Assembly: GCF_028471945.1 (NCBI RefSeq)
Contig: NZ_CP110128.1
Span: 3,522,501-3,586,500, forward strand
Length of the DNA: 64,000 nucleotides
Direction of reading: 5' to 3'
Source: Pseudomonas sp. WJP1
GTDB lineage: Bacteria > Pseudomonadota > Gammaproteobacteria > Pseudomonadales > Pseudomonadaceae
Below the pieces are notes generated by a model that worked only from the letters and a program-made list of their open reading frames with translations, did no database searches and was not told the DNA's origin. Below, one piece after another: positions 1 through 64,000 of the stretch; the first letter of the stretch is position 1, and every line of letters starts with the position of its first letter. Both the position numbers and the translations under genes were made by a program.

Positions 1-554
1 GCGGCCAGTTTTGACGCCTCGCGCAGAATCCTGTCGTTGAAACCTTCGTATTGGTCATCGCAATGAAAAGGGTCGACGGCGGCGACGATCTTGCGCGGCA
101 ATGCGTGGCGCATATGGCTGACAAAATGCAGTGGCACCGGGCATTCGCGCAGCAAATGGATATCCAGAGTGGTAAACATCAGACGTGACAGCAGCGATTC
201 GTGTTCCAGCGCCTTGATCAATGCCGCCATCGGCTGTTCTTTGAGATGAATGAGGATTTCCTGCAGCGGCCGCTCCACCCAGACCACTTCAGTGGTGACG
301 TGAACCCCGATCTTGCGCATCGGTCTGGCCTGGTCTTCAAGCCATTGACGATGGCGCTCGACATAGCCTAGTCGCATCTGTTCCTGCGCTTGTTCGTTGA
401 CCATTCCAGCGGTCGCCAGCCCCTCGAGATAATCGAACGCCACGATGTGCAGTGCCGCATCCGAGGCCTTGGCCAGCGCAGCGGCCCGGTCGAAGGCCGG
501 GCTGTTTTCCATCAACGGCGAGACGACCAGCATGAAACGTGATTGATCAGACAT
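1..554 (-). CDS. Universal stress protein, tandem UspA domains (partial)
   Basis: The gene runs off the left edge, so only the N-terminal ~184 residues are visible. The ATG at 554 has a GGAG about ten bases upstream. The protein opens MSDQSRFMLVVSPLMENSPA and continues with the LHIVAFDY stretch shared with the two full-length paralogues at 2388-3311 and 4900-5820, so it should be a ~300-residue protein with two Usp folds. Family members are cytoplasmic stress proteins, and in Pseudomonas several are induced by oxygen limitation through Anr. An FNR-type box at 622-635 lies where a class II site would put the start near 587, giving a ~33-base leader. The substrate or ligand is unknown. Confidence 0.9.
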   Translation of the reverse strand, partial: MSDQSRFMLVVSPLMENSPAFDRAAALAKASDAALHIVAFDYLEGLATAGMVNEQAQEQMRLGYVERHRQWLEDQARPMRKIGVHVTTEVVWVERPLQEILIHLKEQPMAALIKALEHESLLSRLMFTTLDIHLLRECPVPLHFVSHMRHALPRKIVAAVDPFHCDDQYEGFNDRILREASKLA

Positions 555-621
555 GACAAATCTCCGGTAGGTAATCACGCAATTGCTTGCCCAAATCCTG
601 CTGAAGACCAGAGCGACGGGG

Positions 622-635
622 TTGATCTTTGTCAA
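622..635 (-). promoter_or_regulatory. Anr/FNR-type box for the leftward usp gene
   Basis: The bases read TTGATCTTTGTCAA, which matches TTGAT-N4-ATCAA at nine of ten fixed positions. Its centre (628.5) minus 41.5 predicts a leftward start near 587, between the box and the usp ATG at 554. The consensus and spacing are known for FNR/Anr class II promoters; use here is inferred. Confidence 0.7.
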
Positions 636-701
636 ATGGCGTGGAGAAGCACGATGCTGCCCGACGTGTGGTCGCCCACGTCTCGTCCAGTGACAGATTT
701 G

Positions 702-715
702 TTGACCATGATCAA
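702..715 (+). promoter_or_regulatory. Anr/FNR-type box for the alcohol dehydrogenase
   Basis: The bases read TTGACCATGATCAA, nine of ten fixed positions. A start 41.5 bases downstream of the centre falls near 750, giving a ~43-base leader before the ATG at 793. With the box at 622-635 it makes a divergent, oxygen-responsive intergenic region. Confidence 0.75.
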
Positions 716-792
716 TCTTTCGTCGATCTCCCCGGCGCAGTCTTTGGGTTCGTACGGGAGGTTGGCTTGCGCACGGTAGAGGAGGGAACACC

Positions 793-1866
793 ATGGCAAC
801 CATGAAAGCGGCTGTTTTCGTTGAACGGAACCGGATCGTGCTGGAAGACAAACCCATCCCTGAAGTCGGGCCGCAGGATGCATTGATCCGTATCACCACC
901 ACGACTATTTGCGGAACCGACGTGCACATCTTGCGCGGAGAATACCCGGTGGCCAAGGGCCTGACTGTAGGCCATGAGCCGGTGGGCATCATTGAGCGCC
1001 TGGGTTCCCAAGTGCGCGGCTTTGTCGAAGGCCAGCGGGTGATTGCCGGTGCCATCACGCCCAGCGGGCAAAGTTATGCCTGTCTGTGTGGTTGCGCGTC
1101 ACAGGATGGACCAGACACGCGCCATGGTTTTCGCGCTATCGGGGGCTGGAAGTTCGGCAACATCATCGACGGCTGCCAGGCCGAGTACGTGCTGGTACCG
1201 GACGCCCTTGCCAATTTGTGCCCGATTCCCGACGGGCTCAGTGACGAGCAGGTGTTGATGTGCCCGGACATCATGTCCACCGGGTTTTCCGGGGCAGAAC
1301 GGGGCGAAGTGACCATCGGCGATACGGTTGCCGTGTTTGCCCTTGGGCCAATAGGCCTTTGTGCGGTCGCAGGTGCACGCCTTAAAGGCGCGACGACAAT
1401 CATTGGCGTCGATGCCGTGGTTGAGCGGATGAACGTTGCGCGACGGTTGGGCGCGACCCATATCGTCAACTTCAAGGACGGTAACGTGGTCGAGCAGATC
1501 ATGGCCCTGACCGATGGTCGGGGAGTCGACGTGTCCATCGAGGCACTGGGGACCCAAGGGACTTTCGAGTCCGCGCTGCGCGTGCTGCGTCCGGGCGGTC
1601 GACTGTCCAGCCTTGGCGTTTACTCCAGTGATCTGCGCATTCCACTCGATGCCTTTGCTGCAGGGTTGGGAGATTACAGCATCGTCACCACCTTGTGCCC
1701 CGGCGGCAAGGAACGCATGCGCCGCCTGATGGCGGTGGTGCAGAGTGGTGGCGTGGACCTGTCACCACTGGTGACTCACCGTTTCAAACTTGATGATATC
1801 GAGGCGGCTTATGAGTTGTTTGCCCACCAACGGGACGGTGTGATGAAGGTCGCGATTACGCCGTGA
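793..1866 (+). CDS. Zinc-dependent medium-chain alcohol dehydrogenase
   Basis: The 357-residue protein is a medium-chain dehydrogenase/reductase. It has the catalytic zinc motifs ICGTDVH and GHEPVG and a CPDIMSTG segment carrying the third ligand, then a Rossmann motif ALGPIG near residue 180. An Asp after the second strand (IGVDAVVER) suggests NAD rather than NADP. The arrangement resembles secondary alcohol (isopropanol-type) dehydrogenases that keep the catalytic zinc; the structural zinc loop is not canonical (CLCGC only). The start has GAGGAGGG just upstream. Under an Anr-type box it would plausibly reoxidise NADH when oxygen is short. The substrate cannot be read from the sequence. Confidence 0.9.
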   Translation: MATMKAAVFVERNRIVLEDKPIPEVGPQDALIRITTTTICGTDVHILRGEYPVAKGLTVGHEPVGIIERLGSQVRGFVEGQRVIAGAITPSGQSYACLCGCASQDGPDTRHGFRAIGGWKFGNIIDGCQAEYVLVPDALANLCPIPDGLSDEQVLMCPDIMSTGFSGAERGEVTIGDTVAVFALGPIGLCAVAGARLKGATTIIGVDAVVERMNVARRLGATHIVNFKDGNVVEQIMALTDGRGVDVSIEALGTQGTFESALRVLRPGGRLSSLGVYSSDLRIPLDAFAAGLGDYSIVTTLCPGGKERMRRLMAVVQSGGVDLSPLVTHRFKLDDIEAAYELFAHQRDGVMKVAITP

Positions 1867-1906
1867 GGGTGTCCGGCTTTATTCTCGAAGTGGAACGGAG
1901 GTGTCT

Positions 1907-2149
1907 ATGATCATTGATATCATGGAGAAACCGGCAAGCCATTGCTGGGTCGTGTGCATGGATGCCCTGGAAGTGAACTTCAATAGCCTGGGCGAAGCGC
2001 GGGCTTTCGTTGGCCAACTCAAGACGCGTATCGAAGCACCGCATGCCTGGCCGATTTCCCCTTCCCCGGCAGCCGTTACCAGACCGATGCCTGACCGTCG
2101 AACGGCCTGTCCCAAGGGCGAACAGTCTCGAGCCGATTTTGTCGAGTAA
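1907..2149 (+). CDS. Small hypothetical protein of the Anr/Usp block
   Basis: This 80-residue product follows the dehydrogenase by 40 bases on the same strand. The ATG at 1907 is preferred to an in-frame GTG at 1901 because AACGGAGG sits at the right distance. The first 55 residues look like a compact fold (MEKPASHCWVVCMDALEVNF then a helix with EARAFVGQLKTRI); the rest is Pro- and Arg-rich and probably disordered. I recognise no family. Its place between Anr-controlled genes suggests cotranscription with the dehydrogenase. Confidence 0.6.
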   Translation: MIIDIMEKPASHCWVVCMDALEVNFNSLGEARAFVGQLKTRIEAPHAWPISPSPAAVTRPMPDRRTACPKGEQSRADFVE

Positions 2150-2300
2150 CCCTTTGGGTCAGCAAGGGACTCATGCGGATGACAACCCAATGAACCAAAC
2201 CATTGGGCTGACAGGCCAAACAGCCGATCAAGATCGGTTGTTGCTGACACTCGCGATGTGGGCGGGTTTGGGGTTGAACTGACGGACATCGCGCGTGTAA

Positions 2301-2314
2301 CTGACAAATATCAA
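2301..2314 (+). promoter_or_regulatory. Degenerate Anr/FNR-type box for the second usp gene
   Basis: The bases read CTGACAAATATCAA, eight of ten fixed positions. Centre plus 41.5 gives a start near 2349 and a ~39-base leader before the ATG at 2388. The surrounding 2150-2387 holds no convincing gene. Confidence 0.5.
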
Positions 2315-2387
2315 GTGGTCGGAACAGGTATTAATCAATCTGTGGTTCCTACTACTGGATTGAAATGGCCGTGTGCCGAGGTGCCCC

Positions 2388-3311
2388 ATGTCGCAAACTC
2401 AACGTTTACTCCTGGTCGCGCCCCCTGCCATGACCCGTACTCCGGCATTCGACCGGGCTGCGGCGCTGGCGCTGGCGATGCACTTGCCCTTGCATATCGT
2501 GGCGTTCGACTACTCACAGGCCTTGGCGGTAGTTGGGTTGATCGCACCTGAACAATTCAGTCTGGCCCGGGACGGCTATCTGAAAACTCATCAGCTATGG
2601 CTCGCCGATCAGGCCGGATTGATGAGCAAGCATGGCGTGCAGGTTACCAGCGAGGTGGTGTGGGTAGAGGATCCTTATGAAGAGATCCTGCACTTTATCA
2701 ACGAGATGCCGCTGACCCTGATCATTAAGGACGCCCAGGAAGAATCGGCGCTCAAGCGCGTGTTTTTCACGCCGCTGGACTGGCAGCTGCTGCGTGAGTG
2801 TTCGGTGCCGGTGCATCTGGTGACCACGCCTTTATATCCCCGGCCCCGTAACGTACTGGCCATTATTGATGTGTTGCGCGATGAGGAACTGGGCCGGATG
2901 TTCAACGACCAGATTATCGACGCAGCAGCGAAATTGGCCGCTGTCTGTGATGCCAGTCTTGAACTGCTGCATGTGTATGACTGGACGGCTGTATACGTTC
3001 AGGACATGGGCTTTGGCGCATTGCCGTTGGCCACCGGAATATATGAAATGTTGGGAACGGCTCAGCATGACGCGTTTGCGGCCATCGCTGAACGCCACGG
3101 CGTGCCACCGGAACGTCGTCACTTCAGGGAAGGCATACCCGTGCCGAGTATTTGTGAATTCGCCGCCGAGCACGGCACTGACGTCATTGTCATGGGCACG
3201 GTGCAGCACAAGGGTTTAAGCAAACGTCTAGGCACCACGGCCGAGCAACTCTTGCATCGGGCGCCGTGCAGTGTATTGGCGATAAAACCGGGGCGAATGC
3301 TGCAATCCTGA
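2388..3311 (+). CDS. Universal stress protein, tandem UspA domains
   Basis: The 307-residue protein has two Usp folds of about 150 residues. The C-terminal half ends with GTVQHKGLSKRLGTTAEQLL, a recognisable form of the G-x2-G-x9-G(S/T) nucleotide-binding loop, then HRAPCSVLAIKP. The N-terminal half lacks a clear loop. ATG 2388 is chosen over an in-frame GTG at 2373 because GAGG lies 6-7 bases upstream of the ATG. It is a clear paralogue of the proteins at 1-554 and 4900-5820. Pseudomonas relatives help survival under oxygen starvation; a molecular activity is not established. Confidence 0.93.
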   Translation: MSQTQRLLLVAPPAMTRTPAFDRAAALALAMHLPLHIVAFDYSQALAVVGLIAPEQFSLARDGYLKTHQLWLADQAGLMSKHGVQVTSEVVWVEDPYEEILHFINEMPLTLIIKDAQEESALKRVFFTPLDWQLLRECSVPVHLVTTPLYPRPRNVLAIIDVLRDEELGRMFNDQIIDAAAKLAAVCDASLELLHVYDWTAVYVQDMGFGALPLATGIYEMLGTAQHDAFAAIAERHGVPPERRHFREGIPVPSICEFAAEHGTDVIVMGTVQHKGLSKRLGTTAEQLLHRAPCSVLAIKPGRMLQS

Positions 3312-3325
3312 GGTCAGGTAGCGCG

Positions 3326-3382
3326 TCAGGGAATGTGCACGAGCTTGCCGTTGAACTGGCCGGTGCCTAACCGTTCCAGCGC
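3326..3382 (-). pseudogene. C-terminal relic of a zinc alcohol dehydrogenase-like gene
   Basis: Read leftward, the codons directly after the TAG of the anr-like gene encode ALERLGTGQFNGKLVHIP and then a stop. This looks like the last ~18 residues of a medium-chain dehydrogenase. It is in the same frame as the anr-like gene, separated only by that TAG. No start or upstream dehydrogenase sequence remains. The simplest reading is a deletion that joined the regulator gene to the tail of a lost dehydrogenase. The match is from memory of the family and is short. Confidence 0.5.
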
Positions 3383-4126
3383 CTAGCTGAGGTGGCGATG
3401 GCAGCCCACGATCAGTTGCTTGAGCCCATCGAGGCTGCGAATGTTGACGTCGCGTCCGTTGATTTCCACCAGTCCTTGGTCACGCAGGTGCGCAATGCCG
3501 CGACAGACGGTTTCCAGGCGCAGGCCCAGGAAGGAGCCAATTTCCTCCCGCCGCATTTTCAGCACAAAGCTGTTGGCCGAATAGCCGCGAGAGTTCAAGC
3601 GTTGCGACATATTCAGCAGGAAAGCGGCCAGGCGTTCATCCGAATTCATGTTGCCCAGCATCATCAGCATGTCGTGATCGCGAACGATTTCCCGGCTGAG
3701 GATTTTGTTGAGGTTGTGCTGCAGTGAAGGCAGCTCTCGGGCAAGTTTTTCCAGGTGGGAAAAATGGATGGGGCAGACTTCGCTGTCCTCCAGGGCAACC
3801 GCGTTGCACGTATGCAGATCGGTGCTGATGGCATCCAGGCCGAGCATTTCGCCGGGAATCTGGAACCCTGTGACTTGCTCGCGACCATCAACTGAAACCA
3901 CGCTGGTCTTGAAAGAACCGATTCGCACGGCGTAAAGGGAGCGAAACTGATCGCTTGCACGGTAGAGTGCTGCGCCTTTCCTGACCTTGAGTCGCTGGAT
4001 GATCAACGTGTCCAGGCGCTCGATTTCCCCACCGGTCAGTCCTAGTGGCAGACACAACTCCAACACGCTGCAACTGGAACATGCAGTTTTGAGGTGATGG
4101 TCGCGATAGGATCGAGTTTCAATCAT
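3383..4126 (-). CDS. Crp/Fnr-family regulator, Anr-like (iron-sulfur oxygen sensor)
   Basis: The 247-residue protein has the architecture of Anr/FNR: an N-terminal Cys cluster (C16, C19, C25 in ACSSCSVLELCLPL), a cyclic-nucleotide-like barrel, a fourth Cys at 107, and a C-terminal winged helix-turn-helix (EEIGSFLGLRLETVCRGI). In FNR four cysteines hold an oxygen-labile 4Fe-4S cluster and the dimer binds TTGAT-N4-ATCAA. ATG 4126 is chosen over the longer upstream reading because GGAGGG precedes it. Where FNR has E-xx-S-R in the recognition helix, this protein has E205, C208, R209, an unusual Ser-to-Cys change. It is probably a second Anr paralogue acting on the local boxes. Confidence 0.88.
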   Translation of the reverse strand: MIETRSYRDHHLKTACSSCSVLELCLPLGLTGGEIERLDTLIIQRLKVRKGAALYRASDQFRSLYAVRIGSFKTSVVSVDGREQVTGFQIPGEMLGLDAISTDLHTCNAVALEDSEVCPIHFSHLEKLARELPSLQHNLNKILSREIVRDHDMLMMLGNMNSDERLAAFLLNMSQRLNSRGYSANSFVLKMRREEIGSFLGLRLETVCRGIAHLRDQGLVEINGRDVNIRSLDGLKQLIVGCHRHLS

Positions 4127-4289
4127 GCGAAATCCCTCCATATCAGCTAATAGAGCATAGTTTCTCGATCGCCGTCGCAGCAGGAAAACGGGACACCAAC
4201 GATCGGGATTCGACGAGTGGATCCATATCCTGCGTTCCAAGTAAATATCAGAACGGTATTGAATGGCTCAGTAACAGCTGCTCTGAAAC

Positions 4290-4303
4290 TTGAGGTAAAT
4301 CAA
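4290..4303. promoter_or_regulatory. Anr/FNR-type box between the anr-like gene and the phosphoketolase relic
   Basis: The bases read TTGAGGTAAATCAA, nine of ten fixed positions. Rightward, centre plus 41.5 is ~4338, just before the phosphoketolase relic at 4347. Leftward the predicted start is ~4255, leaving a 129-base leader for the regulator. The rightward fit suggests the promoter of the lost phosphoketolase gene survived. Confidence 0.65.
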
Positions 4304-4346
4304 GTCCCATCTCTGCCAGGCTCACAAAATCAATTCATATTGATCG

Positions 4347-4601
4347 GTGGATCAGATGCGCGGCTTCAATGAGGAGGGCGCGACCACGACGCCATTCGAT
4401 ATGGCGGTGATCAACAACCTGGATCGCTATCGGCTGGCGCTGGACGTCATCGAATGGATGCCCCGGTTGCACGATCAGTTGCAAGCCGCGCGCTCGCGCT
4501 ACTGGTCGACCATGGAAAAACACAAGCTCTACCTCATCGAGCATGGACAGGAAATGCCCGAAGTACTGAACTGGCAATGGGCGCCGGGAGCGGGCCACTA
4601 A
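4347..4601 (+). pseudogene. Phosphoketolase C-terminal relic
   Basis: The ~84-codon frame matches only the extreme C-terminus of xylulose-5-phosphate/fructose-6-phosphate phosphoketolase. It contains EEGATTTPFDMAVINNLDRY, a VIEWMP stretch and the terminal LIEHGQEMPEVLNWQW, where full enzymes have similar FDM-LN-LDR and HG-DMPEI-NW-W motifs and are about 790 residues long. A stop codon (4341-4343) lies just upstream in frame, so more than 85 percent of the gene is gone. It sits directly behind the Anr-type box, consistent with an internal deletion. Confidence 0.8.
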
Positions 4602-4899
4602 ATCCAGTGAGGGCGGCTTTACGGTGCCACCGATTTAGTTGATAAAAATCAACGCTCCTACCGGACAACGCCAGATACTTGAACAACAACTTTTGCAGTT
4701 GCGATAGCGCCGACGAGGCGTACGTAAAAGCGCAGCTGGCCGCGGCCGCACAGGCGCAAGGCACAGCCGATGGAGCAAAAGAACGCGCCAGGCGGATGCT
4801 GGAGAGGGCGAGTCGCAAATAACCGTCGATTGCCTCGAGACCCTCGGCAGGGAATCAGGCGTGCAATCAGGTAGTTAACGTTTCTGTGAGAGGTAAGTG
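4602..4899 (+). other. Intergenic region with a perfect Anr box and a short reading frame
   Basis: No gene is recognised. A 47-codon frame at 4679-4822 with a TTG start encodes an Ala- and Arg-rich helix-like peptide (ending in ERARRMLERASRK). It has no convincing ribosome site and could be another relic or a leader. The predicted start from the Anr box (4639-4652) is ~4687, so transcription would cover most of this stretch before the usp gene. Confidence 0.4.
4639..4652 (+). promoter_or_regulatory. Perfect Anr/FNR-type box
   Basis: TTGATAAAAATCAA matches all ten fixed positions of the consensus. It is 248 bases before the usp ATG at 4900, implying a long leader or a second, closer start. 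Confidence 0.8.
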
Positions 4900-5820
4900 A
4901 TGCTCAAACTCAAACGAATCCTAATGATAGCGCCTAGCGAAATGACCCTTAGCCCGGCATTTCAGCGTGCATATGCCCTGGCCGGTGCAACCGGCTCGTT
5001 ATTGCATATTGTCGCGTTCGATTATGTCCCGGCACTGGCGGTGGCGGGTCTTCTTGATCACGATGCGATGGCCCAGGCCAGGGAGGGATACCTGCAGGTG
5101 CACCGGCATTGGCTAGAGCAGCAAGCCCGGTTTCAACGATGCATCGGAATGCAGGTGACCACTGAAGTGGTCTGGGCCAAGTCGAGTTTGACGCACCTGC
5201 TTGAATACGTGAATGACTTCCTCCCGGATCTGGTGATCAAGGACACCCATTACGTGCCGGCACTCGACCGTGCCTTTCACCGACCTCTGGACTGGCGCCT
5301 GCTGCGCGAGTGTCCGGCGCACTTGCACCTGGTGACCAGTGCCGCAAATCCAAAACCATTGAAAATTCTCGCGGCGATCGATCTGTCCCATCTGGAGGAG
5401 CTGACTCAGGGCTTGAATGACCGAATACTCGATCTGGCCTCTACGCTGGCAGCCAGCTGCGGGGCTGCACTGCACGTGCTTAATGTCAGTCGTTGGTCAG
5501 TGATGAGCGATGCACCGATGAGTGTGCCGACAGGCAGTCTGGATGACAGTTTGAGGGATGCGATTCAGGATGCCCAGCAAGAGGCCCTTGATGTGCTTGC
5601 CGAGCGCTATTGCATCAAACATAAGTGTCGACATTCGTTGACGGGTAACCCCCAGAAAGTCATCGGACTTTTCGCTCAACAGAATGCCTTTGACATCGTA
5701 GTGTTGGGTACGGTTTATCCCCATGGAAATGACTGGTTTATCGGTAGTACTGCTGAAAGTGTTCTAAACCGGGCACCGTGCAGTTTGATGATTGTCAAAC
5801 CATTCCCCCCGCCCGACTGA
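4900..5820 (+). CDS. Universal stress protein, tandem UspA domains
   Basis: The 306-residue protein has two Usp domains, with the second ending in GTVYPHGNDWFIGSTAESVL followed by NRAPCSLMIVKP, a good form of the ATP-binding loop. The ATG at 4900 has GAGAGG upstream; an adjacent in-frame GTG at 4897 is less well spaced. It is the third tandem Usp in 6 kb, and all three share LHIVAFDY and the RPLDWRLLREC-type segment. Ligand binding by the second half is inferred from the motif; the physiological role is probably low-oxygen or stationary survival. Confidence 0.93.
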   Translation: MLKLKRILMIAPSEMTLSPAFQRAYALAGATGSLLHIVAFDYVPALAVAGLLDHDAMAQAREGYLQVHRHWLEQQARFQRCIGMQVTTEVVWAKSSLTHLLEYVNDFLPDLVIKDTHYVPALDRAFHRPLDWRLLRECPAHLHLVTSAANPKPLKILAAIDLSHLEELTQGLNDRILDLASTLAASCGAALHVLNVSRWSVMSDAPMSVPTGSLDDSLRDAIQDAQQEALDVLAERYCIKHKCRHSLTGNPQKVIGLFAQQNAFDIVVLGTVYPHGNDWFIGSTAESVLNRAPCSLMIVKPFPPPD

Positions 5821-5844
5821 AAGAGGCACTGACAAGCTTGCAGT

Positions 5845-5858
5845 TGATAAAAATCAAC
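5845..5858 (+). promoter_or_regulatory. Perfect Anr/FNR-type box for the beta-CASP gene
   Basis: TTGATAAAAATCAA again matches every fixed position and is identical to the box at 4639-4652. Centre plus 41.5 is ~5893, 25 bases before the preferred ATG at 5918, which also argues against the upstream ATG at 5900. Confidence 0.85.
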
Positions 5859-5917
5859 TGGCCTTGAAGCAAAAGGAGCGATCAATAGCGCTCCCCTGAA
5901 TGTTCAAGGAATCGGCC

Positions 5918-7297
5918 ATGCGAATCACATTTCTAGGTGCCGCGGGTACCGTCACGGGCAGCAAGTACCTGCTGGAGCATCGTAACCAGCATGTGCTGGT
6001 CGATTGCGGGTTGTTCCAGGGCTACAAGCAACTGCGATTACACAACCGGGACCCGTTCCAGCTCCCGGTCAGCGAACTGGATGCGATTGTGCTGACCCAT
6101 GCCCATCTCGATCACAGCGGTTATCTGCCCGTACTGGTGCGCAATGGTTATCGTGGCCCGGTTTATGCTACGCCCGCGACCTGTGAGCTGGTGAGAATTC
6201 TGCTGCTCGACAGTGGTCGCTTGCAGGAAGAAGAGGCTGAGTTCGCCAATCGCCATGGCTTTTCAAAACACAGCCCGGCACTGCCGCTTTACACTGAGCA
6301 AGATGCCGAGCATGCGCTAAAACTGTTGCGGCCAGTGGAGCTGCACCACAAGGTTCAAATTGTCCCGGACATGACCATCGAGCTTCGATGCGCCGGGCAT
6401 ATCCTGGGGGCGGCAACGGTGCAAGTGAGCGCCAATGGCATGGACTTGGTGTTTTCCGGGGATTTGGGGCGACCTGACGATCCTTTGATGTTCGCTCCGG
6501 AAACCGTCGAGCAGGCGGATTACCTGCTGGTGGAGTCGACTTACGGCGACCGTAAACATCCAGTCGAATCGCCGCAGGAGCAATTGGCTGAGGTCATCAC
6601 CCGTACTGCGCTGCGCCAAGGAATTACCCTGGTGCCGTCGTTCGCTGTAGGACGTGCCCAGCTGTTGATGTATCACCTGTATCAGTTGAAACGCAAAAGG
6701 GCGATTCCCGATATTCCTGTCTACCTGAACAGCCCGATGGCCACCGATGTCACGAGCCTGTACCAGCGTTTTCGCAGCGAGCACAGATTGTCCCAAGAGG
6801 ACTGCGAAGGTATGTGCCACGTGGCGCAATTCGTACGGACTGTCCAGGATTCCAGAGAACTCGATCAGCAACGCACCCCGGCGGTAATTATCGCCGCCAG
6901 CGGCATGGCGACCGGAGGGCGGGTGGTCCATCACCTCAAGGCGCTGGCTCCCAATCCGTCTAACACGTTGCTGATGCCGGGTTTTCAGGCCGGTGGCACC
7001 CGTGGGGCGCAGATTGTCGCGGGGGCTCCTTCAGTTCGTATCCACGGTAAAGACGTGCCAGTGCGCGCCGAAGTGGTACCGATGCAAACCCTGTCTGCGC
7101 ATGCCGATGCTGATGAAATCATGCAGTGGCTGCGTGGGTTCAAGCGACCTCCAAAACACACCTTTGTGGTGCATGGGGAACCCAACGCATCGGATGTGCT
7201 GCGCCGTCGCATCAGCCTGGAGTTGGGATGGACGGTTTCGGTGCCAGAGTATCGCGATAGCGTCGAACTTGCCCCTGTTGATCTCCCTGAAAACTAA
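5918..7297 (+). CDS. MBL-fold RNA-metabolising hydrolase (beta-CASP family)
   Basis: The 459-residue protein has a metallo-beta-lactamase core with THAHLDHSGYLP, GAA-TVTGS near the N-terminus, a CAGHILGAA motif, SGDLGRPDDPL, a beta-CASP insert (SFAVGRAQ, SPMATD) and a C-terminal RMMBL-type segment (FVVHGEPNAS). Bacterial members resemble the CPSF-73/Ysh1 family and are often annotated as mRNA 3'-end processing factors or exonucleases; actual substrates in Pseudomonas are uncertain. ATG 5918 has AAGGA seven bases upstream. The Anr box makes it a member of the low-oxygen block, as also seen in related pseudomonads. Confidence 0.93.
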   Translation: MRITFLGAAGTVTGSKYLLEHRNQHVLVDCGLFQGYKQLRLHNRDPFQLPVSELDAIVLTHAHLDHSGYLPVLVRNGYRGPVYATPATCELVRILLLDSGRLQEEEAEFANRHGFSKHSPALPLYTEQDAEHALKLLRPVELHHKVQIVPDMTIELRCAGHILGAATVQVSANGMDLVFSGDLGRPDDPLMFAPETVEQADYLLVESTYGDRKHPVESPQEQLAEVITRTALRQGITLVPSFAVGRAQLLMYHLYQLKRKRAIPDIPVYLNSPMATDVTSLYQRFRSEHRLSQEDCEGMCHVAQFVRTVQDSRELDQQRTPAVIIAASGMATGGRVVHHLKALAPNPSNTLLMPGFQAGGTRGAQIVAGAPSVRIHGKDVPVRAEVVPMQTLSAHADADEIMQWLRGFKRPPKHTFVVHGEPNASDVLRRRISLELGWTVSVPEYRDSVELAPVDLPEN

Positions 7298-7312
7298 CCG
7301 CATTGAAAAAAT

Positions 7313-7340
7313 GCCCCCGGCCGGTTTACCGGCAGGGGGC
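7313..7340. terminator. Bidirectional terminator-like hairpin
   Basis: The stem pairs GCCCCCGGCCGG with CCGG-C-AGGGGGC around a TTTA loop, between the convergent beta-CASP and Hsp20 genes. An A-run on the left serves as the T-run for the leftward gene; the rightward side has no T-run. Confidence 0.7.
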
Positions 7341-7354
7341 AGGTACGCCAACGG

Positions 7355-7897
7355 TCAATCGGCCTTGATCGGCACGACTTTGTCCGCCTTCATGGTTTCG
7401 GGCTTTTTCGGCAACGAAATGCTCAGCACGCCTTTGCTGAAGCTCGCTTCTATCTTCTCGACATCGACGCCTTTGGGCAGGTTGAACACCCGTTCAAAGG
7501 AACCATAGTGCCGCTCGCTAAGGTAATAGCCCTTTCTTTTTTCTTCCTTGTCCTCTTTCTTTTCCCCCTTGATGATCAGATTGCCGTTGGACAGTTTGAG
7601 CTCGATGTTCTTTTGATCCATGCCGGGGAGTTCGGCGGTGATTTCGAAGCTCTTGTCTTTCTCGGTGATGTCCACGGCAGGCAGGCCATGGCCGATGAGT
7701 TCGCGCTTCCAGAATGGTTCGACATCAAATAGCCCACGGCTGAAGGGCGATAGACCTGAACCACGGTTGAATTCTTCGAACAGGTGATCGACCTGTTGCC
7801 GCAATTTTTCCAGAGGTCGCCAAAGGTCTGACGACACTGGATGCTGGCTTGATTTGTCTTCGGTCTGGATCGGCATTTTTTTCACGGAATTGCTCAT
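7355..7897 (-). CDS. Hsp20/alpha-crystallin small heat-shock protein
   Basis: The 180-residue protein has a ~75-residue N-terminal arm, an alpha-crystallin domain with VDITEKDKSFEITAELPGMD, GNLIIKGEKKEDKEEK, and the conserved F-R-like segment SFERVFNLPKGVD. It ends with GVLSISLPKKPE and a short tail. Such proteins are ATP-independent holdases in the cytoplasm. AGAGGAG lies upstream of the ATG. It is divergent from the metal ATPase; the Anr-type box at 8062-8075 may serve both directions. The gene is longer than IbpA (about 137 residues) and belongs to the Hsp20 class common in stress clusters. Confidence 0.95.
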   Translation of the reverse strand: MSNSVKKMPIQTEDKSSQHPVSSDLWRPLEKLRQQVDHLFEEFNRGSGLSPFSRGLFDVEPFWKRELIGHGLPAVDITEKDKSFEITAELPGMDQKNIELKLSNGNLIIKGEKKEDKEEKRKGYYLSERHYGSFERVFNLPKGVDVEKIEASFSKGVLSISLPKKPETMKADKVVPIKAD

Positions 7898-8061
7898 TTT
7901 TCACCACTCCTCTTGGGTAAAGGGCAGGCTGCAAACGTCCCGTACACGAGTCCACCCTGAAAAAAACAGCCAGGCGCTGACCTTTTCAAAGCCAGCGTCA
8001 CTTATCCAATGCGATGGTGCGAACGCTGACTCTAATTTCTACGGGAATACCCAACGGTCGG

Positions 8062-8075
8062 TTGATTTAAATCAG
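8062..8075. promoter_or_regulatory. Anr/FNR-type box between hsp20 and the metal ATPase
   Basis: TTGATTTAAATCAG matches nine of ten fixed positions. Rightward it predicts a start near 8110, downstream of the first ATG of the ATPase frame (8095), so the in-frame ATG at 8167 may be the true start. Leftward it predicts ~8027 and a 130-base hsp20 leader. Confidence 0.65.
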
Positions 8076-8094
8076 AAAGAGGACAAACACCCTT

Positions 8095-10509
8095 ATGGCC
8101 CAGCCGTCACCTCGGTGCTGGTCAAAAACGGACACGATAGACGATCGAGTCCTAAGCTTTGACTCAATGGGCGACGGGTGTTTTCGCGAGGAAAAACGTG
8201 ACACGCCCTTTGAGGAACTCACCTCCGTGCTCAGTAAATGGCTGGACCCCATGCTGCTTCTGCTCAACGCCTTGACACTGCTGGCGGGGGGCGTTGCGCA
8301 CCTTTCACAAAGACCGGAATGGGCGTCGTTATGCTGGGCCGCAGGAAGTATGGTCATGGCCTTGGTACTGCTGGTCGAGATCGTCAGGCGTCTGGCCCGG
8401 CGCGAGTCTGGTGTAGACATGATCGCGTTGCTGTCGATCACCGCCGCCCTGGCCTTTACGCAGACATTGGTGGCAGCGGTGATTGCCTTGATGCTCGCAA
8501 GCGGACGTACCCTGGAGTTTTATACCAGCCAACGCGCCGAGCGTGAGCTTCGTGCCCTTATCGATCGGGCGCCACGTTTTGCCTGGTTGCAGGAAGAGGG
8601 TGGGTTGCGCGAGATCCCCGTAGAACAGATCCAGCCAAATCAAACATTGCTGGTGCGCCTGGGGGAGGTGGTACCGGTCGACGGGCGGCTACTGAGTCCC
8701 ACCGCCGAACTGGATGAATCGGCACTCAGCGGCGAATCGTTACCCGTCACTCGTCGAGAAGGAGAGCAACTGCTCAGCGGCGTTTCCAATGTGGGTGCAG
8801 TCCTTCTGCTGACCGCCACGCGAACGGCTGCACAAAGCACCTATGCCGGGATCGTTCGGCTGGCCGAGGAGGCACGACGTTCGCGCGCGCCTTTCGTGCG
8901 CTTGGCCGACCGATATGCGTTGTTCTTCATCCCGTTGACCTTGCTGATTGCCGCAGCGGCCTGGCAACTGAGTGGCGATCCTTTGCGAGCCCTGGCGGTT
9001 CTAGTGGTTGCCACGCCGTGCCCGTTGATTCTGGCGGTACCGATTTCCATCATGTCAGGTATTTCGAAGGCGGCGCGGCGCGGGATCCTGATCAAGGATG
9101 GCGCGACCCTGGAGGCGTTGGCCGGCGTCAAGCAGGTGTTTCTTGACAAGACCGGAACGCTTACCAGCGGCCATGCCCGTCTACAGTCGATTGAGGTCAA
9201 TGGACTGGCCGACCCCCAACGGTTGCTCTGCCTGGCTGCTTCGCTGGCCCAGGCCTCGACACACCCCATCTCCAGGGCCATTGTCGAGGCGGCGCATCAA
9301 CGCCAACTGCTCCTCAGCGTTCCCCAGCAGGTAGAAGAGGCTCCGGGCTCAGGCCTGCGTGGGGTGGTCGGTGGCAGGCAGGTTCGTTTCGGTACATTGT
9401 CTTTTGCACATGCAGACGCACCTGTGTCGGACTGGGCCGCCACCATGTTGCGCCACATGGATTACCTGGCTTGCAGTGGCAGCTTTATTGAGGTGGATGG
9501 AACACTTGCCGGCCTGCTGGTGTTCTCCGACAACGTGCGCCGAGAAACACCACAAACGCTGCGCCGACTGCGCAACAGGGGCATCGAAAGGATCGTCATG
9601 CTCACCGGGGATCGTCTGGAAACCGCCGAGATGGTTGCATTGTCTGCCGGGATTGACGAGCTGCGTGCAGGATTGATCCCCGAGGATAAGGTTCGAGCGG
9701 TGCAGGAAGGCTGCTTGCGCGCGAGCACCTTGATGGTCGGCGATGGCATCAATGACGCTCCCGCGTTAGCGGCGGCCAACGTCGGCGTGGCAATGGGAGC
9801 CAGCGGTGCCACTGCGTCAGCGCAAGCAGCGGGCGTTGTGCTGCTGGTGGATCGTCTTGATCGTCTGGTGGAGGCGCTGGACATTGCCCGAGGAACCCGC
9901 CACATCGCGCGTCAGGGTGTGCTGGTCGGCATGGGTATGTCGTTGCTGGCCATGGCGGTGGCGGCCTTCGGTTACCTACCACCCCTCATCGGCGCCATCG
10001 TGCAAGAGGGTATCGATGTGGTGATCATCATTAACGCCTTGCGTGCATTGGGGCCGCTGCGGGAGGTGAGCCAACAAAGGCTTGCTGCGCAACAGATTGA
10101 TCACCTGCAGGACGAGCACAAGCAACTCTCTTCAGTGCTCAGCGATCTGCATCAACTGGCCAATGATTTTTCCCGGCGTCCACTGGCGCAAGCACAGACT
10201 GATTTGCAGGAGCTGGTCATCAAGCTGCAATCATCGCTGGCGCGCCATGAACGTGAAGATGAAAACACACTCTATCCGCAGTTGACGCAAAGCCTGCCAG
10301 GCGAGGACCCCATGTCCGCCATGAGCCACGCTCACCGAGAGATTTTTCGCCTGATCCATCTACTGGCGCGCATGAGCAGTGACTTCAGTGCCGCCCCTGA
10401 AACGGCTTCGGCGGATGAGATTCAGCATCAGCTGATTCGGCTCGACACCCTCGTGCGACTGCACTTTGATCAGGAAGAGGAGCTGTTCCGGTATCTGGAT
10501 CGGCGTTAA
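8095..10509 (+). CDS. P1B-5-type heavy-metal ATPase with C-terminal hemerythrin domain
   Basis: The frame gives 804 residues. P-type ATPase landmarks are present: SGESLPV in the actuator, TPCPLIL in the membrane (Cys at ~309), DKTGTLT (phosphorylated D351), STHPISRA and GDGINDAPAL (~549). There is no N-terminal metal-binding domain. From ~665 a helical His/Glu-rich domain has IDHLQDEH, LARHEREDENTLYPQL, SHAHREIFRLI and LRLH-like RLHFDQEEEL, the ligand pattern of hemerythrin. TPCP with a C-terminal hemerythrin domain defines the P1B-5 group, whose Sinorhizobium member Nia exports Ni and Fe and is induced in nodules. The start is uncertain: ATG 8095 has AGAGGA at long spacing, while the box above favours ATG 8167. 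Confidence 0.9.
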   Translation: MAQPSPRCWSKTDTIDDRVLSFDSMGDGCFREEKRDTPFEELTSVLSKWLDPMLLLLNALTLLAGGVAHLSQRPEWASLCWAAGSMVMALVLLVEIVRRLARRESGVDMIALLSITAALAFTQTLVAAVIALMLASGRTLEFYTSQRAERELRALIDRAPRFAWLQEEGGLREIPVEQIQPNQTLLVRLGEVVPVDGRLLSPTAELDESALSGESLPVTRREGEQLLSGVSNVGAVLLLTATRTAAQSTYAGIVRLAEEARRSRAPFVRLADRYALFFIPLTLLIAAAAWQLSGDPLRALAVLVVATPCPLILAVPISIMSGISKAARRGILIKDGATLEALAGVKQVFLDKTGTLTSGHARLQSIEVNGLADPQRLLCLAASLAQASTHPISRAIVEAAHQRQLLLSVPQQVEEAPGSGLRGVVGGRQVRFGTLSFAHADAPVSDWAATMLRHMDYLACSGSFIEVDGTLAGLLVFSDNVRRETPQTLRRLRNRGIERIVMLTGDRLETAEMVALSAGIDELRAGLIPEDKVRAVQEGCLRASTLMVGDGINDAPALAAANVGVAMGASGATASAQAAGVVLLVDRLDRLVEALDIARGTRHIARQGVLVGMGMSLLAMAVAAFGYLPPLIGAIVQEGIDVVIIINALRALGPLREVSQQRLAAQQIDHLQDEHKQLSSVLSDLHQLANDFSRRPLAQAQTDLQELVIKLQSSLARHEREDENTLYPQLTQSLPGEDPMSAMSHAHREIFRLIHLLARMSSDFSAAPETASADEIQHQLIRLDTLVRLHFDQEEELFRYLDRR

Positions 10510-10704
10510 ACGCTTGTGTCAGGCACAGCGCAAACGCAGTTGAGTCTGTCAACCTCCGTATTACCGACAACAGCATGTGGGGAAGTTTACTGTGATAGCC
10601 GCTGATTGTTCCACTGGGCGCAAGACTGCTCCTTGGTGCAGTTTGTCACGCGAGTCATTTCATTTTCTGGCTGCGTTCGAGGAGCATGTGTTGTTGCAAA
10701 CTAT

Positions 10705-10718
10705 TTGACCTAAGTCAA
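10705..10718 (+). promoter_or_regulatory. Anr/FNR-type box
   Basis: TTGACCTAAGTCAA is a symmetric variant with eight of ten fixed positions. Centre plus 41.5 gives ~10753, 23 bases before the ATG at 10776. The rest of 10510-10704 holds no gene that I can support. Confidence 0.6.
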
Positions 10719-10775
10719 ACCGCATCCTGTTATTGGCTGCATGCTTTTGTTACACAGGGGTGAGGTGAGCTTGTC

Positions 10776-11237
10776 ATGAACATCAACAAGCTGATTGGGA
10801 TTCACGTGGTACGAGGTTGGTGGCGGGACAGAGGTGCCGCATTCGAAAACCTGCGTCGGCCGGGCAAAAGACCCTGGAAACGTGAAGTAGTCTTCCTGTT
10901 GTTGATCTCGCTGGCGTTGACGACGTGTTATTTCACGGCGTATCACTTTACCTCTCATGCGTTGAAGGAATTGGTAAACGCGTGCTCCACACGCTTCGAG
11001 GTCGAGCTTGAGAATGCCGACATAGAGCCTCCCATAAAAGCCTTGCCCCGATCCTTATGCGAATGTATGGCACATGTGCTCCTCGACAAAAACGGAACTG
11101 TGCGACTTGCGTTGGTCGACAGCCGCATGTTGGATCCGCAGGCTCTTGAGCCTGTAACGGAGGAGGACGGAGAAGCCTGTATCAACGCCCTGTGGAAGCC
11201 TGACGCCGAACTGGCCAAACGCTTGACGCTTGAGTGA
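10776..11237 (+). CDS. Hypothetical single-pass membrane protein
   Basis: The 153-residue product has a basic N-terminal region (about residues 1-45), one strong membrane segment (VVFLLLISLALTTCYFTAYH) and a ~90-residue soluble C-terminal domain with a Cys pair (SLCECM). The positive-inside rule places the C-terminal part in the periplasm. GAGGTGAGC precedes the ATG. It lies behind an Anr-type box and 56 bases before the hemerythrin gene, so the two may form an operon. I recognise no family. Confidence 0.7.
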   Translation: MNINKLIGIHVVRGWWRDRGAAFENLRRPGKRPWKREVVFLLLISLALTTCYFTAYHFTSHALKELVNACSTRFEVELENADIEPPIKALPRSLCECMAHVLLDKNGTVRLALVDSRMLDPQALEPVTEEDGEACINALWKPDAELAKRLTLE

Positions 11238-11293
11238 CAGAGGAGAATCTGTAACTAAAAAAGTTAAACACAACGAACTAGTGAGGGTATTAA

Positions 11294-11752
11294 ATGAACG
11301 TCTTATTGAATGAACTTCATGCCTATCATCATGAAGTGGCTGGAAAAATCAACCGGGTCAAGGCATTGCTGCAGAAACTAAGACATGAGTCCGCAGGCAG
11401 CGACGACTGCAAGCTATTGTTCAAGATGCTGGAGGCCTTGCATGGGGAAGCAGAGCGCCACCACCATGAAAATGAAGAGCTTATCCGGCGGGCGTTGCTA
11501 ACAACTGAAGCACCGATCCATCCACGGGTTGAGGATATCGAGCGAGATCATCAGGCATTTGGGCGCATTGCAGGACAACTCATGATGTTGGAGGATTCAA
11601 CTAAGGAGACGAGCGTGATCGCTGCTGCCATCGATGATTTCATCACAAAATACTATGATCATATGGAGGCAGAGGAGAACATTTTCTTCCCGATGGCAGA
11701 CAAGTGGCTTTCAGGCATTCAGTGGCAGGAAATAAAGCGTCAATGGCATTAA
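11294..11752 (+). CDS. Hemerythrin HHE-domain protein
   Basis: The 152-residue four-helix protein has the hemerythrin ligand pattern: HAYHHEV near residue 10, HGEAERHHHENEEL, ERDHQAFGRI and YYDHMEAEENIFFP. These proteins bind a di-iron centre and may sense or carry O2 or NO, or repair iron-sulfur proteins. It is the second hemerythrin unit within 2 kb; the other is fused to the metal ATPase. GAGGG lies upstream of the start. It probably shares the promoter of the membrane protein before it. Confidence 0.88.
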   Translation: MNVLLNELHAYHHEVAGKINRVKALLQKLRHESAGSDDCKLLFKMLEALHGEAERHHHENEELIRRALLTTEAPIHPRVEDIERDHQAFGRIAGQLMMLEDSTKETSVIAAAIDDFITKYYDHMEAEENIFFPMADKWLSGIQWQEIKRQWH

Positions 11753-11886
11753 TCGGAGTTATTGCCTTCTTCCTCAAAAATTGTGTTGCTGCCAGAGAGA
11801 TTTTCGGTCGGCGGGATTGTTTTCGAGGGGGGGGAAGGGGGCAGGTACCACTTGAACTGACTTAGACCTTTAGTAAACTAAAAGTT

Positions 11887-11911
11887 AACTAAACTAAATA
11901 GATGTTTAGTT
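11887..11911. repeat. AT-rich inverted repeat, operator-like
   Basis: AACTAAAC and its exact reverse complement GTTTAGTT flank a 9-base centre. Just upstream (11870-11885) AGTAAACT and AAAAGTTAAC-like sequences repeat the same motif. The cluster resembles a regulator-binding region, but no adjacent gene start fits. Confidence 0.4.
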
Positions 11912-12197
11912 GAGCTAGCTAATCACTCCACGTAAAGATCATTACGTTGCCATGGGCGGTAGACCATCTTCAAGAGCTCATATCTCTCACCAGACACGCG
12001 GCGTCGGGGCTCTCTGATGTGGTCCAACCTAATCTAGCAGGGTGCCAAAATTTGAAAGTTGCGGCTGACAGAGCAGCGCGAGTGATAGTAAGGGTAACAT
12101 TCCAACCGGCAAACCCCATAGCTCCAACAGCATTACGCAGCTTTGAAATCCCAGGCGTGCTGGGCACGTAGGTTCGACATTACGCTGTAAACCTGTT

Positions 12198-12248
12198 TTT
12201 TGACTTGTTAACTACGGTGGTTAACAAGTCAAAATTGTGGTTAACAAC
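12198..12248. repeat. 15-bp perfect palindrome plus a third half-repeat
   Basis: TTTTGACTTGTTAAC (12198-12212) is followed, after 7 bases, by its exact reverse complement GTTAACAAGTCAAAA (12220-12234). A third copy of the inner part, GTGGTTAACAA, occurs at 12237-12247, 20 bases after the first copy at 12217-12227. Such spacing, two helical turns, is typical of multiply bound regulator or recombinase sites. No gene next to it explains it. Confidence 0.6.
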
Positions 12249-13085
12249 GGTACCGGACGAGCATTTCACTGAGCTTTTCATCTAACCAGATTTCGGCGAG
12301 CACAACGTGTGCATCGCCAAACCGTCAGGGTCTGCAAGCAAATAATGGGCGTTTGTGTTTTCCCCGTATGGCAATCTTGAAATCTGCGCATCAACTCCAC
12401 GCTGAATGCTACAGATTTCGCACAGCGACGTGCTTGCAGGCTTACAGGTGGACCTGTGGCGTTAGCAATGCCGTAAACGAACAAGCGGTTACCAAAAAGA
12501 CCCTTTATATCAAACGAACAGACGAACTCGCATACGGTGCACGATCACGCGAATCTAGGGCAATTTCACACGATTTCTTCCAAGATCTGCGGGCTCCGAC
12601 GACAGGCATGCTCACGTGAGGCCGCGAAGAGCTAAAATGTCAGATGGGACTCATCGATGTAGTGCATGGGTTAAGTCCAATGTACTGAGTGGGACAGCAC
12701 CGATTACTTCATATGCTGAAACCACGAAGAATCATTTTCGTGACTTCCTAGGTCCATGAATTTTCGAGAATATTTTTTTAAGATGATTTTTCTGATTTTT
12801 AAGTGACGACGACACCCAGAGGCACCCTGTGTGGAGTACCTATGAGTACGCATAATGTATATTATGTTAAATTGCATATCCTCTCCGTTTCCCTACTGTC
12901 CACTTTTCCCTTGGCATACATTGCGCCAGTCCTCCGAACTAATGCGGCAATCGCTATTTGATGCGACTCCAGACGTCTCTTCGCTGAACCCGCGCAGAGT
13001 TGATTCTGGCAAGCGATGAGCAGACATTTTTTTTGCGATTTACTCTGATACGCTGCTGGAACACTCGTTTACAGGAGTTGTTCCC

Positions 13086-13460
13086 ATGATTGGCAAGTTA
13101 ATTTCGACGGGTTTCAGTTTGGCCACCTTGCCCGCCCGCCTGACTTTTCGCAGTGTCCGCGCCTTGGCCATGACGCCTGCCGAGGCCAGCCGTCTGCTCG
13201 CGGACATGCATCAGGCATCGGATCAGGCGGTACAGGAACTCCAGGGGCTGTTGGCCAACGTCGATGCGGACATGACCCACAAAACGGCGCACCTCAGTGC
13301 TGCCGACAAGCGCCTGGCAGCCGAACTGGCCCTGCACGCCGCCGAACAACACCTGAATATGGCCGCGATCAACATTCTGCGGGCCGTCTGGCTGACGCTT
13401 CACTCGACGCCGAACTTGCCGCCAAGCAAGCTTGATAAGCGGCTTGAACAATTACGCTGA
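13086..13460 (+). CDS. Hypothetical helical protein
   Basis: The 124-residue product is Ala-rich and probably all helical, with no signal peptide beyond a mildly hydrophobic start (MIGKLISTGFSLATLPARLTF). ACAGGAGTTG precedes the ATG. The C-terminal segment HSTPNLPPSKLDKRLEQLR is Pro/Lys-rich. Length and helical content recall phasin-like or small surface-granule proteins, but that is only a resemblance. It converges with, and overlaps by nine bases, the threonine dehydratase gene. Confidence 0.65.
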   Translation: MIGKLISTGFSLATLPARLTFRSVRALAMTPAEASRLLADMHQASDQAVQELQGLLANVDADMTHKTAHLSAADKRLAAELALHAAEQHLNMAAINILRAVWLTLHSTPNLPPSKLDKRLEQLR

Positions 13461-14465
13461 CGCCTCACTCGATGCGACGCGTTCGGCCACATGCCGTAAA
13501 GAGTCGAAATTGATATTGGCACCGGAGTCGATCGCGATCAGTGTCTGATCCCGCACACCCGTTCGCGCAACGTATTTCTTGATGCCAGCAACGGCCAGAG
13601 CGCCAGAAGGCTCAGTGATAGAGCGCGTATCGTCGTAGATATTCTTCATCGCAATGCAAAGCTCATCGTTACTGACAGTCAGTACCTCGTCGACGCAAAA
13701 CCTGCACACCTCAAATCCGTGTGCGCCGATCTGTGCAACCGCTACACCATCGGCAAAGGTGCCCACACTTGGCAGCACCACTCGATCATCGGCCTGTAGG
13801 GCTGCGTACAAACAGGCTGAATGTTCCGACTCGACGCCAATGATGCGCACCTCTGGCCGCAAGTATTTGACGTAAGCCGCGATGCCGGCGATCAAACCGC
13901 CACCGCCTACCGGAACAAAGATGGAATCCAGCGCCCCTTGATGCTGACGCAGAATTTCCATGGCGACCGTGCCCTGCCCGGCAATGACATCCGGATCATC
14001 GAAAGGCGAAACAAAAGTTTTGCCGGTTTGGCTTGCCAGTTCTAGCGCATGAGATAGGGCAAACGGAAAACTTTCTCCGTGCAGCAGCGTCTCGGCACCG
14101 CGACTGCGCACGCCGCCCACCTTCAACTCTGGCGTCGTAGCGGGCATTACGATGGTTGCCTCGATGCCCAACTCCCGAGCCGCCAGTGCCACGCCCTGGG
14201 CATGGTTGCCGGCGGACGCGGTAATCACGCCGCGCGTTTTTTGCTCATCGCTCAGGTTAACCAGCTTGTTGTAGGCGCCACGAATCTTGAAGGAAAAGGT
14301 CGGTTGCAGATCTTCGCGCTTGAGCAGGATCTGGTTACCCAATGCCAAGGACAATGCGGGTGCCGGCTGCAGGGGCGTATGCACGGCCAGTTCGTACACC
14401 GGCGCGGCGAGGATCTTTTTGACGTACTGCTCAAGTAGGGTTTGTTGGTCGCGCGTGCTGGGCAT
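13452..14465 (-). CDS. Threonine ammonia-lyase (short form without regulatory domain)
   Basis: The 337-residue fold type II PLP enzyme has the lysine motif PTFSFKIRGAYN (K60), a TASAGNHAQGVA loop and the PVGGGGLIAGIA phosphate-binding loop. It converts threonine to 2-oxobutanoate and ammonia. It stops after the catalytic domain; biosynthetic IlvA has ~500 residues with ACT-like domains that bind isoleucine. The short form is usually called catabolic or IlvA-like, and serine or other hydroxyamino acids are possible substrates. GGAG precedes the ATG at 14465. An attenuator with an Ile-rich leader peptide lies upstream, so transcription appears tied to isoleucine supply even though the enzyme lacks allosteric domains. 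Confidence 0.92.
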   Translation of the reverse strand: MPSTRDQQTLLEQYVKKILAAPVYELAVHTPLQPAPALSLALGNQILLKREDLQPTFSFKIRGAYNKLVNLSDEQKTRGVITASAGNHAQGVALAARELGIEATIVMPATTPELKVGGVRSRGAETLLHGESFPFALSHALELASQTGKTFVSPFDDPDVIAGQGTVAMEILRQHQGALDSIFVPVGGGGLIAGIAAYVKYLRPEVRIIGVESEHSACLYAALQADDRVVLPSVGTFADGVAVAQIGAHGFEVCRFCVDEVLTVSNDELCIAMKNIYDDTRSITEPSGALAVAGIKKYVARTGVRDQTLIAIDSGANINFDSLRHVAERVASSEASA

Positions 14466-14509
14466 GATCGTCTCCTGACATTGATCAGAGCCCCGAGACA
14501 GAAAATGAA

Positions 14510-14530
14510 AACCCGCCTCTAGGGCGGGTT
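14510..14530 (-). terminator. Attenuator hairpin of the threonine dehydratase gene
   Basis: On the minus strand AACCCGCC pairs with GGCGGGTT around a 5-base loop, followed by TTTTCATTTT. It lies between the leader peptide stop (14549) and the structural gene start (14465), which is the position of a transcription attenuator. A GGCGGG copy inside the leader peptide codons (14553-14558) can pair with the same CCCGCC and act as the antiterminator. Confidence 0.75.
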
Positions 14531-14548
14531 GGGTGCTGCAGTCGTGAG

Positions 14549-14614
14549 CTAGCCCGCCAAATGAGGAATGGCGGTAATAATGCTTGGCTGGCAGCGCAAT
14601 ACGATGGAAGTCAT
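14549..14614 (-). CDS. Isoleucine/threonine-rich attenuator leader peptide
   Basis: A 21-residue frame, MTSIVLRCQPSIITAIPHLA plus a final Gly, runs leftward upstream of the threonine dehydratase. It has four Ile, two Thr and one Val. Stalling at the Ile-Ile-Thr-Ala-Ile run would leave the last codons (GGCGGG) free to pair with the terminator's 5' arm, allowing read-through; a ribosome reaching the stop would cover them and let the terminator form. The ribosome site (CTGAGC region) is weak. Leader peptides of this design are well known for ilv operons in enterics; this one is inferred from sequence. Confidence 0.65.
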   Translation of the reverse strand: MTSIVLRCQPSIITAIPHLAG

Positions 14615-14816
14615 GCTCAGAAATTAGCTGGCTGCTGATTGCAAGTCAACAGCCAAACTCCACAAGCCTCGGCTGTCATACGCCCTGTTTGTTGTCCCGG
14701 GAAAAGAAACACTAAATCCGTCGCCCAGACACTTAACGCCTGGCTCACAATCAGTGCACCGAGGAAACCGTTATGGCGGGTTTACCATGGACGCCGTTTC
14801 AACAGGAGGACTGCAA

Positions 14817-15272
14817 ATGGATCTGAAATTCAGTCACGTAGATGTACTGGTCAAGAATCTCGACGAAGCCTGTGCTTACTACGCGCAGGTACTTAACGCC
14901 AGGATCTCTAAAACCCTCGTCTGGGAACGAGGTGGTCTGCATGTGCGCTACGCGATTGCGCTGATGGGCCAAGAGCGTTTCATGCTGGTACAGCCGTTGG
15001 CGGGGAATCTGAAAGAGCTATTGGATACGTCCGGTGAAGGGATGATTTACCGCCACTGCTACTCGACACCGGACATTGAGAAAGCCTATGACGAATTGAT
15101 GGCCGCCGGTGTTCAGCCAGAAGACGAAAATGGAAAGCCATTGGCTCGTGCGAACCTGCAATCCCCGTCTGGGGCACGCATCATTTGGTTGCCCAAACGC
15201 TTCGGGTACTTCTCTATTGAGATACTGGAAGATAAAGCGCTAGAGGCATTTATCGAGGCTGCGTTTTCCTAA
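14817..15272 (+). CDS. VOC/glyoxalase-fold protein
   Basis: The 151-residue protein begins MDLKFSHVDVLVKNLDEACA, the first beta-alpha-beta unit of a vicinal oxygen chelate fold, and has a second unit around HCYSTPDIEKAYDELMAAGV. Candidate metal ligands are His in FSHVDV and the His/Glu of later strands. The family includes methylmalonyl-CoA epimerases, glyoxalases and dioxygenases; the reaction here is unknown. ATG 14817 has AGGAGGA upstream, which rules out the longer frame. It ends 15 bases before the convergent LysR gene. Confidence 0.85.
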   Translation: MDLKFSHVDVLVKNLDEACAYYAQVLNARISKTLVWERGGLHVRYAIALMGQERFMLVQPLAGNLKELLDTSGEGMIYRHCYSTPDIEKAYDELMAAGVQPEDENGKPLARANLQSPSGARIIWLPKRFGYFSIEILEDKALEAFIEAAFS

Positions 15273-15286
15273 GATTGGAGCTCCGG

Positions 15287-16216
15287 TCAACTGGCCGTTT
15301 TGCCATGGAGATCGCGGGAAGCTCCTTCGAGGGTTTTCCACAAGCTGCGCATCGTAGGGTTCTCATTCGTAATGGAGCAGTAGGAGCGTATCTCCAGTCG
15401 CGTGCCCCATTCATCACCACCCGCTTTTACCAACTGTCCTCGCTGAAGCTCGTCCATGACAGCGCTTTGTGGCAACCATGCCACCCCATAACCCTCGACT
15501 GCCATTCGCATCAGTAGCATCGTCATATCCGCCTCGTAGCACCGCTCCAACATGCATGCAGTCGGGCCATTTTTTATGACGATGTCGGCAACGCGACCTA
15601 GAAAAGTCGTGGCTGTATAAGCGAGGTGAGGAACTGTTTTGCTGGAGGTACCCGGTAAGGGATACAGCGGATTGCCTTCGCTGTCAGGTGCGCACACAGG
15701 AATGAACGCGTCATGACCCAAGGTCAAACTCCCGAACTTTTCCGAATCGAGAAGAATGGGCGCCAAGGGGTGATGATAGACAATCATCAGATCACAACTC
15801 CCCTCCTCCAGAGATATGACCGCGTCGTGGATGTTGGCGGCAACGACCCGCGCATTGAATTGCTCATTGTGCTGCTGAAATTGCTTCAGCCATTTCGGCA
15901 GGAATGTCATCGACAGACTGTGGCCGGCAGTGACCTGGATGGATCGCCCTGGCATCCGCTCTACCTCGCGAAGGCTTGAGCGCAGCCTCATTAACCCCGC
16001 CAATGCCTCGCGACTTTCTTCACAAAATGTGCGGCCAGCAGAGGTCAGTTGGACAGGATAGGTGCCACGATCGACCAACTCCGCACCTACCCATTCTTCA
16101 AGTGACTTTATACGCCTCGACAAAGCCGACTGGGTCACACAACGAACCTCCGCAGCCCGAGAAAAATTCTTCCACTCCGCGACCGCCAGAAGGTCATCCA
16201 GCCATTTGATTTGCAT
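15287..16216 (-). CDS. LysR-family regulator, HypT-like subgroup
   Basis: The 309-residue protein starts with a typical LysR helix-turn-helix (KNFSRAAEVRCVTQSALSRR) and a periplasmic-binding-like effector domain. Segments such as VTAGHSLSMTFLPKWL, VAWLPQSAVMDELQRGQLV and the opening KWLDDLLAVAE resemble the HypT (YjiE) branch. HypT itself senses hypochlorite, but relatives act on local genes. It is divergent from the symporter-racemase pair at 16446-19227 and probably controls it, responding to an amino-acid or dicarboxylate ligand. GAGGTG precedes its ATG. Confidence 0.9.
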   Translation of the reverse strand: MQIKWLDDLLAVAEWKNFSRAAEVRCVTQSALSRRIKSLEEWVGAELVDRGTYPVQLTSAGRTFCEESREALAGLMRLRSSLREVERMPGRSIQVTAGHSLSMTFLPKWLKQFQQHNEQFNARVVAANIHDAVISLEEGSCDLMIVYHHPLAPILLDSEKFGSLTLGHDAFIPVCAPDSEGNPLYPLPGTSSKTVPHLAYTATTFLGRVADIVIKNGPTACMLERCYEADMTMLLMRMAVEGYGVAWLPQSAVMDELQRGQLVKAGGDEWGTRLEIRSYCSITNENPTMRSLWKTLEGASRDLHGKTAS

Positions 16217-16445
16217 ACCGACACCTCATGTCCCGAATGGGCAGTTTACTGCGGCCCAGTGAGGAACAAGCAGCAGATTCGAAAACTATTCCAAAAGCGC
16301 ATGGGGCTATCGGGATTACTCATCACGCCCTTCCAGGCCCGACCCTAGAATCGAAAACGTTGGAGCGAGGCCACAGAGCTTCGACCCAATGACACTTGTC
16401 TCCTGCCAAGTAAAAAAAGCAAAAAAACCACTTGAGGAAAGCTCC

Positions 16446-17732
16446 GTGAAGAAAAATAAACTTCCGCGTCGGATCGCAATTGGCATCGCCTTAGGCGTGC
16501 TTGTCGGTTGGGCGTGCCACCACTTCGCAGGGAGCGAACAAAGCGCCAAAGAGATCGCGTCTTATTTCTCGATGGTCACCGATATATTTTTACGCATGAT
16601 CAAGATGATCATCGCGCCTCTCGTGTTCGCCACCTTGGTCGGCGGCATTGCCAGCATGGGAAACTCTCGCTCCGTTGGGCGCATTGGCCTGCGAGCCATG
16701 GCCTGGTTCGTTACCGCTTCGGTGATATCGTTGGCAATCGGCATGGGACTGGTGAACCTGTTCCAACCCGGTGCAGGACTGAACATGGAGGTCGTCCAGC
16801 ACGCGGCGAGCCCCGTGGTGAACACCGGGGATTTCAGCCTCAAGGTTTTCATCAGTCACGTGTTTCCCCGTAGCATTGCTGAAGCAATGGCCAACAACGA
16901 AATCCTGCAAATCGTGGTGTTCTCGTTGTTCTTCGGGTTTGCCTTGGCGGGTGTGAAGCGGGCCGGTTACACAACGATTGTCGATGGCATCGAAGAGCTG
17001 GCCAAGGTGATGTTCAAGGTCACGGACTTCGTTATGGCTTTCGCGCCAATAGGCGTCTTCGCAGCCATCGCATCGGCCATCACTACCCAAGGCCTCGGTT
17101 TGATAGTCGATTACGGAAAATTGATTGCCGAGTTTTACCTGGGCATCGTGATTCTGTGGTGCGTGTTGTTCGCTGCCGGCTACCTGTTCCTGGGGCGCTC
17201 AGTGTTTACCCTGGGCAAGCTCATCCGCGAACCGGTTCTGTTGGCATTTTCCACTGCCAGTAGCGAGTCCGCGTATCCAAAAACCATGGAAGCATTGGAG
17301 AAATTTGGCGCACCGAAGCGCGTATCCAGTTTCGTCCTTCCGTTGGGGTATTCATTCAACCTTGATGGCTCGATGATGTACCAAGCGTTCGCCATCATGT
17401 TCATTGCCCAGGCCTACAACGTCGACTTGAGCTTCACACAGCAACTACTCATTTTGCTGACGCTGATGATCACCAGCAAGGGAATGGCAGGTGTAGCCCG
17501 AGCATCGGTGGTTGTGGTGGCGGCTACGTTACCCATGTTCAATCTTCCCGAAGCCGGCATTTTATTGATCCTCGGCATTGACCAATTCCTTGACATGGCC
17601 AGGACTGCCACCAACGTGGTTGGCAATAGCATCGCGACGGCTGTGGTTGCCAAGTCAGAACCACATGAAGAGGCTGAAGACGCGCCAGGCACCACATCTG
17701 CGCTCCCAACCCCCACTGTAGCCACCGCTTGA
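16446..17732 (+). CDS. Dicarboxylate/amino acid:cation symporter (DAACS family)
   Basis: The 428-residue inner membrane protein has about eight membrane helices and the two re-entrant hairpins of the GltP/DctA family. The serine-rich AFSTASSESAYPKTME and the YSFNLDGSMMYQA motif (related to NMDGT) are visible, followed by ARTATNVVGNSIA. It should co-transport an acidic amino acid or C4-dicarboxylate with Na+ or H+. GTG 16446 is chosen because GAGG lies eight bases upstream; an ATG at 16389 has no ribosome site. The downstream racemase suggests a substrate such as D- or L-aspartate or glutamate. Confidence 0.93.
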   Translation: MKKNKLPRRIAIGIALGVLVGWACHHFAGSEQSAKEIASYFSMVTDIFLRMIKMIIAPLVFATLVGGIASMGNSRSVGRIGLRAMAWFVTASVISLAIGMGLVNLFQPGAGLNMEVVQHAASPVVNTGDFSLKVFISHVFPRSIAEAMANNEILQIVVFSLFFGFALAGVKRAGYTTIVDGIEELAKVMFKVTDFVMAFAPIGVFAAIASAITTQGLGLIVDYGKLIAEFYLGIVILWCVLFAAGYLFLGRSVFTLGKLIREPVLLAFSTASSESAYPKTMEALEKFGAPKRVSSFVLPLGYSFNLDGSMMYQAFAIMFIAQAYNVDLSFTQQLLILLTLMITSKGMAGVARASVVVVAATLPMFNLPEAGILLILGIDQFLDMARTATNVVGNSIATAVVAKSEPHEEAEDAPGTTSALPTPTVATA

Positions 17733-17742
17733 GAGCATAGAC

Positions 17743-19227
17743 ATGAAAGGTAAATCGAAGCCGTCCAGCCAGTCATCGTTTGCTCGCAAACTAGGTATCG
17801 TCGGCGGACTTGGTTCACTGGCCGGCGGCGATCTTTTCTACAAGTTGGTGAAGTCCCGAGCGGTTTTGGAGGATCAAGGCCGCTATCACTTCCTGTTTGA
17901 GCAACACCCCTTCAAGGACGTCCTGATGCCCCTGGATCGGGGAACCAGCATGACCTCCAGAAAGTTCTATGTTTTCCAGGTTTGTCAGACATTCGAGGCC
18001 AGCGAAGTCAATGCAGTTGTACTGCCTTGTTTTGCCAGTCACACCTTTCGTGAGGAGATCCAGGAGGAAATTGGCATACCCGTTCTGGATATGATGGCGG
18101 CGCTACGAAAGCACGTGGATCATGTCGCTGAACGCGGCAGTACGTTGGGCGTCATCGCGTCTGACTATGTTCGGCACTCAGGACTGTTTGAGCGCTATTT
18201 CGGCAATGACTTCAAGCTCGTTTATCCAAACGATAACAAGCAATCCGGGTTGATGGGCGCCATGTACGGGGTTAACGGTATCAAGGATGGATACCTTGAC
18301 GGTGTGCCGCTCGAATGTGTCTATCAGGCCTGCCTGTCGCTTCAGGATCAGGGAGCCACAATCATCTTGCCTGGCATGACTGAGCTCTCATTGGTTTGTG
18401 GTGATCTGCAACGGCGTGGTCTCACTGTACTGGATATCAACGAGATCTATGCCGCTTTCGCCACCTTGGAGAAAGGCCAATCGAGCCGCCCACCTTTCAA
18501 GCTTGGGATAGTGGGCGGCGTTGGGCCAGCGGCTACTGTCGACTTCATGGGCAAGGTCGTTGCGCATACACCGGCGGGTCGCGATCAGGAACACATCAAA
18601 ATGGTGGTGGAACAGAATCCCCAAATCCCTGATCGCACCGCCAACCTGCTGTATGACGAAACCGATCCAACGATGGCGATGTACGCAACATGCAAGCGAC
18701 TTGAAAGCTCGGGTGCCAATGCCATTGCGATTCCATGCAATACCGCTCACGCATTTGTAGAGCGCATCCAGGCGCATTTACGTGTACCCATTGTGAATAT
18801 GCTGACAGAGACCGTTGAAGCCATCGTGCAGCGTTACGGTGCTGGTAAAACCGTCGGGCTGCTCGCTACGTCCGGCACAATCAAGAGTCAGGTTTACCAT
18901 GAGGCAGCGAGGCTAGCCGGGCTTCAAATAATTACCCCTGGTGTGGACTACCAAGCGTTGGTGATGGAATCGATATACGGAGATCACGGCATCAAAGCAG
19001 GTTTCACAGAGGGTATATGCAAAGACCAGCTCCTGATCGCCGCAGAGCACTTATGTGAACTGGGCGCTGATGTGCTGATCCTGGGATGCACGGAGCTACC
19101 TCTGGTGCTGGAGCATAGCGAATCCCACATGATCAAAAATCATGAGGTCGCATTGGTTGACCCGACAACCATTTTGGCATTGAAGTGCATTGAGCTTGCC
19201 CGAGAAAATACTCTAAAGCCTGGTTAG
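17743..19227 (+). CDS. Two-domain aspartate/glutamate racemase-family protein
   Basis: The 494-residue protein has two Asp/Glu racemase domains in tandem. Each begins with a KLGIVGG(L/V)G motif (residues ~16 and ~253). The C-terminal domain has both catalytic cysteines, IPCNTAH (C332) and LGCTELPL (C449). The N-terminal domain keeps the first (LPCFASH, C96) but has Met212 where the second belongs (PGMTELSL), so it is probably inactive as a cofactor-independent racemase and may be structural or ligand-binding. Usual family members are ~230 residues. It lies ten bases after the symporter and is almost certainly co-expressed. Confidence 0.88.
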   Translation: MKGKSKPSSQSSFARKLGIVGGLGSLAGGDLFYKLVKSRAVLEDQGRYHFLFEQHPFKDVLMPLDRGTSMTSRKFYVFQVCQTFEASEVNAVVLPCFASHTFREEIQEEIGIPVLDMMAALRKHVDHVAERGSTLGVIASDYVRHSGLFERYFGNDFKLVYPNDNKQSGLMGAMYGVNGIKDGYLDGVPLECVYQACLSLQDQGATIILPGMTELSLVCGDLQRRGLTVLDINEIYAAFATLEKGQSSRPPFKLGIVGGVGPAATVDFMGKVVAHTPAGRDQEHIKMVVEQNPQIPDRTANLLYDETDPTMAMYATCKRLESSGANAIAIPCNTAHAFVERIQAHLRVPIVNMLTETVEAIVQRYGAGKTVGLLATSGTIKSQVYHEAARLAGLQIITPGVDYQALVMESIYGDHGIKAGFTEGICKDQLLIAAEHLCELGADVLILGCTELPLVLEHSESHMIKNHEVALVDPTTILALKCIELARENTLKPG

Positions 19228-19315
19228 CCAGCTGGCTTGCCGATTACTTCTACCTCTACCGAACCCCTCCCGAAGCGATAGGTCTGCTCTTATATGACCT
19301 TCGGGAATAAATCCA

Positions 19316-20131
19316 ATGTCCACTCAACACACCCTTGTCATGCTCGCTCGAGGCGGATATGCCGCTCGGGGCATTCTGTATCTGATCATAGGTATTTTCG
19401 CTCTGCTGGCGGCTCAAGACTCGACAAAACCGAAGGACAGTCAAAAAAGCCTGGAGGCATTGTTAACCCAGCCATTCGGATATGTCCTGGTTGGGCTAGT
19501 GGTGGCTGGTCTACTCGCCTTCGCAGGGTGGCGTCTGGTGCAAGCGATTCGCGACGTTGATCATCACGGTACGAAACTCAAAGGGTTGGTGATTCGCGCA
19601 GGTTTGTTAGTGGGAGGTTTGATCAACGGCGCTCTTGCGTTTTTTGCATTGGGGCTGCTCATAAGCGGCGTCAGAAGTTCAGGCAGTTCCGCAGGTGGGG
19701 AGACGAAGGATTTACTGGCGCATCTTTTGTCCTGGGATCACTCAAACGTGTTGGTTTACCTCGTGGCGCTCGTCCCACTAGGCGTAGGAATCGCTCACAT
19801 CATCAAGGCATGGAAGGCGTCGTTCGAGAAGTACTTTGAGGCTGACGAAGACGTGATGCGCTATATACGCCCGGTGTCTCGGTTTGGACTCATAGCCCGA
19901 GGAGTGGTGTTTATCGAGATAGCCCTGCTCCTGGTGATCAGCGGCTCCCGTTATCAAGCCACTGATCCACCAGGCATGAAGGAAGCCCTCGATGCTCTCC
20001 AGAATCTGCCCCTTGGCGGTTTGATTTTGATGGTGATGGCGTTGGGGTTGATCGCCTTTTCGGCTTACAGTTTTTCAGAAGCCGCTTGGCGCAAGATAAA
20101 TATGGATGTGCCGGGAATACCGAGATCATAG
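19316..20131 (+). CDS. DUF1206 integral membrane protein
   Basis: The 271-residue protein has six predicted membrane segments organised as three two-helix repeats. Each repeat starts with an R-G-y-x-A-R-G-like element (LARGGYAARGILYLIIG, IRAGLLVGGLINGALAF, FGLIARGVVFIEIALL), the signature of DUF1206. The function of this family is not known. The ribosome site is weak. It stands alone between the racemase gene and the TspO gene on the same strand. Confidence 0.85.
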   Translation: MSTQHTLVMLARGGYAARGILYLIIGIFALLAAQDSTKPKDSQKSLEALLTQPFGYVLVGLVVAGLLAFAGWRLVQAIRDVDHHGTKLKGLVIRAGLLVGGLINGALAFFALGLLISGVRSSGSSAGGETKDLLAHLLSWDHSNVLVYLVALVPLGVGIAHIIKAWKASFEKYFEADEDVMRYIRPVSRFGLIARGVVFIEIALLLVISGSRYQATDPPGMKEALDALQNLPLGGLILMVMALGLIAFSAYSFSEAAWRKINMDVPGIPRS

Positions 20132-20317
20132 TCGCCAAGTGCCCCTGATGGATGCAGTCCTCGAGAAATTGTGAATTTTTCGCCCTGGGCACTCTCTCTA
20201 TTTCGAGTGCTTTGGCGACTGCAGCATGGCAATCAGATGCTCTGAAGCCAGTGCGTACTTATCGGGATTCATACGCATTCACAACTCAAGATCACTCACC
20301 GTAGACAAGGAATGATC

Positions 20318-20758
20318 ATGACCTTTTATATTTTCCTTTTGGCCTGCGCAGCGGCGGCAAGCACAGGCATCTTTTTTAAACCCGGTCAGTGGTACGAATC
20401 TCTCGCTAAACCCGGCTTCACGCCACCCAATTGGTTATTTCCAGTCGCTTGGACGACGATTTATCTGTTACTCGCCTGGGCCGGATATCGGTTGACCCAG
20501 ATACCTGGTAGTCAGGTAGTGCTGGCTTTATGGGCGGCGCAGATTGCGCTTAATACGCTATGGACACCGGTGTTTTTCGGTGCGCAACGCATTCTCGCCA
20601 GCATGTTGATCCTGACGCTGCTCTGGCTGGTGGTCGCTGCAATGGTAGTGATGGCTTTGCGGCTTGACGTGATCACCGGCTTGATCCTGTTTCCTTACCT
20701 GGTATGGCTTTGTTTAGCCGGTGCGTTGAATTTTTCCATATTGAGCAAAAACCGATGA
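20318..20758 (+). CDS. TspO/MBR family membrane protein
   Basis: The 146-residue five-helix membrane protein has the TspO hallmarks WYESLAKPGFTPPNWLFPVA, W-T-x-iY (AWTTIYLLLAWAGY), AQIALNTLWTPVFF and PYLVWLCLAGALNF. TspO binds porphyrins and is linked to tetrapyrrole regulation and stress. ATG 20318 is favoured over ATG 20312 because AAGG sits about seven bases before it. The last helix region is followed by only a short tail. There is no obvious operon partner. Confidence 0.93.
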   Translation: MTFYIFLLACAAAASTGIFFKPGQWYESLAKPGFTPPNWLFPVAWTTIYLLLAWAGYRLTQIPGSQVVLALWAAQIALNTLWTPVFFGAQRILASMLILTLLWLVVAAMVVMALRLDVITGLILFPYLVWLCLAGALNFSILSKNR

Positions 20759-20912
20759 GTTGATCTGGAACTGTCATAAATCCGCTCTCCCCTGACAAAA
20801 ACGAGCCTTTTGTTTACGTTCGACGATCCCTGCAATCCTTGAGGCGCGCCGCTCTTCGATCAGGCGCGTATTTGAGTAGTGAAATACGCTTCATTCCGAA
20901 TTATGATTTAAC

Positions 20913-20936
20913 TAGATAGTTAGCTATCTATATAAT
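20913..20936 (+). promoter_or_regulatory. gcd promoter: -10 box overlapped by a palindromic operator
   Basis: TAGATAG and CTATCTA form an inverted repeat around TTAG (20913-20930), directly abutting a consensus TATAAT (20931-20936) 30 bases before the gcd GTG. The position between -35 and -10 suggests a repressor-type operator; MarR/TetR proteins bind sites of this shape. The regulator is not known from the sequence. Confidence 0.65.
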
Positions 20937-20965
20937 GCACAGATCATTTCAACGGGACACTTAAC

Positions 20966-23371
20966 GTGAAGCAGAGTCACCGCCTCTCGGGCATATCAAA
21001 ATTCATTCTGGTCGGGTTGGGCGTGATCATCGCCCTCCTCGGTTTGGCATTGGCTGCAGGTGGCGTGAAACTGGTCAACCTGGGAGGGTCCTGGTACTTC
21101 CTGGTGGGTGGGCTGGTGATGGCCATTTCCGGTTTGCTGATCGCTCGCTTCAAAACGGCCGGTGCCTGGTTGTTCGCCGCGTTTCTGGTGGGCACGGCGA
21201 TCTGGGCTGTGTGTGATGCCGGGCTGGTTTTCTGGCCGGTATTCTCACGCCTGTTCATGTTCAGCGCCGTTGGCCTGGCGGTCACGCTGGTCTACCCGCT
21301 GCTCAAGCGTGCCAATGGTAGCGTCCCAGGTCGCGGTGCCTATGGCATCGCGGCTGTGTTGGCGATTGCGCTGGCGGTGGCCGCTGGCAACATGTTCGTT
21401 GCGCACCCGACTGTTGCCGCCACGGGCACTGGCCCGGGCCTGACGCCGGTTGAGCCGGACAAGGCGCAAAAGGACTGGGCTCACTACGGTAATACCGAAG
21501 GCGGCAGCCGCTTCGCAGCACTGGATCAGATCAATCGCACTAACGTCGACAAGCTGAAAGTCGCGTGGACGTACCACACCGGTGACGTCGCCGAGAGCGA
21601 TGGCAATGGAGCCGAAGACCAGCTCACCCCGCTGCAGATCGGCAACAAGGTGTTCATCTGTACCCCGCACAACAACCTGATCGCACTGGATGCCGACACC
21701 GGCAAGGAACTCTGGAAAAACGCGATCAATGCGAAGTCGAAAGTCTGGCAGCGTTGCCGTGGCATGGCGTATTTCGACGCCACCCACGCCATCGCTCAGC
21801 CGAGCAATTCGACGATCATCGAAGCCAAACCGGCGCCGGCTGCCAATTGCCAGCGCCGTTTGCTGACCAACACCATTGATGCCCGCCTGATCGCAGTCGA
21901 TGCCGACACCGGCGAGTTCTGCCAGGGGTTCGGCAACAACGGTCAGGTTGATCTGAAGGCAGGCCTGGGTGATGTTCCGGACAGCTATTACCAGTTGTCT
22001 TCCGCACCGCTGATGGCCGGCACCACCGTGGTGGTTGGCGGTCGCGTGGCCGACAACGTGCAAACCGACATGCCGGGTGGCGTGATCCGTGGGTTCGATG
22101 TGATCACCGGCGCGATGCGCTGGGCATTCGACCCGGGCAACCCGCAGGATCGCAACGCGCCGACCGACGGCCGTACTTATGCACGCAGCACGCCGAACAG
22201 CTGGGCGCCGATGTCCTATGATCCGACGACCAACACGGTGTTCCTGCCGATGGGCAGCTCTTCCACCGACATCTATGGTGTCGAACGCAGCAAGCTCGAT
22301 CACACCTACGGCGCCTCGATCCTGGCGCTGGACGCCAGCAGCGGTGAAGAACGCTGGGTCTATCAGACCGTTCACAACGACCTCTGGGACTTCGACCTGC
22401 CGATGCAGCCGAGCCTGATCGACTTCACCAAGGACGGCAAAACCGTACCGGCGCTGGTCATCGGCACCAAGGCCGGGCAGATCTACGTGCTTGACCGTGC
22501 CACCGGCAAACCGCTGACCGACGTTGAAGAAGTGCCGGTCAAAGCGGCAAACATCCCTGACGAACCGTACTCGCCCACCCAGCCGAAATCGGTGGGCATG
22601 CCGCAGATCGGTGCGCAGCACCTGACCGAATCCGACATGTGGGGCGCGACCCCGTACGATCAGTTGCTCTGCCGTATCGACTTCAAGAGCATGCGTTACG
22701 ACGGCTTGTACACTGCGCCGGGCCTGGACAAATCGCTGAGTTTCCCAGGCTCACTGGGCGGCATGAACTGGGGCAGCATCTCCACTGACCCGGTGCACGG
22801 TTTCATCTTCGTCAACGACATGCGTCTGGGTCTGTGGATTCAGATGATCCCGTCGCAGAACAAAGGTCAGGCCACTTCCGGTGGCGAAGCGTTGAACACC
22901 GGCATGGGCGCGGTTCCACTCAAGGGTACGCCTTACGCAGTGAACAAAAACCGCTTCCTGTCGGTGGCCGGCATTCCTTGCCAGGCGCCACCGTTCGGCA
23001 CGCTGACCGCCATCGACATGAAGACGCAGAAAGTGGCTTGGCAGGTTCCGGTCGGCACCGTTGAAGATACAGGGCCGCTGGGCATCCGCATGCACCTGCC
23101 GATTAAGATCGGCCTGCCAACCCTTGGCGGTACCCTGTCGACTCAAGGTGGCTTGATCTTTATCGCCGGCACTCAGGACTTCTACCTGCGCGCGTTCAAC
23201 AGCGGCAACGGTGAGGAAGTGTGGAAAGCGCGTCTGCCCGTCGGCAGCCAAGGTGGCCCGATGACCTACGTTTCGCCGAAAACCGGCAAGCAATACATCG
23301 TCATCACCGCCGGCGGTGCTCGCCAGTCGACCGATCGCGGCGACTACGTGATGGCTTACGCCCTGCCGTAA
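20966..23371 (+). CDS. gcd: Membrane-bound PQQ-dependent glucose dehydrogenase
   Basis: The 801-residue protein has five N-terminal membrane helices (about 15-145) and a periplasmic eight-bladed propeller starting DWAHYGNTEGGSRFA. The active-site segment VHNDLWDFDLPMQPS carries the catalytic Asp (~472), and PQQ-enzyme blades such as VLDRATGKPL and the C-terminal TQDFYLRAF are present. It oxidises glucose to gluconolactone in the periplasm and passes electrons to ubiquinone, feeding the gluconate and 2-ketogluconate routes. Length matches the ~800 residues of other Gcd proteins. It starts at GTG 20966 with a weak ribosome site (ACGGGA), and is followed by an OprB porin, as in other pseudomonads. 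Confidence 0.97.
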   Translation: MKQSHRLSGISKFILVGLGVIIALLGLALAAGGVKLVNLGGSWYFLVGGLVMAISGLLIARFKTAGAWLFAAFLVGTAIWAVCDAGLVFWPVFSRLFMFSAVGLAVTLVYPLLKRANGSVPGRGAYGIAAVLAIALAVAAGNMFVAHPTVAATGTGPGLTPVEPDKAQKDWAHYGNTEGGSRFAALDQINRTNVDKLKVAWTYHTGDVAESDGNGAEDQLTPLQIGNKVFICTPHNNLIALDADTGKELWKNAINAKSKVWQRCRGMAYFDATHAIAQPSNSTIIEAKPAPAANCQRRLLTNTIDARLIAVDADTGEFCQGFGNNGQVDLKAGLGDVPDSYYQLSSAPLMAGTTVVVGGRVADNVQTDMPGGVIRGFDVITGAMRWAFDPGNPQDRNAPTDGRTYARSTPNSWAPMSYDPTTNTVFLPMGSSSTDIYGVERSKLDHTYGASILALDASSGEERWVYQTVHNDLWDFDLPMQPSLIDFTKDGKTVPALVIGTKAGQIYVLDRATGKPLTDVEEVPVKAANIPDEPYSPTQPKSVGMPQIGAQHLTESDMWGATPYDQLLCRIDFKSMRYDGLYTAPGLDKSLSFPGSLGGMNWGSISTDPVHGFIFVNDMRLGLWIQMIPSQNKGQATSGGEALNTGMGAVPLKGTPYAVNKNRFLSVAGIPCQAPPFGTLTAIDMKTQKVAWQVPVGTVEDTGPLGIRMHLPIKIGLPTLGGTLSTQGGLIFIAGTQDFYLRAFNSGNGEEVWKARLPVGSQGGPMTYVSPKTGKQYIVITAGGARQSTDRGDYVMAYALP

Positions 23372-23377
23372 GCCGCT

Positions 23378-23433
23378 GTGCCCGCCTCACTGGCGGGCAC
23401 TCTCTCTGTGCGCGGCACCTGCGGGTGCCGCGC
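23378..23433 (+). terminator. Two GC-rich hairpins between gcd and oprB
   Basis: GTGCCCGCC/GGCGGGCAC (23378-23400, 5-base loop) is followed ten bases later by GCGCGGCACC/GGTGCCGCGC (23410-23433, 4-base loop). Both stems are perfect. Neither has a T-run, so they may stabilise the gcd 3' end or reduce read-through into oprB rather than end all transcription. Confidence 0.55.
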
Positions 23434-23474
23434 CGCTTTGCGAAATCATTCAAGATTCCACCAGGTAGACTCAC

Positions 23475-24773
23475 ATGTTTTTGGCTGTTCGCTTTTCCCA
23501 TGCAGGCTGGCTCAACGGATTGCTGCTGGGCCTGACCTGCAGCGCCACCCTGCCCGCCTTCGCCGATACCGATTCAAACCTTTTGACCCGCAATACCCTG
23601 ACCGGCGATTGGGGTGGTCTACGCCACCAGATGGACGAAAACGGCATCAAGTTCACCGGCGATTACAGCGGCGAAACCGCTTATAACGCCGATGGCGGCC
23701 TGCACCGTTCAGCCCGTTACTCGCAGAACATCAAGCTCGGCGCGCAGTTCGACCTGAGCAAACTGTATGGCGTGGATAACGCCGGCAAGATTCAGCTGAC
23801 TATCAACGACCGACGCGGCAATAGCGCCTCCGAGGATCTGGTCGGCAACCGCCTGCCCATCCAGGAAAACTACGGCGGTCTCTACACTCGCCTGACTGAA
23901 CTCAGTTACGAGCGCAGCCTGTTCACCCCGGCGCTCAACGTTAAGCTGGGTTACATGGCCATGGGCAACGACCTCGGTGGCCTCGACAGTGGCATTCTCT
24001 GCAACTTCATGAACGCCGGTTTCTGCGGCCATCCGCTGAATATGTCTGGCGGTAGTGGCTGGACCAACTACCCCAACGCCCACTTGGGCGTGCGCATGAA
24101 GTACGACCTGTCCTCGTCTTGGCAACTACGTGTGGCGGCCTTCAATGTCGATCCTGAGAGCAACGGCAATTCCAGCCGTGCCTGGCATCTGGGCCCGAAA
24201 CATACGACCGGCACCGTGGTACCGATCGAACTGGTGTACAAGCACGCGGGTGAGTTACCCGGCGAGTACAAGGTTGGCTACTACTACGACAGTTCCGACG
24301 TGAAACGCATCGGCAGCGATAAAGAAGTGTCCGGCCGCAGCGGTCATTACCTGCTGATTGATCAGGCCGTGTGGAGTTCGCAATCGTCCGAGGGCCGCAG
24401 TCTGCACGCCTTCGGCCAATACTCGGCGGCCAGCGAAGCGGCTTCGCCGTTCAGCAAGTGGTACGGCACCGGCGTGGTTCTGTACAAACCGTTCGAGGGT
24501 CGCCCGCGTGACACCGTCGCTCTGGGCTATGGCCGGGCTGTACCTAACCCGCGCAGCCGCGATGTGCAGGAGGACGCCGCGCTGGCCAATGGCACAACGT
24601 TCCCGAATCTGGACAGTGCCGAACAACTGATCGAGCTTGGCTACGGCTACCAAGCCACTCCTTGGTTGACGCTGCGCCCGAATGTGCAATACATCATCGA
24701 ACCCGGCGCGTTTTCCGGGCAAGACATCGACAATGCGCTGGTGCTCGGTTTGCAGGTGAAAGCCGCGCTCTGA
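23475..24773 (+). CDS. oprB: OprB-type carbohydrate porin
   Basis: The 432-residue protein has a signal peptide (cleavage likely after LPAFA, ~31) and the OprB signature near the mature start: LTRNTLTGDWGGLRHQMDEN with a TGDYSGE strand. The rest alternates aromatic-rich beta strands, ending in GLQVKAAL; the C-terminus is Leu rather than Phe. It should form an outer-membrane channel for glucose and related sugars. Its place downstream of gcd fits glucose entry to the periplasm followed by oxidation there. A good terminator follows. Confidence 0.93.
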   Translation: MFLAVRFSHAGWLNGLLLGLTCSATLPAFADTDSNLLTRNTLTGDWGGLRHQMDENGIKFTGDYSGETAYNADGGLHRSARYSQNIKLGAQFDLSKLYGVDNAGKIQLTINDRRGNSASEDLVGNRLPIQENYGGLYTRLTELSYERSLFTPALNVKLGYMAMGNDLGGLDSGILCNFMNAGFCGHPLNMSGGSGWTNYPNAHLGVRMKYDLSSSWQLRVAAFNVDPESNGNSSRAWHLGPKHTTGTVVPIELVYKHAGELPGEYKVGYYYDSSDVKRIGSDKEVSGRSGHYLLIDQAVWSSQSSEGRSLHAFGQYSAASEAASPFSKWYGTGVVLYKPFEGRPRDTVALGYGRAVPNPRSRDVQEDAALANGTTFPNLDSAEQLIELGYGYQATPWLTLRPNVQYIIEPGAFSGQDIDNALVLGLQVKAAL

Positions 24774-24806
24774 ACTCTCGGTCAGGGAACCTCAAAGAAA
24801 AAGGAA

Positions 24807-24830
24807 AACCGGCGCAAGGCCGGTTTTTTT
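24807..24830 (+). terminator. Rho-independent terminator after oprB
   Basis: AACCGGC pairs with GCCGGTT around GCAAG and is followed by a run of seven T (24824-24830). Confidence 0.9.
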
Positions 24831-24939
24831 GTTGTTCGATTATCCTCCCCTGTCGACCGTCAATCGCTGACGGCCGCGAGAAACCCTGCGATTGACGCCA
24901 AGGTCTTTTACTCATTCCCGTTCACTTTCTCACGGTTTC

Positions 24940-24954
24940 GTTCGCTAATCGCAC
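24940..24954 (+). promoter_or_regulatory. PcaR-type box upstream of pcaIJ
   Basis: GTTCGCTAATCGCAC differs at one position from the GTTCGATAATCGCAC site I recall for PcaR at the P. putida pcaIJ promoter. A weaker related sequence, GTTCACTTTCTCAC, begins 20 bases upstream (24920). PcaR activates pca genes with 3-oxoadipate, and its sites are known to overlap -35 and -10. This leaves a leader of about 100-120 bases before pcaI. Confidence 0.7.
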
Positions 24955-25083
24955 GACATCTCGTGCCGGGACACCCACCACCCCCCGTTGTTTGGCACGC
25001 TATGCACACCTAGCAGTCATGATGATCCAATCGGGTTTTCCATCAGATCATTCTGTTCAGCCATACAAAAACGGGAGTACGTC

Positions 25084-25776
25084 TTGATCAACAAAACATT
25101 TGAATCCGTCGCTGCTGCACTGGACGGCATTGCCGACGGTTCGGTCATCATGGTGGGTGGCTTCGGCACTGCCGGGATGCCGTCGGAATTGGTTGATGGC
25201 GTCATCGCTTCGGGTGCTCGCGAGCTGACCATCATCAGCAACAATGCCGGCAACGGTGAGATCGGTCTGGCTGCATTGCTCAAGGCCGGGCGAGTGGCCA
25301 AGGTCATCTGTTCGTTTCCACGCCAATCCGATTCCTATGTATTCGACGAACTCTACCTGGCGGGCAAGGTGCAACTTGAGGTCGTGCCTCAAGGCAATCT
25401 GGCCGAACGCATTCGCGCGGCTGGCTCTGGAATCGGTGCGTTTTATTCGCCAACCGGATACGGCACCTTGCTGGCCGAAGGCAAGGAAAACCGAGTGATC
25501 GACGGTCGCAACTATGTGCTGGAAATGCCGTTGCATGCCGATGTCGCACTGATCAAGGCTGAAAATGGCGATCGCTGGGGCAATCTCACCTATCGCAAAG
25601 CCGCGCGTAATTTTGGACCGATCATGGCAATGGCAGCGAAAACGACAATCGCCCAGGTCAAGCGGATCGTCGAGTTGGGAGAGTTGGACCCCGAACACAT
25701 TGTCACGCCGGGGATCTTCGTTCAGCGCGTGGTCGCAGTGCCGCTCGCCCCCATCTCGAATGCCAACGTCAACTGA
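25084..25776 (+). CDS. pcaI: 3-oxoadipate CoA-transferase, alpha subunit
   Basis: The 230-residue protein starts MINKTFESVAAALDGIADGS and has GGFGTAGMPSELVDG and the CoA-transferase family I motif around SNNAGNGEIGLAALL. It agrees with remembered PcaI over almost its whole length. With PcaJ it moves CoA from succinyl-CoA to 3-oxoadipate in the beta-ketoadipate pathway for aromatic compounds. Start TTG 25084 is chosen because GGGAG lies seven bases upstream and the length equals PcaI; longer in-frame starts have no support. The downstream subunit begins nine bases later. The rest of the pca cluster is absent here, as in other Pseudomonas where pcaIJ stands apart. Confidence 0.94.
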   Translation: MINKTFESVAAALDGIADGSVIMVGGFGTAGMPSELVDGVIASGARELTIISNNAGNGEIGLAALLKAGRVAKVICSFPRQSDSYVFDELYLAGKVQLEVVPQGNLAERIRAAGSGIGAFYSPTGYGTLLAEGKENRVIDGRNYVLEMPLHADVALIKAENGDRWGNLTYRKAARNFGPIMAMAAKTTIAQVKRIVELGELDPEHIVTPGIFVQRVVAVPLAPISNANVN

Positions 25777-25784
25777 GGCCCGCC

Positions 25785-26426
25785 ATGACTGTTATGAAAA
25801 AACTATCGCGTAGCGAAATGGCCCAGCGTGTGGCCGACGATATTCTCGAGGGTTCTTACGTGAACCTGGGCATTGGCGTGCCCACGCTGGTGGCCAACTA
25901 CCTCGGTGACAAGGAAGTGTTCCTGCACAGTGAAAACGGTGTACTGGGCATGGGCCCGAGTCCTGCGCCGGGGGAGGAAGACGATGACCTGATCAACGCG
26001 GGCAAACAGCATGTGACGTTGCTGGCCGGTGGTGCTTATTTTCACCACGCCGATTCGTTCTCGATGATGCGCGGTGGGCACATCGATATTGCCGTGCTTG
26101 GCGCCTTCCAGGTTTCGGTCAACGGCGACCTTGCCAACTGGCACACCGGCGCCGAAGGGTCAATTCCCGCAGTGGGTGGCGCGATGGACCTTGCGACTGG
26201 CGCGCGTCAGGTGTTCGTCATGATGGATCACCTGACCAAGACTGGCGAAAGCAAATTGGTGCCGCAATGCACCTACCCGCTGACCGGGATTGGCTGCGTG
26301 ACTCGGATTTATACCGACCTGGTTATTCTGGACGTCACTGCGAAAGGCTTGAAGGTCCGGGAGATTGTCGCTGATATCAGCTTTGAGGACTTGCAAGCGC
26401 TCAGTGGCGTGCCGTTGATTCGATAA
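25785..26426 (+). CDS. pcaJ: 3-oxoadipate CoA-transferase, beta subunit
   Basis: The 213-residue protein carries the catalytic glutamate in SENGVLGMGPSP, the covalent CoA-thioester site of family I CoA-transferases. LGIGVPTLVANYL and the SFSMMRGGHIDIAVLGAFQV stretch are typical of PcaJ. It forms an alpha2beta2 enzyme with PcaI, which overlaps its ribosome region. A 9-bp GC-rich hairpin (26458-26485) just downstream may end the operon, though it has no T-run. Confidence 0.94.
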   Translation: MTVMKKLSRSEMAQRVADDILEGSYVNLGIGVPTLVANYLGDKEVFLHSENGVLGMGPSPAPGEEDDDLINAGKQHVTLLAGGAYFHHADSFSMMRGGHIDIAVLGAFQVSVNGDLANWHTGAEGSIPAVGGAMDLATGARQVFVMMDHLTKTGESKLVPQCTYPLTGIGCVTRIYTDLVILDVTAKGLKVREIVADISFEDLQALSGVPLIR

Positions 26427-27225
26427 CGGATCAAGTTTGCGTGGTCACGCAGCAATGTGCCGGACGGTTTCAAGCTCGTCCGGCAACGGGTGTTCACGGC
26501 TCCAGGGCTCAAACGAGCATCAACATGGCGCTGTATTGGCTGCAAGCAATAATAAAAGTAGCGTGGCAAGGAAGGTAATATATTTAAACTCCATTTTTGA
26601 GGTTGAACCAGATAATAACTCAAGGCTTTTAAGGTGAAGCCTAGGCATCATAAAGCTAATGCAACTGGCATAAAAATTCGCTTTTTCGATTCCCTTCACT
26701 CCCGCCACGACAATAAAAACGAATCCCGAAAAAACCAAAAATAAGTACGACCCCAATCATGTCGTTAAATACGTTATTCGTTTCTTGTACGCGAAGCTCT
26801 ACAAGTCACTTTCTGCCAAAAGACTGGCGCCAAAAAACACTCTTAATGTTTTGGCAGCGCGTTTGAACTATGCGCAGTCGCTACCAGTGCCGGCTAGCAC
26901 TCTCAATACCTTTTCGTAATAAGCGTAACTCACTTTTAATAGAAGCAGCCTCATTTTGCGTGGCTAAACTTCTGTTCAAGGCCCTTCACAAGTGGATCCA
27001 ACGGGGTGTAGGTGTAATTGGTTTGCGCAAAAAGACTTTAGCGCAAGTTCAGTTTTCAACTATGAACTGGATCACCCTCTGGCTCTAGACTTTAACTTTA
27101 AATAGGTGGACCACTCTTGCTCCAGTAGAAGTTATCGGCTAGCTGATGCAGTTGAAGATTTATCGGCGGTTGGACCAGAGTGAAATAGCGTTTATTCCTC
27201 CTTTTCGCCAACGAGGACCGAAACG
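26427..27225. other. Non-coding left edge of the accessory island
   Basis: No gene is recognised in these 800 bases, which are clearly more AT-rich than the pca genes. A hairpin TGCCGGACG/CGTCCGGCA at 26458-26485 probably belongs to the pcaIJ transcript. A leftward 78-codon frame (26520-26756, TTG start) would give two hydrophobic stretches but has no ribosome site. Compositional change right after pcaJ marks the likely boundary of acquired DNA. Confidence 0.55.
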
Positions 27226-29310
27226 ATGACGGATATCCAGCAGCTGGTTCCACGGGTGCCAAAGCCTCCCATGAGGCGGCTGCGCGTATACGCTTTCGAT
27301 CCACAGTCTTCGGTCGAACTGAAGACTGCGGTCATTAATGACGCGGTCATTGAGCTTCCATGGGAAACACGTTGGGAAGACCAGTTGGAGCCAGGGCCCA
27401 TTAACGACTATCTCGAGGTGATCGATTACGATCCCAGTTCAGACCTTTTTTACGCCCCTGTCGATCTCAACGCGCCCTTTCTGCTGGCTCAAGATGGGTT
27501 ACCACCGTCCGAAGGTTGCCCACAGTTCCATCAGCAGATGGTGTTCGCGGTTGCGATGCGCACGATCCGTAATTTCGAGCGGGCGCTTGGGCGAGTGGTC
27601 TTGTGGGCTGGCGACAGGAATGCATCTAAAGACACTCCGGATCGGAGCTTCACACGTCGGTTGCGGATCTATCCCCACGGCCTTCGCGAAAAGAATGCCT
27701 ATTACAGCCCCAGCAAGCGCGCGCTGCTTTTCGGGTACTTCAAGCATCCAGAAGACGATACCGCTTCCAGTAGCTGGGTCTTCACTTGTCTGTCGCAAGA
27801 CATCGTTGCCCATGAGACAACACATGCGATTCTTCACGGAATGCGGCAGCGCTCGATCGAATCCACCAATCTCGACTCACTGGCCTTTCATGAGGCTTTT
27901 GCCGATATCATCGCGCTGCTCCAGCATTTCAGTTTGACGAATGTCGTACGGCATCAGCTGGCACAGAGTAAAGGTTCGCTGCGCGAGCCGGGCCTGTTGA
28001 ATGGACTTGCACTTCAGTTTGGTCACGCTACGGGACGCCGCGGGGCGTTGCGCTATGCACTGCAGTATCTAGGGTCTCCCGTAACATCGGCCGGTGCTAC
28101 ATCCCGGGCCGATAAGAACGGCAGTGGCAAAATCAAGCCACCCAAGAAACTCTCTGAAACATTCGAAGCGCACGAGCGTGGTGGCTTTCTCGTTGCTGCC
28201 ATCTTTGATGCATTCGTCACCATTTACGAGCATAAGACTGCTGATCTCTTTCGCCTCGCGCGGTCGAGTGCCGCACCCAATCAGGATTATCTCTCTGCAG
28301 AACTCGTTGACCGTTTGGCTGTTGAGGCCGGAAGAGCCGCGGACCAGGTGCTTCGCATGTGCGTGCGGGCGCTGGACTATACCCCCCCGGTTGACCTGCA
28401 CTTTGGCGAATATTTGCGGGCAATTATCACGGCCGATACTGATCTGGTGGCTAACGATCCGATGCGCTATCGCATCGCTTTCGTCGAAGCCTTTAGAAAG
28501 CGTGGCATCACCGTGCCCGGTTGCATCTCGATGGCACCTGACAGCTTGCTATGGGATGAGCCGGATCTTTCTGAGACCCCCGAGTTTGGTGAAGCCGGCG
28601 GGAATCCCGAAGAGGGGCTCAGCAACGTCTTCTCTGAACTGTTGGCCACACTCAAACTGTCCATTTCACTCGGGCCCATGCACGCGTCTAGTGTGCATGG
28701 AGCCTCTGGCGGGGGGCGACGCAACCTCCGCGAAGCCGCTGTCGGCGTAATCCAGCGTAACCAGTTACTCATTCATGAGTGGTTCAAGGAAGACAGTGCG
28801 TTCGACGAGGGGTGGGAGAAGCTGATCGGCATGCGTCTGCTTGCCTTCGATGATCCTCGTCGCAAGGCACCGCTGACCAACGTCCCTACATTGTGGACAG
28901 GCAAGGCGAATGAGAATGGCGAATTTTCCAAGGTTCCGAAGTTCGAGGTGCATTCAGCGCGGATCGCTCGGCGAGCCGGACCCGAAGGGCAAGAGACGCA
29001 TCAACTCATCATCCAGATGACGCAGAAACGACGTGGTTACGACGATTCGATCGACCAAGAGAAGGCGGATGCCGGTGACACTGCTCTCCTCGCGCGTGAC
29101 CCCGACTTCTGGTTCCGCGGCGGCGCGACCATTCATATTGACCTGCGCGATGGCAAGCTGATTCGGATCATCAGAAAGAATGTTTGCGACGACAAACGCT
29201 TGGCTGCCCAGCGTGACTTCCGTACAGGCAAAACGTCGGGACAGGCGATTGGCTCACGTGTGAGCGCCAATCTTGAGCCATTTGCCTTCCTGCACAGGAG
29301 CTTCGAATGA
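27226..29310 (+). CDS. Gluzincin-type (thermolysin-like HExxH) metallopeptidase domain protein
   Basis: The 694-residue protein has HETTHAILHG (zinc ligands H196 and H200, E197) and, 23 residues on, AFHEAFADIIALLQHF. The latter matches the NEAISDI helix of thermolysin, with E223 as third ligand. There is no signal peptide and no prodomain, unlike secreted M4 enzymes, so it would act in the cytoplasm or be exported by a dedicated system. The ~350-residue C-terminal part contains no domain I recognise. GAGGACC precedes the ATG. Its stop overlaps the next start (ATGA, 29307-29310), so it is translationally coupled to the MBL protein. It is the first gene of the multi-hydrolase run. Confidence 0.8.
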   Translation: MTDIQQLVPRVPKPPMRRLRVYAFDPQSSVELKTAVINDAVIELPWETRWEDQLEPGPINDYLEVIDYDPSSDLFYAPVDLNAPFLLAQDGLPPSEGCPQFHQQMVFAVAMRTIRNFERALGRVVLWAGDRNASKDTPDRSFTRRLRIYPHGLREKNAYYSPSKRALLFGYFKHPEDDTASSSWVFTCLSQDIVAHETTHAILHGMRQRSIESTNLDSLAFHEAFADIIALLQHFSLTNVVRHQLAQSKGSLREPGLLNGLALQFGHATGRRGALRYALQYLGSPVTSAGATSRADKNGSGKIKPPKKLSETFEAHERGGFLVAAIFDAFVTIYEHKTADLFRLARSSAAPNQDYLSAELVDRLAVEAGRAADQVLRMCVRALDYTPPVDLHFGEYLRAIITADTDLVANDPMRYRIAFVEAFRKRGITVPGCISMAPDSLLWDEPDLSETPEFGEAGGNPEEGLSNVFSELLATLKLSISLGPMHASSVHGASGGGRRNLREAAVGVIQRNQLLIHEWFKEDSAFDEGWEKLIGMRLLAFDDPRRKAPLTNVPTLWTGKANENGEFSKVPKFEVHSARIARRAGPEGQETHQLIIQMTQKRRGYDDSIDQEKADAGDTALLARDPDFWFRGGATIHIDLRDGKLIRIIRKNVCDDKRLAAQRDFRTGKTSGQAIGSRVSANLEPFAFLHRSFE

Positions 29311-30878
29311 CTCGACAAAAGAAAGGCGCCCCCGCTAACGCGAAGAGCCAGATAATCGTACGCATGTACCGGGCGTTGGGTGCTCAAGGGCGCGAATATG
29401 CCGGCTTTCTGGGCGATTGTTTCCTTATCCGCGTGCTCAACGGCAATGAACCACCTGCACATATCCTGATCGACTTTGGCATTCTGATGGGCAGTGCGCA
29501 GGCCGAAGCACGTATGCGGCAAATTGCTACCGATATCGTCAAGACGACAGGTGGCACCTTCGCGGCGGATGGCAGCGTACTGACAAAAGGTTCGCTCGAT
29601 TTGCTGGTCATCACGCACGAACACTGGGACCACATCTCTGGTTTTTCGCAGGCGCAAGACATCATCTTCGGCGGCCTTGCCATCAATAAACTCTGGATGG
29701 CCTGGACCGAGGATGACAACGATGCCTTTGCCAATCAGCTACGCCAGGATCGCGACAAGCGCGGGGTTGCATTGGCGGCTCTTTCCGAAATCATTCAGCA
29801 GGCTGCGGCGAGTACAACCCCATCGCTGTTTGCCGCCGATCGGCAGGTTGCACTTTCCGGCCTCGACGCTTTTTTAGGGCCACTTGTTGCAAACAGTGGG
29901 GCCGAGCCGGTCGATGCCGCGCTCGGTGCCGCGCGGGTCAAAACCAAGCGGCTTAAAGGCCGCGACATCATGGAAAAGGTCAAAGCTGAGGCGCTCTCCA
30001 GGGAATTCCTGTCACCCGGTCAGGTTATCGCCGCTCCTGGAGCACTCAAGGCCTTTGTTCTCGGCCCTCCGCGCGATTGGGAGAAGCTGAAAAAGGACAA
30101 ACCTTCGTCGGGTCCGGCGAAAGAGACGTATCTGGATAACAGGGCCTTTGAGGATCTTCTGTTTCGCTTGGTCGACGGTGAGTCCCACGACCCCGATAAC
30201 GACTTGCCGTTCGCAAACCGATCACATCGCATCCGTACAGACCAGGTTCGCTCGGCGGACAGTGCGTCGAGCGCCATTGATGTAAACACCGACACCGGTA
30301 TTCTCCGATGGCTCAATCAGCACTACTGTGCTGGGTCCGACAGAGACGGACGCGATCAATCGCGTCGGGCAATCGATTCCGATTGGCTCGGTGCCGCCGG
30401 CCCGCTTGCGATGCAACTCGACTCTGACACCAACAATACGAGCCTGGTGCTTGCGTTTGAGCTTCCCGACGAAACCTTCATGCTTTTTCCTGGCGATGCA
30501 CAGGTTGGCAATTGGTTGTCCTGGCACGATCAGAACTACAAGGACGACACCCGTGAGCTCTCGGCGACTCAGATTCTCGGGCTTGTGCGCTTTTACAAGG
30601 TCGGGCACCACGGCAGTCACAACGCAACGCTGAAGGACAAAGGCCTCGACCTGATGACTCATCGCGAGCTGGTGGCAGCGATTTCCACTGACGAGGCTTT
30701 CGGCAACCAGCAAGGCGCCAAAGGTTGGCAGATGCCTAATCCTCATCTGAAGGAGGCCATCCTGGCCGCCACCAAAGGGCGAACGTTTCGCAACGATGAC
30801 TCCCTCAATGCGGACTACACGCCGTTCAAACACTCTCTGAATTCCACAGATCTCTATCTTGAGTACACCGTGTTTTAA
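29307..30878 (+). CDS. MBL-fold hydrolase, ComEC-C-terminal-like
   Basis: The 523-residue protein has the metallo-beta-lactamase motif VITHEHWDHISGF (H104, H106, D108, H109), a later PGDAQVGNW (~396) and KVGHHGSHNATL (433-439), the pattern of ComEC/Rec2-type MBL domains that are often nucleases or phosphodiesterases. There are long insertions (about 115-370) absent in small family members. No signal peptide is present. It overlaps the metallopeptidase gene by four bases and is followed 18 bases later by a 33-codon gene. In conflict-type operons such proteins are often effectors or regulators; here the substrate is unknown. Confidence 0.85.
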   Translation: MTRQKKGAPANAKSQIIVRMYRALGAQGREYAGFLGDCFLIRVLNGNEPPAHILIDFGILMGSAQAEARMRQIATDIVKTTGGTFAADGSVLTKGSLDLLVITHEHWDHISGFSQAQDIIFGGLAINKLWMAWTEDDNDAFANQLRQDRDKRGVALAALSEIIQQAAASTTPSLFAADRQVALSGLDAFLGPLVANSGAEPVDAALGAARVKTKRLKGRDIMEKVKAEALSREFLSPGQVIAAPGALKAFVLGPPRDWEKLKKDKPSSGPAKETYLDNRAFEDLLFRLVDGESHDPDNDLPFANRSHRIRTDQVRSADSASSAIDVNTDTGILRWLNQHYCAGSDRDGRDQSRRAIDSDWLGAAGPLAMQLDSDTNNTSLVLAFELPDETFMLFPGDAQVGNWLSWHDQNYKDDTRELSATQILGLVRFYKVGHHGSHNATLKDKGLDLMTHRELVAAISTDEAFGNQQGAKGWQMPNPHLKEAILAATKGRTFRNDDSLNADYTPFKHSLNSTDLYLEYTVF

Positions 30879-30896
30879 TCCGACGGAGCAAGCACC

Positions 30897-30998
30897 ATGG
30901 TTTTCGATCTGGAGCACGCCAAACAATTTCTTGCCACCGCCAGCTTACCGCCGCAAATCGCGAGCGTTGAACTCGGCGCCCTCTGGCGGGAGAGATAG
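30897..30998 (+). CDS. 33-residue microprotein in the multi-hydrolase operon
   Basis: ATG 30897 is preceded by GACGGAG at good distance and opens a 33-codon frame, MVFDLEHAKQFLATASLPPQ then IASVELGALWRER. It ends three bases before the next ATG (31002), and the last codons (CGG GAG AGA) supply the ribosome site for that gene. The tight packing and coding-like composition suggest a real gene. One amphipathic helix and a short tail are likely. I recognise no family; an accessory, inhibitor or chaperone role for its neighbours is conjecture. Confidence 0.55.
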   Translation: MVFDLEHAKQFLATASLPPQIASVELGALWRER

Positions 30999-31001
30999 AT
31001 C

Positions 31002-32837
31002 ATGGCCAAATGCCCCTTTGCCGAACAGCGCCCCATTACCGGTACCAGCGGGAGTTACACGGGCGGCGTGTTCAAAATTGTCCATCACACGACGGAAGGT
31101 GGTAGCGCAGAGGGCGCCTTTACCGCGTTCAAGTCCAACCGGTCGGACCCGCACTTCACGGTGGACGCCAGCAAAATTTACCAGCATATCGACACCGACA
31201 CAGCGGCGCGCTCGCTACGCAATGCAGAAGGCGGTGTACAAACCAACCGGGATCGAGCCCTGCAGATAGAAGTTGTCGGTTTCGCCGGTAAACCCAAAAA
31301 CAAAGCGACGCTGAAGAACCTGGCCCGCCTCTGCCGTTGGCTCGAGCAGATTCATGACGTCCCGTTGGTTTGGCCGGCGGGGCTGCCCAAGCCCGCAAAA
31401 AACGGCAAGGATCCGGGCGGTCATTTGCGCAGTACGGAGAACTGGGCCAAAGGCGGACATTTCGGACACTGCCATGTACCCGAAAACACACACTGGGATC
31501 CCGCCTATACAAAGACCGAGGTCGAGTACCTGATGGCGGCAAAATTTGATGCCGCCGGCAAGTTAACCAATGCCCAGGATCCTGCCGTTGTAGCACTGGA
31601 AAATCAGCCGATGGCAATAGACGGCGATACGACGTTCGAGATCATGGCGGATCATGCCGATGTTGGGGAGGCACCAACGAGGAATGTACAGCCCGTCAAT
31701 GTCGCACTGAGTGAGCAACCGGAACCTGCAGCACGTCGCCCGGAGTCAGGCGCGGGACTGTGTCTATCCGGCGGTGGTTACCGCGCAATGCTGTTTCACG
31801 TGGGAAGCCTTTGGCGCCTCTATGAAAGCGGTCAGCTCTTTAGGCTGCAGCGTATTTCGAGCGTGTCGGGCGGCTCGATCACAAGCGCGGTTCTCGCACT
31901 GGCCTGGAAGCATCTACCTTTTGATGGTGCTCGGGCGCCCTTCGAGGCCCGTGTGGTCGGACCCATTCGTGAGCTTGCAAGACGCACGCTTGACGCCGAA
32001 GCGATCATCGGCGGCATTCTGCTTCCCGGCAGTATTGGGGAGAAAGTCGCTGCGGCCTATGACAAGTACCTCTTCCACGGGGAAACATTGCAGGCCCTGC
32101 CTGATACCCCTCGCTTTGTAATCAATGCCACCAACGTGCAATCCGGCGTGCTGTGGCGTTTCTCCAAACCTTATATGGGTGACTATCGCGTTGGCCGCAT
32201 CGAAAATCCTGATTTTTCGATCGCCCGGGCGGTCGCAGCCTCTTCAGCCTTTCCACCAGTACTATCACCGCTGACCATCGAACTTCATCCGGCCGCATTT
32301 AAACCTGGCTCGGGCGACGACATGCAACGTCCACCTTTTACCTCTGATGTCGTACTGGCCGACGGCGGCGTTTATGACAACCTGGGCCTGGAGACCGTTT
32401 GGAAACGCTACGAAACGGTGCTTGTCAGCGACGCTGGCGCCAAAATAAAACCAGAGGAAGAGCCTAAACACGATTGGCCACGCCACGCCTATCGCGTCCT
32501 GGATCTGATCGACAATCAGGTGCGTAGTCTTCGCAAACACGCGCTCATAGCGAGCTATCAAGCCAAACCTCATGATCCCGGCAAGCGCCTGGGAACGTAT
32601 TGGGGAATAGGCACCCCGTACGATCACTATTCGGGCCGCGCACTCACTCTCAGTTGCAAACCTGCGCGCACTCAGGAGCTGGCCGGCATCGCTACGCGTC
32701 TGAAGCGGCTGGATGAGGAGTTGCAGGAACGATTGATCAATTGGGGATACGCGGTTACGGATGCGGCTTTACGCACATACGTCGATCCCAAGCTGAATAA
32801 ACCCAACGCGTTTCCCTATCCCGATAGCGGTGTCTGA
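31002..32837 (+). CDS. Fusion of amidase_2/PGRP-like domain and patatin-like phospholipase
   Basis: The 611-residue protein joins two hydrolases. Residues ~10-190 resemble N-acetylmuramoyl-L-alanine amidase type 2: KIVHHTTEG (H28/H29), DPHFTVDASKIYQHIDTD, and GHCHVPENTHWDPAY with further metal-ligand candidates. After a ~50-residue Pro/Glu linker, a patatin domain follows with LSGGGYRAMLFHVGSL (oxyanion loop, ~255), SVSGGS (nucleophile S289) and ADGGVYDNLG (D454). Patatins cleave acyl chains from phospholipids. There is no signal peptide. One polypeptide able to attack both peptidoglycan and membrane lipids would suit a toxic effector or a lytic defence protein. GGGAGAG precedes the ATG. Confidence 0.85.
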   Translation: MAKCPFAEQRPITGTSGSYTGGVFKIVHHTTEGGSAEGAFTAFKSNRSDPHFTVDASKIYQHIDTDTAARSLRNAEGGVQTNRDRALQIEVVGFAGKPKNKATLKNLARLCRWLEQIHDVPLVWPAGLPKPAKNGKDPGGHLRSTENWAKGGHFGHCHVPENTHWDPAYTKTEVEYLMAAKFDAAGKLTNAQDPAVVALENQPMAIDGDTTFEIMADHADVGEAPTRNVQPVNVALSEQPEPAARRPESGAGLCLSGGGYRAMLFHVGSLWRLYESGQLFRLQRISSVSGGSITSAVLALAWKHLPFDGARAPFEARVVGPIRELARRTLDAEAIIGGILLPGSIGEKVAAAYDKYLFHGETLQALPDTPRFVINATNVQSGVLWRFSKPYMGDYRVGRIENPDFSIARAVAASSAFPPVLSPLTIELHPAAFKPGSGDDMQRPPFTSDVVLADGGVYDNLGLETVWKRYETVLVSDAGAKIKPEEEPKHDWPRHAYRVLDLIDNQVRSLRKHALIASYQAKPHDPGKRLGTYWGIGTPYDHYSGRALTLSCKPARTQELAGIATRLKRLDEELQERLINWGYAVTDAALRTYVDPKLNKPNAFPYPDSGV

Positions 32838-32887
32838 TACGAGACATCGAATGTTGTCCCCTCCCGCATTTCGTAAGGAGACCAGGC

Positions 32888-34489
32888 ATGCCTTCTTTAC
32901 GTCTCATCCTGCTTTTTGATGGCACCGACAACACGCCCAAGGATCGCACCAACGTCTGGCGTACCTATGGGTTGCTCGCGGAAAAAGACGTGAATGGTGT
33001 TCCCCAGAAAAAGGAATACATCACGGGAGTCGGTACCGACGTTGGCGAACTCGTCCGAGGCAGCATCTTTGGCCAGGGCGTTGCCCGCAAAATTCGTGAA
33101 GGCTACGAATGGCTGGTCGAGAATTATCAGGACGACACGGAGATTTACGTCTTCGGCTTCAGCCGCGGCGCGTTCGCCGCTCGCAGCCTCGTGCAGATGA
33201 TCGCCATCTGCGGACTTGCACGCCCGGACACGCTCAAGGAATGGAGCACCAAGGAAATTTTCGACCGTTATGCAGATATTTCGCAGCAGGATAGCGAGGT
33301 CATCCGCCCCATGTGGCGATTGCGCTACTGGCAGGGCCACCCGACGGAGGCGCCTCCCGGCTGGCATCCCGACCGCTTGGAGGCCCGCCTCATCGATGAC
33401 GTCTACGTGCGTGCGGTGAAGATCCGTATGGCCGGCCTGTGGGACACCGTTGGCGCCATCGATGCCGACGCCCTGCAAAACAAAGACGCACACCGCGGCA
33501 AATCCGCCGCTCACAACGTGCGACCCACACGGGCGCAGGGATACGGCCACCATGCCCTTGCCATTGACGAACACCGCCCAATGTTCGAGGCCTCCCTGTG
33601 GCGCGCCTTCGCCGAGACGGGAAAGGAAGCGCAAACACTCGACGATTTCACTGAATGCTACGAGCAACGCTGGTTTATCGGTGCGCACTCCGATGTTGGC
33701 GGCGGCTACCAGGACGATGATCTACCCAATATTACCCTGCAGTGGATGATGCAGAAGGCCACTGCGCTCGGCCTTGCGTTCACTCACACCATCGAGCCCC
33801 GCCCTGGCGCGTGGCACGACCCCATTCACGACAGTTTCAAAGCCTTCGCTGGTCAGATCCTCAACATCTGGGACGAAATCAAAAACGGCGACCAGCGTAA
33901 TTACCGAGATATCGGCAGGCTACCCCGCAGTATCGTCACGTCTGGAGGTACGGCCGGCTCCCTGTGCACCATTAATGAAACCATTGATGATTCCGTGCTA
34001 CGCCGCTGGCAGGAGGACCCGACCTACCGCCCGCCCAAGCTGGTGGAGTACTTTGTTCGAAACCCCGGTGAGCTTCCCCACGGTACAACCACGGCGCAAC
34101 GAACCCAGCGCATCTACGCCGAAAAATACTGGAACCCGACCGGTGTGTTCCTGCGCGCCGGCGTCCGTTACCGAGCCCACGTCGTGCCCGGGGTTGGCGA
34201 ACCCTTACGCGATCTCAAGTACATCGCGCGCAGTATCGACGGCGAGGACTGGGACAGCGTCGCCCACAGGGCTGCCTCACTCGTCCATGGCAAGCGCAAG
34301 GATGACGCCAAATGGTTCGCCCTCATCGGCACCGTGGACAAGTACCACCCTTGGGTAATGAAAGACGGTGGTGAGTTCACCGTGCCCGTCAGCGGCCAGA
34401 TGCTCTGCTACTTCAACGATGTGCAGATCGAACTAGGGTTTTACGATAATAATTCTGGCTGGGTAATGTTGGAAATCGAGCGACTCTAG
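32888..34489 (+). CDS. DUF2235 alpha/beta hydrolase (Tle1-like phospholipase fold)
   Basis: The 533-residue protein starts LRLILLFDGTDNTPKDRTNV and has the nucleophile elbow FGFSRGAFAARSL (S92), and AHSDVGGGYQDDDL (H267, D269), the DUF2235 arrangement found in type VI lipase effectors of the Tle1 group. A beta-rich C-terminal region follows from ~390. TAAGGAG is ideally placed before the ATG, 50 bases after the amidase-patatin gene. No VgrG, PAAR or obvious immunity gene is adjacent, so type VI delivery is not supported by context. It is the last member of the compact hydrolase run. Confidence 0.87.
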   Translation: MPSLRLILLFDGTDNTPKDRTNVWRTYGLLAEKDVNGVPQKKEYITGVGTDVGELVRGSIFGQGVARKIREGYEWLVENYQDDTEIYVFGFSRGAFAARSLVQMIAICGLARPDTLKEWSTKEIFDRYADISQQDSEVIRPMWRLRYWQGHPTEAPPGWHPDRLEARLIDDVYVRAVKIRMAGLWDTVGAIDADALQNKDAHRGKSAAHNVRPTRAQGYGHHALAIDEHRPMFEASLWRAFAETGKEAQTLDDFTECYEQRWFIGAHSDVGGGYQDDDLPNITLQWMMQKATALGLAFTHTIEPRPGAWHDPIHDSFKAFAGQILNIWDEIKNGDQRNYRDIGRLPRSIVTSGGTAGSLCTINETIDDSVLRRWQEDPTYRPPKLVEYFVRNPGELPHGTTTAQRTQRIYAEKYWNPTGVFLRAGVRYRAHVVPGVGEPLRDLKYIARSIDGEDWDSVAHRAASLVHGKRKDDAKWFALIGTVDKYHPWVMKDGGEFTVPVSGQMLCYFNDVQIELGFYDNNSGWVMLEIERL

Positions 34490-34644
34490 CCATCGGCGCG
34501 CTCCGCGAGGGGTGATCCTGTGGCTCTTGTCGTTAAGCCATGCGAGGAGCACCCATGGCCGCTGATTCGTCTGCTACGTTCTTGTACTGAATCGCCCGGG
34601 TTTCGTCGGCAGGCGAGCCATGGTTCGGCGCCATAGGAGGTCAT

Positions 34645-35151
34645 ATGTTAGCGGTGGATTTTGCCAATATCGTAACTCCCTTGGCCTGGCCAGTCACATC
34701 GTTACTTATTGCAGCGCTCTTCTACAGGCCAGTCTGTGCCGTTCTCGAACGGCTCGCAGAAACAGTCACATTCAAAACAATAAAGGTAAAGGTACTGGGT
34801 GTGGAGGCTGAGCTCACACCTGAGTACGCTCGTACTGTTCTGCATGAGCTTCTGGATGACATTACAGCAACGTCAAATCAGCTAACACCAGAGGAGGTCG
34901 CTCTCTTTGACTCTATTTTGGTTGCAGCAGGAAAAAAATCTGTCGCTGAACTTATTCCCGGCTTTGAACGTGAGAGTCCAGAGCATGCGCAATTGCGAAA
35001 TCTTCGAGATCAGAAGCTGGTACTGCCGAAAGAGAAACGCTCTTGGAAGGCTACTAGTCATCCGGTCGTTACCCCGTATGGGCATCTCGTCGCCAGCCTA
35101 CGTACAACTAACGCAGAACGAGCGCGCTCGTTCAAACAGAATGGGGCATAG
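34645..35151 (+). CDS. Hypothetical membrane-anchored protein
   Basis: The 168-residue product has an N-terminal membrane segment (about 5-30, LAWPVTSLLIAALFYRPVCA), an amphipathic region and a cytoplasmic-looking C-terminal domain of ~110 residues with EELDD-like acidic helices and a basic end. ATAGGAGGTCAT makes a strong ribosome site. The position two genes after the hydrolases suggests a membrane partner, possibly a sensor or immunity protein, but I recognise no family. A short 11-codon frame with its own GAGGAG (34555-34590) lies just upstream and may be a truncated gene start. Confidence 0.65.
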   Translation: MLAVDFANIVTPLAWPVTSLLIAALFYRPVCAVLERLAETVTFKTIKVKVLGVEAELTPEYARTVLHELLDDITATSNQLTPEEVALFDSILVAAGKKSVAELIPGFERESPEHAQLRNLRDQKLVLPKEKRSWKATSHPVVTPYGHLVASLRTTNAERARSFKQNGA

Positions 35152-35165
35152 TCCATTCTTTATGA

Positions 35166-35771
35166 TTACTCCAGGATTTCAGGCAATGAATTTGAATGAG
35201 TGCCATTCTTGTTATTGTACGCATCAACCATTGCCTTCGCCAACTTTTGCGCATCAATCTTGTGATTAATCGGCATGATTTCCCCGCCCCTCAAGCCAAG
35301 CGACTCTAAGTAGTAGTAGTTAATTTTATCCAAATCAACTCCATCTTCGGCTAGGCGTCTGTTTCCAACAAGCACCAGGCACCCTTCCGCTAATCGATAA
35401 TAGTGCCGATCCGAATCACTCAGCCATTCAAGCATTGTATTATCACCGCCACTGACACTATTGCGTATGTTTGCTTTTTGGAGCGCCTGCAAAAGCTCCT
35501 TTGTTGAGGTTAGAGTCGAAATAGGCGGTGACAACACTCCATCTCTTGTGTCCGATTCGTTGTCTGGCACTTGGCTGATAGGCGTGCTCTGACTGATCGG
35601 CGTCGCCTGAGTGGGACTGGAATGCTTCCTTTCTCCCAAGAGGTCATTTTGAGAAAGCGTCACTATCAAGGCCGTCAGGGCAGCGATGACAGCAGCGATT
35701 CCAGAAAGAATGCCAGGAAGGGTTTTCCACCATGAACCTTTTTCGTTTCCTTCATCCATTGTTCGGCTCAT
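35166..35771 (-). CDS. Hypothetical single-pass membrane protein
   Basis: The ~201-residue product has an N-terminal membrane segment (LPGILSGIAAVIAALTALIV), a Ser/Thr/Pro-rich linker with the repeated QATPISQSTPISQ, and a C-terminal domain with YYLESLGLRGGEIMPINHKI and a helical tail. The start is unsure: ATG 35771 is used; a GTG at 35816 and ATG 35759 are alternatives, none with a strong ribosome site. It converges with the membrane protein at 34645-35151. It is AT-rich compared with the hydrolase genes, suggesting a separate origin. No family recognised. Confidence 0.55.
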   Translation of the reverse strand: MSRTMDEGNEKGSWWKTLPGILSGIAAVIAALTALIVTLSQNDLLGERKHSSPTQATPISQSTPISQVPDNESDTRDGVLSPPISTLTSTKELLQALQKANIRNSVSGGDNTMLEWLSDSDRHYYRLAEGCLVLVGNRRLAEDGVDLDKINYYYLESLGLRGGEIMPINHKIDAQKLAKAMVDAYNNKNGTHSNSLPEILE

Positions 35772-35828
35772 CGAATTAGTGCCACTTGGTACATTTACGC
35801 CCGTTGTCAGTTGCACGCCGAAGTATCT

Positions 35829-36317
35829 TTAACCTGGTGCAGGTTGAAATTTCCACTCCACGTTCGGTTGGTCTACACAATCCCACTGCGTGATGGCACC
35901 TCCGTTTCCTTGAGTTGCGCCCTGCTGGTGAACACATTTTCCGCTATGCTGAAACTTTAAGAAAAAATATCCGTCACTTGCTGGTATCTGTTTCAATTTC
36001 ACGTTCGGCTGGTCTACACAATCCCACTGCGTGATGGCATCTCCGTTTCTTTGAGTTGCGCCCTGTTGATGAACACATTTTCCGCTATGCTGAAACTTCA
36101 AGAAAAAATATCCGTCGCCTGCGGGTATTTTCTCCAGTTTCACGTTTGGCTGGTTCACGCAGCTCCATTGCGTGATGGCGTCTCCGTTTCCTTGAGTCGC
36201 GCCATGCTGATGAAGGCACTTACCACTATGTTTCGCCACAACAAAAAAATACTCTGAGGCATTAGCTTGTGAGTAACTAGTCAAAAAGCAAAAAGCAAAT
36301 AAGATGATTTTCTTCAT
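35829..36317 (-). CDS. Secreted ricin-type beta-trefoil lectin
   Basis: The 162-residue protein has a signal peptide (MKKIILFAFCFLTSYSQANA, cleavage ~20) and three ~47-residue repeats, each with SGKC-HQ-GATQ and ITQWDCVDQPNV, close to the Q-x-W motif of ricin B domains. Three such repeats make one beta-trefoil, which binds carbohydrate. Length is close to the minimum for a single trefoil. GAGAGGG precedes the ATG. The gene is AT-rich. It may be secreted to the periplasm or outside and bind glycans; a role with the membrane protein downstream is possible, since they share strand and spacing. Confidence 0.82.
   Translation of the reverse strand: MKKIILFAFCFLTSYSQANASEYFFVVAKHSGKCLHQHGATQGNGDAITQWSCVNQPNVKLEKIPAGDGYFFLKFQHSGKCVHQQGATQRNGDAITQWDCVDQPNVKLKQIPASDGYFFLKFQHSGKCVHQQGATQGNGGAITQWDCVDQPNVEWKFQPAPG
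35859..36260 (-). repeat. Three tandem 141-bp direct repeats within the lectin gene
   Basis: Units begin at 35859, 36000 and 36141, exactly 141 bases (47 codons) apart. The first two units are nearly identical at DNA level over about 120 bases; the third, which encodes the N-terminal repeat, is more diverged. This fits recent internal duplication or homogenisation of the last two trefoil lobes. Confidence 0.8.
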
Positions 36318-36493
36318 GCTAAAGACCCTCTCAGCCTAAAGATTAAGTATCAATCCTTTGCAGAGGCTTTCGCAAATCACCTAACTACTAAGTGACATGG
36401 ACTACAAGCCCATTGACCTCTATAAGCATAGACAGCGATCCCAAGAAGTCCAGTATCTGGTCGCGGTAAGGTGGGCGTTCTCATTTGAGGTAA

Positions 36494-36742
36494 GTCGAGT
36501 CGTTTCCGGAGCAGGACGGCCGTAATCGCCTCGCGAGCCTCCTCGCCCGCTTCGAACTGTCCGGCGGCAACATCGTCAACGTGGTCCAGTTCGCCGCAAT
36601 CGAAGCGATCGCGGCAAGTCGCCCGTCGATCCGCCTGAGTGACGCGGTGACCGGTGTGCAGCGGGAGTTCGAAAAAGAAGGCAAGGTGTTTTCGCAATCT
36701 CGTCGAGGAAACCCCGGAATGACAGCGGTATCAATCAGCTAG
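36494..36742 (+). pseudogene. C-terminal relic of an AAA+ ATPase
   Basis: A rightward frame without start encodes LLARFELSGGNIVNVVQFAA followed by IEAIAASRPSIRLSDAVTGV and a REFEKEGKVF end. This matches the lid and C-terminal helices of AAA+ ATPases of the CDC48-like group found in phage-tail-like and other bacterial operons (F-x-LSGG-I-N-v-A and rREyeKeGk). A stop in frame (36491-36493) lies before it and TAG at 36740-36742 ends it. It is GC-rich in an AT-rich setting. Only ~70 codons of a gene normally several hundred codons long remain. Confidence 0.6.
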
Positions 36743-36797
36743 CCCGGATGCAACTGAACACGTGTCTAGACGAGCAACATCGACCTTTAATCGTAGG

Positions 36798-37412
36798 CTA
36801 CCCATCAAGGACTCTATAGATCTCCGAAACCACCTGCATCGTTGCGTCTTCAATCGTTCCTTCATTACGGCATAAAACCCAGTCGAGATCTGCAATCGCA
36901 CGCTCGAACGCCTTGGTACAAGCGACATGTTCTTCCAGCTTATGGATCACAGTACTGCTCAGCCCACGCCGTCGAGCCGCTGCCCTCGCCCACGAAATAT
37001 CAGGGGCGGTGACAACCCCGACATGCAGGTCTGGCACTCGCACGTTTCGATCAATGTTCAACTGTAGAATCTCTGCAAACGGGACTATCCGGCGAAACGC
37101 GGCATCAGACGGGTACCAGCGATCGATCAAGATGATGCTGCCTGGTGGCTGTTTAGTCAGCACGTGCCGGGAGATCCAGGTACGGCTATCAGCAAAGCGC
37201 TCACAAACCTCCAACTCCAGATCCCGGGAGGGATTTCTGACGAATTTGTTAACGAGAGTCATTGTTTCACCCCTGAAGGGGTCGCTTTTTCTCTCGCAAA
37301 GTCGGATCACCTTTTGGTTGTCGGCCCTCAGTGCTTTCGTAACGGCCTCCAACAGTGTGGTTTTGCCGGCTCCCTTGGGCCCATCCAGAGAAACAAACAG
37401 CGCACGATTCAT
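36798..37412 (-). CDS. Thymidylate-kinase-like P-loop protein
   Basis: The 204-residue protein has a Walker A loop DGPKGAGKTTLLEA, a DRW motif (LIDRWYPSDAAF) typical of thymidylate kinases and an Arg-rich lid (AAARRRGLS). Housekeeping Tmk is found elsewhere in the genome and has a different sequence around the LID, so this is probably an accessory nucleoside or nucleotide kinase. It sits alone at the right side of the island, leftward, with no clear ribosome site. It could act on a modified or phage-related nucleotide, but that is conjecture. Confidence 0.75.
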   Translation of the reverse strand: MNRALFVSLDGPKGAGKTTLLEAVTKALRADNQKVIRLCERKSDPFRGETMTLVNKFVRNPSRDLELEVCERFADSRTWISRHVLTKQPPGSIILIDRWYPSDAAFRRIVPFAEILQLNIDRNVRVPDLHVGVVTAPDISWARAAARRRGLSSTVIHKLEEHVACTKAFERAIADLDWVLCRNEGTIEDATMQVVSEIYRVLDG

Positions 37413-37631
37413 TCTTCACATAACGATTGATATACGGTTTTTTTCCCGGTTCGTTCGCTGGAACCGCTTGGTGCGACTATGCGAATCGAGTAGAGGGTTC
37501 TTATGAACTGACGAACACTCTAACATCGCGGATCCAAGGTTGCTTCCAGCATCAGCGCCCTCTCCTGCTCGACCTCCATCGCCTCAGTCCAAGTCCACAG
37601 AGGCAGGGAGCGCGACGATGTCATCCTGCAT

Positions 37632-39521
37632 TCAACCAGGTCGCGAAATACCGTGATGACGCAGTTTGCGATAAAGCGTATTTCGGCTGATCCCCAGGCG
37701 CGCGGCAACACGAGCGATATGCCAATGTTCCGCCTCAATCAACGTCAGCAGCGTCTGCCGTTCGGATACTCCCAGCGGATTTTCGGCCAACGCAACTGAC
37801 GCTGCCGGCAGTAACTCTGCCAAGTCGTCCAGGGTGACACGCCCCTCCAACGACAACGCTACCAGCGTGCGCAGGCACGTGCGCAACTGCCGGACATTGC
37901 CCGGCCACGGATGCTTGAGCAAGCGCTCCCTGACGCCCGCCTCCAGTCGAATCCTTGTGCCTTTTGATTCTTCGCGCAGCAGAAGGTCGAGCAAACGGCC
38001 CTTGTCTGATCGTTCGCGCAATGGCGGGAGCTGCACGGTGAAACCGGCAATGCGATAAAAAAGATCTTCACGAAAGCGCCCTTCGGCTACACAGGCGTGC
38101 AGATCCTGGTGGCTGGCACTGACAAGTCGTACGTCGAGGGGACGCGCCGTCGCGCCGCCTAGGGGCACCACTTGACGCTCCTCCAGCACCCGCAGCAGGC
38201 GAGTCTGCAGCGCCAGTGGCATATCGGCGATTTCATCAAGAAACAGAATGCCGCCATGGGCTTGTTCCAGCTTGCCGATCATCCCGTCCTTGCGTGCGCC
38301 GGTGAAGCTGCCGCCGCGATAGCCGAACAGCTCGCTCTCGATCAGCGTCTCTGGAATGGCTGCGCAATTGATTGCCACAAACGGCTGGGCCGCCCTGGCG
38401 CTGGCGCGGTGCAGCGCCGCCGCAAAAGCTTCTTTGCCGGTACCGGTTTCGCCCTGTAGAAATACCGGAACGTCACGCTCCAGAACTCGCAATGCGCGAG
38501 CAAATCCGCGTTGCAGGCGTGGGTCTTCCAGGCACACGTGCACGTCGTTGATGATGGGCGTTGGGGCAATGACCAAGGGCGGCTGGTGCGCGGGTTCTCG
38601 CAACTGACCGTAGAGCAGGCGTCCGTCCACCAGCCGCATGGGCCAGCAGACGCTCGGCTGGGCGCTGGCCTGGCTCATCACCTGGTCGATAGGTGTTTCC
38701 AGCAGCATCGTCAGGGATTGCCCCACCACCTGGTCACGGCTGAGACCCAGCAGGTCCAGCGCAGCCTGATTGACTGAACAGATACGGGCACTCTCGTCAA
38801 AACTGAGCAGGCCTTCACCCTGCAGCCCAACGTAGCCCGCCTCAGGATGGAAGCGCAGCAAGTATCGCTGCGGATCCTGCCCCAGGAAAAAACAGCTCTC
38901 GATCAACTTGGCTGACAGGTTGGTCAATGCCATGGCCTGGAAGTGTTGCTGAAGGCTGTGGTCATCCCTGACAGAAGAAAGGTTGAGCACGGCCAGCAAC
39001 TCTCCACGCGCATCGAATATCGGGCTCGCCGAACAGGTCAGGCCGACGTGCTTGCCACGGAAATGCTCATCACGGCGGATGGTGACGTGCTGTCGCTCGA
39101 CCAGGCAGGTGCCGACACCGTTGGTGCCCTCGCAATCTTCACTCCATACCGAGCCGAGCCACAGCCCGGAACGCTGGAACTCGGCTCGTTCGGATTCGTT
39201 GAACACGCTGTCGATCGCCACACCGCGAGCATCGGTGAGTAGCACCACGTGGCCGTCTCGACCGAGTTGTTGGTGCAGGTTGCTCATCTGCCAATGCGCC
39301 ACGGCAATGATGTGTTCCAGTGGCCCGCGGTGATCCTGCAAGCGTGCTTGTTCAACCACATTAGGTGCGCGGCGGCTGGCGGGATCGAGCTGATACTGAT
39401 CCAGGCACCGGCGCCAGGATCGTGTGATGGCCAGGTCAGCGGTAGCGCTGTGGCTGGCGATAGTGCCCTGCACAGCATGCAGCACCTGCTGTGCATGGGC
39501 GTTGATCAAGGCCGGCTTCAT
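37632..39521 (-). CDS. AcoR-type sigma-54-dependent transcriptional activator
   Basis: The 629-residue protein has an N-terminal GAF-like sensor (about 70-205), a PAS-like segment (~235-300), a sigma-54 interaction AAA+ domain with GETGTGKEAFAAALHRA and GGILFLDEIADMPLALQ, and a C-terminal Fis-type helix-turn-helix (ARVAARLGISRNTLYRKLR). The L1 loop reads GYRGGSFTGARK, so it has GSFTGA instead of the usual GAFTGA; Ser variants occur in this group. It is divergent from the flavin monooxygenase, which has a -24/-12 promoter and a palindrome suited to enhancer binding. It probably activates that gene in response to a small ligand. GGAGAAC is upstream of the ATG. Confidence 0.93.
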   Translation of the reverse strand: MKPALINAHAQQVLHAVQGTIASHSATADLAITRSWRRCLDQYQLDPASRRAPNVVEQARLQDHRGPLEHIIAVAHWQMSNLHQQLGRDGHVVLLTDARGVAIDSVFNESERAEFQRSGLWLGSVWSEDCEGTNGVGTCLVERQHVTIRRDEHFRGKHVGLTCSASPIFDARGELLAVLNLSSVRDDHSLQQHFQAMALTNLSAKLIESCFFLGQDPQRYLLRFHPEAGYVGLQGEGLLSFDESARICSVNQAALDLLGLSRDQVVGQSLTMLLETPIDQVMSQASAQPSVCWPMRLVDGRLLYGQLREPAHQPPLVIAPTPIINDVHVCLEDPRLQRGFARALRVLERDVPVFLQGETGTGKEAFAAALHRASARAAQPFVAINCAAIPETLIESELFGYRGGSFTGARKDGMIGKLEQAHGGILFLDEIADMPLALQTRLLRVLEERQVVPLGGATARPLDVRLVSASHQDLHACVAEGRFREDLFYRIAGFTVQLPPLRERSDKGRLLDLLLREESKGTRIRLEAGVRERLLKHPWPGNVRQLRTCLRTLVALSLEGRVTLDDLAELLPAASVALAENPLGVSERQTLLTLIEAEHWHIARVAARLGISRNTLYRKLRHHGISRPG

Positions 39522-39604
39522 TGTTCTTGTTCTCCGTTACGGTCAGGACACGGGGCTGCTTGCAGCTTATATGAAAAGACTGCAATGAGCGTTTTTTGCA
39601 CGGA

Positions 39605-39619
39605 GTGACACTCTGTCAC
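39605..39619 (+). promoter_or_regulatory. Palindromic upstream activator site
   Basis: GTGACACTCTGTCAC is a perfect inverted repeat (six-base arms, 3-base centre) about 100 bases upstream of the sigma-54 promoter, the usual distance for an enhancer of an AcoR-type activator. A half-like CGTGACATG follows at about 39636. Confidence 0.65.
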
Positions 39620-39706
39620 CCGCCATTCCCGGATTCGTGACATGGATCCGCGTCAAAGCCTGAGCAGTACTGCGCCAACCGCTCTGCAACGAGGCTTTCA
39701 TGAAGA

Positions 39707-39722
39707 TGGCCCGGGCCTTGCT
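39707..39722 (+). promoter_or_regulatory. Sigma-54 (-24/-12) promoter of the flavin monooxygenase gene
   Basis: TGGCCCGGGCCTTGCT has the invariant GG and GC with ten bases between them, matching TGGCAC-N5-TTGCW at all but one position. The start would be near 39734, upstream of ATG 39766 and downstream of ATG 39700, so it also decides the gene start. Confidence 0.8.
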
Positions 39723-39765
39723 CCAGGACGAGTTGTTACAAAAACAACAAGAACGGGAGAAGCCC

Positions 39766-41589
39766 ATGAACATCGCTGTTGAAACACCTCTGCACACGCC
39801 CACTGCTCAACTCGCGGCCTGGGTCGAAAACCTCGGCGAGCGTCTCGCCCAAGGTGATTTGGACGGCACGCTGGAACTGTTTGCCGACGAGTGTCACTGG
39901 CGTGACCTGCTGCTGTTCAGCTGGAACCTGGTGACCCTGGAAGGCAAGCCTGCCATCCGCGACATGCTCGAAACACGCCTTGACCAGACTCGCCCCGGGC
40001 GATGGAAGCTGGAGGGTGAGGCGACGCTCAATAACGGTGTGCTCGAAGGCTGGATCAGCCTGGAAACCGAGGCGGCGCGGGGTAAAGGCTACGTGCGTCT
40101 GAAAGAGGGCCTGTGCTGGACGCTGCTGACGACCATGCGCGAGCTCAAGGGTTTTGAGGAACCCAGTGGCCGCCGTCGTCCGATGGGTGCCAGTCATGGT
40201 CACGCCCACGCTGACAAACGCAACTGGCTGGAGCGCCGTCGCGATGAAGAAGCTGCGCTAGGCTTCACCACCCAACCTTACTGCCTGATCGTCGGCGGTG
40301 GTCAGGGTGGTTTGGGGCTCGCGGCGCGGCTCAAGCGACTGGGCGTGCCAACCCTGATCGTCGACAAGGCTGAACGGCCTGGCGATCAGTGGCGTGGTCG
40401 CTACAAGTCTCTGTGCCTGCACGACCCCGTCTGGTACGACCACATGCCTTACCTGCCCTTCCCCGATCACTGGCCGGTCTTCACCCCAAAGGACCAGATT
40501 GGCGACTGGCTGGAAATGTACAGCAAAGTCATGGAACTCAATTATTGGCCGCGCACGGAATGCGTGAGCGCCAGTTTTGACGAGCAAAGTGGCACCTGGA
40601 AGGTTGACGTGCAGCGCGATGGCGAGCGTATGACTTTACAGCCTGCCCAGTTGATCCTCGCCACCGGCATGTCTGGCGTACCCAATGTTCCGGTTTATCC
40701 AGGTGCCGAGGTTTTCCAAGGCCAGCAGCATCACTCCAGCCGCCATCCCGGCGGCGACGCCTGGAGCGGCAAGCGCGCGGTGGTCATCGGTGCGAACAAT
40801 TCGGCTCACGATATCTGCGCCGACCTGGTGGAGAACGGCGCCGAGGTGACCATGGTGCAACGCTCCAGCACCCACATCGTGCGTTCCGACAGTTTGATGG
40901 AGCTGGTCTTCGGCGGGCTCTACTCTGAAGACGCCCTGGAGACGGGCTTGACCACGGACAAGGCTGACATGCTGTTCGCCTCGATCCCCTACAAGGTCAT
41001 GCCAAGCTTTCATCAACCCGTCTTTGACGCGATCAAGGAGCGTGACAAGGACTTCTACGAGCGATTGGCCAAGGCCGGCTTCATGCTCGACTTCGGTGAC
41101 GACGAGTCTGGCCTGTTCATGAAGTACGTACGCCGTGGTTCGGGTTACTACATCGACGTCGGCGCCTCAGAACTGATCGCCAATGGCACGATCAAGCTCA
41201 AGAGCGCGCCCGGCCTGGGTGTCGAACGCATCGAAGCGGATGCCGTCGTACTCAACGATGGCAGCCGACTGCCGGCAGACCTGATCGTCTACGCCACGGG
41301 CTATGGCTCAATGAACGGTTGGGCGGCGAAGCTGATTTCCCAGGAAGTCGCTGACAAGGTCGGCCGCTGCTGGGGCCTGGGTTCTGGAACCACCAATGAC
41401 CCTGGCCCCTACGAGGGCGAACTGCGCAACATGTGGAAGCCAACCCAGCAGGAAAACCTCTGGTTCCACGGTGGCAACCTGCACCAGTCACGGCATTATT
41501 CGCTGTATCTGGCGTTGCAGTTGAAAGCGCGCTTCGAAGGCATCAACACATCCGTCTACGGCCTTGCCAAGAGTCATCACACAGGCTGA
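39766..41589 (+). CDS. Flavin-containing monooxygenase with N-terminal SnoaL-like domain
   Basis: The 607-residue protein has a ~130-residue NTF2/SnoaL-like N-terminal domain (LGERLAQGDLDGTLELFADE) and a flavoprotein monooxygenase domain. The FAD site is IVGGGQGGLGLAARLKRLG (~175), the NADPH site VIGANNSAHDICADL (~340) and a late LIVYATGYGSMNGW motif is seen. Close architecture is found in Pseudomonas Baeyer-Villiger/FMO-like enzymes linked to AcoR regulators. The substrate is unknown; a carbonyl or amine is likely. ATG 39766 has GGGAG upstream and lies after the sigma-54 start, so the 22 upstream in-frame codons are not translated. Confidence 0.9.
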   Translation: MNIAVETPLHTPTAQLAAWVENLGERLAQGDLDGTLELFADECHWRDLLLFSWNLVTLEGKPAIRDMLETRLDQTRPGRWKLEGEATLNNGVLEGWISLETEAARGKGYVRLKEGLCWTLLTTMRELKGFEEPSGRRRPMGASHGHAHADKRNWLERRRDEEAALGFTTQPYCLIVGGGQGGLGLAARLKRLGVPTLIVDKAERPGDQWRGRYKSLCLHDPVWYDHMPYLPFPDHWPVFTPKDQIGDWLEMYSKVMELNYWPRTECVSASFDEQSGTWKVDVQRDGERMTLQPAQLILATGMSGVPNVPVYPGAEVFQGQQHHSSRHPGGDAWSGKRAVVIGANNSAHDICADLVENGAEVTMVQRSSTHIVRSDSLMELVFGGLYSEDALETGLTTDKADMLFASIPYKVMPSFHQPVFDAIKERDKDFYERLAKAGFMLDFGDDESGLFMKYVRRGSGYYIDVGASELIANGTIKLKSAPGLGVERIEADAVVLNDGSRLPADLIVYATGYGSMNGWAAKLISQEVADKVGRCWGLGSGTTNDPGPYEGELRNMWKPTQQENLWFHGGNLHQSRHYSLYLALQLKARFEGINTSVYGLAKSHHTG

Positions 41590-41595
41590 GTGAAA

Positions 41596-41621
41596 TGGCG
41601 CCCAGCCGTGGTTGGGCGCCA
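41596..41621 (+). terminator. Hairpin after the flavin monooxygenase gene
   Basis: TGGCGCCCA pairs exactly with TGGGCGCCA around GCCGTGGT. No T-run follows (TCCTGG), so termination may be partial. Confidence 0.5.
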
Positions 41622-41700
41622 TCCTGGCCCTCTCGTTCTTCATCGAACGCCATCGAGTCGTGCGTATAATGCGTTTCCTTTCAACTGCTTAAGCTGTCCA

Positions 41701-42675
41701 ATGAAAAAACTGCTTGCCATAGTAGCGCTGTCCTTCTCGGTCATTACCCCCGCCTTTTCAAGCCCTCCATCGACCTTTTCCGAAGCCAAGGTCATCGCAA
41801 AGCAGAAAATCTACCTCGACCAGGCGAACAGCCCCATGGGCGAGCTGTATTGCGGCTGCAAATGGACGTGGGTAGGTAAGTCCGGTGGCCGTATCGATGC
41901 CGAGTCATGCGGTCTCAAGGCCAGGAAACAAGAGAATCGCGCGGAACGGACCGAGTGGGAACACATCGTTCCAGCCTGGACGTTCGGTAACCAACGCCAA
42001 TGCTGGAAGAACGGGGGGCGCGAGCACTGTGTGGACGATGATCCTGTGTTTCGAGCCATGGAGGCAGACCTGTTCAACCTCTACCCCTCTGTTGGAGAGG
42101 TGAACGGCGACCGCAGCAATTTCAACTACGGCATGGCCTCCGGAATAGCTCCGCAGTATGGGCAATGCAAGACGCGGGTTGATTTCGACCAACGTGCTGC
42201 GGAGCCGCGCGACGAGGTCAAGGGGCTGGTCGCCAGAACAACCTTCTACATGTTCGATCGATACAAATTGAGCATGTCACGTCAGCAGCAACAGCTACTG
42301 ATGGCCTGGGATAAGCAGTACCCGGTTTCGTCCTGGGAAAAAGAGCGCGATCGTCGCATTGCCGCAATCATGGGACACTCCAATCCGTTTGTAACGGGTG
42401 AGCGTCATTGGTCGCAAGGATACAAGGCCGTTGGTGAGGGGGTGGTGAGCGCCGTTCCAGTCAACCCTCCACGGGCACCCGTCCAGCAAACCCTTGCGAG
42501 CGCAGCGAGCGCAGCCGGAGTGGGTTCGATCGTGGGTAACCGGAAAAGTCAGGTCTACCACCTCTCGACGGGGTGCCCTGGGTATGGTCAGGTGTCTGAA
42601 AAAAACCAGATATCCTTCACCTCGGAATCCGAGGCCCAGGCTGCAGGATATCGAAAGGCAGGCAACTGCAAGTAG
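41701..42675 (+). CDS. Secreted endonuclease I with C-terminal Cys-containing domain
   Basis: The 324-residue protein has a signal peptide (MKKLLAIVALSFSVITPAFS). It has the endonuclease I catalytic motif EWEHIVPAWTFG and NLYPSVGEVNGDRSNFNYG, as in EndA/Vvn. Several Cys likely form disulfides. The last ~45 residues (RKSQVYHLSTGCPGYG, then SEAQAAGYRKAGNCK) form a small His/Cys domain that resembles the Ada-type metal-binding fold and is common at the end of surface nucleases. It should cut DNA in the periplasm or outside the cell. An ATG at 41590 in the same frame is not used, since the signal peptide starts at 41701. Confidence 0.92.
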   Translation: MKKLLAIVALSFSVITPAFSSPPSTFSEAKVIAKQKIYLDQANSPMGELYCGCKWTWVGKSGGRIDAESCGLKARKQENRAERTEWEHIVPAWTFGNQRQCWKNGGREHCVDDDPVFRAMEADLFNLYPSVGEVNGDRSNFNYGMASGIAPQYGQCKTRVDFDQRAAEPRDEVKGLVARTTFYMFDRYKLSMSRQQQQLLMAWDKQYPVSSWEKERDRRIAAIMGHSNPFVTGERHWSQGYKAVGEGVVSAVPVNPPRAPVQQTLASAASAAGVGSIVGNRKSQVYHLSTGCPGYGQVSEKNQISFTSESEAQAAGYRKAGNCK

Positions 42676-42739
42676 TTGCTGCCTGTTGAAAGTCGGCCTC
42701 GCGAAACCGGGGCCGACACCTGAAATAAGGAGACCCCAT

Positions 42740-42982
42740 GTGAGAAAGCCCCCTATGAAAATCATCATCGAAGAATGGGATGGTGACGGTGCGATCCGGA
42801 TTCCCGATGAAGCGTTGCAGGAGCTGGAGCTGGATGTCGGCGACGCTGTTTACCTGATTGAAGAATTTATCGGCAACACGCGATGCCTGGTCCTGTCAAA
42901 AAAGGCACATATCGCAGATCGAATAGACGAGCTCACTGAAGCCTGGGGTAGCGAACAGCAGGTCAGCGCCGAGGACAAATAA
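42740..42982 (+). CDS. MazE/AbrB-type antitoxin-like protein (orphan)
   Basis: The ~80-residue protein has a swapped-hairpin AbrB fold of the MazE type: WDGDGAIRIPDEALQELELD VGDAV-like pattern, then an acidic C-terminal half. Start GTG 42740 has AAGGAG at ideal distance; ATG 42755 is an alternative. MazE proteins neutralise MazF and repress their own operon. No toxin gene follows, since the next 280 bases contain nothing recognised. It may be a lone regulator or the remnant of a toxin-antitoxin pair. Confidence 0.75.
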   Translation: MRKPPMKIIIEEWDGDGAIRIPDEALQELELDVGDAVYLIEEFIGNTRCLVLSKKAHIADRIDELTEAWGSEQQVSAEDK

Positions 42983-43262
42983 GGAAGCGCCCCTAAATTA
43001 GTGAAAAATGAGGCTTCTCACCCAATTCCTGGCCGGCTTTGCGAGCCGCATAGGCTCTCGGTAACTCAATAGCAGCTCGTAGGTCGTACGGGCAGCAGTC
43101 AAGCATTTCTCTGGTTCCCAGTGCGTTTGATCGGCCCTGTGTGAGATCACGGAGCCCTGTTCGACAGGGTGCGACCAAATCCATTCGTTGGGGCAAAAGA
43201 AGTCGAAAGTATTCGACACGCCTGCGTGCGAGGACGTATCCGTCGGCTTCACCAACGACAGT
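42983..43262. other. Region without recognised gene
   Basis: Leftward frames at 42993-43196 and 42998-43282 lack ribosome sites and family features, although one reads fairly coding-like (CCPYDLRAAIELPRAYAARKA). A hairpin-forming stretch near 43155-43170 (CCCTGTTCGACAGGG) is visible. It may hold a decayed gene. Confidence 0.4.
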
Positions 43263-43586
43263 TTAGTTCGTTTTTTTGCCAACGAAGCCCATCTCGATCG
43301 GGGTCTTTATGTAAAACACAGAGATTTCCTCAGCCTCCAGCCTCTGGAACAACCTTGCGGATTCGTCCTCAGTGATAGCCATGCGTATCTCCGTAGGTTG
43401 ATCCGCCAGTTCAAAAAAATGCGAGGAGTGCAATCGACCGGTGTGTCCAAAACCCTCAATTGCCGTAGAGAGCGTCGCACCACGCAGACCCATTTCCTTA
43501 GCCACATCGACGATCCATTGACCCAGCATCTTTCCCTGAAAGCGACGGTTCTGTTGAGTAAAGAAAATCACGAGAAAACCTTTCAT
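43263..43586 (-). CDS. DUF190 family protein
   Basis: The 107-residue protein shows the DUF190 pattern: KGFLVIFFTQQNRRFQGKML, WIVDVAKEMGLRGATLSTAI, EGFGHTGRLHSSHFFELADQ and ITEDESARLF. This PII-like ferredoxin-fold family is often found near CrcB fluoride channels and cation transport genes, but no crcB is here. GAGGTG precedes the start. A ligand-binding or regulatory role is inferred from the fold. Frames on the other strand across it are shadows. Confidence 0.85.
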   Translation of the reverse strand: MKGFLVIFFTQQNRRFQGKMLGQWIVDVAKEMGLRGATLSTAIEGFGHTGRLHSSHFFELADQPTEIRMAITEDESARLFQRLEAEEISVFYIKTPIEMGFVGKKTN

Positions 43587-43624
43587 TTCGACACCTCAAG
43601 GCATGCCAATGATGGGTAGCAATT

Positions 43625-44521
43625 CTAACAAAGCAGCGATTGGCACAACTCCCGAACATGTCCGCCCACGACCCTGGCCGCCTTGGACAACGGATGCTGG
43701 TGAGTGAATGCCAGGGCAATCGTTCTTTTAATCTCTGGCTTGTCGATCATCACCGCATCCAGCAAGCCGCGTTCGACATCATCCTGTACTGCCAAAAACG
43801 GCAGGATCGTGAACGCTCCCCCGACAGCCGCGACATCCTTCATTGCATTCAAGGTGTCGACCTCGATCGCCACGTTCAGAGCGACCTGATGTTTACGCGC
43901 CAGTTGATCGAGTGTTGTGCGCAAGCCATTCGGCCGCGAGGGTAAAATCAACGGGAAACCCGACAATGCGGTGAACGCAATCGGCACCCCATTTCCAGCG
44001 AGGCTTCCGGCCTTGCCCACCAAGTAGGTATCAACGACACCCAATGTCTCTTCGTCACGGGCGGTCGATATGCCATACCGGTTCACGACAATCAGATCCA
44101 GGGAACCGGCCGCCAGTTGTTCATCCAGGTCACCGCTGAACCCCTCCACCACATGCAGGCGCACCCCTGGAGCATGGGTTTGCAACTCGGTGAAAAGCAA
44201 CGGCAGCAACTTGCGCGACATCGACGGCAGGACGCCGATGTGCACAGTTCCCGCCGGCACGCCCGAGGACTCCCTGACCAAGGTTTCCAGGCGCTCGGCC
44301 TGGGCGAGCAGCAAACAGATTTCTGGCAGCACCAGTCGCCCGAAGTCCGACAGCACCAGGCCTCGCCCGGTGCGCACGAATAACTGGTCGCCCCACTCGC
44401 CCTCCAATTGCGCCAGTTGGCGACTGACCAGCGACTGGGCGGTGCCTAGCGCCACCGCAGTTCGGGAAATAGACCCGAGTTCCTCCATCAGCAGCACGCT
44501 TTGCAGTTGTTTGAGGTTCAT
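43625..44521 (-). CDS. LysR-family regulator of the acyl-CoA catabolic operon
   Basis: The 298-residue protein opens MNLKQLQSVLLMEELGSISR and has the helix-turn-helix ALGTAQSLVSRQLAQLE, followed by a type 2 periplasmic-binding effector domain (IGVLPSMSRKLLPLLFTELQ). ATG 44521 is chosen because GAGGACGAGGCGG precedes it; the 61-codon upstream extension lacks support. It is divergent from the NDP-forming acyl-CoA synthetase gene with a 174-base shared control region and is its likely activator. The effector is probably a pathway intermediate. GltR/NAC-like relatives exist, but none is specific enough for a name. Confidence 0.92.
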   Translation of the reverse strand: MNLKQLQSVLLMEELGSISRTAVALGTAQSLVSRQLAQLEGEWGDQLFVRTGRGLVLSDFGRLVLPEICLLLAQAERLETLVRESSGVPAGTVHIGVLPSMSRKLLPLLFTELQTHAPGVRLHVVEGFSGDLDEQLAAGSLDLIVVNRYGISTARDEETLGVVDTYLVGKAGSLAGNGVPIAFTALSGFPLILPSRPNGLRTTLDQLARKHQVALNVAIEVDTLNAMKDVAAVGGAFTILPFLAVQDDVERGLLDAVMIDKPEIKRTIALAFTHQHPLSKAARVVGGHVRELCQSLLC

Positions 44522-44695
44522 CCGCCTCGTCCTCGTCGCCCCGGTTCCAGAGGTCGAAACATAAACCACACACAGGGCTTGAGCCATCACTTTTTGATGT
44601 ATCTGATATCGCCTGCATGACTCTTCTGCATACTCCCTCCTCTCCATAGACTTGATTCCAGACCTGAAGCCAACCCTCAGAATCGAGAGCCCACC

Positions 44696-46786
44696 ATGGC
44701 CCATAACAAGAAAATCGGTTCAACAGCGCTGTCGCTGTTCGACCCTTCAAGCGTCGCGATCATTGGCGCGTCGGACGACCCAAACAAAGTGGGTGGCCGG
44801 CCCATTCACTACCTGCGCAAGTTCGGTTACGCCGGCCGCATCCTGCCCATCAATCCCAAGCGCGAGTCGGTTCAAGGATTGCCCTGCCATGCTGATCTGG
44901 CCGCGCTCGACGTTGTCCCGCAGGCGGCCATTATCGCCGTGTCGGGTCTGGCGGCCGTAGAAGCCATCAAGGCCTGTGCGAAGCTCGGCGTCGAAACCGT
45001 GGTGGTCATGGCCTCAGGCTTTGCCGAGACGGGCGAGAGCGGTCGCCAATTGCAAAATGAACTGGTGGAATTTGCCCGCCTGCATGGCATGCGCCTGATG
45101 GGGCCCAACGCTCAGGGCTTCGCCAACTTTGCCAACGGTGCGGTGCTGAATTTCAGCACCATGTTCATGGAAGTGCCCCCGGCGGACGGGCCTATCGCGA
45201 TTGTCAGTCAAAGTGGCGCGGCGAGCGTCATGCCTTATGCGATGCTGCGTGAACAGGGTTACGGCGTGCGCTACCTGGCCGCCACCGGCAATGACGCGGA
45301 CCTGGGCGTTTCGGAGCTGACCCGGCTGCTGGTGGACGACCCGTACATTCGCCTGATCCTGGTCTACGTGGAAACCGTTTCCAATCCGCAGCTGCTGGCC
45401 GAGGCCGCCCGGATTGCCCGACAAAACGGTACCCACATCGTGCTTCTCAAGGGTGGCGTGAGCAACAAGGGCGCTGCCGCCGCAGCCTCCCACACCGGAG
45501 CCATGGTGGGTCAGGATGGCGCCCTCGATGCCTTCCTCGAAAAGCACGGCATCTGGCGTGCCCACGACATTCACGAACTGGTCAACGCAGCAAGTCTATA
45601 CCTGAGTGGCTTTGCTCCCGGAGCCGGGCGGACCGTGGTAATGAGTCACAGCGGCGCAGTGGGGGTGCTGTGCGCCGATGCCGCTGAACGTGTCGGACTG
45701 CCACTGACCGAACTGGCCTTGCCGACCACTGAGCGCTTGAAAGGCTTGATTCCTGACTTTGCCAGCGCGGCAAACCCGCTGGATCTCACCGCGGCGCTGC
45801 TCGGCAACGGCGCCATGTTTCCTGCCGTCCTGAAAACGCTTGGCGATGACCCGCAGGCGGACATGTTTCTCATCGGGATTCCCGTGGCCGGCCCGGGTTA
45901 CGACGTGCCAGGACTGGCACACACCACCGCCCGGTTCATGCACCAGACGGGCAAGCCCGTGGTCATGACCGCGCCGCAGGCCGATGTTCGCGCACATTTC
46001 CAGCAAGCGGGTGTGCCGAGCTTTCGCAATGAAAGCGATGCGGTAGCCGCGCTTCGTCAGTATGCCCGGCATTGCCAATGGCAAGGTTCTCCCCTGCCCG
46101 CCCAGCCAGCCGCGACACCCGGCACGCATAACGGCCTGCTTGATGAGGCTGTCAGCCTGAAACTGCTGGCGGATGCTGGCGTGCCGGTCGTCGAGCACCA
46201 GGTGTGCCATGACCCGGAAAGCGCCGCGCGCATCGCCGCCAGTTTCGGTGGCCGCGTCGTCATCAAGGGCTGCGCAGCGCAGGTCCCGCACAAGAGCGAA
46301 CATGGCCTGGTTCATCTGAATCTCGCCGACCCGCAAGCGGCGCAAGAGGCGGCGCGTCTGTGCCTGGGTGCACTGGACAAACTGGGTGTCCCCCATGGAC
46401 AGCTGATCGTGGCCCGTTCGGTCAAGGGCTTGCATGAATTCATGCTGGGCGTCGTCGTCGATCCCTTGTTCGGCCCGCTGGTGGTGATCGGTGAAGGTGG
46501 AACCCTGGTCGAGATTCGCCAGGACAGCGTTTCGTTGCTCGCCCCCTTCACGCAATCGCAGGCTCAAGAGGCGATCAGTCGTCTGCGCATCGCCCCTGTG
46601 CTCAAGGGCGCTCGCGGTCAGCCGGCACTCGATGTCGAGGCCCTGGCCCGAGCGGCTGTGGCACTGGGTAATTTCGCCCTTCAACACCAGGCCAACCTGC
46701 TGAGCGTCGACGTCAACCCGGTCATGGTGCTGGCCGAAGGTGTGGTGGCCGTCGACGCCGTTATCGAATACCGGGAGGCGCCATGA
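44696..46786 (+). CDS. NDP-forming acyl-CoA synthetase (acetate-CoA ligase family)
   Basis: The 696-residue protein has a CoA-binding domain (VAIIGASDDPNKVGGRPI) and succinyl-CoA ligase-like domains with the phosphohistidine loop AASHTGAMVG (H266). A C-terminal ATP-grasp domain begins near 480 (LLADAGVPVVEHQV, VVIKGCAAQVPHKSEHG, EGGTLVEI). These enzymes couple NDP phosphorylation to reversible formation of acyl-CoA and are used in pathways such as caffeate, ferulate-like and branched acid use. It is the first gene of a four-gene operon. Its stop overlaps the next ATG. The acid substrate is not known; the operon suggests an alpha,beta-unsaturated or arylalkanoate. Confidence 0.93.
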   Translation: MAHNKKIGSTALSLFDPSSVAIIGASDDPNKVGGRPIHYLRKFGYAGRILPINPKRESVQGLPCHADLAALDVVPQAAIIAVSGLAAVEAIKACAKLGVETVVVMASGFAETGESGRQLQNELVEFARLHGMRLMGPNAQGFANFANGAVLNFSTMFMEVPPADGPIAIVSQSGAASVMPYAMLREQGYGVRYLAATGNDADLGVSELTRLLVDDPYIRLILVYVETVSNPQLLAEAARIARQNGTHIVLLKGGVSNKGAAAAASHTGAMVGQDGALDAFLEKHGIWRAHDIHELVNAASLYLSGFAPGAGRTVVMSHSGAVGVLCADAAERVGLPLTELALPTTERLKGLIPDFASAANPLDLTAALLGNGAMFPAVLKTLGDDPQADMFLIGIPVAGPGYDVPGLAHTTARFMHQTGKPVVMTAPQADVRAHFQQAGVPSFRNESDAVAALRQYARHCQWQGSPLPAQPAATPGTHNGLLDEAVSLKLLADAGVPVVEHQVCHDPESAARIAASFGGRVVIKGCAAQVPHKSEHGLVHLNLADPQAAQEAARLCLGALDKLGVPHGQLIVARSVKGLHEFMLGVVVDPLFGPLVVIGEGGTLVEIRQDSVSLLAPFTQSQAQEAISRLRIAPVLKGARGQPALDVEALARAAVALGNFALQHQANLLSVDVNPVMVLAEGVVAVDAVIEYREAP

Positions 46787-47577
46787 ACCTCAGTCATCTC
46801 GATCAACCGCGCAGCGTCCTGGTGGAAATCAAGGATCAAGTTGCACTGGTCACACTCAATCGCCCGGCCAATCTGAATGCCGTCAATCAAACCCTGCGCA
46901 GTGCATTGATCGATACGCTGGAGCAGCTTAATCGCGATTCGGGCGTCAAGGCGCTCGTCCTGACCGGTGCCGGTGACCGGGCGTTTTGTGCTGGCCAGGA
47001 TCTAGAAGAGGCCAGTGCCGTCGACTGGAAGCAGATTGCGCCGTGGCTGAACGCGCAACGCGCCATGTACCAGGCCGTACGCGACCTGGACAAACCCTGC
47101 GTGGTGGCCATCAACGGCGTCGCCGCCGGCGCCGGCATGCAACTGGCACTCTGTGGCGACTGGCGGATCGCCTCGCCTGATGCCCGGATCGGTCAACCGG
47201 AAGTCAAAGCCGGCCTGGCCAGCATCGTCGGCTCCTATTTGCTGTCATTGCACGTTGGCCTGACCCACAACACACAGCTGTCTGTGTCCGGTGAACTGGT
47301 CAGCGGGCAACGTGCTTATGAGATGGGCCTGGTCACCGAGCTTGATGGCTCGGATGTGCTTGGCGCGGCCTTGGCACGCGCCCGCACGTTGGCACAACTC
47401 CCCGAAACTGCCATCCGTTTATCCAAACAACGCTTTCGCGCGCTGACTCAGCCGGGCTTTGACGATGCCTGCACCGCTGGCATTCGCGCCCAGCTTGAAT
47501 GCTACGCCAGCGGCGAACCACAAGCCTCGATGAGCGCGTTTATAGACGCGCGTGCACGCAAAGGAACCCAACAATGA
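46783..47577 (+). CDS. Enoyl-CoA hydratase/isomerase family protein (first)
   Basis: The 264-residue crotonase has the oxyanion-hole motifs AFCAGQDLEEA and NGVAAGAGMQLALCGD, with GQPEVKAGL providing a catalytic Glu region. It overlaps the ligase gene (ATGA) and the aldehyde dehydrogenase gene (ATGA), so these three are translationally coupled. In hydroxycinnamoyl-CoA pathways one crotonase both hydrates and cleaves to an aldehyde that a dehydrogenase then oxidises, which fits the next gene. Hydration of another enoyl-CoA is equally possible from sequence. Confidence 0.92.
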   Translation: MNLSHLDQPRSVLVEIKDQVALVTLNRPANLNAVNQTLRSALIDTLEQLNRDSGVKALVLTGAGDRAFCAGQDLEEASAVDWKQIAPWLNAQRAMYQAVRDLDKPCVVAINGVAAGAGMQLALCGDWRIASPDARIGQPEVKAGLASIVGSYLLSLHVGLTHNTQLSVSGELVSGQRAYEMGLVTELDGSDVLGAALARARTLAQLPETAIRLSKQRFRALTQPGFDDACTAGIRAQLECYASGEPQASMSAFIDARARKGTQQ

Positions 47578-49013
47578 CTGCCTATCAACATCACCTGATC
47601 GATGGAACCTGGACGGCGGCGCAATCAGCCGAAAGCACCACTATCCACGATTCCGCCAGCGCAGCTGAACTGGGCCACGTCGCCCATGGCACCAGCGAAG
47701 AAATCCACCGCGCCGTCCGGGCGGCAAAAAACGCCTTTGCGTCCTGGTCGACATTGCCCGTCAGCACGCGTGCAGACTACCTGCGCGGTATCGCCAATCA
47801 ATTGGAAGAACAGGTCGAGCAGCTTGCGCAAGGCGTCGCCGCGGAAGTTGGCATGCCACTCAAGCTATCGCAGCGGATACAGGTGCAGGCGCCGATCCTG
47901 GCCTGGCGCGCAACGGCTGACCTTGCAGGCGAGTGCCTGGCGGACACCCCGCTCGGGCACTCCATCCTCAACCACGTCCCGGTAGGCGTCGTCGGTGCGA
48001 TCACGCCGTGGAACTACCCGTTGCACCAGATGACCGCCAAGATTGCCGCTGCCTTGGTCGCCGGTTGCACCGTGGTACTCAAGCCATCCGAACTGGCACC
48101 TTGTACCGCTCGTGCATTGGGTGAGGCCGCACTGGCCGCAGGCTTGCCCAAAGGCGTACTGAACATTGTCATGGGGGATGCCAAAACCGGTCAGGCACTG
48201 GTCGATCATCCGGATGTCGCCTTGCTGTCGTTCACCGGTTCGACGGCAGTGGGCCGACGTATTGCCGCATCGGCAGGCCAGGCCTTGAAGCGTGTGTCCC
48301 TGGAACTGGGGGGTAAATCGGCCTGTATCGCCACCGCCGATGCCCCCGCTGAAAGCGTGGTACGCCAAGTGGTCGGGTCGTGCTTCCTGAACTCGGGCCA
48401 ATCGTGCAACTCGCTGACCCGCCTACTCGTACCAATCGAGTTGTACCCCACCTATCGCGCCTTGCTCGCTGACGCCGTGACGCGCCTGACGTTAGGCGAC
48501 CCGCGGGATCCAGCCACACGCATGGGCCCTTTGGTGTCAGCGGCGCATCGCGATCGCGTTCACGCGATGATCGCCCTGGGTGAGTCTGAAGGCCTGGACC
48601 TGATTGCCGGTGGCAGCCAGGCACAGGTGCCTGCCAACGGTTACTTCATTGCGCCGACGATTTTCGGGCGAGTCCCGCCTCAGTCAACGCTGGCGCAACA
48701 GGAAGTGTTTGGTCCGGTACTGAGTGTCATCACCTACGAAAACGAACAGCAAGCCATCGAAATGGCCAATAGCACGGCCTATGGCCTGGCCGCTGCCGTG
48801 TGGGCAGGCCAGATCGATCATGCGCTAAAACTCGCCCGTCAATTGCGCGCAGGTCAGGTCGACGTCAATGGCGCGCCGTATAACCCGGCAGCCCCCTTCG
48901 GAGGCTTCGGTGATTCGGGTCTTGGCCGTGAAGGCGGGAAGTACGGCATCGAGGAGTTTATCGAGATACGCGCCATTCAAATGCCCGTGAGCAGTGCGAG
49001 GGAAAAATCATGA
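47574..49013 (+). CDS. Aldehyde dehydrogenase
   Basis: The 479-residue protein has the aldehyde dehydrogenase core: TPWNYPLHQMTAKIAAAL, FTGSTAVGRRIA, catalytic ELGGKSACI (E244) and GQSCNSLTR (C278). The last residues EEFIEIRAIQMPV are typical. It oxidises an aldehyde to the acid with NAD(P)+. AAAGGAAC precedes the ATG at 47574. Overlap with both flanking genes shows it is part of the pathway, where it would act on the aldehyde released by the crotonase, as in the vanillin step of ferulate use. An upstream in-frame ATG at 47499 is a shadow start. Confidence 0.93.
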   Translation: MTAYQHHLIDGTWTAAQSAESTTIHDSASAAELGHVAHGTSEEIHRAVRAAKNAFASWSTLPVSTRADYLRGIANQLEEQVEQLAQGVAAEVGMPLKLSQRIQVQAPILAWRATADLAGECLADTPLGHSILNHVPVGVVGAITPWNYPLHQMTAKIAAALVAGCTVVLKPSELAPCTARALGEAALAAGLPKGVLNIVMGDAKTGQALVDHPDVALLSFTGSTAVGRRIAASAGQALKRVSLELGGKSACIATADAPAESVVRQVVGSCFLNSGQSCNSLTRLLVPIELYPTYRALLADAVTRLTLGDPRDPATRMGPLVSAAHRDRVHAMIALGESEGLDLIAGGSQAQVPANGYFIAPTIFGRVPPQSTLAQQEVFGPVLSVITYENEQQAIEMANSTAYGLAAAVWAGQIDHALKLARQLRAGQVDVNGAPYNPAAPFGGFGDSGLGREGGKYGIEEFIEIRAIQMPVSSAREKS

Positions 49014-49831
49014 GCTTCAAGCAAATCGAACTCAGCCGCTTCGGTGCCCGCGAGCACGTTGCGGTGGTGACACTGATGCGCCCGGATAAAATGAATGCAC
49101 TGACCAAGGTGATGGAGGCTGAACTGCGTGAAGCCTTTGCCCAACTGGATCGCGACGACAGCGTTCGGGTCATCGTGCTGACCGGCAACGGTCGGGCATT
49201 CTGCGCCGGCATGGACATCGATGAACTTGAGGTGCTGCCACCCGATGACATCAGTGAAATGGCCTGGATGCGTGCCTACGACATGAACCGGCGCGCCGAC
49301 TATCAAAGCCGTTATTCGTATTTTCCTGGCGTGCGCAAACCCATCATCAGCGCGATCAACGGCGCAGCCGCCGGGCTGGGGTTGGTCCTGGCCCTGTACA
49401 GCGACATGCGTTTCGCCAGTGAAACGGCGGTGTTTTCCACGGCTTTCGCCAAGCGTGGGCTGATTGCCGAACACGGCATTGCCTGGCTGCTGCCGCGTAT
49501 TGTCGGGCCAGGCCACGCCGCGGACTTGCTGCTCTCTTCGCGCAAGGTAACGGCGCACGAGGCATTGGGCATGGGGCTGGTCAACCGGCTGTTTTCGCCA
49601 GACAGCTTGCTGGAGCAAACATTGGCCTACGCCGAAGACCTGGCAATCAATGTCTCGCCCCGCTCTGTGCGCGTCATCAAGCAGCAGCTGGGCGAATCGC
49701 CTTTCCAGACACTCACGGAAAACATCGCGCAGGCTAACCGGGAAATGTTCCTGAGCATCCAGAGCGACGACTTCAAAGAAGGCGTGGCGCACTTCATGGA
49801 GCGACGACCGGCGCGTTTCAGCGGCACCTGA
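49010..49831 (+). CDS. Enoyl-CoA hydratase/isomerase family protein (second)
   Basis: The 273-residue crotonase has AFCAGMDIDEL and NGAAAGLGLVLALYSDM, and a FAKRGLIAEHG loop where Glu is the likely catalytic residue. It is clearly different from the first crotonase (overall identity looks low), so the operon has two separate enoyl-CoA steps. It overlaps the dehydrogenase gene by four bases. A hairpin (ATCGTCAGCG/CGCTGACGAT, 49861-49900) lies downstream, before the transporter gene. Confidence 0.92.
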   Translation: MSFKQIELSRFGAREHVAVVTLMRPDKMNALTKVMEAELREAFAQLDRDDSVRVIVLTGNGRAFCAGMDIDELEVLPPDDISEMAWMRAYDMNRRADYQSRYSYFPGVRKPIISAINGAAAGLGLVLALYSDMRFASETAVFSTAFAKRGLIAEHGIAWLLPRIVGPGHAADLLLSSRKVTAHEALGMGLVNRLFSPDSLLEQTLAYAEDLAINVSPRSVRVIKQQLGESPFQTLTENIAQANREMFLSIQSDDFKEGVAHFMERRPARFSGT

Positions 49832-49952
49832 TCAGCCCGAATCACAGCAGAGCTGCGACAATCGTCAGCGGAGCAAAGCTTGGACCGTTGCGCTGACGAT
49901 CACACGGCCTTTGATATCACGAGCACTCCATAACAATAACAAGGAGTCAGCG

Positions 49953-51269
49953 ATGACTACTCTCAATACAGCGCAGCAACACACCGGCGAGCACGTCCCT
50001 GCCCTCGCCGACTCTACGTTCAAGAAGGTCATGTGGCGATTCATGCCATTGCTGTTCCTTTGCTACGTCGTCAGTTACCTGGACCGGATCAACGTCGGCT
50101 TCGCCAAGTTGACCATGCTCAACGACCTGTCCTTCAGCAACGCGGTGTATGGCCTGGGTGCCGGTGTGTTCTTCATTGGCTATTTCTTCGCCGAAGTGCC
50201 CAGCAACATGATCCTGCACCGGGTCGGGGCGCGGCGCTGGATCGCTCGCATCATGATCACCTGGTCGCTGATCTCGGCGGCGACTGCACTGGTGCAGACA
50301 CCGATGCAGTTCTACATCGCGCGCTTCTTCCTGGGTATTGCCGAAGCAGGCTTTTTCCCAGGCATAGTGCTCTATCTCACCCTTTGGTTCCCTGCTCATC
50401 GTCGGGGCAAGATGGTTGCGTTCCTGATGGCGGGCAATCCGGTCTCCGGCATCCTCAGCGGCCTGGTATCGGGCTATATCCTGCACACCATGAACGATGT
50501 GCACGGCCTGGCGGGGTGGCAATGGCTGTTCATCATCGAAGCTGCGCCTGCACTGATACTGGGGTTCGTGGTGATGTTTTTCCTGACCGATAAAGTCGCC
50601 GACGCCAAATGGCTGAGCGACGAGGAAAGAACACTGGTAGCTGGGGAAATCAGCAACGACAACAGCACCAAGACACACAGTACGGTGCGCCAGGGCCTGC
50701 TTGGCGGCAGAGTGTGGCTGATGTGCGCGATCCTGTTTTTACTGGTCATGGGGACGAGCACCATCGGCTTCTGGCAGCCCAGCATCATCAGCAACTCGGG
50801 TATCACCGATCCCAGGATGATCGGGATCATTTCGGCAGTGCCCTATCTGGCAGCCCTCCTGGGCATGTATTTGGCCGGTAAAAGCTCTGATCGCCACCGC
50901 GAGCGTCGGTGGCATGCGGTGATTCCATTGCTGGTGGCAGTACCGGGCTTTCTGATCTGCGCGTTCTTCCCGTTGACCCCTTGGCTGGCCATTACCGGCC
51001 TGGTCATCGCAACGGCCGGGATCATCACCTCGCTGCCCATGTTCTGGGCATTGCCAACGTCCTTCCTGGGCGGTGCAGGCGCAGCCGCCGGCATTGCGCT
51101 GATCAACTCCACCGGCAACCTGGCGAGTTTCGCCGGCCCTGCGTTGCTCGGAGCCCTCAGGGACCTGACGCAATCGATGACGACGGGCCTGGTGATCGTC
51201 GCTGCCTGCGTGTTCCTGTCGGCCATGATCATCCTGGTGTTCGTGCCCGCCAAATTGGTCAACCGATAA
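49953..51269 (+). CDS. MFS transporter, anion:cation symporter (ACS) type
   Basis: The 438-residue, 12-helix transporter has the ACS-family start (FMPLLFLCYVVSYLDRINVG F), a GYFFAEVPSNMILHRVGARRWIAR loop and a FLGIAEAGFFPGI motif. These carry organic anions such as hydroxybenzoates, phthalate, tartrate or glucarate with H+. ATG 49953 has AAGGAG. It follows the crotonase by 120 bases and probably imports the acid that the operon activates. A perfect hairpin lies just downstream. Confidence 0.93.
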   Translation: MTTLNTAQQHTGEHVPALADSTFKKVMWRFMPLLFLCYVVSYLDRINVGFAKLTMLNDLSFSNAVYGLGAGVFFIGYFFAEVPSNMILHRVGARRWIARIMITWSLISAATALVQTPMQFYIARFFLGIAEAGFFPGIVLYLTLWFPAHRRGKMVAFLMAGNPVSGILSGLVSGYILHTMNDVHGLAGWQWLFIIEAAPALILGFVVMFFLTDKVADAKWLSDEERTLVAGEISNDNSTKTHSTVRQGLLGGRVWLMCAILFLLVMGTSTIGFWQPSIISNSGITDPRMIGIISAVPYLAALLGMYLAGKSSDRHRERRWHAVIPLLVAVPGFLICAFFPLTPWLAITGLVIATAGIITSLPMFWALPTSFLGGAGAAAGIALINSTGNLASFAGPALLGALRDLTQSMTTGLVIVAACVFLSAMIILVFVPAKLVNR

Positions 51270-51336
51270 GCCCCTATAAGTCACCCGTCGCAGCTTCCGG
51301 GATTGAATCCAGCACAAGCGGCGCTCCCTTCTCATC

Positions 51337-51362
51337 CCGCACGGGCGTTGTTGCCCGTGCGG
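51337..51362 (+). terminator. Hairpin between the transporter and bicupin genes
   Basis: CCGCACGGGC pairs exactly with GCCCGTGCGG around GTTGTT. The following bases (ATCTTC) are weakly T-rich, so full or partial termination is possible and would separate the transporter from the bicupin gene. Confidence 0.6.
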
Positions 51363-51382
51363 ATCTTCAACCAGAGATGACC

Positions 51383-52324
51383 ATGAACAACCCACTCAAC
51401 CGTGATGCAGCTGACGCAATGCAGGCAAGCGAACGGGAAGCCGAATACTTCGAGTACAGCAAGGCAGCGAACCCGATCAGCGCCAACCTCATCAGCCGAA
51501 TTCCATACCACAGCTTTGCGGCGACACTCTATGACAGCGGGCCATCGCGGGTTGTACCGCTGGACCTGAGCGATGCCCTGGGCTGTGAAGGTCCTGCAAC
51601 AGGGCCGGGCCTGTGCGCAAACTTCATCCGTCTCAATGCGGGTGACAGCCTTACACTCCAGCCCAATGCCACCTCACAGGTTTTTTATGTGATTGCCGGC
51701 GCAGGCAAGGTGATTCAGGGTGAACACGTCATTGAATGGTCCAAAGGCTGCTTCATTGCGTTGCCAGGTCTTCTGCACACCCGCTTCAGCGCCACTGAGG
51801 ATGCTCGCCTCTACTATGTGCATGACGAGCCCCTGCTGCGTTACCTGGGTGTCACTGGCAGCATCGATCGGTTCGCGCCAACCTTGTATCCGGCGCAGAC
51901 CGCCAACGCGAAGCTGCGTGAAGCGGCGAATGACCCGCGCGCTCAAGATCGTAGCCGTATCAGCATCTTGCTGGGCAATCGTAATTTTCCGCAAACCAGG
52001 ACCGTGACCCACGTGCTTTGGGCCATGTACGGCATTCTCCCTGCGGGTTCGATCCAGAAGCCGCATAGGCACCAGTCCATTGCACTGGATTTCATCATCG
52101 ACTGCCCAGCGGGTTGCTACTCACTGGTGGGGACTGAACTGGAGGCTGACGGCCAGATACGCAATCCTGTTCGGGTGGACTGGGCACCCGGGTTGGCATT
52201 CGTGACCCCTCCGGGCTACTGGCACGCGCATTTCAACGAGTCGGATCAAGAAGCATTTTTGATCCCCATCCAGGATGCCGGGTTGCAGACCCATCTTCGC
52301 TCACTGGACATTCGTTTCAGCTGA
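51383..52324 (+). CDS. Bicupin protein, gentisate 1,2-dioxygenase-like
   Basis: The 313-residue protein has two cupin domains. The first (about 75-145) has VFYVIAGAGKVIQGEHVIEW with LLHTRF, and the second (about 210-290) has KPHRHQSIALDF and PPGYWHAHFN, matching the G-x5-H-x-H and H motifs of metal-binding cupins. Gentisate dioxygenases are similar bicupins but normally have stronger ligands in both domains; here the first domain lacks clear His pairs. It may open or modify an aromatic product of the operon, or only bind it. The start is ATG 51383 (or 51377) with AGAG close by. Confidence 0.8.
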   Translation: MNNPLNRDAADAMQASEREAEYFEYSKAANPISANLISRIPYHSFAATLYDSGPSRVVPLDLSDALGCEGPATGPGLCANFIRLNAGDSLTLQPNATSQVFYVIAGAGKVIQGEHVIEWSKGCFIALPGLLHTRFSATEDARLYYVHDEPLLRYLGVTGSIDRFAPTLYPAQTANAKLREAANDPRAQDRSRISILLGNRNFPQTRTVTHVLWAMYGILPAGSIQKPHRHQSIALDFIIDCPAGCYSLVGTELEADGQIRNPVRVDWAPGLAFVTPPGYWHAHFNESDQEAFLIPIQDAGLQTHLRSLDIRFS

Positions 52325-52405
52325 GTCTGGCAAAAGTCGGGTTGGCCGGTAACGCAGCCCCGTCAGCTACACTCATTCGATACATTTGTGCCCCGAGACT
52401 CGACC

Positions 52406-53272
52406 ATGGCCAACAAGACCGCAATCGTATTCGCTGGCGGCGGCAGCCTGGGTGCGGTGCAGGTGGGTATGTTGCGGGCCTTGGTCGAGGCCAATGTTCG
52501 ATTCGACATGGTGGTCGGCGCTTCGGTAGGCGCCATCAACGGTGCCTACTTTGCCGCACGGCCCGATTCCGATGGTGTCGAGGCACTCGCCGGGTTCTGG
52601 CGCAGGCTGTGTAAAAACGACATCTTTCCCCTCTCCTGGCTTGATACCTGTAGAGGACTGATCAAACGGCGTGGCTTTCTGTTGCAGCCGGCGGCCTTGC
52701 ACCGATTGCTGGGTCAGGCACTGCCCATTCATCGTATCGAGGACGCCGTGCTACCCCTGCACATCGTCACCACCGACTTGCTCAGTGGTGCCGAGGCCGT
52801 TCTGTCCAGTGGCGAACTCGAGCAGGCGCTACTGGCCAGCGCGGCAATCCCGCTGGTGTTCCCCTGCGTACAAATCGCCGACCGGTACCTGGTTGACGGC
52901 GGCGTGGCCAGCAATACGCCCATTTCGACTGCCGTCGCCCTGGGCGCCACCAACGTCGTGGTCATCCCCACTGGCGTGAGTTGCGCCCTGACACAACCGC
53001 CCCGAGGCCTGGTCGCCCTGGCCCTGCACACCGTCAATCTGATGAGCATGCGCCAGCTGGTGAGCGACATCGAACACTTCCGCACGCTCACCAGCCTGCA
53101 CATCGTCCCGCCCTTGTGCCCTGTGGATGTCTCGGTGTTCAACTTTGACCAGACCGAGTCCTTGCTGCAGCGCGCCTATGAGCAAACCCTGCGGTGGCTG
53201 GAACGTGGGGGGCTCGAACGCACCAAGGTACCGGGTGCCCTGACTCTCCATTCACATGCCCATGAGCATTAA
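52406..53272 (+). CDS. Patatin-like phospholipase
   Basis: The 288-residue protein has the patatin features FAGGGSLGAVQVGML (oxyanion loop), VVGASVGAING (GASVG nucleophile Ser) and YLVDGGVASNTPI (catalytic Asp). It resembles bacterial RssA-like acyl hydrolases. ATG 52406 is preferred; an in-frame GTG at 52388 has no ribosome site. It has no signal peptide and is unrelated at sequence level to the amidase-patatin fusion at 31002, beyond the domain. Its end overlaps by four bases the stop region of the convergent diaminopropionate lyase gene. Confidence 0.88.
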   Translation: MANKTAIVFAGGGSLGAVQVGMLRALVEANVRFDMVVGASVGAINGAYFAARPDSDGVEALAGFWRRLCKNDIFPLSWLDTCRGLIKRRGFLLQPAALHRLLGQALPIHRIEDAVLPLHIVTTDLLSGAEAVLSSGELEQALLASAAIPLVFPCVQIADRYLVDGGVASNTPISTAVALGATNVVVIPTGVSCALTQPPRGLVALALHTVNLMSMRQLVSDIEHFRTLTSLHIVPPLCPVDVSVFNFDQTESLLQRAYEQTLRWLERGGLERTKVPGALTLHSHAHEH

Positions 53273-54495
53273 ATGGCAACCGACCAGGCTTTTTGACGCC
53301 TCAGGACGCCGGTATGCGTCTCGCCCAGGAGATCGGCGTAAAGACCAGGCGCGGTTGCACCTTCGGTACTGATGAACAGGATCCGCGACTCTTCATTGAT
53401 GCCCATGTCGGCGGCATTCGCGCCTGAGTAAACCAGGTGCATGAGACCCGCCAGCCCTGCCACTGCCGACTCGCCTGCCACAAGCGGAATGTCACGGGCA
53501 CTGCCAGCCGCCAGGCGACGCATCGCCACTAGCGCCTCGGTGTCATCGATGGTCATGAAGAAATCGATACAGGGCTGCAAAAAGCGCCAGGCCAGCGGGG
53601 AGGTTTCTCCGCACGCCAGACCTGCCATGACCGAATCAACCGAGCCTGTGGCTTTAGCCGCCCTACCCGCCAATGCGCTTTGGTAGAGACAATCCGCTTG
53701 CTGCGGCTCTACCACGACGAAGACCGGTCGCCGCTCGCCGTACCACTCCCACAGGTAGCTCGCGATGCCAGCGGCAAGCCCGCCGACGCCGCCCTGCAGG
53801 AACACATGGGTAAATGGCGGAGTCTGGGTATCACCCGCCTTCAACGACTCGATGACTTCCGCCGCGAGGGTGCCGTAGCCTTGCATCACGTCGCGCGGGA
53901 TCACCTCGTACCCTTCATAGGAGGTGTCGGAGACGACGATCCAGTCATGCTCGGCCGCGAGCGAAGCGGCCTTCTCCACTGACTCATCGTAATTCCCGGT
54001 GACTCGAACGATTTGCGCACCGTACGCCGCAATGGCTTCTTCTCGCTCAACGCTGACATTGGCGTGCAACACAATGACGCAGCGGCAGCCGATGCTTTGA
54101 GCCGCCGCCGCAAGAGCCCGGCCATGGTTGCCGTCAGTCGCACTGATGACAGTGAAATGCGCCAATGCATCGGCGTGCTTGCCCTCCAACAGATCGTGCG
54201 GCACGAAGCACTGGTCGGGGAAGGTCCTGAGGATCAAGCGCACCAGGGCAATCGGCGCGCCCAACGCCTTGAAGCTGCCCAACACCGAGCGCTCGGACTC
54301 GTCCTTCACCAGGATCTGTTCGACACCCAGATCTTCGGCAAGGTCTGGCAGCGAGTAGAGAGGCGTTCCGGCCGGGTTCAATCGAGACCACCGGGACAGC
54401 CACTGACGGCTCTCGTTGGCCTTTTCAACGCTCATGACATCCTTCAGCGATTTGGGATACGGCTGACGGGTCACATTGGGATTGGCGATAAACAT
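53269..54495 (-). CDS. Diaminopropionate ammonia-lyase
   Basis: The 408-residue fold type II PLP enzyme has the lysine motif SVLGSFKALGAP (K76), SATDGNHGRALA and a QGGVGGLAAGI phosphate loop. The overall pattern and length (about 400) match the DAPAL/YgeX family, which turns D- or L-2,3-diaminopropionate into pyruvate and two ammonia. D-Ser or threonine can be side substrates. It is the first gene of a leftward pair with the M20-type hydrolase behind it, just as E. coli ygeX lies near ygeY and hyuA. Confidence 0.92.
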   Translation of the reverse strand: MFIANPNVTRQPYPKSLKDVMSVEKANESRQWLSRWSRLNPAGTPLYSLPDLAEDLGVEQILVKDESERSVLGSFKALGAPIALVRLILRTFPDQCFVPHDLLEGKHADALAHFTVISATDGNHGRALAAAAQSIGCRCVIVLHANVSVEREEAIAAYGAQIVRVTGNYDESVEKAASLAAEHDWIVVSDTSYEGYEVIPRDVMQGYGTLAAEVIESLKAGDTQTPPFTHVFLQGGVGGLAAGIASYLWEWYGERRPVFVVVEPQQADCLYQSALAGRAAKATGSVDSVMAGLACGETSPLAWRFLQPCIDFFMTIDDTEALVAMRRLAAGSARDIPLVAGESAVAGLAGLMHLVYSGANAADMGINEESRILFISTEGATAPGLYADLLGETHTGVLRRQKAWSVAI

Positions 54496-54542
54496 CGGCG
54501 TTGGTACTCCGTTAAACAGGCAATGATTGGCGAGGAAAAAAT

Positions 54543-55793
54543 TCAGGAGGCGCTGAGTCGACGACTAACGACGTCGAGCAACACTTGCGCCCCCTGGATC
54601 AACTGATCGTCATCGGTGTGTTCACGAGGGTTGTGACTGATTCCACCGCGGCTGGGGACGAAGATCATTGCAGCCGGAGCGATGCGGGCGATCATCTGGG
54701 CGTCATGGCCTGCACCTGAGGTCATCCTTAGATGAGACAAACCCAAGCGCCGCGCGCAAGCCTCAATTTCGTCGGCGAGACCGGCATTGAAGATCACCGG
54801 CTGGAAACGAACCAGGCGCTCGGTGGTGATGGTCACGCCTTCACGCTGGGCAATGGCAGCCAGGTAATCCGCCAGACGGGTTTCGGCGTTGACGAGCCTG
54901 GTCTCATCGGGATCGCGCAGATCAACAGTGAACGTGGCCTTGCGCGGAATGACATTGATCACGTTGGGTTCGAACTTCATGCAACCGACGGTTGCAAGCG
55001 TCGACTCTCCTTCGACAGCGATCGCACGCAGCTCTGCAACGATGGAGCTCGCGACAAAGCCCGCGTCATGGCGCAGGCGCGTCGGTGTGGTGCCTGCGTG
55101 GTTGGCGTTGCCCTTCACTTGCACCTGTTGCCAGGAAATGCCCTGAAGGTTCTCAACAACACCAATCAAGGTATTTTCGGCTTCGAGGATCGGCCCCTGC
55201 TCGATGTGCAGCTCGATGTACTCGTGGGGCACGATGGCACCAGTCTCCAGGGAACCCGCGTAGCCAATCCGCTCGAGCTCATCGCCAAGGCGCGTCCCAT
55301 CGGTGCCGATGGTTGCAAGGGCCTCTTCAACCGCCATGCCCCCGGCGTACACCAGCGACCCCATCATGTCCGGCTGGTACCGGACACCTTCCTCGTTGGT
55401 AAAGGCGCCTACTGTGATTGAACGCTGCGGCACAGCACCCGCATCCCGGTAAGCACGCAGGACAGCAAGACCTGCCAGCACGCCATAGCAACCGTCCAGT
55501 GCGCCCGCGTTGGTAACAGTGTCGATGTGCGAGCCCATCATGAGAGGGCGTTGGTCACCCTGGTCGCTCGGCGATCGCAACGTGCCGAAGATGTTGCCGA
55601 TACGGTCAATCTGAACATCGAGATCAAGCTCGCGCATCCAGGCCACCACCCGATCGCGCCCGGCTTTTTCCGAATCCGTGAGTGCGATGCGGGTACGCCC
55701 TCCGTCTACTGGATCTGCCCCCAGCTCACCCAGCACTCGAATTTGCTCAATCAACAGAGGGCCGTTCAGCCGTACATCAGGTAGCACGCTCAT
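54543..55793 (-). CDS. Zn-dependent N-carbamoyl-amino-acid / allantoate-type amidohydrolase
   Basis: The 416-residue M20-family hydrolase has GSHIDTVTNAGALDGCYG (metal ligands His and Asp), GAFTNEEGVRYQPDM (Glu pair), HIEQGPILE and GNANHAGTTP, the signature of the hydantoinase/carbamoylase subfamily that includes allantoate amidohydrolase, L-carbamoylase and beta-ureidopropionase. It releases NH3 and CO2 from a carbamoyl group. ATG 55793 has GAGGAG. It is divergent from the Lrp-type regulator, which probably controls it together with the lyase gene. Confidence 0.93.
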   Translation of the reverse strand: MSVLPDVRLNGPLLIEQIRVLGELGADPVDGGRTRIALTDSEKAGRDRVVAWMRELDLDVQIDRIGNIFGTLRSPSDQGDQRPLMMGSHIDTVTNAGALDGCYGVLAGLAVLRAYRDAGAVPQRSITVGAFTNEEGVRYQPDMMGSLVYAGGMAVEEALATIGTDGTRLGDELERIGYAGSLETGAIVPHEYIELHIEQGPILEAENTLIGVVENLQGISWQQVQVKGNANHAGTTPTRLRHDAGFVASSIVAELRAIAVEGESTLATVGCMKFEPNVINVIPRKATFTVDLRDPDETRLVNAETRLADYLAAIAQREGVTITTERLVRFQPVIFNAGLADEIEACARRLGLSHLRMTSGAGHDAQMIARIAPAAMIFVPSRGGISHNPREHTDDDQLIQGAQVLLDVVSRRLSAS

Positions 55794-55934
55794 CAAATTC
55801 TCCTCAATGGGGGGCAAGGCCTTCATTGATGAAAATTTTATTACCCTATCGCGTAGTAAAACGTTGACTTTAATCCTTCAGATGAACTTTTATTGCATTA
55901 TCTGCCATTCGCTGCACTTTTATGGACTGAACGC

Positions 55935-56405
55935 ATGAGCCTCGATCATTTTGACCTTGCTCTCCTGGATGCCATTCAACGGGATGCCAACACTTCCCAG
56001 CAGGACTTGGGCGCCCAGGTAAACCTCTCCTCAGCTGCGGTGAACAGGCGATTGAAGAAGATGGCTGTCGACGGGGTGATCGTAGGCACGGTCGCGCAGA
56101 TCAATCCCGTTGAGGTGGGATATTCGCTTACCGTGATTGCGGCGGTGGAAGTTGACGACGAGCGCCTGGACAGGCTCGACAGCATGAAACGAACCTTTCT
56201 TGCATGCCCGCAGGTTCAGCAGTGCTACTACGTCGCCGGCGAGTGCGACTTCGTCCTGATCATGCTGGTGAAAAACATGGAGCAATACACACAGCTGACG
56301 CGCGAGCTGTTTTTCGAGGGCAATAACGTCAAGCGTTTCAAGACCCTGGTGTCCATGAGCACCGTGAAATCCGGCCTTTTTGTTCCCACGATGTCTCGTG
56401 ATTGA
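55935..56405 (+). CDS. Lrp/AsnC-family regulator
   Basis: The 156-residue protein has an N-terminal helix-turn-helix (DLALLDAIQRDANTSQQDLG and LSSAAVNRRLKKM) and a RAM ligand domain with PQVQQCYYVAGECDFVLIM. These proteins sense amino acids. It is divergent from the carbamoylase-lyase pair and probably regulates them, possibly with diaminopropionate or a related amino acid as effector. ATG 55935 is 42 bases downstream of a longer in-frame start without support. A TTGACT at 55864 could be a -35 element. Confidence 0.9.
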   Translation: MSLDHFDLALLDAIQRDANTSQQDLGAQVNLSSAAVNRRLKKMAVDGVIVGTVAQINPVEVGYSLTVIAAVEVDDERLDRLDSMKRTFLACPQVQQCYYVAGECDFVLIMLVKNMEQYTQLTRELFFEGNNVKRFKTLVSMSTVKSGLFVPTMSRD

Positions 56406-56465
56406 GTGCGATACAAAGGCGACGATTCGGACATTCCCTTGCGAAGTTTCCATCAAAGACCAAAA

Positions 56466-56496
56466 AAGCGGTTACCGGATATTCTGGTAACCGCTT
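56466..56496. terminator. Bidirectional terminator
   Basis: AAGCGGTTACC pairs exactly with GGTAACCGCTT around a 9-base loop, between the convergent Lrp and RraA-type genes. An A-run precedes it on the left, giving a T-run for the leftward gene. Confidence 0.8.
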
Positions 56497-56504
56497 GTTG
56501 CGCA

Positions 56505-57200
56505 CTAGCGCTCAGCTTCGTACCGAGCTTTATTCTGCGCATTGGGCGGATACAGCCCCGGTAACGTTGCGCCATCCTGAACCTGACGCATGATCCAGTT
56601 TTCGAGCCGCTCCTGTTCGGCAGCCACTACGACTATTTCTTCCAGTAGCGCTTTGGGAATCAACACCGCGCCATCGTCATCCACCACGATCACATCGTCA
56701 GGGAAGACGGCCACGCCGCCACAGGAAATCGCTTCCTGCCAGTTCACAAACGTCAGTCCCGCCACCGATGGCGGCGCGGCGACGCCTTGGCACCAGACCG
56801 GCAAGTGCGTGTCACGCACGCCGGCGACGTCTCGAATCACGCCATCGGTGACCAATGCCGCCACGCCGCGCTGCTGCATCCGCGCGCAGAGGATATCGCC
56901 GAAGATACCCGCGTCAGTCACCCCCATGGCATCCACCACGGCCACGCAGCCTTCGGGCATGGCTTCGATGGCGGCCCGCGTGGAAATCGGTGACGACCAG
57001 GACTCCGGCGTCGCCAGGTCTTCACGTGCAGGCACAAAACGTAACGTGAAGGCGCGCCCCACAATCCGTGGTTGCCCGGGTTGGAGCGGCCGGGTGCCGC
57101 GCAGCCATACATTGCGCAGCCCTTTCTTCAACAGCACCGTGGTCAGTGTGGCGGTGGAGATGCCACCGAGGATTTCTTTGATCGATGGATCGAGGCTCAT
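56505..57200 (-). CDS. RraA-family aldolase / 4-hydroxy-4-methyl-2-oxoglutarate aldolase-like
   Basis: The 231-residue protein has the G-D-x-x-x-A...G..TDG..RD motif (GDILCARMQQRGVAALVTDG then VIRDVAGV) of the RraA-like HMG/CHA aldolase fold, where Mg and substrate are bound by those Asp and Arg residues. RraA itself only inhibits RNase E, but members in catabolic operons split 4-hydroxy-2-oxo acids to pyruvate plus another oxo acid. Its neighbours favour a catabolic aldolase. It is followed ten bases downstream (leftward) of the SDR gene end, so they are co-transcribed. Confidence 0.87.
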   Translation of the reverse strand: MSLDPSIKEILGGISTATLTTVLLKKGLRNVWLRGTRPLQPGQPRIVGRAFTLRFVPAREDLATPESWSSPISTRAAIEAMPEGCVAVVDAMGVTDAGIFGDILCARMQQRGVAALVTDGVIRDVAGVRDTHLPVWCQGVAAPPSVAGLTFVNWQEAISCGGVAVFPDDVIVVDDDGAVLIPKALLEEIVVVAAEQERLENWIMRQVQDGATLPGLYPPNAQNKARYEAER

Positions 57201-57210
57201 GGCGTTCTCC

Positions 57211-57996
57211 TTAAATGCTCGGAATCAGTCCACCATCCACACGGATGACAGAACCGGTGATGTAAGAGGCAGGCCCGCTGGCCAGAAACGCGACGGTATC
57301 GGCGTACTCCTGCGGATCACCGTAGCGGCCGACAGGAATCGACTCCGTACTTTCCTGCCGCACGTCTTCGACGCTGCGCCCTTCCCGTTCGGCCTTTTTA
57401 TCGTCGAGAAAATGAATCCGCGCCGTGGCGATGCGTCCCGGCAGAATGATGTTGGTGGTGATGCCATCGCGAGCGACTTCGCGAGCCAGCGTCTTTGACC
57501 AACCCACCAGGGACAGGCGAAGTGCATTGGAAATGCCGAGATTGGCAATCGGCGCCACGACACCGGACGAGGCGCTGGTGACGATCCGCCCCCACTGGCG
57601 CTCGCGCATACCCGGCAACACCCGATCGGTGATGGCAATGACCGACAACACCATGGCTTGAAACTGCTTGAGCCACAGGGCCGGGTCCTGGCCGGAGACC
57701 GGCGTGGGTGGTGGACCGCCAGTGTTATTGACCAGGATGTCGACGCCACCGAATTGCGCTTCGATCAACGCCATGTTGGTGTCGATCTGAGCCAGATCAC
57801 CCAGGTCCCACGCCAGCGCAATGCCCTTGCCGCCCGCCGATTCGATGACATCGAGTGTTTCACGCGCCGCATCGAGATTGATGTCAGCCACCACCACGTT
57901 GGCCCCCTCTGCGGCCAGGGTTTGCGAAATCACTCCGCCAAGCCCTCCACCCGCGCCCATGACCAGTGCCGTTTTGCCCTTGATTTTCAGGTCCAT
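57211..57996 (-). CDS. SDR-family protein lacking the canonical YxxxK
   Basis: The 261-residue Rossmann protein starts LKIKGKTALVMGAGGGLGG (cofactor loop) and has VDILVNNTGGPPP. At the active-site position the usual Y-x-x-x-K is replaced by a stretch reading GISNALRLSLVGWSKTLA. This fits the described subgroup of BKR-like SDRs that do not match the catalytic tetrad. It may be a binding protein, use another residue, or have lost activity. The C-terminal region (GRYGDPQEYADTVAFLASG, VDGG) is normal. It lies upstream of the aldolase gene in the same operon. Confidence 0.88.
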   Translation of the reverse strand: MDLKIKGKTALVMGAGGGLGGVISQTLAAEGANVVVADINLDAARETLDVIESAGGKGIALAWDLGDLAQIDTNMALIEAQFGGVDILVNNTGGPPPTPVSGQDPALWLKQFQAMVLSVIAITDRVLPGMRERQWGRIVTSASSGVVAPIANLGISNALRLSLVGWSKTLAREVARDGITTNIILPGRIATARIHFLDDKKAEREGRSVEDVRQESTESIPVGRYGDPQEYADTVAFLASGPASYITGSVIRVDGGLIPSI

Positions 57997-58071
57997 ACTT
58001 ACCTCTTCAAGTCTTTTTTGGAGTTATTGATTTGAATGCTCACGCCAGTCCTGTTCGGTGAACGCGGGCCT

Positions 58072-59457
58072 TCAGGTGTGAGCCTTTGCAGCAAGTGTTT
58101 GAGATGCACAGCCTTGGCCAGGCTGCAGGGTTTGTTCGATGGCCAGGCCGCAGGCGAGTAATTCATCGTCATGTCCTTGGGGCAGAGAAAACAGCATGGA
58201 AGTCGGCAGCCCCTGAGCATCGGTACCGGAGGGCATGGCCAGCCCCGGCATGTTCAGGAAGCTGCCGATCATGGTCAGCGACAGGGTCGCGATATTCGTG
58301 GCGGTGAACAGCTCATCGTCCTGCTCAAGCGGTGCCAATAAAGGCGCCACGTGCATCACCGTCGGCATGATCAGCACCGCGCCATCCAGCTCCGTAGCGA
58401 CGGACGCGATCAACCTGGCCCGGGCAGACCTGATAGTTCTGGCACGTTCGGCAGGAATCTTCGCGGCCACGTGCAGCCTTGCGCTGACACGACGATCCAC
58501 TTGAGCCCCTTGCGGGCCCAGCACCACGTCGCGCAGTTGCTCCCATGCCTCGATGGCGCCAAGCCAGCCGTCACGAACAATGAGTTGCCGAACCTGCTGA
58601 ACGCTGTCGAGGATTGCGAATTCGACCCAGGCGCCCGCCGCGCGCAATCGTTCAACGCAATGCAACAGGTTTTGCAGTACAGCCGGCGCCAGTCGGGCAT
58701 CGTCAAGCACACCCTGCTCGACCACGAACCGGTTCCCGGAAAGCGAACGCGCTTCTATCGAAGGATCGGTCAGCCCGCGCATGGCGGCATCGAGTAACAC
58801 GCAGTCCCTCACGGTGCGAGCCATTGGCCCGAGGCTGTCCAGGCTTGGTGCCAATGGATGGACGCCGCCCAGGTCATAACGCTCGGGGGAGCTTTTGAAG
58901 CCCACCAGACCGTTGAATGCGGCAGGCACGCGGATCGAACCACCCGTGTCGCTACCGATGGCGGCGCAGACGATTCCCCTCTGCACAGCCACCGCCGAGC
59001 CCGACGAGGAACCGCCTGGCGCCCGGGGTTCGACACCCGGAAAATCCGCCGTAGGCGTGCCGAAGTTCGGGTTCAGACCGAGGCCCGAAAACGCAAATTC
59101 GTTCATGCCGGTTTTCCCCAACGCGATCATTCCTTGGGCCTTCATGGCAGCGACAACGGTCGCATCGGCGGTGGCGGCAGGTTCGCCGACCCGGGTCAAG
59201 GAGCCGAGCAGCGTCTTGCTGCCTCGAACATCAAACAAATCCTTCACTGCGAACGGCACACCATCCAACGGTCCCAACTGACATTGATTCGCCCGCCGGA
59301 TATCAGCGGCACGTGCCTGCGCCATCGCCTGCTCTTCAAAGAGCTCGGTGAACACATACTCGCTCGCCCTGGTACGGATGAGCGCGGCGGCCACCAACTC
59401 GACGGCGGTCACCCTTCCCTTCGCCAGGGCTGCTGCTGTTTCAGTCAATGTCGCCAT
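58072..59457 (-). CDS. Amidase (amidase signature family)
   Basis: The 461-residue enzyme has the amidase-signature triad: Lys in VPFAVKDLFDVRG, and Ser/Ser in APGGSSSGSAVAVQRG and GSDTGGSIRVPAAFNG. It hydrolyses an amide to acid and ammonia; the family is broad, and the substrate here is unknown. ATG 59457 is used because GAGG is about ten bases before it; ATG 59466 is too close to the same site. It sits between the SDR and RidA genes on the same strand and is probably co-transcribed. Gene context suggests amides or ureido compounds. Confidence 0.9.
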   Translation of the reverse strand: MATLTETAAALAKGRVTAVELVAAALIRTRASEYVFTELFEEQAMAQARAADIRRANQCQLGPLDGVPFAVKDLFDVRGSKTLLGSLTRVGEPAATADATVVAAMKAQGMIALGKTGMNEFAFSGLGLNPNFGTPTADFPGVEPRAPGGSSSGSAVAVQRGIVCAAIGSDTGGSIRVPAAFNGLVGFKSSPERYDLGGVHPLAPSLDSLGPMARTVRDCVLLDAAMRGLTDPSIEARSLSGNRFVVEQGVLDDARLAPAVLQNLLHCVERLRAAGAWVEFAILDSVQQVRQLIVRDGWLGAIEAWEQLRDVVLGPQGAQVDRRVSARLHVAAKIPAERARTIRSARARLIASVATELDGAVLIMPTVMHVAPLLAPLEQDDELFTATNIATLSLTMIGSFLNMPGLAMPSGTDAQGLPTSMLFSLPQGHDDELLACGLAIEQTLQPGQGCASQTLAAKAHT

Positions 59458-59490
59458 CGTATCCATACCTCTATCACACGGGTTTTTGCT

Positions 59491-59958
59491 TCAGTGCAGC
59501 TCGACAATCAATTCAACTTCGACGCAGGCGCCGGTCGGAATCTGCGCCACACCGAACGCACTCCTGGCGTGCTTGCCCGACTCGCCGAGGATTTCTTCCA
59601 ACAGATCGGAAAAACCATTGGCGACGATGTGATGGTCGGTGTACTCGCCGGTGCTGTTCACCAGGCACAGCACTTTGACGATCCGGGCAATGCGCGCCAG
59701 ATCGCCCGTCGCGGCCTGTAGCGTTCCGAGCACATCGATGGCGATGGCGCGAGCGGCACGCACGCCGGTTTCGGTATCAGTGTCCTTGCCCAGTTGGCCA
59801 ACCCAGGGCTTTGCGTCGCGCTTGGAAACATGCCCGGACAGAAACAGAAGTTTTCCGGTTTGAACAAACGAAACATAAGAGGCCGCCGGTTTCCCCGGAG
59901 AAACAAGCGCTATACCGGCGGCTGAAATACGCTCATAAATTGCACCCGAGTTATTCAT
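59491..59958 (-). CDS. RidA-family enamine/imine deaminase
   Basis: The 155-residue protein has the RidA pattern: GKLLFLSGHVSKRD near residue 35, RIVKVLCLVNSTGEY and HARSAFGVAQIPTGACVEVE, in which the Arg of R-S-A-F-G-V-x-x-L-P is conserved. It destroys reactive enamines or imines made by PLP enzymes such as the diaminopropionate lyase. It is a little longer than the canonical 128 residues. GGGAG precedes the ATG. It heads the leftward amidase-SDR-aldolase set and is divergent from the LysR gene. Confidence 0.92.
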   Translation of the reverse strand: MNNSGAIYERISAAGIALVSPGKPAASYVSFVQTGKLLFLSGHVSKRDAKPWVGQLGKDTDTETGVRAARAIAIDVLGTLQAATGDLARIARIVKVLCLVNSTGEYTDHHIVANGFSDLLEEILGESGKHARSAFGVAQIPTGACVEVELIVELH

Positions 59959-60144
59959 TTGAACTCCCAGTAAAATAATCACTTGGTTATTATTAGTTGC
60001 GCTCGAGCTGCAAACCTTATTGAACTTTCCGAGCCGGATTTCATACCCGCAGATTCGACGAATAACAGCCTTGATACAAGTTACAATTTTCAGCTAACCT
60101 GTAAATCAAACTAACGATTAAACGTCGTACTCGAGGGACATCCA

Positions 60145-61047
60145 ATGCCGACGATTCCGCCGCTGGCCTGCCTCAGAGCGTTCGAAGCCACCGCTCGTCT
60201 ACGCAGCGTGACCAAAGCCGCAGCGGAGCTGAACGTCACGCATCCGGCTATCAGTCACCAGATCAAACAACTCGAAGATCATTTTGGTGTGCCCATGCTG
60301 CAGCGCGTCGGCCGGGGTGTTGTCCCGACCCCGGTCGGCGAGCAGTTTTCACACCTGTTGACCGATGCGTTCCAGCAAATCCAGAACTTCTGCGAGGACG
60401 TGATCCGGGCCAAGAATGGCCGGTCCATTGCGGTCGCCTCAGTGGCCTCCTTTGCGTCACGGTGGTTGATCCCGCGCCTTCCGAAATTCATGGCGGCTCA
60501 TCCCGATATCGACATCAGGGTGATTTACGCCCCCCATGAAACCGATGAGATGCGCGCCGACTGTGATGTACTGATCCGTTACCAGGAAACGCCTGTCACC
60601 GGGAGCGAAGTGGGCGTGCCGTTGTTTTCCGGTGAGTCTCGCCCGTTGTGCAGTCCCTCGTTCGTAGCGCGTTACGGCGATCTCTCGACGCCGGAAAAAA
60701 TTGCCCGCGTGCCCTTGCTGCACGACAACGACCGCAATATCTGGACGGCCTGGTTTCACTCCGCCGGGCTGGATCTGGCGGCGCCTTTGGGCGGCATCAT
60801 TTATGAAGACTTCAACTTGATGAGCACTGCCGCCATCGCCGGTCATGGCGTCGCGTTGTGCCCGGTCGAACTGGTCAGGGCCGATATCGAACAGAAAAAC
60901 CTGGTGGTGTTGTCGGACGTTGGCGTCAAGTGCAACGGCAACTACCTGTTGTTGCATCGCAAAGTGCCGAGTTCGTCGGTGCTTGCCTTTCGCGACTGGC
61001 TGCTCAAGGAAGTCAAAAGTGCCGGCAGCCAGCCGGCACACTCCTGA
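60145..61047 (+). CDS. LysR-family regulator, GcvA-like
   Basis: The 300-residue protein opens PPLACLRAFEATARLRSVTK and has the helix-turn-helix AAAELNVTHPAISHQIKQLE, which is typical of GcvA-type regulators. The effector domain has SVASFASRWLIPRLPKF and a binding-site core IYEDFNLMSTAAIAGHGVAL. It is divergent from the RidA-amidase operon and abuts the convergent racemase-like gene. It is the probable local regulator of one or both sets. The start is preceded by GAGGGACATCC. Confidence 0.9.
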   Translation: MPTIPPLACLRAFEATARLRSVTKAAAELNVTHPAISHQIKQLEDHFGVPMLQRVGRGVVPTPVGEQFSHLLTDAFQQIQNFCEDVIRAKNGRSIAVASVASFASRWLIPRLPKFMAAHPDIDIRVIYAPHETDEMRADCDVLIRYQETPVTGSEVGVPLFSGESRPLCSPSFVARYGDLSTPEKIARVPLLHDNDRNIWTAWFHSAGLDLAAPLGGIIYEDFNLMSTAAIAGHGVALCPVELVRADIEQKNLVVLSDVGVKCNGNYLLLHRKVPSSSVLAFRDWLLKEVKSAGSQPAHS

Positions 61048-61809
61048 TCAGAACTCGAACAGACGGCCAAACCCTTGCACCGAGGGGCTGGCCTTGCCCA
61101 GGCGCAACGCATGCCAGAACGTTGCTTGATTGCTGGTGATCACCACTTTGCCGGTGGCGCGCTCCAGCCGCTCGATCACGTTCAATGAGCGAATGGCCGT
61201 GCAGGACAGGAAGATTGCATCCACCGACTTCCAGTCCAGTTCGAGCGCCTGTTGGTAGAGGACTTCTTCGCTGATGCGCGCATGGGTATCGTCCAGGTCG
61301 ATACCCAGGCAAGCCACGCTGTGCACCTCAAAACCCTGCCCCTGCATGAATGCCACCGCCGTCTCGGTCACCGATGGCGTGTAGGGCGTGAGTATCGCAA
61401 TGCGACGGGCACCGACCGCTCTCAGCGCCTCGGTCACAGCGGTCGCCGGATTGGTCACTGCAACGCCTGGACGCCCCAGTTGCACCGCCGCTTCGATCTG
61501 CGCGGCGCCGATCAGCATCGACGCCGCGGTGCACGCAAACACCACGACATCCAGCCGCGAATTGGGCAGGATCAGGTGCGCAACCTGGGGTATGTCGGCT
61601 TCAAACGCGCGAAAGGTCGCTTCCGAATTTGGCTCGCCCTGGCGAATGCGCGAGGTGAACACGCTGACGTCGTCGTCCGCGGCCAAACGGTGAAAATCGC
61701 GCTCGATGGCAATGTCTGCCGCCAGTGCAATCAGGCCGATTCGTAGCTGCTCGCCATACGCCGGGCCAGTGGGCGCGGCGATCTGGACGCTGTTTATCTG
61801 CACAGTCAT
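61048..61809 (-). CDS. Maleate-isomerase / Asp-Glu racemase superfamily protein
   Basis: The 253-residue protein has the two catalytic cysteines of this superfamily, VVFACTAASMLIG and FLSCTAIRS, and ILTPYTPSVTETAV, typical of maleate cis-trans isomerase and arylmalonate decarboxylase-like members. It may isomerise or racemise an acid derived from the cluster. ATG 61809 has GGAG upstream. It is 13 bases after the DSD1-like gene end and in the same leftward operon, which includes the M20 gene. Hydantoin racemase-like activity is another possibility. Confidence 0.87.
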   Translation of the reverse strand: MTVQINSVQIAAPTGPAYGEQLRIGLIALAADIAIERDFHRLAADDDVSVFTSRIRQGEPNSEATFRAFEADIPQVAHLILPNSRLDVVVFACTAASMLIGAAQIEAAVQLGRPGVAVTNPATAVTEALRAVGARRIAILTPYTPSVTETAVAFMQGQGFEVHSVACLGIDLDDTHARISEEVLYQQALELDWKSVDAIFLSCTAIRSLNVIERLERATGKVVITSNQATFWHALRLGKASPSVQGFGRLFEF

Positions 61810-61822
61810 GGGAAACTCCGAT

Positions 61823-63157
61823 TTAAAAGAACGTGCGAATGGCCGATTCAACGTTGTAGTGGTCGTCGACCAGCAGGATCACTTGCCACTTGTCGAACGT
61901 GGTGCACGGATGGGAAATGCCAAAACCGATCAAGTCACCGACCTTCACCGTGGAGTCTGCGTGGCACTCCACAAATGCGTGTTGGTCGTTGAGGCGGGTC
62001 ACCTTGTAGTCCGCGCCCAAGGGTTGCGGTGCCGCGCCCAGTGCGGGGGTGTAATGCAAGCGGGCGATCGGCATTTCGAAGTCGAAACTGATGTCACGCT
62101 TGCCTACCGTCACAATCAATGTGTCCGGCTCCGGCCGGGACTGCACGACGCCCCAGACCTCGAGCCCGCCTTGCAGCGCAGGCGCTATGGTGGCCAGCGT
62201 TGGGGTACGGGCAACCAGGCGGTCGAAGGCGCGGGCGTAGGCCAGGTGATCGTGGGCCAGATAGCAACCGCTACGGATCACCACGACCTGGCCCTGAGGC
62301 GCGCGCCATTGACTCAGGCGCTGCACAACGACGTCGAAATACTCGGAGCCGCCACTGGACAGCACCACTTCCCCCGGCGCAAAAAATCCGGCCTGGAGAA
62401 AGTCGCTGGCCAATGCCAGCATGCTTTCGAGCATCGCTTCAATACGCCCCAGCTTTTCCTCCTCCGCCAACCCGGGAAACACGCTTTCGTAGGACTCCAG
62501 GCCGCGCAGCTCCACCACCGGACTTGATGCGATGCGTTGCGCAAGTTCTGCCGCGACGGCCATATCACGCACACCCGTACGGCCGCCCTGGGCACCCACT
62601 TCCAGCAATACGCCGAGCTTGCGCCGCGGTACCCGGCCTTCGGCCCCTCGGATCAGCGCATCCAGCGTGGCGATCGAGTCGACGATCACTATCAACTCAG
62701 CGCCTTGCGCCCGCTCCAACTCATCGTAAATCAGCGCAATGTTCTGCCGGCCGACCAGTTGATTGGCAATCAGGATTCGCGGCACACCGAACGCCCTCAA
62801 TACCGCGACCTGATTGGCTGTGGCCGCCGTCAGCGCCCATGCACCGTCTTCCAGCTGGCTTCTGAACAACTGCGGTGACATGGTTGTCTTGACGTGCGGG
62901 GCAATGCGCGCGCCGGTCGTACGCAAGAAGGCTTTCATCCATTCGCGATTGCCGGCCAGGGCTGATTTTTTCAGGACTGCGACGGGGAACGCGGTGTCCT
63001 CCTGCAGCACATTCCAGCCCTGCTTGCCAATGTCACCGAAGGCCATGGGCGACAGCGCCGGCGGCAAGCCTTTGGTGGTGCCATCGACCGTTTGTTCGTC
63101 GATGGCCTGCAAGGCATGGGTCAACGCCAATGGCAGGCGTGCGGATAGCTCACTCAT
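61823..63157 (-). CDS. DSD1-like PLP enzyme (D-amino acid deaminase/D-threonine aldolase family)
   Basis: The 444-residue fold type III enzyme has the PLP lysine in RIAPHVKTTMSPQL (~90), and a metal-binding C-terminal part with VECHADSTVKVGDLIGFGIS and HPCTTFDKW, the His/Cys pattern of the D-serine dehydratase and D-threonine aldolase group. The family acts on D-hydroxyamino acids. ATG 63157 is chosen because GAGGGT lies about seven bases upstream; the overlapping ATG 63163 is too near. It is downstream of the M20 gene by ten bases, in the same operon. Confidence 0.88.
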   Translation of the reverse strand: MSELSARLPLALTHALQAIDEQTVDGTTKGLPPALSPMAFGDIGKQGWNVLQEDTAFPVAVLKKSALAGNREWMKAFLRTTGARIAPHVKTTMSPQLFRSQLEDGAWALTAATANQVAVLRAFGVPRILIANQLVGRQNIALIYDELERAQGAELIVIVDSIATLDALIRGAEGRVPRRKLGVLLEVGAQGGRTGVRDMAVAAELAQRIASSPVVELRGLESYESVFPGLAEEEKLGRIEAMLESMLALASDFLQAGFFAPGEVVLSSGGSEYFDVVVQRLSQWRAPQGQVVVIRSGCYLAHDHLAYARAFDRLVARTPTLATIAPALQGGLEVWGVVQSRPEPDTLIVTVGKRDISFDFEMPIARLHYTPALGAAPQPLGADYKVTRLNDQHAFVECHADSTVKVGDLIGFGISHPCTTFDKWQVILLVDDHYNVESAIRTFF

Positions 63158-63167
63158 GCACATACCC

Positions 63168-64000
63168 TCAAGCCAGGTAGCGCAGGGCAATATCGGCGAA
63201 AATTCGCGCCGAGGCTTCGAGCTTGTCGAGTTCGACGTACTCGTCCACCGAGCCGCTTTTGCCGACTTCGCCAGGGCCGATGATGACCATGGGCACATTG
63301 AGTGCCGGCGCCAGGACCGCCGCGTCCGAGTAGTAGGAGACCCCGGTTACCAGTGGCTGCGCGCCCCGTTCGGCGACTACCGACGCTACGCACAGGTCAA
63401 CAAAGGGATGCTCGGCCGGGGTGTCCACCGGTGGTTTGACGTCCACCAGGTCGATGCTGACGTGAGGCCCTGCAATCGTCCGAAACTGGGCAATCACATC
63501 GTCTGCGGTCAAGCCGGGTACGGTGCGAATGTCGATGCTCGCCGTGCACTGCGGCGCAATCAGCGGCCAGGAAATACCGCCCTGGATCAGGCCGACGTTC
63601 ACGGTTGGCGAGCCGAGCAAGGGGTGAACCGGCGATTCAACCTTAAGGTCACGCACACGGCAGAGAAATTCCGCCATGCGCAGGATGGCGCTGCCGCGAT
63701 CCCCGGTGCGGTTTTCGGAGAAGGCGTTATGCCCGTATTCACCCTTGGCCGTCGCTTGCAGCCACAACGCACCTTTCTCGGCGATGAACACATCGAGGGA
63801 CGTCGGTTCGCTGACCAGCAAGGCCCCACTGCCATCGAGAATCCCGCTGTCGAGCATGTGCCTGGCGCCCAGGCAACTGGAGTTTTCCGCGGCACTGAAG
63901 GCCAGGATCAGATCGCCCTGCAATGGCTCGTTGCTTTGCTTGACGGCGATACCGGCGACGACCATCGCTGCCAGCGCCGCTTTCATGTCGGTAGCGCCGC
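63168..64000 (-). CDS. M20-family peptidase/deacetylase (partial)
   Basis: The gene runs off the right edge; 277 residues of the C-terminal part are visible. GATDMKAALAAMVVAGIAV matches the metal-loop region of ArgE/DapE-type enzymes. The catalytic glutamate pair, usually EE, reads AAENSSCLGARHM, so the first Glu is kept and the second is Asn. EYGHNAFSE includes the dimerisation-domain His. It is the first gene of an operon with the DSD1-like and racemase-like genes. It probably removes an acyl group from an N-acyl (perhaps D-) amino acid, which the DSD1-like enzyme could then process. Confidence 0.85.
   Translation of the reverse strand, partial: GATDMKAALAAMVVAGIAVKQSNEPLQGDLILAFSAAENSSCLGARHMLDSGILDGSGALLVSEPTSLDVFIAEKGALWLQATAKGEYGHNAFSENRTGDRGSAILRMAEFLCRVRDLKVESPVHPLLGSPTVNVGLIQGGISWPLIAPQCTASIDIRTVPGLTADDVIAQFRTIAGPHVSIDLVDVKPPVDTPAEHPFVDLCVASVVAERGAQPLVTGVSYYSDAAVLAPALNVPMVIIGPGEVGKSGSVDEYVELDKLEASARIFADIALRYLA

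Follow-up and report, generated by a model that had tools for sequence, protein, structure and literature searches.

Bacterial gasdermin (bGSDM) operons pair a protease with a membrane-permeabilising protein, and in some of them lysozyme or amidase genes and phospholipase genes lie nearby; holin-endolysin mimicry has been raised for these operons (PMC9612521, in the part consulted). The NTP-dependent conflict systems of Kaur et al. (2020) bring peptidases, nucleases and wall-attacking effectors together in operons, including trypsin/S8-NucA (PMC7159879, in the part consulted). Judged against these parts of the two accounts, the cassette described here resembles both. Its relatives that bear a gene, X, have the same kinds of parts as the gasdermin operons (protease, pore-former candidate, wall hydrolase and lipase), and its coupling of peptidase, candidate nuclease and wall-attacking parts is that of the conflict systems. 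It differs from the former in that the pore-former candidate X has a predicted Cyt fold, the thermolysin-like protease has a metallo-beta-lactamase-fold (MBL) protein as its constant partner, and X has been deleted in the locus studied. It differs from the latter in that no NTPase was recognised in the cassette and that the thermolysin-like protease-MBL pairing is absent from the consulted part of that account. In the portion of the open-access literature searched, we found no description of such a pair, nor of its add-on combinations.

The locus lies in a stretch of 64,000 nucleotides (the window) that is part of the complete 7.0-Mb chromosome of Pseudomonas sp. WJP1. An earlier note had described here a block of five open reading frames as a candidate conflict operon, and its coordinates, genes and gaps proved exact. 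On the plus strand follow A (27226..29310), a thermolysin-fold (gluzincin) metalloprotease of 694 aa; B (29307..30878), its partner, an MBL-fold metallohydrolase of 523 aa; a 33-aa ORF (30897..30998); C (31002..32837), in which Pfam recognises an Amidase_2 domain (aa 26–167) and a patatin phospholipase domain (aa 253–466) fused in one protein; and D (32888..34489), a DUF2235/Tle1-like phospholipase of 533 aa. The amidase half of C is related to phage endolysin family phrog_17214 (1.3e-9). D has a GxSxG motif at residue 90. Hydropathy revealed no signal peptide in A, B, C or D, in agreement with the earlier note. The 168-aa gene at 34645 is outside the cassette.

The limits of the cassette (26801..34493, plus strand) were set by a DNA match to Pseudomonas fluorescens PS862 (locus L014), which spans A, B, the 33-aa ORF, C, D and a leader of ∼425 bp at 92% identity over 7,714 alignment columns. 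Beyond it, the 22 kb of L014 showed no further match of more than 150 bp to the window. In P. baltica (L015 and L181) the match is limited to A-B and C, at 73–74%. Records of plasmids with an A match number 39, of which 21 were typed as conjugative, and viral contigs contained five distant relatives of A and one of X. The last, IMG/VR contig L183, carries intact X followed by an amidase-patatin gene, and genes for a phage primase and a CII-like protein lie 3–6 kb further on; the start of the contig cuts away anything upstream of X. Judged by its sequence, the cassette is mobile and was transferred as a block, and the claim of a mobile, recurring multi-enzyme unit is borne out by the 92% block shared with PS862 and by the A matches on plasmids. 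Megablast found no near-identical cassette in E. coli among 20,395 records. No direct or inverted repeat of at least 11 bases that could be att-like occurs between 26501–27000 and 34381–34800, and no clean empty site was found among the fetched relatives, where the flanks match different places. P. fluorescens PS862 (NZ_CABVII010000019.1) has two different A-B loci, L014 and L035, ∼29 kb apart, with A at ∼13448 and 42195.

The 33-aa ORF had been taken for a microprotein gene. This we rejected: it consists of the two ends of a deleted gene X of ∼258 aa, both of which align to intact X. Intact X (258–259 aa) precedes the amidase-patatin gene in P. baltica and in L183, and compared with the L183 copy the scar keeps 46 bp of the start at 98% identity (30901–30946) and 29 bp of the end at 93% (30957–30985). 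The protein alignment of the scar to X scores 89, whereas 2,000 shuffles reached 36 at most. The X remnant of L014 is only 72 bp of the end (88%). As the window and L014 each retain X sequence that is missing from the other, two deletions are the simplest explanation.

Structure prediction, with a model of moderate confidence, assigns to intact relatives of X the fold of the Cyt, volvatoxin A2 and Evf pore-formers; gasdermins were not among the fold matches listed, and the window has the scar only. The likeness to these toxins is confined to X and is one of predicted fold, not of family sequence: four X proteins did not match the Pfam Cyt family, and one searched against the PDB had no match at E≤10. 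A stands before X in nine genome loci and in L161. Outside A-B, X recurs with unrelated families of protease, wall hydrolase and lipase, the protease being trypsin-like in L145 and CHAT in L146; in L147 two copies of X stand without such enzyme partners among ORFs of at least 200 aa. As in gasdermin operons, a protease is thus adjacent in the window (A), in those nine loci and L161, and in L145 and L146. X and DUF2235 never occur in one fetched A-B locus (10 loci with X; 9 with D, including the window). Among the four loci of the fused type, X is intact in L015 and L183, which show no D in the stretch fetched (judged for L183 from ORFs of at least 180 aa), and the other two have D without X. 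Replacement of X by D in the window lineage fits this pattern, on numbers that are only suggestive.

A profile of A recovered 292 relatives from genome contigs, and the best 80 were fetched with up to 10 kb on each side, genes being called by a simple codon-usage script; with only the best 80 of 292 used, the sample is poor in distant forms of A and includes near-duplicate loci. B directly follows A in 78 of the 80, and both misses (L022 and L059) are at contig edges. L009 was rejected as an A locus, since the match is C-terminal and, by eye, inside a transporter gene, in a genome without B. Up to 10 kb on either side of A, as far as the contigs reached and with the window excluded, patatin was present in 40/80 loci, a C-like amidase in 9/80 and DUF2235 in 5/80. 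All three are absent from the fetched stretch in 38/80, so lysis cannot fully explain A-B. The four genes A, B, patatin and DUF2235 occur together in the window and in four of the 80 loci, namely L014 and the near-identical Mesorhizobium loci L040–L042, where the patatin has no amidase; the exact A-B-C-D form of the window is found in L014 only. The conserved unit is therefore the A-B pair, and C and D are swappable add-ons. Of the proposed five-gene system, the co-occurrence is real and the multi-enzyme unit recurs; the unity of all five genes does not stand, what is conserved being A-B only.

An even draw of 299 Pseudomonadota genomes contained five with a strong match to A (E<1e-40); B was present in exactly these five, next to A, and three more had weak matches to A only (E 5.7e-20 to 1.8e-4). 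Of 199 genomes of the genus, 9 match A, the window included, one other at >80%; B adjoins A in seven of the other eight, including three shorter relatives of 39–41% identity, and the eighth match (G023) was judged spurious. A-B in Pseudomonas is thus sporadic and accessory. This search of genomes for the gene order had been set beforehand as the test, and it showed A and B co-occurring across genomes rather than separately. Distances among A and among B proteins are correlated (Mantel r 0.68; permutation maximum 0.11), a value to which shared taxonomy contributes. Phyla named in the titles of the A-locus records include Pseudomonadota, Bacteroidota, Acidobacteriota, Planctomycetota, Chloroflexota and Armatimonadota, with a plasmid case in Deinococcus. 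In G412 (C1:3206162-3207578) the B adjoining A matches in pieces, in different open frames, and is possibly frameshifted.

The add-on genes differ between loci in family and in side. X, amidase and patatin recur jointly and in this order in Pseudomonas, Sphingomonas and Rubellimicrobium, the amidase and patatin being separate neighbouring genes in the Sphingomonas type (L016, L019, L024, L038 and L053), and add-on functions are repeated by unrelated folds (patatin, DUF2235, PLD in L044, muramidase in L058). Pfam searches with 30 of the 84 operon neighbours found no family in more than one of them, among the 25 of 36 families listed. Among oxidative enzymes, an animal-type haem peroxidase gene ends at the start of A in L038 (8391-9941; gap −1), and a GMC oxidoreductase gene and a tyrosinase-family gene neighbour the pair in L163 and L148, respectively.

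Both proteins of the pair keep their presumptive active sites. H196, E197, H200, E223 and D227 of A (HExxH and the downstream Glu of ExxxD) are invariant in 79/79 A-B loci, the window included, as is the HxHxDH motif of B. Residues 13–445 of A account for most of the alignment of its predicted structure (pLDDT 80.8) with M36 and M4 proteases; residues 446–694 were scarcely covered by the fold searches, and Foldseek gave no match at E≤0.001. The invariant motif and the thermolysin-like fold uphold the earlier assignment of A as a gluzincin-like HExxH protein. By sequence, the A of the window matches no Pfam family at E≤0.1, so the M4 and M36 models went unmatched, and it matches no PADLOC model; among the homologues listed, PF01447 was precomputed for 3 of 120, all three long forms. 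One homologue of 1186 aa (L066) has a Peptidase_S8 domain preceding the A part. For B, the weak Pfam Lactamase_B match (1.1e-3) does not reach the cut-off. Five IMG/VR contigs (L094–L098) carry distant relatives of A (27–31% identity) with neighbouring families in common, perhaps a phage-borne thermolysin-like protein.

The surroundings of A-B were viewed in 13 distinct annotated plasmid loci (H1, 5, 9, 10, 11, 12, 13, 14, 18, 19, 22, 25 and 26) among 30 of the 39 plasmid records; left out were 7 that lack annotation where A matches and a further 10 that have it, near-duplicates among them. We counted CBASS/SAVED, Abi, DarT/macro, TcmP, DUF1837+DEAD (HamAB), restriction, SIR2, ThiF/multiubiquitin and CHAT, terms that were set after seeing the loci. 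The controls were the opposite sides of the same plasmids, two stretches being shifted off the record ends. A defence term occurs in 8/13 loci (H1, 5, 9, 10, 12, 19, 22 and 26) and in 3/13 controls (Shedu, SIR2 and SIR2; Fisher p = 0.11). With Mov34 and MoxR added, a lax and likewise post hoc choice of terms, the figures are 10/13 and 3/13 (p = 0.017). A lone DEAD/DEAH helicase (L177) and a Fic protein (L175) in the controls were not counted, and toxin-antitoxin genes, excluded from the counts, were commoner in the controls (5/13) than in the test loci (1/13). PADLOC recognised HamA/HamB immediately after B together with a CBASS cyclase in L156, a SAVED effector in L149, Dsr2 in L150 and, weakly, E1-E2 in L148; the CHAT protein of L163 had no PADLOC match, and no defence gene is named in L158, L159 or L164. 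The defence context of A-B is thus no more than suggestive. As to the conflict operon proposed earlier, the recurring conflict-type unit stands, and a defensive role is suggested only by its neighbourhood (8/13 against 3/13). In L087 (6488-7885) a TPR-S/MAP3K_TRAF_bd protein is encoded upstream of a patatin-A-B locus.

The reading that we prefer, holding it at a little short of evenly balanced, is that these enzymes stay inside the cell and serve its self-destruction, as a mobile abortive conflict cassette with the protease-MBL pair as its base. With no signal peptide recognised in A–D, the amidase is presumably cytoplasmic and could act only after a breach of the inner membrane, for which X, the patatin and DUF2235 are the candidates. 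From this need, and from the protease, pore-former candidate and lytic add-ons that recall the gasdermin operons, we infer protease-triggered self-lysis. A trigger would unleash A. In the relatives, A, or the joined S8 domain in the S8 fusions, would clip the Cyt-fold X, which would then open the inner membrane; in the window, where X is lost, that step would fall to the two phospholipases, the patatin of C and the DUF2235 protein D. The breach would admit the endolysin-like amidase half of C to the peptidoglycan, B would destroy nucleic acid or another phosphodiester, and the cell would lyse before the phage matures. Until the breach, the amidase would have to do no harm in the cytoplasm. Neither a sensor nor an immunity gene was recognised in the cassette; the neighbours scanned include the LmuB-like ATPase gene directly upstream of the pair in L157 and the TPR-S gene of L087.

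Activation of Cyt protoxins is proteolytic. A bioactivation cascade appears in the title of PMC7052140. A more specific and rather doubtful version of the self-destruct proposal makes Cyt-fold X the analogue of gasdermin: A would cut X, X would perforate its own cell's membrane, and amidase and phospholipases would finish lysis, DUF2235 substituting in the window after the loss of X. If true, the insecticidal Cyt and Evf toxins share their fold with an intracellular suicide protein. The protease-MBL pair, with its invariant active sites, spans several phyla and conjugative plasmids; if it is a suicide module, a type of defence is added beside the gasdermins, Cyt-fold pore-formers gain an intracellular role, and holin-endolysin mimicry as an immune strategy becomes testable.

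Alternatively, A-B could be a two-enzyme module for regulation or degradation, in which a nucleotide signal is the substrate of B and a cellular protein that of A; the lipases and amidase would then be opportunistic neighbours in gene-exchange hotspots. The 38 loci without such add-ons and the differing family and side of the add-on genes favour this, as do housekeeping-like neighbours in L017 and L025 (by eye) and a PhoD-like phosphatase beside L069. Against it stand the X-amidase-patatin order common to three genera and the repetition of add-on functions through unrelated folds, and we regard this module as unlikely. That A-B is the effector module of a known defence system, Lamassu-like or otherwise, with the sensor sometimes elsewhere, seems to us very improbable. 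Around HxHxDH, B matches the PADLOC models LmuA (weakly, 1.2e-9) and RTasMBL (1.3e-5), and in L157, a Hymenobacter plasmid, a LmuB-like ATPase (7607-10000; 2.2e-20), a possible sensor, lies ∼25 bp upstream of A. The best LmuA stretch, however, covers only 81 of the 523 residues of B, around the shared MBL motif, phmmer found no relative of the ATPase in the other fetched loci searched, and LmuB matched none of the 10 window proteins between 25.0 and 37.4 kb (PADLOC). Lamassu membership was rejected for want of this LmuB partner near the window cassette.

A further reading, which we hold improbable, is an interbacterial or predatory weapon whose enzymes are delivered by a secretion or contractile injection apparatus to act on rival cells. 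The catalytic domain of D (PF09994, aa 5–289, 1.3e-58) is that of the Tle1 phospholipases, the Pfam model being named for type VI secretion (T6SS) effectors; patatin T6SS effectors exist; and searches of the genome yielded T6SS_Vgr at C1:4263231 and PAAR at six places. Yet TssK has no match in the genome and TssC just 40 of 301 positions, the nearest Vgr/PAAR is ∼0.7 Mb off, and no immunity gene was recognised. D differs from the Tle1 effectors in having no VgrG or PAAR nearby, and nothing closer to it than 41% identity turned up in 198 other Pseudomonas genomes. The window itself holds no PAAR or T6SS_Vgr match, in agreement with the earlier note, and the pair does not always accompany type VI genes: the annotations of the 13 plasmid A-B loci viewed name none, and an RHS-repeat protein lies at the edge of L149. 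Given the lack of TssK, the fragmentary TssC and the distant Vgr/PAAR, T6SS delivery is disfavoured. The T6SS_Vgr and PAAR genes at C1:4257350-4263536 and 2918186, without TssK and with a TssC fragment, possibly mark a decayed or incomplete T6SS. Just beyond the cassette, a ricin-type beta-trefoil lectin gene (35829-36317, minus strand, 4.4e-26) lies in an AT-rich stretch.
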